Below are positions 1-22,384 of a stretch of DNA of 22,384 bases, in pieces. Numbering within the stretch: position 1 is the first letter of the stretch; each line of letters starts with the position of its first letter. Location of the stretch: IMG/VR virus record IMGVR_UViG_3300028581_000266, positions 1 through 22,384 of that record. One strand, given 5' to 3'. This DNA is from a virus. The notes beneath the pieces were generated by a model. The model was not told where the DNA came from. It searched no databases and worked only from the letters and a program-made list of their open reading frames with translations. The translations under genes were made by a program, and so were the position numbers.

Positions 1-701
1 CTTGGTGATACTAATACTGTTTCAGAATATATAGGCGCTCCAGCTAACGCTGCTGTAGCTACTCCGTTAAGGTTAAAGCCGTTTGGTATATTAACAACGC
101 CAGTAAGATAGTTGATTGTACCAAGTACCGTTCCTAAAAAATTAGGTTCAACCAAATTACCTGAAATACCATTACCTGCTATTGGTAAATCAATTAAAGT
201 TAATGCATTTTGTAACGCATCTACAGTTGTTATCACAATACTATTTCGCAATAGACAAGTAGTTATACTAACACCGCCAGTATTAGCTTGCTGTGTATTA
301 ATTGTAAATGTTATAGCTTGTCCCACGTTGCCATCACCTGTAGCAGATGTTTGGGCTATAGAGTTTATTTGCGGGTATACACCAAAAAAAGATGTTCTGC
401 TTTCACAAAACCAAGATTGATAACCAGCTATAAACACTGGTGGGTGTACAGTAATGTATCTATTTTTAAAATCAAACAGCGGACTTTCTGGTGGAGCTGT
501 AACTGTATCATAAGTATCTACGTATGGAGTTGTATAAAAACTGAATGTCTCACGTAGGTTTGCTAAGCGTAAATGCTCTGGAAAATCGTATAAAACAAAT
601 GTGTTGATATAGTCATTTATTTGAGCATCTGTTAGCTGGGAGGGAGACAGGCTACGGGTAAGCCGTCTTACTTTAGTTCTGATGGTTTGTAAATCTGCCA
701 T
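1..701 (-). CDS. Phage neck/tail structural protein, partial (C-terminus beyond window)
   Basis: An open frame runs on the minus strand from ATG at 701 to the window edge without a stop, so the C-terminus is missing. A good Shine-Dalgarno (AAGGAT) lies just upstream. The N-terminus reads MADLQTIRTKVRRLTRS and is followed by a helical segment (INDYINTFVLYDFPEHLRL) and then a beta-rich region. From memory this start is conserved among uncultured podovirus-like phages with N4-gp56 capsids, encoded shortly after the capsid gene; I cannot name a characterised homologue. Its place after the capsid and small virion genes suggests a neck, adaptor or tail component. Plus-strand frames over the same DNA are shadows. 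Confidence 0.75.
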   Translation of the reverse strand, partial: MADLQTIRTKVRRLTRSLSPSQLTDAQINDYINTFVLYDFPEHLRLANLRETFSFYTTPYVDTYDTVTAPPESPLFDFKNRYITVHPPVFIAGYQSWFCESRTSFFGVYPQINSIAQTSATGDGNVGQAITFTINTQQANTGGVSITTCLLRNSIVITTVDALQNALTLIDLPIAGNGISGNLVEPNFLGTVLGTINYLTGVVNIPNGFNLNGVATAALAGAPIYSETVLVSP

Positions 702-761
702 ACTACATCCTTATTATGTAAATTGGTTATAGCTTAGCAAACTTACAAACCAGTTGAATTG

Positions 762-1106
762 TTAATTCAATATATTTCTAGTTGCCGCGTATAAAATGCT
801 GTTAATTTCGCCTGTTGGCACTACTTGTGCAAACTGTTCCGCTCCTACTGGCGTTGTGTATGCTGGCATATTAATTGTGTCTATGGGCATAGAAAATGTA
901 GTGTTGGTTAGTACTGTTATAGGTGCTTCAACATGGTTAAGAGGAGTTATGCCGTAACCTTGAGGCACATATAAGCGTACTATTAAACCAGTAACATACT
1001 GATTATCAAATGATGTAGTAATAACTACAGGGTTTGAGTTAGTTATGTTAGTTATAACACGCATAGCAGGTTGGAATATTGGCGTAGCTACAGCAAGTAT
1101 CGGCAT
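762..1106 (-). CDS. Small virion-associated protein, hypothetical
   Basis: A 114-aa protein with no recognised domain. It is rich in Thr, Val, Ile, Asn and Pro, has few charged residues and looks like a small all-beta protein, typical of phage structural components. It starts one base after the stop of the 123-aa gene and is followed by the neck/tail gene, so it is co-transcribed and probably translationally coupled. A 7-bp inverted repeat (TTGAATT/AATTCAA, 754-770) overlaps its stop codon and has no U tract. A role as minor virion or head-tail protein is inferred from position only. Confidence 0.7.
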   Translation of the reverse strand: MPILAVATPIFQPAMRVITNITNSNPVVITTSFDNQYVTGLIVRLYVPQGYGITPLNHVEAPITVLTNTTFSMPIDTINMPAYTTPVGAEQFAQVVPTGEINSILYAATRNILN

Positions 1107-1478
1107 CTAGATCCTTTCTACAGTAATAATCTCTTTACTTGGTTGGGCATCGATACCCATAAAGTCTAATGACTGGAAGCTGCAACGGCGTACTTTTTGC
1201 CCAATCTTAGCAATAGGCTTACCAAACTCGTCTTGGCTATAAGAATGCACTGGGTAAAAACAATTAGTGTTTAGATGACGTGCTACGCCTAGTGGTAACT
1301 CATATATCTCACCATCACGCAACGAATAGTTTTGTGGGGCATCGCCTTTGTATAATTTTATACTAAAGTCCATGACACCGCCTGGCACTTCGTGAAAGAT
1401 AAACTTGCCGCTTACTTTTTCGGCATCACGGTTGCGTAAGGCTTCCATCTCTTTACTTGTTAACTTTTTTCTTTCCAT
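1107..1478 (-). CDS. Conserved small virion protein, hypothetical
   Basis: A 123-aa protein beginning MERKKLTSKEMEALRNRD, with a charged helical N-terminus (about 1-25) followed by a beta-rich body containing FHEVPGGVMDFSIKLYKGD and YELPLGVARHLNTNCFYPVH. From memory, proteins with this EVPGG...LPLGVA+HLN pattern are conserved in metagenomic podovirus-like phages next to the capsid block, without assigned function. The upstream sequence carries a strong Shine-Dalgarno (AAGGGAG). The order MCP, 353-aa virion protein, this gene, 114-aa gene, neck/tail gene argues for a virion or assembly role. Function is inferred. Confidence 0.75.
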   Translation of the reverse strand: MERKKLTSKEMEALRNRDAEKVSGKFIFHEVPGGVMDFSIKLYKGDAPQNYSLRDGEIYELPLGVARHLNTNCFYPVHSYSQDEFGKPIAKIGQKVRRCSFQSLDFMGIDAQPSKEIITVERI

Positions 1479-1500
1479 GATTACTCCCTTGTTAATTGTA

Positions 1501-1520
1501 GGGAGGGCGCAACCCCTCCC
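1501..1520 (-). terminator. GC-rich hairpin between virion genes (attenuator or terminator)
   Basis: Perfect 7-bp stem GGGAGGG/CCCTCCC with a 6-nt loop in the short gap between the 353-aa gene and the 123-aa gene. No U tract follows on the minus strand, so it is better seen as an attenuator, RNA-stability or processing hairpin than a full rho-independent terminator. Its place just after the abundant head genes would fit lowering expression of the genes beyond it. Confidence 0.45.
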
Positions 1521-1532
1521 AAATGAATAAGA

Positions 1533-2594
1533 TTATGCGTATTCTTCAGAGTTAAAGCAAGCTCCAACTTTCCAGAATATAACATCCCCTGCTTGACCAG
1601 CTGGGTTGTTTGCTCGTGCAGCACCGCCTCTTAGTTTGATACCAACAAAACCTTGGTTTACTGTAGCATCAGCCAAAATGTTAGCATTTTGTGATACTGA
1701 GTAAGCTGTGTCTTGACCGAAAGGTATCATCTCTGGCAATTGTGAACCAGCAGCAACTTGTGCAGATGTTGGATAAGCAAAAGCTTCACCGCTACCAACA
1801 ATGTCGATAGTAAAGCGAACTGATCCAAAACCAGCTAAAGCAGCTGTGTTAGCAACTACGCTTGTTACTGTAGCTGATACATAGTTATTTGCTGAACTAG
1901 CGCTTAATAAAGCACTAATTCCTGCTCCACAAACAGCAGGTATATCAAATCTTACTTGCTGTCCTACAGTCATACCGTGAGGCACAGATGTAGCAACAGT
2001 AATAACACCAGCAGCTTGTGTGATGCTAGTAATGATTCTGTTAGCTGGATAGAATCTTGAGCTAATATCAATACGCTGTAAAGCACCATCAGTACCAACA
2101 ACGCCAGAAGCTGTAGCTAATGCGTTATTTGCACCCAATAATGTGTAGTCGTTACCAGCAACAACGCTGACAATCATATCTACGCCATAGTTACCAAATA
2201 CAGGCACACCTAAAACACCAGCAACGTTTCTACCAGTAATACGTACGATATTACCAACAGCTACAGCTACTGCAGCTGTTGTAGCCGCAGATGTTACTAC
2301 AGGCTGAACTGCGCTTGTTTGTGCAGTGGTTGTGTATTTAATAGATGCAAAGTTAGCAGGGTTAGAGTAATCGATTACTGTAAACATGCCTGCAGGAGCT
2401 GTTGTTGCACCGGCGCCATCAATAGCAACACCGTTAGTCATTCCAGTTTGGAAATAAAACTGTAATGGAGCACCAACGCCATCATTAGCTAACATGTTAA
2501 ATACAGTAATCCAGTTTACACCTGGTCTAAATACAATAGTTTTATCCGCACCGGTAGATACGAAATTACCACGTACTATAATTGTTCCGTCCAT
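1533..2594 (-). CDS. Capsid-associated virion protein (353 aa, beta-rich)
   Basis: A 353-aa protein, Ala/Val/Thr/Gly-rich, starting MDGTIIVRGNFVSTG behind a very strong Shine-Dalgarno (AAGGAG). Residues about 200-230 (ITVATSVPHGMTVGQQVRF) resemble the 'T...HG...G..V.F' pattern of the beta domain that databases label E1 FCCH-like and that recurs in phage virion proteins; I give this as a resemblance only. The C-terminus (GDVIFWKVGACFNSEEY) is like the equivalent gene in other N4-gp56 phages, as I recall. It lies 9 nt after the MCP stop, so it should be made in large amounts with the capsid. Likely a decoration, minor capsid or early tail protein; exact role unknown. Confidence 0.8.
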   Translation of the reverse strand: MDGTIIVRGNFVSTGADKTIVFRPGVNWITVFNMLANDGVGAPLQFYFQTGMTNGVAIDGAGATTAPAGMFTVIDYSNPANFASIKYTTTAQTSAVQPVVTSAATTAAVAVAVGNIVRITGRNVAGVLGVPVFGNYGVDMIVSVVAGNDYTLLGANNALATASGVVGTDGALQRIDISSRFYPANRIITSITQAAGVITVATSVPHGMTVGQQVRFDIPAVCGAGISALLSASSANNYVSATVTSVVANTAALAGFGSVRFTIDIVGSGEAFAYPTSAQVAAGSQLPEMIPFGQDTAYSVSQNANILADATVNQGFVGIKLRGGAARANNPAGQAGDVIFWKVGACFNSEEYA

Positions 2595-2603
2595 AATATC
2601 TCC

Positions 2604-3264
2604 TTATTGTGCTAATGTAGCTCTTAGGTTGATAACCCAGAGATCGTTGGTTATTCTTGGACATGTCGCAAATTTGTAGCCTACAGAAGCGTTCAACGCT
2701 AATGGGCCATCATAAATTGGCGGTCTGTAAATAAACGACGCTGAGTACCCATCTTGCTGTACAGTAGCATAAGCTTCCATACCAACGCAGAAGATGTTAT
2801 ACACATCGCTACCATTAACAGAAGCATTTGGGCTAATTGAGCCGATGCTTGATACCAAGAATCTAAGGTTGTTTACGCAACCCCACTCAGAACGTAATGC
2901 ATTTGTAGGAGCTGGGTAATTACTTTTTGATGTAAAGTTATTAACGCCTTCTAGCTCTTTAGTCATGTTTGTATGACATAATGCAAAATACGCATCACGA
3001 ACAGGTGCTGTACCAAACTTATCTTCACCTTCGATGTTATCGGAGATTGTATAAGCGTTGTTACCTAGTAATACACGTGTTACTTCAGACACGTCTAACA
3101 ATGTTAGCTCGGTTGGGCTGTCGCCGTTTACGCCACCAACACAGTTAATAAATGATGCTGTTGATGCCAACATATCACGTGTTAACTGATCTTCGGTTTG
3201 ACGTAGCGATACGCCTAGTCGTGCTGCACATTCGTTAAGAACTGGATCTTGGTTTTGCAATGTG
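2604..3264 (-). CDS. N4-gp56-family major capsid protein, exon 4 (C-terminal part)
   Basis: Encodes the C-terminal 218 residues of the major capsid protein, starting in the conserved segment TLQNQDPVLNE and continuing ARLGVSLRQTEDQLTRDML, the hallmark of the N4-gp56 MCP family. Read alone it looks like a gene beginning at a TTG (3260), but the in-frame codon two before that TTG is a stop, no Shine-Dalgarno fits, and the protein would lack its N-terminal third. I place the exon start at C3264: exon 3 ends in GT and the joined codon GTC gives V, restoring NEQ-V-TLQNQDPVL. The preceding base is G, as expected for the last base of a group I intron. Strongly supported by frame and family match. 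Confidence 0.88.
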
Positions 3265-3988
3265 CATTATTCTGTTACTTTTTTTGACCAAATAGTTTCT
3301 ATTTGGCGGTAGGTCTTGTTATTCCCTACTCCCAAAGTCATCCCTTGGGATCGGACTGTCGCTTCACCTTAAGGTGTCCACTCGCCTCAGTCTCTCAGCG
3401 TGACATTTATGTTTTTATATGGTACACTGTAATACATGAATAAAAATTGGACATCAGAAAAACTTAGTTATTTAGCTGGTATTATAGACGGTGAAGGCAG
3501 TATTACTATTGAAATTCAATCTCAAAGTATACGTCATAATCGCAAATGTGATTATTATTCACTGCGTCTTATAGTTACTAATACAAATTTACCGTTGCTC
3601 AACTGGATTGTTGAAAATTTTGGTGGAAACATACGCCAACGCAAACAAGTGCCAAATAGACGGGCTTGTTATACGTGGTCTCTATGTTCTCATAATGCAG
3701 CTACACTTTTAAAAGCGTGCGAACCGTACATGATTATAAAAAAAGCACATGCGGAAGTTTTTTATGAGTTTTCAACAACTATGTCGAATGCCAACGTTCG
3801 TTTATCTGATGACTTACTTTCTTATCGCAAGGATATGTATTTAAAGCTTAAGCATATTAATAAAACTTATTAAATATCTTCGCCCTTGTTGCCCTCGTCT
3901 TTACGGTGGGTTTCCAAGTCAATCAGAGCGGATTTAAAGCAGGCCATCTGCTTGCAAAACCAAATATTTCAAAGATCATATTTTAAAA
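3265..3988 (-). mobile_element. Group I intron 3 in the capsid gene, carrying an antisense homing endonuclease gene
   Basis: A 724-nt intervening sequence on the minus (transcribed) strand. P1: exon 3 end GAGCAGGT (3996-3989) pairs over 8 bp with GCCTGCTT (3944-3937), with the expected U.G pair at the splice site; the P1 loop holds its own hairpin (AAATAT/ATATTT). P7: GACTG (3392-3388) pairs with CAGTC (3358-3354). P8 is the perfect hairpin CACCTTAAGGTG (3376-3365). A P9-like hairpin ATCCC/GGGAT follows, and the intron ends in G3265. P10 looks weak (about 2 bp). The 5' core half after the IGS is similar to that of intron 1. The plus-strand LAGLIDADG gene sits between the two core halves, a usual location, but points against the intron. 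Confidence 0.87.
3436..3873 (+). CDS. LAGLIDADG homing endonuclease, antisense within the capsid group I intron
   Basis: A 145-aa protein with one LAGLIDADG motif (LAGIIDGEGS, residues about 13-22) near the N-terminus; the acidic residue of the motif gives the catalytic centre and the helix forms the dimer interface. Single-motif enzymes of this size normally act as homodimers that cut the intronless allele and spread the intron by repair. The middle (YYSLRLIVTNTNLPLLNWIVENFGG) matches the usual second half of the fold. It lies wholly inside capsid intron 3 but on the opposite strand, so it cannot be translated from the capsid transcript and needs its own plus-strand promoter; AT-rich sequence at 3413-3435 is the candidate leader, with no strong Shine-Dalgarno. 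Overlap with ribozyme core elements is avoided. Confidence 0.9.
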   Translation: MNKNWTSEKLSYLAGIIDGEGSITIEIQSQSIRHNRKCDYYSLRLIVTNTNLPLLNWIVENFGGNIRQRKQVPNRRACYTWSLCSHNAATLLKACEPYMIIKKAHAEVFYEFSTTMSNANVRLSDDLLSYRKDMYLKLKHINKTY

Positions 3989-4014
3989 ACCTGCTCGTTC
4001 AATACGACATAGGT
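3989..4014 (-). other. Major capsid protein mini-exon 3 (26 nt)
   Basis: Encodes TYVVLNEQ plus the first two bases of a Val codon (ACC TAT GTC GTA TTG AAC GAG CAG GT). This is the expected N4-gp56 stretch between the FYG motif and TLQNQDPVLNE. The 5' border is supported by the preceding G and by P10 pairing of ACCTA (4014-4010) with TAGGT (4043-4039) in intervening sequence 2. The 3' border is set by the P1 helix of intron 3. Reading on past 3989 gives a stop within a few codons, so splicing is required. Confidence 0.85.
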
Positions 4015-4049
4015 CTTTGCGTATTAAACTATTACGGCACCTAGCTTCT
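4015..4049 (-). other. 35-nt intervening sequence 2: group I P1 and P10 without a catalytic core
   Basis: Separates mini-exons 2 and 3, shifts the frame (35 is not a multiple of 3) and contains stops in the capsid frame. The end of exon 2, TACGGT (4055-4050), pairs perfectly with GCCGTA (4038-4033), U.G at the splice site: a textbook P1. Just 5' of that guide, TAGGT (4043-4039) pairs perfectly with the start of exon 3, ACCTA (4014-4010): a textbook P10. The last base is G. Only 18 nt lie between guide and 3' splice site, so no P3-P9 core is present. It could be a coreless intron acted on in trans, a deletion remnant, or an assembly collapse of a full intron. Confidence 0.75.
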
Positions 4050-4076
4050 ACCGTAAAACGAAATCTTTGCGTCAAT
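4050..4076 (-). other. Major capsid protein mini-exon 2 (27 nt)
   Basis: Encodes IDAKISFYG, the N4-gp56 segment directly after LTAVD at the end of exon 1. The 5' border follows a G (4077) and is supported by P10 pairing of ATTGA (4076-4072) with TTAAT (4283-4279) in intron 1. The 3' border is set by the P1 helix of intervening sequence 2 at TACGGT. Both borders fall between codons. Without joining, translation stops three codons after FYG. Confidence 0.85.
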
Positions 4077-4288
4077 CTTCTATTACTTTTTAACCTATTG
4101 CTAGGCGGGCGATCATTTCTGTACGCCTCCTTGTCTTTCGATCAAGGGTTGGACTATCACATCTCTTGCGAGTCTTTGGGTTTAGTCTCTCAGGCTGCAC
4201 GGTTATTCCTGCTTGCCCCTTGTTACCATAGCTTGCGCCGTAGGACTTCAAGTCAATTACCAAAGATTTAACGTGGACATTAACGTCT
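4077..4288 (-). ncRNA. Group I intron 1 in the capsid gene (212 nt, no ORF)
   Basis: Self-splicing-type intron on the minus strand. P1: exon end GTGGAT (4294-4289) pairs over 6 bp with GTCCAC (4278-4273), U.G at the splice site. P10: TTAAT (4283-4279) with exon 2 start ATTGA (4076-4072). P7: GACTA (4187-4183) with TAGTC (4156-4152). A P8-type hairpin CTC/GAG lies between the P7 strands. Downstream are a P9 hairpin CCTTG/CAAGG and further small hairpins (GGCG/CGCC, CCTA/TAGG). The terminal base is G. It shares the block CTGAGAGACT around the 5' strand of P7, and a similar 5' core half, with intron 3, so the two are related. No protein is encoded, so spread would need another endonuclease. Confidence 0.88.
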
Positions 4289-4525
4289 ATCCACAGCTGT
4301 TAGGTTTTGTGGTGGTGGAGTAATACCACTGTTCCCCAAAGGAACCATAGCTGTTTGTAGTGGGTTATATCTACGCATACGTAAAGTATTACCACCATTA
4401 CGAGGCATATTTTTACGCATTGCTGGGATATTATGAATCATGTTCGGCACAGGTACGGACAATAGCTTATAACTAAAGCTTTGTTGAACTGGCGATGGCA
4501 AAATAGAGGTTGTTGTAACTGCCAT
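4289..4525 (-). CDS. N4-gp56-family major capsid protein, exon 1 (N-terminal 79 codons)
   Basis: Encodes the N-terminus of the major capsid protein, from MAVTTTSILPSPVQQSF to QNLTAVD. ATG at 4525 has a clear Shine-Dalgarno (AAGGA). The segment RRYNPLQTAMVPLGNSGITPPPQNL matches the family's early region (basic patch followed by LG.G.TPP). After the GAT (D) codon at 4289 the frame meets intron sequence and stops within three codons. Joined with exons 2-4 it gives 951 nt, a 316-aa MCP in the usual size range. The MCP assembles the icosahedral head around the scaffold encoded just upstream (4725-5537). Confidence 0.87.
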
Positions 4526-4660
4526 TTTTGTTCCTTAATTAAAGTTAATCAATGTACTTCAAGTAAGATGACGAGTCTTTTTACAGTCAGATGATTTGGC
4601 GAGAATCTATACGGCCATTAAAGAAAGGCGAGAGTAGCGAGTTCTCATTACGGCTGGCTT

Positions 4661-4689
4661 TATATTAGCAAAAAGTATATCAGGGTCAA
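4661..4689 (-). promoter_or_regulatory. Candidate promoter for the capsid transcript
   Basis: TTGACC (4689-4684) resembles a sigma70 -35 element. With a 17-nt spacer it faces AATATA (4666-4661), or TATAAA (4664-4659) at 19 nt. It lies in the roughly 200-nt gap between the scaffold gene and MCP exon 1, where no gene is visible, and would give extra transcription of the capsid. Sequence-based guess only. Confidence 0.4.
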
Positions 4690-4724
4690 CTTTAGGGAGC
4701 AGATTGATACTACCCCCTATAATT

Positions 4725-5537
4725 TTATAAGTTTTGACGTGCTGCAAACATCTCTTTGACTAACTGGTCTTTTAACTCTGGCGTTAAACCGTTAGCAAAA
4801 GCATTGGCATGACTTAGAGGCGACTCGCTCTTTTGTGGTGCAATACTACTCAACGACTTAGGCTTAGCTAAGTTCTGTTGAGCTTTGAGCTTGTCAGCAT
4901 CGTATGTTGTATCACGATGAATATTTAATAGCTTGATCATCTTGTACGCCATGGCGTGGGCTTTATAAACATCGCCTGTAGCTAAAATAGCGTCTGCTAC
5001 ATCTGGATCAATCTCACGTAGCTTCTTTTGATTCTCGTATGACACTACCTTCTCAAAATCTGGGAAGTCGTTTTTAATACGCATCTCAGCGGTAGACATA
5101 GCCATACGCTTAGAATCTTCTTCTCTAGCTTTTTTTAGTGCAGCCAACTCTTTTTTAATACTTAAAATGTGGCGACCTTCAGCTAAATCATTCTCCGTTA
5201 TACCCAAGTCGTTTAGGTCGACATCTTCTTCAGCTGGTTTTGTTGCAGCTTGTCGCTGTGCTAGTAACTCACGGGCTTCATCTAATTCACGCTGTAGCTT
5301 TTCTTTAGACTGACGCAGTAAACGCCAATTTTCGTCTTTAACGCTCTTTAGCTCCGCCTCAATAGATTGATCTGGTTGCGCCTGTATCGTTTGCTGTGGG
5401 GCTTCCTCAACAGCTTCCTCTTGCACTTGCTCAACTACTTGCTCTTCAATCATTTCAATACCTTCCTGTTGCATTTTTTTAGCTGCCTCTCTATTCATTT
5501 GATCTATTTGTGATTGTGATGCTATTGGTAAATCCAT
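4725..5537 (-). CDS. Capsid scaffold-like protein
   Basis: A 270-aa acidic and Gln/Glu-rich protein. Residues about 20-60 are a low-complexity E/Q/A/V stretch; about 60-155 form a strongly predicted coiled coil (heptad-like KEKLQRELDEARELLAQRQ and later KKELAALKKAREEDSKRM). The C-terminus (PELKDQLVKEMFAARQNL) is a short amphipathic helix, the usual place for coat-binding in phage scaffolds. It is immediately upstream of the MCP and 4 nt downstream of the conserved 156-aa gene. Composition, coiled coil and position all fit a scaffolding protein that shapes the procapsid and then leaves; there is no direct sequence hallmark, so this is a contextual call. Confidence 0.7.
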   Translation of the reverse strand: MDLPIASQSQIDQMNREAAKKMQQEGIEMIEEQVVEQVQEEAVEEAPQQTIQAQPDQSIEAELKSVKDENWRLLRQSKEKLQRELDEARELLAQRQAATKPAEEDVDLNDLGITENDLAEGRHILSIKKELAALKKAREEDSKRMAMSTAEMRIKNDFPDFEKVVSYENQKKLREIDPDVADAILATGDVYKAHAMAYKMIKLLNIHRDTTYDADKLKAQQNLAKPKSLSSIAPQKSESPLSHANAFANGLTPELKDQLVKEMFAARQNL

Positions 5538-5541
5538 ATCC

Positions 5542-6012
5542 TTACGCCTTTATCAATATTGAGTTATCTGCTTCATTATTTAACTGCTTTGACAGCTTTA
5601 ACAAGTCGCCGTTTTGGTCGGCAAGTACATAATACAACAACCATCTTTCGTCTGGTACTATCTCACCTGCATGCCGTATAAACATTTCGCAGGTATCTTT
5701 TGATGGTAACACCCACAAAAACTGTATCTTATCGTCTTTATGTATCTTGTAGACTGTCTGGTCGTATTCTGGGGTAGGGCATGACGTACGGCATAAAAAG
5801 TAGTTACGCAAAACGTTTTCCATTAAGCGTTCTTTTTTGGTCAACACAACTACATAGTACTCGCCTGTATATTGTTGTCTCCCACGCCGCAAGCACTCAT
5901 AAAAATCTTTTTCATAAGTCTTGTGTATCTCACGTTGCAACTCTATAGGGTCTCTACTATCAGGAGCTTTTTTTAACAGCTCACTAGATATTTTACCAAC
6001 CGTATCTGCCAT
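5542..6012 (-). CDS. Conserved phage protein of unknown function (156 aa)
   Basis: A 156-aa protein with distinct conserved-looking blocks: YEKDFYECLRRGRQQY, YYVVVLTKKERLMENVLRNY, SCPTPEYDQTVYK and FLWVLPSKDTCEMF. From memory, proteins with VVV.TK.ERLM.NVLRNYF and CPTP.YDQ.VY occur next to the terminase/scaffold region of other podovirus-like phages. No catalytic motif is evident. It starts the head-gene run on the minus strand, just before the scaffold gene, so a packaging or head-assembly role is plausible but not shown. Confidence 0.75.
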   Translation of the reverse strand: MADTVGKISSELLKKAPDSRDPIELQREIHKTYEKDFYECLRRGRQQYTGEYYVVVLTKKERLMENVLRNYFLCRTSCPTPEYDQTVYKIHKDDKIQFLWVLPSKDTCEMFIRHAGEIVPDERWLLYYVLADQNGDLLKLSKQLNNEADNSILIKA

Positions 6013-6062
6013 ATTTACCTCATGCTGTTTTTATGTTAACTTTAGTATACATTATCTCTCCT

Positions 6063-6128
6063 GTGGCATGATATGAGATTTGTACCCAAGTAGTTTTTTT
6101 TATTGTTTGATTATAAATGTCATGCCAC
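6063..6128. repeat. 9-bp inverted repeat in the terminase/156-aa gene gap
   Basis: GTGGCATGA (6063-6071) and TCATGCCAC (6120-6128) are perfect inverted copies bracketing about 48 nt of AT-rich DNA that includes an exact TATAAT on the minus strand (6115-6110) without a good -35 at 17 nt. The 117-nt gap holds no gene. It could be a protein-binding site controlling the head-gene promoter or a long-loop RNA hairpin. Confidence 0.45.
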
Positions 6129-6129
6129 T

Positions 6130-7476
6130 CTAAAACTTATCATTACTGAAAAATCCTGATTGCATATTATCACTACCATAAACAGCTTGTCTATATCGTT
6201 TGTCTAGTTCTTCTGCTGTAGTATGGTCATCTCTTGTTTTTGGTAAGCTAACACACAAATACCGCAACGCATCTGCCATATGTGAGTGGATATCATGCAA
6301 CGGTCTATCTTTGTACATCTGCCGTTTAGCGTCATACTCAGGACGATAGTTTTCTATAGCCCGCAAAAGAGTCTTACAACGCTCATCTATAAATATTCTG
6401 TTAAACGTATTACGCACACAATCTATTCCGTCCATCAAACCAATATCATCGGCAATCGTAAAATTTAAACCCAGCTGCCGCGCTGTCTCTAATCTGGTTA
6501 TACCGCTACTAAACTCATGCACTTTAATATCATGCGGTGCTATGTGATAGCCGTATAAATATGGACGCTGCTGCACTATTTTGACGTAATGAGTCAATGC
6601 CTCACGCTCGCAAGAGTATTCGTCTATAATATAAATTTTGTTGTTTATGACTTGGTAGAACAATATGCTCGTGCTGTCGCTGTAACCTATATCCCAAGAT
6701 GTATTTACCTTAAACGTAGGATCGTACTCAAACCGCTGCACCCTGTCCTCTACTCTAGCCTTATCTAGCTGCGCTGACCAATATGAACCACTATCTACTC
6801 CAGCAAAACTACAATAATATTCTTGTTGTATTAAATCTGGTGTAGTTAAGCCTTCGTTTAGCTCTTTGTTGATCTCATCTAGCTTAATGTGCTTGGTTTC
6901 ATCAAGAGTTAGCTTTAAGGCAAACCAGTCTTTATGATCACGGGCTACCTGCCACAAGTCATACAGGTGGTTAGCTTTACCCCGAGGTGTCGACACAAAC
7001 AAGCACCAACCGCCGTTGTATGCCAATATAGGCTTAATTAGCTGGTAACATTTGCCGCCGTCTTGGAAAATAGAGTACTCGGTAAACACTACAGCATAGG
7101 CGTTAGAACCTACCAAGTTATTATAGTTTAGTGCACCTATAAGCTGGATAGTAGAGCCATTTATAAAACGTATAAGTAGCTCTTGGCTGTTCATCGAGCT
7201 TATTACTTGTGGCGGAATTAGATCTAAAAACCTACGACCATCAGATAAAATACTATTCCATATGATCCGCTTAGCCATGGTATAACTTGGGGCTATGTAA
7301 AATATGTTACATGTCTTTTTTAATGCTTGTCTGACACATAACCAGAAAGCAGCTACATCTTTACCGCTACGGCGTGGCATAATAGCTACCGCTTTCCGAT
7401 AGCCTTTGTTTTCAATAGCATCAATTATTAACTCTTGATACGGCTTTAGTTTGATTGAGTCAAGCTTGATGTTCAT
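6130..7476 (-). CDS. Terminase large subunit (packaging ATPase and nuclease)
   Basis: A 448-aa two-domain packaging motor. N-terminal ATPase: variant Walker A MPRRSGKD (33-40), Walker B region AVVFTE (128-133, with the catalytic Glu but Thr in place of the usual Asp), coupling motif VSTPRG (161-166). C-terminal RNase H-like nuclease: DIGYSDST (262-269) with the first metal-binding Asp, IDEY (284-287), PHD (314-316), and the final SHMADALRY block (398-406) that supplies the last acidic residue. It would bind the portal, pump DNA into the procapsid and cut concatemers. Good Shine-Dalgarno (AAAGG). RuvC and primase-like genes lie immediately upstream, the head genes downstream. Length and motif order are normal, so it appears intact. 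Confidence 0.95.
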   Translation of the reverse strand: MNIKLDSIKLKPYQELIIDAIENKGYRKAVAIMPRRSGKDVAAFWLCVRQALKKTCNIFYIAPSYTMAKRIIWNSILSDGRRFLDLIPPQVISSMNSQELLIRFINGSTIQLIGALNYNNLVGSNAYAVVFTEYSIFQDGGKCYQLIKPILAYNGGWCLFVSTPRGKANHLYDLWQVARDHKDWFALKLTLDETKHIKLDEINKELNEGLTTPDLIQQEYYCSFAGVDSGSYWSAQLDKARVEDRVQRFEYDPTFKVNTSWDIGYSDSTSILFYQVINNKIYIIDEYSCEREALTHYVKIVQQRPYLYGYHIAPHDIKVHEFSSGITRLETARQLGLNFTIADDIGLMDGIDCVRNTFNRIFIDERCKTLLRAIENYRPEYDAKRQMYKDRPLHDIHSHMADALRYLCVSLPKTRDDHTTAEELDKRYRQAVYGSDNMQSGFFSNDKF

Positions 7477-7485
7477 AATACCTTT

Positions 7486-7950
7486 CTAAAAGCAACCGCA
7501 TACTGCCGCAGCTATTGCATCGCTACTGTCATACGATACAAATTGTGTTGCCGATGGGAATAAATTTTTCACTCTGTCTTGTATCTGTTGTTTTGTAGCT
7601 TTTCCTGTGCCAGTTAGTATTTCTTTGATTTGGCACGGTGTAAAGTCTTGCACAGTCATGTTTTTTTGAGCAGCTGCTAGCAGCGCTATAGCACGCACAA
7701 AACCTAGCTTCAAAAAAGTCTGAGCGTTGTGCTGTAAGAAAGAGGTTTCTATTGATAGATTAGTTATCTTGTGCTTGTCGATAAGTTCGATTATAGCGTT
7801 ATAGATGGCTTCTAGTTTTTTATGCGTAGGGGTGTTAGCAGTCAACTTGAAGCTTACATACTCCAACAAGGATAATTTGTTAGCTTGTTTGCTGACTACT
7901 GCTAAGCCACATATTTGCAACCCTGGATCTACGCCAAGCGTAACAATCAA
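7486..7950 (-). CDS. ruvC: RuvC-like Holliday junction resolvase
   Basis: A 154-aa RNase H-fold endonuclease of the RuvC family. The acidic active site is present: D8 in LGVDPGLQICG, E68 in LSIETSF, and D141 and D144 in DSSDAIAAA. Standard RuvC length. The start must be TTG at 7950, as no ATG precedes the VDPG motif in frame; this TTG overlaps the TGA stop of the primase gene, implying translational coupling. Next to the terminase gene its likely job is to resolve branched replication or recombination intermediates before packaging, as such enzymes do in other phages. Confidence 0.92.
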   Translation of the reverse strand: MIVTLGVDPGLQICGLAVVSKQANKLSLLEYVSFKLTANTPTHKKLEAIYNAIIELIDKHKITNLSIETSFLQHNAQTFLKLGFVRAIALLAAAQKNMTVQDFTPCQIKEILTGTGKATKQQIQDRVKNLFPSATQFVSYDSSDAIAAAVCGCF

Positions 7951-8267
7951 CCTACGACCTTCAAGACAACTTTAGCAGGCATCTTGATATTGTGTTTTTC
8001 ACACAATTTATCAAACGCTTGATGCAAAGTTAGGTTTTCTTTTTGAGCTACAAAGCTAATTACATCGCCGCAAGTATGACAATCAAAACAATAATATACA
8101 TTCTTTTTGGGATTTACAGTGAAGTCTTTAAGCTTTTGACCTGTGCGGGGATGAAACGGGCAATAACCATAATAGAATCCCTCGTCTAATTCTAATGGCA
8201 TGTATGACTTTATAACGTCTTCAATTTTTAACGATTTTCTAACGTGATTATAAAATTCAGAGTTCAT
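7947..8267 (-). CDS. Primase zinc-finger (CHC2) protein without catalytic domain
   Basis: A 106-aa protein equal to only the N-terminal zinc-binding domain of DnaG-type primases. Ligands C36, H39, C60 and C63 lie in CPFHPRTGQK...YYCFDC, followed by GDVISFVAQKENLTLHQAFDKL, the classic end of this domain. The catalytic TOPRIM part is absent and is not encoded beside it. Shine-Dalgarno GAGGT is well placed. It overlaps RuvC by 4 nt. It may recognise priming sites for a primase encoded elsewhere or act as a single-stranded DNA-binding accessory; function beyond the fold is inferred. Confidence 0.88.
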   Translation of the reverse strand: MNSEFYNHVRKSLKIEDVIKSYMPLELDEGFYYGYCPFHPRTGQKLKDFTVNPKKNVYYCFDCHTCGDVISFVAQKENLTLHQAFDKLCEKHNIKMPAKVVLKVVG

Positions 8268-8269
8268 TA

Positions 8270-8668
8270 CTACCTCGCTTTAGCTGTTTTCTTTGATACC
8301 CTTTTAGGCTGTTTGACAAACTGTTTACCTTGTCGCGTGCCTTCTCGTTTAGCTCTTGTTGTAGCAGCATATTCTTGAGGTGTCAATTTTTTTATAGCTG
8401 CTTTTGGAAGGTATCTTTCACCTGTGGCTTTAGATCCTTGGGTACTCGGTTTACCTGATTTGGTTTGCCATTTTTCGCCAGTCCATTTGGACAACGACTT
8501 TTGTTTTTTGGTCTTACCGCCAGTATAGCCGCCTCCCGCCTTCTTATACTCCAGTGCCACCAGCTGTGCTTTTCTAGCCGACCATTCATGGGCTTTGCCG
8601 CCTTTATCGCTCGCCATAATACGATCTTTAATAGACTCACGAAGCTTAGGATTAGTGTAGTTAGCCAT
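8270..8668 (-). CDS. Small basic DUF5872-like protein
   Basis: I choose ATG at 8668 (MANYTNPKLRESIKDRI); the open frame extends to 8725 but the upstream part overlaps the previous gene. The protein is about 132 aa and very basic. The blocks YTNPKLRESIKDRIMAS, GGKAHEWSARKAQLVALEYK and the following KAGGGYTGG..KKQKSLSKWTGEKW match, from memory, the DUF5872 family found in phages and in large algal viruses. The Lys-rich tail would suit nucleic-acid binding. It follows a second small basic protein (8673-8984) and precedes the primase fragment. Biochemical function is not known to me. Confidence 0.8.
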   Translation of the reverse strand: MANYTNPKLRESIKDRIMASDKGGKAHEWSARKAQLVALEYKKAGGGYTGGKTKKQKSLSKWTGEKWQTKSGKPSTQGSKATGERYLPKAAIKKLTPQEYAATTRAKREGTRQGKQFVKQPKRVSKKTAKAR

Positions 8669-8672
8669 ATGA

Positions 8673-8984
8673 TCACTTTTTAGCCTTGTTACGTTTTGAT
8701 ATTGCCGCCGCCTTAGCCCTAGCATCTGCCTTACTGCTAGCGCCCCATGCCCTCAATGATAATAATAACCTAGTAGGCTCACCGTTAGGCTTAAACTCTG
8801 GACCAGCCATATTACCCATACGAGCTAAAAACGATGCTCTGCGTGGGTTGTCGCCAGATTTTACAGGTGGTTTTAGGTTACTACCTTGTGCTTTAGCTGA
8901 TGCTCTGCCTTTGGCATTAAGACCGCCAGCAGGATTCTTGCCTTCTGCCCTAGTCCAAGCAGGGGTTCTATAAGATTTTTTCAT
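8673..8984 (-). CDS. Small basic conserved viral protein (WTRAEGKNPAGGLN type)
   Basis: A 103-aa, Lys/Arg/Ala-rich protein. The N-terminal block AWTRAEGKNPAGGLNAKGRAS and the block NPRRASFLARMGNMAGP followed by PTRLLLSLRAWGASSK are strongly conserved in my memory of a family seen in phages and in phycodnavirus-like genomes (possibly DUF6321; I am not sure of the number). Good Shine-Dalgarno (AAGGAGA). It sits directly upstream of the DUF5872-like gene; the two may form a unit. A DNA-associated virion or packaging role is a guess. The plus-strand ORF covering the same bases is a shadow. Confidence 0.8.
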   Translation of the reverse strand: MKKSYRTPAWTRAEGKNPAGGLNAKGRASAKAQGSNLKPPVKSGDNPRRASFLARMGNMAGPEFKPNGEPTRLLLSLRAWGASSKADARAKAAAISKRNKAKK

Positions 8985-8992
8985 ACGTCTCC

Positions 8993-9487
8993 TTAACAGT
9001 TACTCTTGTCTAAATACCTAACCAATAACGTACAAACAATACCAAGTACGGCAGTAGTTGCACTACCCGCATACGCCTTAGTTTTTGGCACAGCTTCTTG
9101 TAGCTGCTCTTCTTTCTGTGAGTTTTGGCGTTGTAATTGCTCTAAAGCGTTGGTCATAGCATTAAGAACTAGCGTAGACATGCCAGGCTCTACAACAGGA
9201 CTGGTGTTCATTTGTAACTCTATCTGTTCTACTGCTGGGTCATGAGCTGGGCTAGCTGATTTAAACGCTGCAATAGCTTTAGATACAATTTGTTTTTTGG
9301 CTGTAGGGGGTAATGGTGATGTTGGTTGTGGAAAAAGATTAGGCACAGGCAAGTCTTTGTAAAACTCTGGGTGTGTCTGTGCATATGCAATTTGTTTTTG
9401 CATTAAGTCATTAATATCTATTCTAGCCTCTCCAGCATGCAATATTTGTATAACTGTAGCAGCTTTTAATACACGCATTAGAAACAT
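8993..9487 (-). CDS. Putative membrane-anchored protein with C-terminal hydrophobic segment
   Basis: The start is taken at ATG 9487, six bases after AGGGG; a GTG five codons upstream (9502) has no Shine-Dalgarno. About 164 aa. The middle is Pro- and Gln-rich (VPNLFPQPTSPLPPTAKK; QLQRQNSQKEEQLQEAVPK, a short coiled coil), and the C-terminus (SATTAVLGIVCTLLVRYL) is one likely transmembrane helix with a short basic tail. No family is recognised. Tail-anchored topology near virion and packaging genes could suit a lysis accessory or virion membrane-interaction protein, but nothing in the sequence decides this. Confidence 0.6.
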   Translation of the reverse strand: MFLMRVLKAATVIQILHAGEARIDINDLMQKQIAYAQTHPEFYKDLPVPNLFPQPTSPLPPTAKKQIVSKAIAAFKSASPAHDPAVEQIELQMNTSPVVEPGMSTLVLNAMTNALEQLQRQNSQKEEQLQEAVPKTKAYAGSATTAVLGIVCTLLVRYLDKSNC

Positions 9488-9560
9488 ATAAACCCCTAGC
9501 ACTTAAAAAAACTGTCTCTAATTTACTATATCTAACATATTATTACAGTGTTTTTACAAT

Positions 9561-9584
9561 GCTAGGGATGCTTGGCACCCTAGC
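9561..9584 (-). repeat. Inverted repeat spanning the tRNA 3' end
   Basis: GCTAGGG (9561-9567) and CCCTAGC (9578-9584) pair perfectly over 7 bp. The second arm is the 3' acceptor strand of the tRNA-Glu, so the precursor can fold either as tRNA acceptor or as this downstream hairpin. No U tract follows. It may affect 3' processing or termination. Confidence 0.5.
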
Positions 9585-9649
9585 GGGGAATCGAACCCAC
9601 GATTGCTGCCGTGAAAGGGCAATGTCCTCACCAATTAGACGACTAGGGC
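9573..9649 (-). tRNA. tRNA-Glu (anticodon UUC), CCA encoded
   Basis: On the minus strand a 77-nt cloverleaf: acceptor GCCCTAG/CTAGGGT (7 bp with one G.U), D stem GTCT/GGAC, anticodon stem TTGCC/GGCAG around loop CTTTCAC with anticodon TTC, T loop TTCGATT, and a genome-encoded CCA. The T stem is imperfect: only three clean G-C pairs before two mismatches, or a full stem if one U is bulged. It lies between the putative membrane-protein gene and the 111-aa gene. Phage tRNAs usually supplement host decoding or replace host tRNAs under attack; tRNA ends are also common integration sites. The weak T stem leaves some doubt about activity. Confidence 0.88.
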
Positions 9650-9654
9650 TTAAT

Positions 9655-9990
9655 TTATTTGCGCTTCTTTTTAGATACGCTTATTGCAATAGCGATGGCT
9701 TGTTTAGGTTTCTTGACAACTGGCCCACCTTTACCAGAATGCAATTCACCTTTTTTAAACTCTTCCATAACTTTAGTAATCTTCATCTTAGCCTTTGACT
9801 TACCATTGGCTTTCTTTTTAGACTTTGATTTACTGTGCTCCATGGCTTCAGAGTAACCAGCTTTTTTTTCAGCAGCTTCATGTTCTTTATGTTTTTTAGA
9901 CATACGTTTAATTAACTTCTCATCTTCAGCGGCTTCGCGTTTAAACATAGCCTTATCGCTTTTTAAATGACGTATTACTTCTTTTTTCAT
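9655..9990 (-). CDS. Lys-rich small protein with DUF6496-like C-terminus
   Basis: A 111-aa protein, about one third Lys. Residues about 1-70 are charged helical, low-complexity sequence (KSKSKKKANGKSKAKMK). The C-terminal block KVMEEFKKGELHSGKGGP followed by QAIAIAISVSKKKR matches the 'VM.EFK.G.L.SG...QAIAIAxS' signature I associate with DUF6496, a small family found in phages and bacteria. Its start overlaps the stop of the 74-aa gene (TAATG), so translation is coupled, with GGTGAG as Shine-Dalgarno. The stop lies 5 bases before the tRNA. A nucleic-acid-binding virion or packaging role is inferred from charge only. Confidence 0.78.
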   Translation of the reverse strand: MKKEVIRHLKSDKAMFKREAAEDEKLIKRMSKKHKEHEAAEKKAGYSEAMEHSKSKSKKKANGKSKAKMKITKVMEEFKKGELHSGKGGPVVKKPKQAIAIAISVSKKKRK

Positions 9991-10208
9991 TACTCACCTG
10001 TAATTTCATCGTTAGGCAAAATTAACTTTTCAGCAAACCTACTAGCATTAAAGGTTTGATGAATAGCTTTTTCTGGCAAATTACTAATAGACATTTGATC
10101 TTCAAAGATCATTCTGCTATCTACCTTCTCTTGCTTACGGGGATTTAGTTGATACGCCGACCCTATAGCCTGATAAAAGGCATCTTGCATATGTGATTTT
10201 TTTTTCAT
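9990..10208 (-). CDS. Small conserved virion-type protein, paralogue of the 98-aa gene
   Basis: I choose ATG 10208 (MKKKSHMQDAFYQAIGS), 8 nt after AGGA; the ATG at 10214 is too close to it. About 72 aa. The segment DSRMIFEDQMSISNLPEKAI aligns with MISEDKSAIANLPQNVIMKA in the 98-aa gene (10405-10701), followed in both by an aromatic/Ala stretch and an acidic end (NDEITG against NDDIKG). So the two are probably diverged duplicates. Family not recognised. Placed between portal and tRNA in a run of small basic genes. Confidence 0.72.
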   Translation of the reverse strand: MKKKSHMQDAFYQAIGSAYQLNPRKQEKVDSRMIFEDQMSISNLPEKAIHQTFNASRFAEKLILPNDEITGE

Positions 10209-10220
10209 AATCATGTTCCT

Positions 10221-10247
10221 AAAAGCAGGGAGTTATTAGCCCCCTGC
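10221..10247 (-). terminator. Rho-independent terminator or attenuator
   Basis: On the minus strand GCAGGG (10247-10242) pairs with CCCTGC (10230-10225), followed by TTTT. It lies right after the stop of the 49-aa gene and before the Shine-Dalgarno of the 72-aa gene, so it may partly stop transcription coming from the portal gene. The U tract is short, suggesting read-through. Confidence 0.6.
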
Positions 10248-10251
10248 AATA

Positions 10252-10401
10252 TTATTTAGCTCTAGCAGTATCTTGATAATCAATTAACTTATCACGCTTC
10301 TTTTGCTTGCGTGTTTGTTTGCTCGTCAAGTTACTTGGCTTCCCAAGAATGTTATAAGCTATCTTGGTAGCCTTATTATTTTGTCTTGGTGCTTGAGCCA
10401 T
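10252..10401 (-). CDS. Small basic protein (49 aa), hypothetical
   Basis: ATG at 10401 opens a 49-codon frame beginning MAQAPRQNNKATKIAYN and ending DTARAK, with a very basic middle (SKQTRKQKKRDK). It fills the gap between the 98-aa gene, whose stop is 3 bases upstream, and the terminator hairpin. There is no strong Shine-Dalgarno, so translation is probably coupled to the preceding gene. No family recognised; the basic composition matches the other small proteins of this run. Confidence 0.65.
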   Translation of the reverse strand: MAQAPRQNNKATKIAYNILGKPSNLTSKQTRKQKKRDKLIDYQDTARAK

Positions 10402-10404
10402 GAT

Positions 10405-10701
10405 CTAATATTTCGATGGGTATTTTTCGCCAGATTTGCGTTTACCACCCATAACATCATCACGAACTTGTACATCAATACCTTTGATGTCATCATTCAA
10501 GTTATATGAATCGTAAGCACAAGCTGGGTATGCTTTCATGATTACGTTTTGTGGAAGGTTAGCAATAGCTGATTTGTCTTCAGAAATCATACCTGCATCT
10601 CTTGATTCCATCTCACGGCGTGATGTTTTGCCGCTGTATAGGTCTCTTGATTCCATAGACTTCATGCCGTTACCATTACCGTTATGATATCTTTTTGCCA
10701 T
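10405..10701 (-). CDS. Small conserved virion-type protein (98 aa)
   Basis: A 98-aa protein starting MAKRYHNGNGNGMKSMESRD, overlapping the portal stop by one base (TAATG), so coupled to portal translation. The N-terminus is Gly/Asn/Lys-rich; a duplicated ESRD (ESRDLYSG, ESRDAG) precedes MISEDKSAIANLPQNVIMKAYP, the block shared with the smaller protein at 9990-10208. C-terminus DDVMGGKRKSGEKYPSKY is basic. Function unknown. Direct coupling to the portal suggests a virion or packaging accessory protein. Confidence 0.75.
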   Translation of the reverse strand: MAKRYHNGNGNGMKSMESRDLYSGKTSRREMESRDAGMISEDKSAIANLPQNVIMKAYPACAYDSYNLNDDIKGIDVQVRDDVMGGKRKSGEKYPSKY

Positions 10702-12770
10702 TATTGGACTCCTAAGAAATTGCTCTCTTGAGCAAGGTTTGCGCCTCTATCTTCAGAGGTTTTAATCATATTACTTGACTCTGTATCTTTTAAAAGCTTC
10801 TGCAAACTTAAAAGTCTTTCGAGCTGCATCAAGTCTATATTGTCTAGCTCTTTCAAAGCTTTCACAAAGTTGAGTAAACCTTGTTGATCATCCTTGGAAG
10901 CTTCAGCTAAACGCTCTTGAGCTTGTGCAAAGTTCTCTTGGATACGTGATTGTCTTTCAGCTCCAAGCTGTATGTTGGCTTGTGCTTGTGAATCTGCCAA
11001 CCTGACTTGCGCCGCTTGGAACTCTGCCGCTGATTGTGCTTGAGCTTGCTGCGCTTGGCTTGATGCCTCTTGTTGTCTAACAGTGTTCTCGATAATCTTG
11101 TTTTTATTCTGCACAGTCGCAGCTTCTAACAAGTCAATATCACTAATAGGCACACCAGCTTGTCTTAGCTGTAGCATTTGTGCAAACTGCATTTGTTTTT
11201 GGGTAGATGTGTTCAATCCTTCTTCAACAGCAACATCGTAAATACCAAAGTTCTTGTTATAAAACTCGCTTGTTGGGTCTTCCTCGATAATACGTTTGAT
11301 TTTGCCAGGCGTGTAGTTGAGTTGGATAAGGTCAATCATCTGCTTACCTAGTAACTTTTGGCTCATGTCCAGCTGGTCAAATAACGTTTGCAATGTGGTC
11401 AGCCCTGCACCTTGCCTTAGCATGCTTAAAATACCCGCTTTATCGTCGTTTGCGGATCCAAGCAGCTCTTCATTCACGCCGCTAATCTCTTGGATCTCAC
11501 GGGCTAGAATTTCGCTAAGCTGTATCATACTTGGTGGTATTTGTGGCGCTTCAATTTTTTGCACGTCTGACATCTGAGCATCACGCTTTAACGCTAAGCC
11601 TCGGCCTTGTCCAGTTAAAAAAACGTCAGCAGGGTTTACAAGTGCGTTTTCTTTGTAAATAAAGCCGCTGTTTATTTGAGATTCTAAGATGTCCAGCTCG
11701 GCTACTTTGCGCCTATTGTATAAGAATTGTGCATCTCTGAGCCCACGAACTACACCTTGGATTCGGTTCACATAGTCTGGCTGCTGTGGGTGGTAGTAAC
11801 CTAAAACGGGTACAAATGGGTAATAGTCGCTGCCTGTTGGGTTGTAGTCGTTGTAAAATACTTTGCCTTGCACCACAATAGCAAGCTTTACGCTTGGCAC
11901 TTCTTGTTCGATAACGGTTACGCTAGGATAGGTCTGCAAGAATAGTTTTAATGCATCTTCATCGTTAGACTTCCATTCAAACGTCTCACCGCTTTGCGTA
12001 TCAACCAGCATCTTTTGATGTCTGAAGTCTCTGTAGTAGAACTGATCATAGGTCAACAAATTCTTCATAGTATAGTTGTATGACTCTGGCATGAATTGGA
12101 ACTTAGCATCGCGTGACCCGCCGTACGGGTTACCAATCATGGTAGATATCTCGTTGGCATGGTCAGGTAATAAAGATAAAACTTCTTTTTTAGTTAGATA
12201 TGTACGCTTCCAAATACCATTACAGTCGCTTAAGTCGTGCTTTCTGAAAAACGGATCTATTAAAAACTCGTTGTAAGAGCAGTTGTTTACCTTAATCTGT
12301 CCTGCAATAGGGTCTTTGCGGTAGTCAACGTATAGATGTAACAGGTTCATACCTGTAACTAATGCACCTTCAAACGCCTCTGATATGGTCTCAAGTATGT
12401 TCTCTTGGCGACAGTTCCACATTAAGACTTTGGTTAGTTGGTCGGCCGTCTGGTTGTCTGAACTCTCGACTGGCACGGCTATAATAGACTTTCTGGAGCG
12501 TCTCTGATGGCCAGAAATCATATTAACTACACGTCTTATACGGTTAAAATTAAACGTTCTTCGGCGGTTCGCTGGTAGATTTCCGTATAATCCTAGGTCA
12601 CCATAAACAGATTGATCACCACTAAAGAAGCGGGTATCAATGGAACCTTCTCCCCAGAAGTTCTGGTTGATCGTGATGGATTCAGCATAGAAAGCCTCCA
12701 TCCTTTTAAGAATGTCTTTATCATCCTCTTGGTAATACTCAGGCGCTAATTGCGGAAAAAGCATTGGCAT
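10701..12770 (-). CDS. Portal protein, P22-like
   Basis: A 689-aa portal, the twelve-subunit ring at the head vertex through which DNA enters and to which terminase and tail attach. N-terminal block FNFNRIRRVVNMISGHQRRSRK (about 74-95) matches the 'N.I..vv..i.G.qR.nR' signature of P22-type portals. The central part holds the conserved stretches FLIDPFFRKHDLSDC and YYPFVPVLGYYHP, the wing and stem regions. The C-terminal 150 residues are Gln/Ala-rich coiled coil (RQQEASSQAQQAQAQSAAEF), as in barrel-forming P22-like portals. Shine-Dalgarno AAAGGAG stands only 2 nt before ATG 12770 but 8 nt before the second ATG at 12764, which may be the true start. Next to terminase and capsid genes it looks complete. 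Confidence 0.93.
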   Translation of the reverse strand: MPMLFPQLAPEYYQEDDKDILKRMEAFYAESITINQNFWGEGSIDTRFFSGDQSVYGDLGLYGNLPANRRRTFNFNRIRRVVNMISGHQRRSRKSIIAVPVESSDNQTADQLTKVLMWNCRQENILETISEAFEGALVTGMNLLHLYVDYRKDPIAGQIKVNNCSYNEFLIDPFFRKHDLSDCNGIWKRTYLTKKEVLSLLPDHANEISTMIGNPYGGSRDAKFQFMPESYNYTMKNLLTYDQFYYRDFRHQKMLVDTQSGETFEWKSNDEDALKLFLQTYPSVTVIEQEVPSVKLAIVVQGKVFYNDYNPTGSDYYPFVPVLGYYHPQQPDYVNRIQGVVRGLRDAQFLYNRRKVAELDILESQINSGFIYKENALVNPADVFLTGQGRGLALKRDAQMSDVQKIEAPQIPPSMIQLSEILAREIQEISGVNEELLGSANDDKAGILSMLRQGAGLTTLQTLFDQLDMSQKLLGKQMIDLIQLNYTPGKIKRIIEEDPTSEFYNKNFGIYDVAVEEGLNTSTQKQMQFAQMLQLRQAGVPISDIDLLEAATVQNKNKIIENTVRQQEASSQAQQAQAQSAAEFQAAQVRLADSQAQANIQLGAERQSRIQENFAQAQERLAEASKDDQQGLLNFVKALKELDNIDLMQLERLLSLQKLLKDTESSNMIKTSEDRGANLAQESNFLGVQ

Positions 12771-12779
12771 AACTCCTTT

Positions 12780-12815
12780 AAATTTGTTACTAATTTATAG
12801 TACTGTAGCAAATTT
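12780..12815. promoter_or_regulatory. Imperfect inverted repeat between portal and 28-aa gene
   Basis: AAATTTGTTAC (12780-12790) and GTAGCAAATTT (12805-12815) are inverted with one mismatch, around a 14-nt AT-rich centre that includes TATAAA on the minus strand. It sits in the divergent gap between the portal (minus) and the 28-aa ORF (plus), so it may be an operator or a promoter region. No strong -35 is visible. Confidence 0.4.
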
Positions 12816-12831
12816 ACTAGAAAGGTGTGCT

Positions 12832-12918
12832 ATGACAAATGTATTATTATTTTTGGTGTGGATATATGCCTTGTTTTACATAGTCCGCAAAGCAAATACC
12901 CCCAAGTCAGGCAATTGA
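12832..12918 (+). CDS. 28-aa single-span membrane peptide
   Basis: ATG at 12832 preceded by the good Shine-Dalgarno GAAAGGTG. It reads MTNVLLFLVWIYALFYIV followed by RKANTPKSGN, one hydrophobic helix with a basic C-terminal side. It lies on the plus strand among minus-strand genes, in the gap before the portal. The family is unknown; such peptides in phages can be holin-like, inhibitors of membrane proteins or regulators. Small size limits confidence. Confidence 0.5.
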   Translation: MTNVLLFLVWIYALFYIVRKANTPKSGN

Positions 12919-12925
12919 CTCAGGG
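12897..12925. terminator. Hairpin between convergent 28-aa and 142-aa genes
   Basis: AGTCA/TGACT inner stem continued by CCCC/GGGG with a small internal loop, overlapping the 3' end of the 28-aa ORF and just beyond the stop of the minus-strand 142-aa gene. There is no U tract on either side, so it is a termination or RNA-end hairpin of moderate likelihood. Confidence 0.45.
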
Positions 12926-12934
12926 GACTGTTAA

Positions 12935-13363
12935 CTATCTTAGTAAGACGCACGAATTAAAATACGCTGCTTGAAAGAAGTTAGCTAAGTATGCACTTAT
13001 TAAATACGGATTAAAAGGTTTACTGTTAGTTACTTCGATGTAAATGTCTGCGCCTTTGATATGTAGTGATATTGTCGCGTCATCATTAAACAAACATGCT
13101 TTGAAGCCATCATTTAATTTAGCGTGGCTGATATTGTCAAACCGTTTACAGTTCAATAGACCTGGTAAAAACGTCTTAGCAAGCTTCTTTAGACATGGGC
13201 TAAAGTGTTTACAGCCTACAAGGTTAATCGTGCAACTGAGAGCATGTGCGTTGTTATTTTCAAGTATGCCCGCTATGTCTCCAACGTGCTGCTCTGTGCT
13301 TGTTAGATATACATTGTTTGTGCTTAGTAGCAGACTGCTACATAATAATATTAGTTTTTTCAT
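12935..13363 (-). CDS. Predicted secreted protein, hypothetical (142 aa)
   Basis: The N-terminus MKKLILLCSSLLLSTNNVY has the basic start and hydrophobic core of a Sec signal peptide, so the mature part (about 120 aa) should be exported. The mature part has several Cys residues (about five after the signal), which could form disulfides in the periplasm. No family recognised. It lies in the small-gene cassette between portal and the replication region with the ankyrin gene, which also begins with an export-like segment. An effect on the host envelope, superinfection or host interaction is a guess. Confidence 0.65.
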   Translation of the reverse strand: MKKLILLCSSLLLSTNNVYLTSTEQHVGDIAGILENNNAHALSCTINLVGCKHFSPCLKKLAKTFLPGLLNCKRFDNISHAKLNDGFKACLFNDDATISLHIKGADIYIEVTNSKPFNPYLISAYLANFFQAAYFNSCVLLR

Positions 13364-13441
13364 GTGCTTACGCTTTCTAAAAAATGATAATAAAATAACT
13401 GTGTTTTGTTTTCATTGATGAATACCCTTCGCGATTCGTTA

Positions 13442-13491
13442 TCTGTTTGGACTCTCTACTTCCCCTAGGGAGTCCGTCTAACTAAAACAGA
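13442..13491. repeat. Nested stem-loop in the gap before the secreted-protein gene
   Basis: GGACTC (13449-13454) pairs with GAGTCC (13470-13475); outside it TCTGTTT (13442-13448) pairs with AAACAGA (13485-13491), leaving a 9-nt bulge. The 164-nt gap 13364-13527 contains no gene. The element may end transcription from the ankyrin gene or structure the 5' leader of the secreted-protein gene; no U tract follows. Confidence 0.5.
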
Positions 13492-13527
13492 CGTCTCATT
13501 TATACTTCTGCTACATAAATATGGGGG

Positions 13528-14070
13528 TTACTCCGCACCTTTCTTAACCAACAGCTCCACGATTTCTTTGTGGCTGCCGTTAATGCGCGCCCACTGTAAT
13601 GCTGACAGGTTGTGATTATTGCGTAACATAATGTTGGCATTCTTGTCTATGAGCAGCTCGCACAAATCTTTGCGGTCTCTGAGTACTGCATACATCAACA
13701 AGGTATTGGACATGCTGCCGTAACGTTGATTTACAGCCAGCTCTTTGCGTTCTATAAGTTGCTCAACCTCTCCGACACTACGACGTAAAAAGTCATCTAC
13801 AACTTGTGGCGCTTCTTCCGCTATAAAAGGGGCACCGTCATGCTCACGTGGGACTTGCCATATCAAACTACCCCTAAGGCTTTGAGAGCTACGACATACT
13901 GATTTTTCATCTGTCGGCCATGCGCTTATTCCTTGGTCATCTACACAAGCTACAAACGGAGCAGCCATGCTAAACATATAAGTCTTAGGGCTAGGCTTAC
14001 CTTTTGGAGCTGGTGGTGTCTCGCTTGGTTTAACGATGCTAAATAATAATAAAATATGTAGTTTATTCAT
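13528..14070 (-). CDS. Ankyrin-repeat protein with export-like N-terminus
   Basis: A 180-aa protein. Residues 1-14 (MNKLHILLLFSIVK) are short and hydrophobic like a signal or lipoprotein-type leader, followed by a Pro-rich linker (PSETPPAPKGKPSPK). Residues about 115-180 hold two ankyrin repeats: NTLLMYAVLRDRKDLCELLI and LSALQWARINGSHKEIVELL, each with the turn and two-helix pattern. Ankyrins bind other proteins; no enzyme motif is visible. The start overlaps the end of the 156-aa zinc-ribbon gene by 8 nt. Phage ankyrins are known from viruses of host-associated bacteria, where they may reach or modulate the eukaryotic host; whether that applies here is inference. Confidence 0.75.
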   Translation of the reverse strand: MNKLHILLLFSIVKPSETPPAPKGKPSPKTYMFSMAAPFVACVDDQGISAWPTDEKSVCRSSQSLRGSLIWQVPREHDGAPFIAEEAPQVVDDFLRRSVGEVEQLIERKELAVNQRYGSMSNTLLMYAVLRDRKDLCELLIDKNANIMLRNNHNLSALQWARINGSHKEIVELLVKKGAE

Positions 14071-14533
14071 GTGTAAATGTTATATGTATTTGGGGTGATA
14101 ATTGTGTTTTGATTGCTTCCAACAAGCTAGCATCTGAAACTATATGGCTTAAATAATTGCTCGTATAGTCTGCTATACATTTGACTACATAACCACTAGG
14201 CACTTCCAGCTTACTACGTATAAAATCTTGATAGATATTCAACAGCTCTTTTCTATGCAATAAACTATAAACTTCGGGAGGCATATTAAACGTGTATCTA
14301 ACTTGCAAATTCTTGATAGCCTTAGACTCAACTATTGCCATAGCCATCGGCTGAAAGGCTGATAATTGTTCAGCTATGGCCTTCGTTTTAGCCTCGCGCT
14401 TTTCTTTATACTGCGTGTTATAACACTCACGGCAAGATGTTTTGTACTTCATGATGCCAGACTTGCTAAATCCGTTTGCTACTGCATTATCAGGCGTTAA
14501 TTGATCCTGACAACGCATACATACTAAAATCAT
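14063..14533 (-). CDS. Zinc-ribbon protein, unknown function (156 aa)
   Basis: The N-terminus MILVCMRCQDQLTPDN has CxxC and, about 30 residues later, SCRECYNTQYKEKREAK has a second CxxC, forming a zinc ribbon like that at the front of many phage HNH and endonuclease VII-type proteins. The nuclease part (HNH/N) is not present, so it is not called a nuclease. The rest is helical with no recognised family. Shine-Dalgarno AAGGGG is present. It is in the same operon as the ankyrin gene, whose start it overlaps. Confidence 0.68.
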   Translation of the reverse strand: MILVCMRCQDQLTPDNAVANGFSKSGIMKYKTSCRECYNTQYKEKREAKTKAIAEQLSAFQPMAMAIVESKAIKNLQVRYTFNMPPEVYSLLHRKELLNIYQDFIRSKLEVPSGYVVKCIADYTSNYLSHIVSDASLLEAIKTQLSPQIHITFTHE

Positions 14534-14583
14534 TACTATACCCCTTTTTTATGCGTATATACGTTAACTTCCTTGCTATACCG

Positions 14584-14600
14584 TTATCGTTTCACGATAA
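14584..14600 (-). repeat. 7-bp hairpin with triloop
   Basis: TTATCGT and ACGATAA separated by three bases form a perfect short hairpin just beyond the 26-aa gene and before the zinc-ribbon gene. No U tract follows on the minus strand. Possible RNA processing or attenuation site. Confidence 0.4.
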
Positions 14601-14602
14601 TA

Positions 14603-14683
14603 TTAACCATTTACCTTCAATAACCATAAAGGTAATGGCATATGTCTTACTGCGAGCCAATTAATACGTTGTTTAATAGTCAT
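14603..14683 (-). CDS. 26-aa small peptide, hypothetical
   Basis: ATG at 14683 with a strong Shine-Dalgarno (AAAGGA) opens MTIKQRINWLAVRHMPLPLW followed by LLKVNG and a stop. It is partly amphipathic with two Trp. It follows the 47-aa membrane gene by 11 nt in the same direction and precedes the hairpin at 14584. The family is unknown. Real translation is plausible because of the ribosome site, but the size allows chance. Confidence 0.45.
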   Translation of the reverse strand: MTIKQRINWLAVRHMPLPLWLLKVNG

Positions 14684-14694
14684 GTTTTCCTTTA

Positions 14695-14838
14695 TTAATA
14701 GTAATCTTGATTGTCATTATTATCATGGTGAGTAATTATATCAACACTTAAACCAAGCAACATTAGTACTATCGCCAGCGCTGGGCAAATAAAAAACAAT
14801 ATCCCCAGCAATACTATAAAGATAATTTCGTTTAGCAT
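14695..14838 (-). CDS. 47-aa membrane protein, hypothetical
   Basis: ATG at 14838, preceded by AGGGG at good distance, overlaps the 3' end of the 73-aa gene. It begins MLNEIIFIVLLGILFFI and continues with a second hydrophobic stretch (ALAIVLMLLGL), then an acidic Asp/Asn tail (DNNDNQDYY). One long or two short membrane helices are expected. Holin-like size and shape, but no family match; in this cassette it could equally be an envelope-modifying moron protein. Confidence 0.6.
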   Translation of the reverse strand: MLNEIIFIVLLGILFFICPALAIVLMLLGLSVDIITHHDNNDNQDYY

Positions 14839-15053
14839 GTTTGACCCCTAACAAAGCGCATTGCTGCTAGTTCAATTGCTGCTATAAAACTTTTATCACT
14901 GCACTCAAAATAAACTTGATTGTTGCGTTCTCTAACACACATGCCATCTTGTAAAACCTTAAAAACTAGTTCAGCTACCAATACTTCGTTGATAAAAACA
15001 GTTGCATGAACCTTATCTTCGATATAATCAAATCTTACTTTTCTAAATTCCAT
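14832..15053 (-). CDS. Small protein of unknown function (73 aa)
   Basis: I start at ATG 15053 (MEFRKVRFDYIEDKVHAT), which follows a leader identical to that of the next gene upstream (AATCAATAGAAAGTAAGATT); the frame is open to 15101 but only from a TTG without ribosome site. The 73-aa product looks like a compact alpha/beta protein (HATVFINEVLVAELVFKVL, then CSDKSFIAAIELAAMRFV). Family unknown. Second gene of the operon driven from the promoter at 15268-15296. Confidence 0.6.
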   Translation of the reverse strand: MEFRKVRFDYIEDKVHATVFINEVLVAELVFKVLQDGMCVRERNNQVYFECSDKSFIAAIELAAMRFVRGQTC

Positions 15054-15254
15054 AATCTTACTTTCTATTGATTTACATAATTTATTTATAATGATCGCCA
15101 AAAGTATCTTGCCATAGCAAACCAGCTAGCAAAAGAATCCCTACTAGTAACGGGCAAGTTGAGCGAAAAAAAGCTATTGCTCCTATCCATGCAATAAACA
15201 TCAACTTTTTTTTTGTAATTTTGTTTGTAAACATAATCTTACTTTCTATTGATT
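15051..15254 (-). repeat. Two identical 23-bp translation-start leaders
   Basis: A 23-base sequence is perfectly repeated at 15051-15073 and 15232-15254. On the minus strand each copy reads through AATCAATAGAAAGTAAGATT and ends in an ATG that starts a gene (15053 and 15234). Duplicated ribosome-binding regions may give matched expression or mark a past gene insertion or duplication. Confidence 0.75.
15082..15234 (-). CDS. 50-aa membrane protein, hypothetical
   Basis: ATG at 15234 behind the repeated leader. The product begins MFTNKITKKKLMFIAWIGAI, has a basic N-terminus followed by two hydrophobic stretches (FIAWIGAIAFF and LLVGILLLAGLLW) around a short RSTCP turn, then a hydrophilic tail (QDTFGDHYK). 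It is the first gene after the strong promoter at 15268-15296. Family unknown; a small two-helix membrane protein might be a holin-like or superinfection-type factor, unproven. Confidence 0.62.
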   Translation of the reverse strand: MFTNKITKKKLMFIAWIGAIAFFRSTCPLLVGILLLAGLLWQDTFGDHYK

Positions 15255-15267
15255 AACTTATACAAAC

Positions 15268-15296
15268 ATTATGGCACAGATTTAAACACTTGTCAA
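15268..15296 (-). promoter_or_regulatory. Strong sigma70-type promoter for the small-gene cassette
   Basis: TTGACA (15296-15291), a 17-nt spacer and CATAAT (15273-15268) make a near-consensus sigma70 promoter on the minus strand. Transcription would start about 8 nt later and run into the 50-aa, 73-aa, 47-aa, 26-aa, zinc-ribbon and ankyrin genes. It overlaps no gene and is the best host-type promoter seen in the window, fitting early or lysogenic-type expression. Confidence 0.75.
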
Positions 15297-15301
15297 CACT
15301 T

Positions 15302-15871
15302 TTACAGCTCTTCTTTATACTCGCTAATCAACTTACCCACAGCCTTGGTCAATTCCTGCTCTGGTAGCTTGCTTTCGCCAGCCTTAACTACTAGGTCAGA
15401 TGAGCGAACTTCATTAATGATTACATTAATGCGGTTGTCATCTATAGGGTTTTTGTTATGCAGGGACGCTTTCCACTCCATCAAAGCTTTATATTCGGGG
15501 CAGTATTTTGGCTGCATGGCCAAAAACACACCAGCATTGAGCTTGTTCTTTAACGCTAGCTTTTCTCTTTTAAGCGCGATCAACTCTTTGGCTGTCTCAA
15601 GTGCATCGCCAGCTAGTTCCCACTTCTGGCACCACGCATAGAATGTCTTACTGTTGACTCCCTTACTTAAAAAGTACTCTTGTATCGATAAACACCCATC
15701 ATCATCAGCACAGCTTTTCACCATGTCACTAAAAAATTGTTCTATAAACCTTTCTGTTACTGGACGAAACGAAAAATCAAAACAGTTTCGATAATCTTCC
15801 TGCCATTTAGTTAAAGGTCTTGTCTTTGTGTCTTCGTGGTATGCCTTGTAGTTAGTTTTTTTCTTGGTCAT
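15302..15871 (-). CDS. Possible terminase small subunit
   Basis: About 189 aa with the start at ATG 15871 (MTKKKTNYKAYHEDTK); an earlier TTG (15886) is less likely. Residues about 60-140 look like a DNA-binding helix-turn-helix: YFLSKGVNSKTFYAWCQKW followed by the long helix ALETAKELIALKREKLALKNK, a layout seen in phage small terminases, where a 'W..K' helix precedes a charged helix. A C-terminal acidic tail follows. The large subunit lies about 8 kb away, unusual but not unknown. An alternative is a generic phage DNA-binding regulator. It overlaps the end of the 179-aa gene. Confidence 0.5.
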   Translation of the reverse strand: MTKKKTNYKAYHEDTKTRPLTKWQEDYRNCFDFSFRPVTERFIEQFFSDMVKSCADDDGCLSIQEYFLSKGVNSKTFYAWCQKWELAGDALETAKELIALKREKLALKNKLNAGVFLAMQPKYCPEYKALMEWKASLHNKNPIDDNRINVIINEVRSSDLVVKAGESKLPEQELTKAVGKLISEYKEEL

Positions 15872-16391
15872 GAGTCTCGCAATCAAACTTTAAACAACTG
15901 TACTTATCTTTACTACAAGTTTTTTTGACGTCTACTCGCCCTATCGTGCGTTCAGGGACTTCAAACAGGTTAAATTTGATCTTGCCCAAGTTATCACTTT
16001 GTAAACTATTGATTGAAAACTTTACCGTAGAATACCCAATAAGATTTTTACCTCCACCCATAATAATGCTTCGCACACCACCTATAAAATAGGATGATGC
16101 TATTTCAATATATGGCTCAGCACAGTGATAGACACTTTTTATGCTGTTCTGGTAGCAAGGTATAAACATGGCAATTTCACAGAACAAAGCTTTTTTTAAC
16201 ATAGATGGGTTCTTGGCCATAATCTCTTCTTTGACGTTTTCTAATGCCACATTAAAGGCTATTCGCTCACTATCTCGAGCATTAACAAGCACTTTGGCCC
16301 TCGCTTGATGGCTATAACCGCTAGCATGCATACACATCGGGGATATATTGATCGTATGTTCAAACTCAAAGCCATCTTCATAAATTTTCAT
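15852..16391 (-). CDS. Unknown protein (179 aa) in the replication region
   Basis: A 179-aa protein starting MKIYEDGFEFEHTINISPMC, alpha/beta in appearance, with about nine Cys spread along it (MCMHASG, LFCEIAMFIPCYQN, VYHCAEP, KTCSKDKYSCLKFDC). The segment SSYFIGGVRSIIMGGGKNLIGY is Gly-rich. I recognise no family. It overlaps the end of the winged-helix gene by 14 nt and the next gene by 20 nt, so it belongs to that operon and is coupled in translation. A role in replication, or as an early host-interaction protein, is inferred from position. Confidence 0.68.
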   Translation of the reverse strand: MKIYEDGFEFEHTINISPMCMHASGYSHQARAKVLVNARDSERIAFNVALENVKEEIMAKNPSMLKKALFCEIAMFIPCYQNSIKSVYHCAEPYIEIASSYFIGGVRSIIMGGGKNLIGYSTVKFSINSLQSDNLGKIKFNLFEVPERTIGRVDVKKTCSKDKYSCLKFDCETHDQEKN

Positions 16392-17490
16392 TAACTAACC
16401 CTTTTTTAAATACCTCTCGCTCAGCAGCATCGGAAATTTTGCTGTATGTGTCAATAATTTCGGGCGTAGGCATAATTTTCTTAGTAAAGCAATATAAAGC
16501 GATCTCAGCTGCTCTTGTATCGTGTGGCGTATCGTTTTTGTTTGTTTTCGACGCATTACCCATAACCCCAAAAGGACGGCTTGCCATATATTCATGCGTT
16601 TGGCGTAGTCTCTGCTCACCGCGTTTTTTGCTGATATATGCAATAGCTCGCTTGGTGGCTTGTTCAACGACTCTATAATCAACCTCATCACGTTTAAGGT
16701 GTTTGCACAATATGGTATTGACCTGACTACGCAATTGGTTTTCTGTAGTGGCTGGCGTAACTGTTGCTGCTAATTCTTCCAAAACATGGTTGATTGTCGC
16801 TTCGCTCATCTCCCCTCCCCCTCCTTTTTTTATAAAAGGGTTGTTAAATGACTTAGCATAACCAAACATGTGCGCTTTTGTCACATTACTTACAATATTT
16901 AGAGTCTTATTTATATATATATTACTATAAAGTTTAGTGTCTGTATGACATGGATTCGTAAAGCATAGAAGCTGTAAAAACGAGGTAAGTAACATCATGG
17001 TTTTTTTAATAGCAGACGGCGATAAAGTGATTCTATAAAAAACAGGGGCAAACTTATTTTTACGCCCGTTTGTGTTGTTACACTTATATCGCTCCAACCA
17101 ACCCAGCTCAATAAAATGAGTTACAGCCCTAAAATATGTTCTTACCGTAATATTTGCCCGCTCGGCTATTGTTTCAGATTTAGCAGATAGCCAAATCTTG
17201 TCCCCAAGCTCATAAGCGCGTGGGCTGCCTTGCTGCGTGGTCTCAACCGTTTTGGCTAATGTGCATAAAGCACCCCATACTTTTTGATAGGCTGGGGATA
17301 ACTTGTTAAAGGTGTAATTATCCACTGTTCCGACTTGCTCGGCAGGGTTAAACGCATAACGTTTTTTAGCGGAATTATACAGCTGGGTTTGCTTATTACC
17401 TAAAGGTTTAGAGGTAGTTGATTTGCTTGCCTGATTGTGGTAATCTTTAATTATATTAGATGAAAGTAATTCAGCTAGACTTTTAATCAT
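16378..17490 (-). CDS. Winged-helix replication-type protein
   Basis: The start is taken as ATG 17490 (MIKSLAELLSSNIIKDYH), 9 nt after AAGGAG; the longer frame to 17523 runs over a leader-peptide ORF. About 370 aa. Residues about 100-150 form a winged helix-turn-helix (KSETIAERANITVRTYFRAV, then HFIELGWLERYK), as in plasmid and phage replication initiators. A low-complexity linker (KKGGGGEM) divides it from a second helical domain (ATINHVLEELAATVTP onward) with a basic patch. No ATPase motif. Position in the early minus operon suits an initiator or a helicase loader, but function is inferred from the fold. Confidence 0.65.
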   Translation of the reverse strand: MIKSLAELLSSNIIKDYHNQASKSTTSKPLGNKQTQLYNSAKKRYAFNPAEQVGTVDNYTFNKLSPAYQKVWGALCTLAKTVETTQQGSPRAYELGDKIWLSAKSETIAERANITVRTYFRAVTHFIELGWLERYKCNNTNGRKNKFAPVFYRITLSPSAIKKTMMLLTSFLQLLCFTNPCHTDTKLYSNIYINKTLNIVSNVTKAHMFGYAKSFNNPFIKKGGGGEMSEATINHVLEELAATVTPATTENQLRSQVNTILCKHLKRDEVDYRVVEQATKRAIAYISKKRGEQRLRQTHEYMASRPFGVMGNASKTNKNDTPHDTRAAEIALYCFTKKIMPTPEIIDTYSKISDAAEREVFKKGLVNENL

Positions 17491-17575
17491 ATTTAAAAAC
17501 TCCTTTTTTAGGTATGTAATCATATTTAAAAACTACTTTTTTAGTTTTATTAGATGATAGTAGAGTTATTTTCAT
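17483..17575 (-). CDS. 30-aa leader peptide with an internal repeat, overlapping the replication gene start
   Basis: ATG at 17575 behind a clear Shine-Dalgarno (AAAGGGA) opens MKITLLSSNKTKKVVFKYD, then YIPKKGVFKYD and stop. The stop overlaps the ATG of the winged-helix gene, so ribosomes finishing this peptide can restart there. The peptide contains an 11-codon in-frame duplication (KKVVFKYDYIP / KKGVFKYD) from a 33-nt DNA repeat. It probably serves translational coupling; a role of the peptide itself is unknown. Confidence 0.6.
   Translation of the reverse strand: MKITLLSSNKTKKVVFKYDYIPKKGVFKYD
17484..17544. repeat. 33-bp-spaced direct repeat at the replication-gene start
   Basis: Two 28-bp copies (17484-17511 and 17517-17544) differ at one base and are spaced 33 bp apart, i.e. 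11 codons. The copy next to the gene has AAGGAG, the other AAGTAG, so only the inner one keeps a good Shine-Dalgarno. Confidence 0.8.
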
Positions 17576-17617
17576 ACTGTTCCCTTTACTGTGGTAGGTT
17601 AGTGGGATAAAATTTAT

Positions 17618-17653
17618 TGGCACTAGTTTAGCATAAAAGCTTTATTAGTGCCA
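17618..17653. repeat. Inverted repeat upstream of the leader peptide
   Basis: TGGCACTA (17618-17625) and TAGTGCCA (17646-17653) are perfect inverted copies with a 20-nt AT-rich loop containing AAGCTT; the pairing can extend a few bases with a bulge. It lies between the 57-aa zinc-ribbon gene and the leader peptide and may be a terminator-like hairpin, an operator or part of an origin. Confidence 0.5.
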
Positions 17654-17661
17654 TAATTTGT

Positions 17662-17835
17662 TTAGTCAGGTTTTTCACACCTGCAAAAATACTTCATTTT
17701 ATAAATCGTACGACGGTTTACAGGTATATGCGTAAGCTTGCTGTAGCAAGTCTCACATCGCTTTACGGCAGGCGGCAGATTGACCACCTTAGCTCGCACT
17801 AATCTTTTAGGTTTATTGTTCTCCAAATTCTTCAT
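17662..17835 (-). CDS. Small zinc-ribbon protein (57 aa)
   Basis: ATG at 17835, preceded by AAAGGCG, overlaps the end of the HTH gene by 23 nt. The product begins MKNLENNKPKRLVRAKVV, then KRCETCYSK and, 17 residues later, YFCRCEKPD, giving CxxC and CxC as a probable zinc site. The basic N-terminus suggests nucleic-acid contact. No family recognised. It is the second gene of the early minus operon, before the leader peptide and replication protein, so a regulatory role is likely but unproven. Confidence 0.65.
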   Translation of the reverse strand: MKNLENNKPKRLVRAKVVNLPPAVKRCETCYSKLTHIPVNRRTIYKMKYFCRCEKPD

Positions 17836-18109
17836 GGAACGCCTTTAACAAAAGCAAATCTTTACTGTTTTTTAGATAATGTTTGTTTTCACCGATCCAA
17901 CGCTGCAGCTTGGCTACCGCTAAACTGCCCGCGCCGTACTTATTGCCTGAGCGAATCCTTAGCCAATGCGTTCTGCTAATACCTATCTCAGCACATGCAT
18001 CTTGACTAGATATCAATTTACCTCGTATAATCGCTAAGAAAATTGGTTCAAAATTATATCCTGTTACTGTTCCAGAATATGGGCCTTTACTGTTCATATG
18101 TGCTTTCAT
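17813..18109 (-). CDS. Small helix-turn-helix DNA-binding protein (98 aa)
   Basis: A 98-aa protein with an HTH in residues about 33-60: ISSQDACAEIGISRTHWLRI, where ACAEIGIS and THWLRIR are the two helices, followed by a Leu-rich helix (SLAVAKLQRWI) typical of small phage regulators. Either ATG 18109 or ATG 18097 may be used; neither has a clear Shine-Dalgarno. It is divergent from the plus-strand early genes and faces a 14-bp palindrome at 18130-18143, a natural operator for an autoregulator or early switch. Cro/CI-like function is inferred from arrangement, not sequence identity. Confidence 0.68.
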   Translation of the reverse strand: MKAHMNSKGPYSGTVTGYNFEPIFLAIIRGKLISSQDACAEIGISRTHWLRIRSGNKYGAGSLAVAKLQRWIGENKHYLKNSKDLLLLKAFHEEFGEQ

Positions 18110-18129
18110 GATATAATGTTCTTGTTATA

Positions 18130-18143
18130 TATAGTATACTATA
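18130..18143. promoter_or_regulatory. 14-bp perfect palindrome, candidate operator
   Basis: TATAGTATACTATA lies in the 52-bp gap between the divergent HTH gene (minus) and the 122-aa gene (plus), overlapping AT-rich -10-like sequence for both directions. A dimeric HTH repressor encoded next door would fit such a site. Confidence 0.6.
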
Positions 18144-18161
18144 AAATCAAAAGGTGTCAAT

Positions 18162-18530
18162 ATGTTTAGATTAACAGATTTACAACTAGTTCCACACATC
18201 AGTGACGCAGACTTTCGCGAACAAATCGAAAAAGAGATTTTGAGTCAAGAGCAATTGGATGAGAAGCTCAAAAGTGGTGAGGCTCAGCCATTAAGGTATG
18301 GCGTTGCTAGTGTAGTGTATCACGAGGGTGACAAATCAATTACAATCGATAATATTTTAGTTACCATTTACCACCAAGCAGTAAGCTATAGCCTGCCTAT
18401 AAATGCAGGTTTTACTAACGCAGGCACACAACAAGTTTTGCAAAATTACATTGTCAGCGAGTTAGTACGTCGCTATAATGTGATAGTTGATTCAGACAAG
18501 CCTGCAATCGAAGCAGAAGTCTTGTCGTAA
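18162..18530 (+). CDS. Early protein of unknown function (122 aa)
   Basis: The first plus-strand gene after the divergent control region; ATG at 18162 follows AAAAGGTG. The 122-aa product begins MFRLTDLQLVPHISDADFRE with an acidic, helical N-terminal third, then a mixed part (YGVASVVYHEGDKSITIDNI) and a helical C-terminus (VLQNYIVSELVRRYNVIVD). No family recognised. It is followed by a strong terminator, so it is a single-gene transcript separate from the ERF operon. Early expression suggests host take-over or regulation, without evidence for the mechanism. Confidence 0.68.
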   Translation: MFRLTDLQLVPHISDADFREQIEKEILSQEQLDEKLKSGEAQPLRYGVASVVYHEGDKSITIDNILVTIYHQAVSYSLPINAGFTNAGTQQVLQNYIVSELVRRYNVIVDSDKPAIEAEVLS

Positions 18531-18549
18531 TGACTTCCTCCTCCTATTT

Positions 18550-18586
18550 AAAACCCCTAACGCCTCACAATGTTGGGGGTTTTTTG
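18550..18586 (+). terminator. Rho-independent terminator after the 122-aa gene
   Basis: AACCCC(T)AAC pairs with GTT(G)GGGGTT across a 10-nt loop, followed by a run of T on the plus strand: a standard intrinsic terminator. Confidence 0.85.
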
Positions 18587-18615
18587 TTGACAAACTAGTT
18601 TGTTTAGGTTAAGAT
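18587..18615 (+). promoter_or_regulatory. Promoter for the zinc-finger/ERF operon
   Basis: TTGACA (18587-18592), a 17-nt spacer, then TAAGAT (18610-18615); an exact TATAAT at 18621-18626 lies too far for this -35. It starts right after the terminator of the preceding gene and carries a palindrome over its spacer, so it is probably repressed by a dimeric protein. Confidence 0.6.
18590..18603 (+). promoter_or_regulatory. 14-bp perfect palindrome over the ERF-operon promoter
   Basis: ACAAACTAGTTTGT overlaps the -35 element and spacer of the promoter. A bound dimer would block RNA polymerase, so this looks like an operator different in sequence from the palindrome at 18130. Confidence 0.6.
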
Positions 18616-18641
18616 TAGTTTATAATAGTGAAGGAAGTATT

Positions 18642-18809
18642 ATGTTACCAACTAAATGTTTTCTATGTAATCCATTAGTTCGAGAATATGCAGTAATTCA
18701 TCTTTGCGAGGACTGTAAAACCAAAGACTTTAGGGATCTCAAGCTTGAAATCTTGATCCGTAAAAACCAACTTCAATCCAACGAAATGGCAGAGTATAAT
18801 GGCTGTTAA
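18642..18809 (+). CDS. Small zinc-finger protein (55 aa)
   Basis: I start at ATG 18642 (MLPTKCFLCNPLVRE), 6 nt after GAAGGAAG; the open frame extends upstream only into promoter sequence. CFLC and LCEDC give two CxxC pairs spaced about 24 residues apart, a probable zinc ribbon. The C-terminal half is charged helix (DLKLEILIRKNQLQSNEMAE). It overlaps the ERF start by 11 nt, so both are translated together and it may regulate or assist recombination. No family recognised. Confidence 0.7.
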   Translation: MLPTKCFLCNPLVREYAVIHLCEDCKTKDFRDLKLEILIRKNQLQSNEMAEYNGC

Positions 18810-19383
18810 TTTTGAGTTATCAAGCCTCGACACTGGCGAGTTATATAAAGCACTTGCAAAAGCACAAGTCGACTTTCAAATTTGCACCAAGGACGCCGAT
18901 AACCCATTCTATAAATCAAAATATGCCCTGTACGAAGATTTACTACGTGCTAGTAGGGCAGCATTAGCCGAGCAAGGTTTGTGCGCTATAAGCAAAGTTT
19001 TGCATATAGATGGCGATGTGTATTCAGTGCTTGAACTGCATCACGGAGCAAGCCAGCAGTTTACTCGTTGTTGGCAAAAACTAGAGCCTACAAAACGGGA
19101 TATGCAAGGCTTTAGTGGAGCGCATTCATACTGGCGGCGCGTGATGTACCGTGATTTAATAGGGATAATTTGTTCAGACGAGGACGATGATGATGGAAAT
19201 TATGCTGCTAATGTTGTTTTTTCTAACAATCAAGGTGTTATTAATAATGACATGTTAGCTCAACTGCAAACACTGGTAGACGATCAATTGACGGCTAAAA
19301 TTTGCGACCACTACAAAATCAGCAACTTAGCACAGCTCAAACAAAGTGATTTTGCTAGTTTGATAAAACGTCTTAAAAACTGA
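18799..19383 (+). CDS. erf: ERF-family single-strand annealing recombinase
   Basis: A 194-aa protein of the ERF superfamily of phage recombinases, which bind single-stranded DNA, form rings and anneal complementary strands. Family features: LYKALAKAQVDFQICTKDA with NPFYKSKYALYEDLLRA (about 15-52), and GFSGAHSYWRRVMYRDLIGI (104-123) followed by the acidic SDEDDDDGN (126-134). The C-terminal part (HYKISNLAQLKQSDFASLIK) is a short helical end. It overlaps the zinc-finger gene upstream. No exonuclease gene is seen beside it. Together with RuvC it gives the phage a recombination route, which also serves homing of introns. Ends at a convergent terminator. Confidence 0.92.
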   Translation: MAVNFELSSLDTGELYKALAKAQVDFQICTKDADNPFYKSKYALYEDLLRASRAALAEQGLCAISKVLHIDGDVYSVLELHHGASQQFTRCWQKLEPTKRDMQGFSGAHSYWRRVMYRDLIGIICSDEDDDDGNYAANVVFSNNQGVINNDMLAQLQTLVDDQLTAKICDHYKISNLAQLKQSDFASLIKRLKN

Positions 19384-19386
19384 TTT

Positions 19387-19436
19387 CCTTTATAAACTCC
19401 CCCGCGCATCTTTCATTAGACGGCGGGGGATAAAGG
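19387..19436. terminator. Bidirectional terminator between ERF and the 62-aa gene
   Basis: TCCCCCGC (19398-19405) pairs with GCGGGGGA (19423-19430), extended by CCTTTA/TAAAGG (19387-19392 and 19431-19436) with a 5-nt bulge on one side. It separates convergent transcripts. The U-rich tail is weak in both directions, but stem strength and position favour termination. Confidence 0.78.
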
Positions 19437-19625
19437 TTAAGGCTTTTCAGGACTTTCAGGTGTGAGATCTACATTTAGCCCCGTTACTTTATGTAACACT
19501 ACTTCGACAACTTCCTCAACTTGGTTGTCGTCTTTATAGTCTGGCGTGCGTGATTTATACACAGCTACACCGCCTACAAGAGAACCTACAAGTAGTATTT
19601 TAGCTATTAAAGATAGTTCCAACAT
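19437..19625 (-). CDS. Small single-span membrane protein (62 aa)
   Basis: A 62-aa protein with an N-terminal hydrophobic segment (LSLIAKILLVGSLVGGVAVY, about 4-23) and an acidic C-terminal tail (DDNQVEEVVEVVLHKV). One membrane helix with the charged tail on one side is expected. It follows the 97-aa gene with one base between and is last in the tail-fibre operon, next to the convergent terminator. Spanin- or holin-associated function would fit size and position but no motif proves it. Confidence 0.65.
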   Translation of the reverse strand: MLELSLIAKILLVGSLVGGVAVYKSRTPDYKDDNQVEEVVEVVLHKVTGLNVDLTPESPEKP

Positions 19626-19626
19626 A

Positions 19627-19920
19627 TTACTCCTTAATTGGTGTTTCTACAGGATACTGAGGTTTATAGTCTGGCTGGGAAAATACAAGCTCAGCAAAAA
19701 AATTTTTGTTAGATGGCAAGCTTTCATACCTTTGCTGTAAAATAGGCAGCCAGTGGGTAAATAATTGGTCAAATGATTGGTCTAGCTTTTGGCTAATGAC
19801 CCATGCTACACGACGCTCCATGTCACCTACAAACAAATCAGGTTTGACGTTGTCTTGGATGATTTTTTCTTGAGTTGCATCTAGTTCATATACTTGTGTT
19901 TGGTCTACATAAAATTTCAT
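19627..19920 (-). CDS. Conserved small phage protein (97 aa)
   Basis: A 97-aa protein beginning MKFYVDQTQVYELDATQEKI, with the block DMERRVAWVISQKLDQSFDQL and a LPSNKNFFAELVFSQPDYK end. From memory, proteins with MKFYV.Q.QVYE and LVF..PDYK are common in uncultured podovirus-like phages near tail-fibre genes; no function is assigned. It lies just after the fibre gene (10 bases) and is coupled to the 62-aa membrane gene. Confidence 0.75.
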   Translation of the reverse strand: MKFYVDQTQVYELDATQEKIIQDNVKPDLFVGDMERRVAWVISQKLDQSFDQLFTHWLPILQQRYESLPSNKNFFAELVFSQPDYKPQYPVETPIKE

Positions 19921-19929
19921 AATAATCCT

Positions 19930-21759
19930 TTAAGATAATAATTGTCCTGCAAAAAAACTGGCGGTTTGATTTGTAAAATCACAAACTTTGGCTCCTCCGT
20001 TCACTTGAACTCTACACTGCACAGTATCACCAGCGGTGCAAGCAAAAATTGCCGTATTTTGTATAGAAAAAAATGAACCACCAAGTGCGCAAGCATATGG
20101 GCTGCAATAAGTAACCCCGCCAACGTAAGAACCACCGTTTACCCAAAACCCATATATACCAGTTGTCATTCCAGCAGTTAAACCTTCAATAATTAATTGA
20201 CTAGTAAACATATATTTACCGGTTGCTGGGGCTGTAAATACTCCAGTTGCCGCATTATATGATGATGAAATATCATATCTTTCAACTCCAAATATTACAT
20301 CATAATTAGTACCATCACCTGTTACATCTAGTTGTGGCGATCCTATATATGCATGGAAACATGCTTGCAACGGCAGGTTGATTTGATTATTTGACACCGT
20401 CCAAGTAAAGAAGTTGCCGGCACCACCGACGCCGCTTCCGCTCGTCATAGCTAATTGTTGTGTGGAGGTATCAAATCCTATACTGACAGCATTAAATCCA
20501 TAGTTAACAAATCGCAGGTATGGATCGCCGCCTGTCGTTAATGGCTGACTTGACACACTGCATTCTATCTGCGATGAACTACCAGCTGTAGTAGTATTGT
20601 TAATAGCTCTAATGCCATCAAATAGTGCACCCGGAACATTACCAGCAAAATCAGCTGCATAATTACCGGTAGCAGCAAATCCGTTTACGTAAAGCGCGGT
20701 TCCTGCTGCTGCAGGCGCATTTATAGTTACCAGTCCATCGGCACCTAAAACCATACGTTGGTTGGTGGCACCAGCTGTAGACGTTGTCCACCAATCATGA
20801 CCAGCTGACACATAATTTGCGCCAACGTTAGTAGAAAAAATACGATATAATCCTGCTTGTCGATTTGTATCAGCAAAGCCAAATGCACCAAGTTGATAAA
20901 TAACGTCGTTAGCTACTATAATACCACCAGCACGGTTTTTAAATGCGTTAAAATATACTGGTTGCACATCAACTGAGCTTTGTACTGCTTGATACGAGCT
21001 AGAACCCCCGTTAGCTTGAGTAACTGAGACACCTCCAGTATTAGTGCCTGCAAAGCTAGCTGCGAGAGACCCTGCGACGCCTGTAACGGTTAATGCCGTA
21101 CCACTAATTGGCGCGTTAATAGTTACATTACCATCACCCGAAATATTCATGCGAGTATTAATCGCCGCATAAGTAGTAGGGCGTGTTCTAAATTGTAAAG
21201 AACCACTGACCGATGCACCGTTTACCGTTTGAGCTTGCGCTCGTATGTCAGCCGCTTCGATGGCAGTACCACCTTGGAAACCTCTAAACTCTAAACGACC
21301 TAGATCGTCAGACGCTTGTACATCTGCTGTACCAGCTCTACTGCGTGTAAAGTGAACGTGAGGACTATTAGTTGCCGTAGCGTTTGCAGTTCTTAAGTTA
21401 ATGTTTGGCGATGTTTGATTGTTATTAACCACCAGCGTAGCTTCATTTGTAGCTGGGTCATTAAGAGTCACTCGACCATATTGATCAATGGTCATAGCTA
21501 ATTGCGTACCCGCCCCAAAGCTAGTGTTAAATTGCAGTTCGCTTGGTACGTTACCACCTAAAGCTGGAGCGCCAACAGCCTGGCAATAAATATAGCTAGC
21601 TGATTTATAAGTGCTTGTTCCAGCATCATAACCAGTCCATAATATTTGACCTAATAAGTCTAGGTTAGCTACAGATGCAAAATTATTACTTTTTCTAAAT
21701 TGGATTAAGGCAAATTGCCCTGCACCATTATTATCGTTTCTAAAGCTATTATATGACAT
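19930..21759 (-). CDS. Tail fibre/receptor-binding protein with C1q-like C-terminus
   Basis: A 609-aa Gly/Ala/Thr/Asn-rich protein. It contains repeated blocks of the type VTINAPISGTALTVTG, LVTINAPAAAGTALYVNG and NVTINAPISG, the pattern of triple-beta fibre shafts in phage tail proteins. The last about 140 residues (from FHAYIGSPQL) resemble a C1q/TNF-like jelly roll: AATGVFTAPATGKYMF matches its 'tG.FtaP.tG.Y.F' signature, and trimeric C1q heads are known at phage fibre tips. So a trimeric fibre with a receptor-binding head is likely. Directly downstream of another fibre-type gene whose stop overlaps its start by one base. Confidence 0.82.
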   Translation of the reverse strand: MSYNSFRNDNNGAGQFALIQFRKSNNFASVANLDLLGQILWTGYDAGTSTYKSASYIYCQAVGAPALGGNVPSELQFNTSFGAGTQLAMTIDQYGRVTLNDPATNEATLVVNNNQTSPNINLRTANATATNSPHVHFTRSRAGTADVQASDDLGRLEFRGFQGGTAIEAADIRAQAQTVNGASVSGSLQFRTRPTTYAAINTRMNISGDGNVTINAPISGTALTVTGVAGSLAASFAGTNTGGVSVTQANGGSSSYQAVQSSVDVQPVYFNAFKNRAGGIIVANDVIYQLGAFGFADTNRQAGLYRIFSTNVGANYVSAGHDWWTTSTAGATNQRMVLGADGLVTINAPAAAGTALYVNGFAATGNYAADFAGNVPGALFDGIRAINNTTTAGSSSQIECSVSSQPLTTGGDPYLRFVNYGFNAVSIGFDTSTQQLAMTSGSGVGGAGNFFTWTVSNNQINLPLQACFHAYIGSPQLDVTGDGTNYDVIFGVERYDISSSYNAATGVFTAPATGKYMFTSQLIIEGLTAGMTTGIYGFWVNGGSYVGGVTYCSPYACALGGSFFSIQNTAIFACTAGDTVQCRVQVNGGAKVCDFTNQTASFFAGQLLS

Positions 21760-22298
21760 CAGAAGACCTCGTAGTTCGTACCGTTATACAATATTCTTAC
21801 TGACCCAAAAGATGCATTGATTACTTTAGTTGCTGCACCATCTATAGTTTTAGTACCATCAACAGGTTGGATAGTAATTGCACCATTAAAAGCATCAGGT
21901 GGGTTTACAAAATTAGATTGTCCAGTGCGATCTTTTATAGTCCAAAACTCGCCTTGACTGACACCAGCTGATGGCAACTTAATTACCGCGCCGCCAGCAC
22001 TAGTATCACAACTTATAAATTCATTAGAGGTTGTGGCAGTGTATTCGGTTGGCACAGGAGCAGCACCTACAACACCAACATAGTTTGTTATAGGCGACGT
22101 GCTTACCGTTAAATTTAAAATATTGCCAGCACCATTCGAAAACGTTAGGTTTCCGTTAGTGCTATTCAAAATAATATTATTACTACCATCTGGTGATATA
22201 GGGGGTGCAACAAGAGTACCAACGTTAGACCCTTGAAGAGTCTCGACAACCGTACCTGGAGGATAAACTCCACGGTTTAATATTCCACTTTGTGACAT
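21759..22298 (-). CDS. Tail-fibre-associated protein (179 aa)
   Basis: A 179-aa protein, MSQSGILNRGVYPPGTVVET, of beta-rich composition. The C-terminal half (WTIKDRTGQSNFVN, ITIQPVDGTKTIDGA and GSVRILYNGTNYEVF) matches the small beta domain, 'G....IkD..G.a....I.i.....tIdG......n.....l...g..w.v', common in tail fibre and collar proteins. It starts one base after the upstream stop and overlaps the 609-aa fibre gene by one base, so it is expressed with it. Likely a fibre base or adaptor component; its exact location in the virion is not shown. Confidence 0.75.
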   Translation of the reverse strand: MSQSGILNRGVYPPGTVVETLQGSNVGTLVAPPISPDGSNNIILNSTNGNLTFSNGAGNILNLTVSTSPITNYVGVVGAAPVPTEYTATTSNEFISCDTSAGGAVIKLPSAGVSQGEFWTIKDRTGQSNFVNPPDAFNGAITIQPVDGTKTIDGAATKVINASFGSVRILYNGTNYEVF

Positions 22299-22299
22299 G

Positions 22300-22384
22300 T
22301 TATACCCCTGCGTAAATAACAGTTAGATAAATAGCACCTGAAGTTGAATCTGCTGCACCAGCTCTTTTTGCAAAAAATCTTGTG
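22300..22384 (-). CDS. Tail protein, C-terminal fragment at the window edge
   Basis: The minus strand is open from the window edge to a TAA at 22302-22300. The readable end is RAGAADSTSGAIYLTVIYAGV. The short beta end (AIYLTVIYAGV) is like the end of fibre or tail proteins, and it is directly upstream of the fibre-associated gene. Too little is present for a confident identification. Confidence 0.5.
   Translation of the reverse strand, partial: TRFFAKRAGAADSTSGAIYLTVIYAGV

What the first reader, a model, noticed from the sequence alone, without database searches (positions are those of the whole stretch)
2604..4525. Major capsid gene broken three times within 53 coding bases
The N4-gp56 capsid can be rebuilt only by joining four pieces: 4525-4289, 4076-4050, 4014-3989 and 3264-2604. 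The joined segment LTAVD + IDAKISFYG + TYVVLNEQ-V + TLQNQDPVLNE is exactly the expected conserved region, in frame, giving 316 aa. Each border has a U before and a G at the end of the intervening sequence, with P1 pairing at all three and good P10 pairing at two. Three insertions separated by mini-exons of 27 and 26 nt in one phage gene is, as far as I know, exceptional. Usual gene calling would report two unrelated fragments and miss the capsid gene.
Basis: partly seen in the sequence, partly recalled or inferred. Interest (0 to 1): 0.95.

Follow-up and report, generated by a model that had tools for sequence, protein, structure and literature searches.

The report
Coreless mini-intron beside a group I intron
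A phage capsid gene carries a 35-base insert that has the splice-site pairings of a self-splicing (group I) intron but no catalytic core, and comparison of about 70 related phages suggests that the neighbouring intron's ribozyme cuts it out, an arrangement I could not find described.

Summary
The four pieces join to 316 aa identical to an uninterrupted homolog (L003), and the protein is an N4-gp56 capsid (TIGR04387, 1e-41). Insertions 1 (212 nt) and 3 (724 nt, with an antisense LAGLIDADG gene) are group I introns. Insertion 2 is 35 nt: a perfect P1 with U•G, a P10 and a terminal G, but no core. Related contigs hold 67 distinct versions (28-53 nt), all at the same codon. P10 covaries perfectly, 67/67. 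A second helix (Pm) pairs the mini-intron with exon sequence directly beside P1 of the next intron downstream. When that intron sits at another site, Pm is rebuilt to abut it there (4 sites). In an 80-locus set not chosen on introns, 20 have both, 57 neither, 1 the intron alone and 0 the mini-intron alone. Best explanation: a non-autonomous group I intron excised by the adjacent intron's ribozyme, and co-mobilised with it. No RNA data exist, so splicing and its order are inferred. Several introns in one phage gene is already known; the coreless, tethered mini-intron is what looks new.

The parts
4289..4525 (-). capsid exon 1 (codons 1-79)
   Evidence: 100% to L003 in protein
4077..4288 (-). 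intron 1, 212 nt, ordinary HEG-free group I intron; P1 GUGGAU/GUCCAC, P10 to AUUGACG
   Evidence: sequence; an intron just upstream of the mini-intron is found in only 5 of 70 carriers
4050..4076 (-). capsid exon 2, 27 nt, ends UACGGU (5' strand of P1a at 4056-4050)
4015..4049 (-). coreless mini-intron, 35 nt: IGS GCCGUAA (4038-4032), P10 strand UAGGU (4043-4039), Pm 5' strand GUUUAAUACG (4029-4020), terminal G 4015
   Evidence: in-frame UAG 4043-4041
3989..4014 (-). capsid exon 3, 26 nt: P10 partner ACCUA (4014-4010), Pm 3' strand CGUAUUGAAC (4006-3997), P1b 5' strand AGCAGGU (3995-3989)
3265..3988 (-). main group I intron, 724 nt, proposed helper ribozyme: P1b 3' strand 3944-3938; P3 3931-3926/3383-3378; P7 3392-3388/3358-3354
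3436..3873 (+). LAGLIDADG homing endonuclease gene, antisense inside the main intron
   Evidence: Pfam PF00961 5.5e-8
2604..3264 (-). capsid exon 4 with stop

Best explanation
The 35-nt insert is a non-autonomous (coreless) group I intron. It supplies both splice sites and the guide pairings: P1a with U•G at the 5' site, P10a aligning the 3' exon, and a terminal G as omega-G. The ribozyme core of the main group I intron just downstream does the chemistry in cis. Helix Pm, formed between the mini-intron's 3' half and the exon directly beside the main intron's P1, ties the mini-intron to that core (P1a - 2 nt - Pm - 0 nt - P1b - core) and puts its 3' splice site in the Pm loop. The core would remove the mini-intron and its own intron; most simply the mini-intron goes first, because Pm is destroyed by its removal and P1b is then free to dock. 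Both elements, with the exon between them, are copied together into intronless genomes by homing and co-conversion. Shown by sequence comparison: P1a, P10a, Pm, their covariation, the association and the conversion tract. Inferred: that it is spliced, that the helper is the cis core, and the order.
For: The gene reads through only without the insert; lengths 28-53 nt fall in all three frames, with in-frame stops in 65/67. P10 third position: GGT/ACC 46, AGT/ACT 10, TGT/ACA 6, CGT/ACG 5; 67/67 Watson-Crick against 34 with swapped partners. P1a: 63 TACGGT/GCCGTA and 4 TATGGT/GCCATA. Terminal G 67/67. U before the insert in 39/39 loci found without asking for it, against 7 of 52 mini-less alleles. 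Pm pairs 92% of cells against 70% with swapped partners (maximum 77%) and 30-46% when slid. Pm is rebuilt next to P1 of the main intron at four intron sites, gap usually 0, at most a few nt. Free folding gives P1a, Pm and P1b in the window and in L011. Association in 78 classifiable loci 20/0/1/57; class 1 introns 49/49 with the mini-intron. Mini-introns persist when the main intron has no HEG. Conversion tract: L011 against L003, 20 of 80 sites differ inside, 3 of 370 outside, all synonymous.
Against: No RNA evidence. The proposed reaction needs P1a to replace P1b in one active site and a 3' splice site that lies upstream of the core; no natural example is known to me. If the main intron splices first the mini-intron would be stranded, and nothing measured here fixes the order. 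Introns at a neighbouring site work without a mini-intron (L014, L375, L376, L380), so it is not a general need. A few Pm helices are short (5-7 bp in L208, L212, L283).
Confidence: 0.74

Rival explanations
1. The mini-intron is spliced in trans by any group I ribozyme in the cell, or by the upstream intron at codon 79, not specifically by the adjacent downstream core.
For: Group I ribozymes can act on splice-site substrates supplied as separate molecules (Tetrahymena L-16 with separate 5' and 3' site analogs, PMC10020454).
Against: No mini-intron was found without a main intron close downstream where the contig allows a check. Pm is rebuilt to touch P1 of that particular intron. An intron just upstream is absent from 65 of 70 carriers.
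Confidence: 0.12
2. Ribosomes hop over the 28-53 nt, as over the 50 nt of T4 gene 60; the RNA keeps the insert.
For: Glycine codon before the gap, in-frame stop codons and a stem-loop in the gap, as in gene 60 (PMC3014915).
Against: Gene 60 needs matching take-off and landing codons; here the triplet before resumption is never a GGN codon, 0 of 67. Hopping explains neither the invariant terminal G, the P10 covariation, nor the tie to a downstream intron.
Confidence: 0.03
3. P1a is an alternative 5' splice site of the main intron, so that exon 3 is skipped in a minority or regulatory product; the mini-intron border at ACC is not used.
For: Exon skipping between group I introns is known in phage Twort (reference in PMC11878797). 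P1a lies in the right orientation for it.
Against: Residues of exon 3 are conserved and present in intronless homologs. Skipping would shift the frame. P10a covaries with the exon 3 border.
Confidence: 0.06
4. The insert is a dead remnant of a former full intron at codon 88 and these capsid genes are non-functional, with another capsid gene elsewhere.
For: The window is a 22 kb fragment, so another capsid gene cannot be excluded for this one phage.
Against: 67 distinct versions keep covarying pairings and a terminal G, and the capsid reading frames differ only synonymously between close carriers and non-carriers. Decay would not rebuild Pm at four sites.
Confidence: 0.04

Closest known systems
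[quoted passage not shown] Bastillevirinae polymerase and terminase genes with two or three; PMC11878797)
   Same: Several self-splicing insertions in one phage gene.
   Different: Each of those is described as an intron with its own ribozyme core; here the middle insertion has none and is tied by a dedicated helix to its neighbour.
Capsid-gene group I introns of mycobacteriophage LittleE (PMC3706429) and lactococcal phage Tuc2009 (named there)
   Same: Capsid gene interrupted; in LittleE the endonuclease gene lies antisense in the intron, as here.
   Different: Single ordinary introns, no mini-intron.
Engineered trans-splicing group I ribozymes (e.g. PMC3000392, PMC4651551; the extended guide helix from general knowledge)
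   Same: Splice sites recognised by P1 and P10, with an additional long helix to hold the target.
   Different: Man-made; here the substrate carries its own IGS and the long helix ties it to the ribozyme in cis.
T4 gene 60 translational bypass element (PMC3014915)
   Same: Short (50 nt) non-coding gap within a phage gene, glycine codon, stem-loop, in-frame stop.
   Different: No matched landing codon here; group I pairings and terminal G instead.

Membership tests
Group I intron (mini-intron 4049-4015) | U at end of 5' exon, U•G in P1 formed by an internal guide sequence | tested here: met
   67/67 with two covariant P1a types (partly by selection in the search); U 39/39 in loci not selected on the insert
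Group I intron (mini-intron 4049-4015) | terminal (omega) G | tested here: met
   67/67; also in the loci listed, which were not selected on it
Group I intron (mini-intron 4049-4015) | P10 pairing of guide sequence with 3' exon | tested here: met
   67/67 Watson-Crick over 3 bp, four pair types at the third position
Group I intron (mini-intron 4049-4015) | own catalytic core P3-P8 with P7 G-binding site | tested here: not met
   28-53 nt in total; no room for P3-P8. So it works like a group I intron but is not a complete member.
Group I intron (mini-intron 4049-4015) | RNA splicing | not testable with these tools
   needs cDNA or in vitro transcription
Group I intron (main intron 3988-3265) | P1 with U•G, P3 and P7 elements, omega-G | tested here: met
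   P1b AGCAGGU/GCCUGCU; P3 types such as TCCGCTC/GAGTGGA, CCCTCTC/GAGAGGG, CCTTTGG/CCAAGGG; P7 GACT...AGTC
Group I intron (main intron 3988-3265) | match to Rfam RF00028 | tested here: not met
   no hit; the model also misses a HEG-free relative. A covariance model's sensitivity, not a defining feature in itself.
N4-gp56 family major capsid protein | TIGR04387 above cut-off over the joined protein | tested here: met
   143 bits, cut-off 60, on L003, whose protein is identical
Translational bypass element (gene 60 type) | matching take-off and landing codons | tested here: not met
   0 of 67

The most novel reading that the evidence does not exclude
A natural class of non-autonomous group I introns: 28-53-nt elements that keep only the substrate half of a group I intron (P1, P10, omega-G) and depend on the ribozyme of a neighbouring intron through a tether helix that is rebuilt whenever the helper sits at a new site. 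One ribozyme would remove two introns in sequence, and the pair would be an addiction-like unit, since loss of the helper alone would leave the gene broken.
Probability: 0.62. Interest if true: 0.93.

Novelty: new variant of a known kind. Interest (0 to 1): 0.86.

Why it matters
If spliced as inferred, it would be the first natural coreless group I intron that I know of. That would bear on how introns become dependent on helpers (the step proposed for the origin of spliceosomal introns from group II), would give a cis system in which one ribozyme acts twice, and would lower the size of an intron of this type to about 30 nt. It would also mean that annotation pipelines and Rfam miss capsid genes across a large phage family. 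With 67 natural variants and covarying helices it can be tested directly in vitro.

Tried and rejected
Rfam searches for RF00028: no hits, judged a model limitation because P3/P7 are visible and P3 covaries. AlphaFold2 of the intronless capsid L003: pLDDT 34, discarded; family assignment rests on TIGR04387. Idea that the mini-intron only masks a homing endonuclease target: weakened, because it persists with HEG-free main introns (L210, L264, L280, L157, L111, L166, L169, L229, L268, L170) and with endonucleases of different type and orientation; it is not excluded as an evolutionary reason. Idea that the codon-79 intron is the helper: rejected (5 of 70 carriers). Translational bypass: rejected. 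Short insertions in 16 other window genes across the loci fetched by then: none; portal and terminase insertions there come without mini-introns. Genome collection: only three capsid relatives, no host inference drawn. Phage records: no DNA match to the region. A first script flagged L001, L002, L005, L006 and L031 as mini-less only because intron 1 displaced the search point; corrected, where L080 is missed by the pattern but shows the mini-intron.

Full report
WHAT IS THERE. On the minus strand the capsid gene runs 4525-2604. It belongs to the N4-gp56 major capsid family (TIGR04387, 1e-41; PHROG 1357). The phage has a P22-type portal and a terminase. Four other IMG/VR contigs carry the same arrangement, so it is not one assembly's error.

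THE THREE INSERTIONS ARE NOT ALIKE. Insertion 1 (4288-4077, 212 nt) and insertion 3 (3988-3265, 724 nt, with an antisense LAGLIDADG gene, PF00961 5.5e-8) have P1 with U•G, P10 and a core. In relatives of insertion 3, P3 varies with compensation (TCCGCTC/GAGTGGA, CCCTCTC/GAGAGGG, CCTTTGG/CCAAGGG) next to an invariant P7. Rfam's model recognises none of those tried. Insertion 2 (4049-4015) is 35 nt: GGU^AGAAGCUAGGUGCCGUAAUAGUUUAAUACGCAAAG^ACC. It holds P1a (UUACGGU/GCCGUAA), a P10 strand UAGGU for ACCUA, and a terminal G. There is no room for a core.

IT IS CONSERVED. Homolog and pattern searches of IMG/VR gave 67 distinct mini-introns of 28-53 nt, all at the same codon border. Some searches asked for P1a, so its conservation there is partly by selection. 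The pattern asked only for the downstream intron, and all 39 distinct loci it found have the mini-intron with U at the border; in mini-less alleles that codon ends in U in 7 of 52. P10 was not selected at its third position, and there the four pair types GGT/ACC, AGT/ACT, TGT/ACA, CGT/ACG account for 67 of 67. Swapping partners gives 34 on average and 42 at most. The terminal G is invariant. Lengths fall in all three frames and 65 of 67 carry an in-frame stop (46 +/- 3.6 in shuffles), so the insert cannot simply be translated through.

THE TETHER. The 3' half of the mini-intron pairs with exon sequence ending immediately before the 5' strand of P1 of the next intron downstream. I call this helix Pm. 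For main introns after GAGCAGGU, nine fixed pair positions are 92% paired, against 70% with swapped partners (maximum 77%) and 30-46% when slid by 1-3 nt; single positions use up to five pair types. Other carriers have the main intron after GAUCCCGU, UGUGUCGCU or AGACCCU, roughly 15 to 60 nt further on. In each of these the mini-intron stays where it is, while Pm is changed to pair with the exon abutting the new P1 (for example CTGATTTTGTAA/TTACAAAATCAG in L011), almost always with a gap of 0 nt. In classes 2 and 3 the exon is itself conserved, so the swap test is weaker there (class 2 0.93 against 0.87; class 3 scores 19.4 against 18.5); the argument for them rests on the re-targeting. Unconstrained folding of the window and of L011 gives P1a, then Pm after 1-2 nt, then P1b with no gap.

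ASSOCIATION. Among 78 classifiable capsid loci found by protein similarity alone, 20 have mini-intron and downstream intron, 57 have neither, 1 (L014) has an intron alone and none has the mini-intron alone (Fisher 1e-17, which treats related loci as independent). Introns at the AGACCCU site also exist without it (L375, L376, L380), so a main intron can do without the mini-intron, but no mini-intron was seen without a main intron. It survives with HEG-free main introns of about 225-280 nt, so the link is to the ribozyme and not only to the endonuclease.

MOBILITY. L003 (no introns in this gene) and L011 (mini-intron plus main intron) encode the same protein. Their DNA differs at 20 of 80 positions around the insertions and at 3 of 370 in the neighbouring stretches; for the window the figures are 19 of 80 and 10 of 370. 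All changes are synonymous. This is the expected mark of co-conversion during homing, so the mini-intron, the exon and the main intron travel together.

HOW IT MOST LIKELY WORKS. The mini-intron is the substrate half of a group I intron and the adjacent main intron supplies the core in cis. Pm takes the place that P2 has in many group I introns, holding P1a near the core, and puts the 3' splice site in its loop, where P10a aligns it. Group I ribozymes accept both splice sites as separate molecules, with P10 aligning the 3' site (Tetrahymena cryo-EM, PMC10020454). From memory, P1 stem-loops have been cleaved in trans by a phage ribozyme core in classic work. Removal of the mini-intron destroys Pm, which could then let P1b dock; this order is inference.

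WHAT IS KNOWN. Several group I introns in one phage gene, and exon skipping, are known (PMC11878797 and its reference 34). So is a capsid intron with an antisense endonuclease gene (PMC3706429). I found no description of a coreless, helper-dependent group I intron, but only an open-access part of the literature was searched. The T4 gene 60 bypass (PMC3014915) is the nearest look-alike and fails on the landing codon, 0 of 67.

LIMITS. There is no RNA or protein measurement. The window is a 22-kb contig. The survey is of one capsid family; mini-introns in other genes were looked for only in 16 genes of the loci at hand.

Noticed in passing
capsid gene in L014, L076, L120, L171, L196, L222, L250, L277 and others: The capsid gene of this family is an intron hotspot, with apparent introns at more than a dozen codon positions (about 31, 56, 79, 97, 104, 105, 118, 144, 172, 182, 192, 222, 261, 270) and up to about five in one gene (L171).
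   Followed up: partly
L229, L179, L106, L135, L153, L098 (terminase); L157, L160, L207 (portal): Terminase and portal genes of the same phages also carry intron-sized insertions of 198-1044 nt.
   Followed up: no
mini-introns in general: In-frame stop codons are present in 65 of 67 mini-introns, more than shuffles give; they may keep ribosomes out of the main intron until splicing.
   Followed up: partly
window 3945-3988 and class 1 relatives: Many class 1 main introns have a long P1 loop (25-55 nt) with a conserved stretch like ATCTTTGAAATTTCTTGGTTTTG; others have a short loop. Its role is unknown.
   Followed up: no
window 9576-9649 (-): tRNA gene (Rfam RF00005, 1.7e-7).
   Followed up: no
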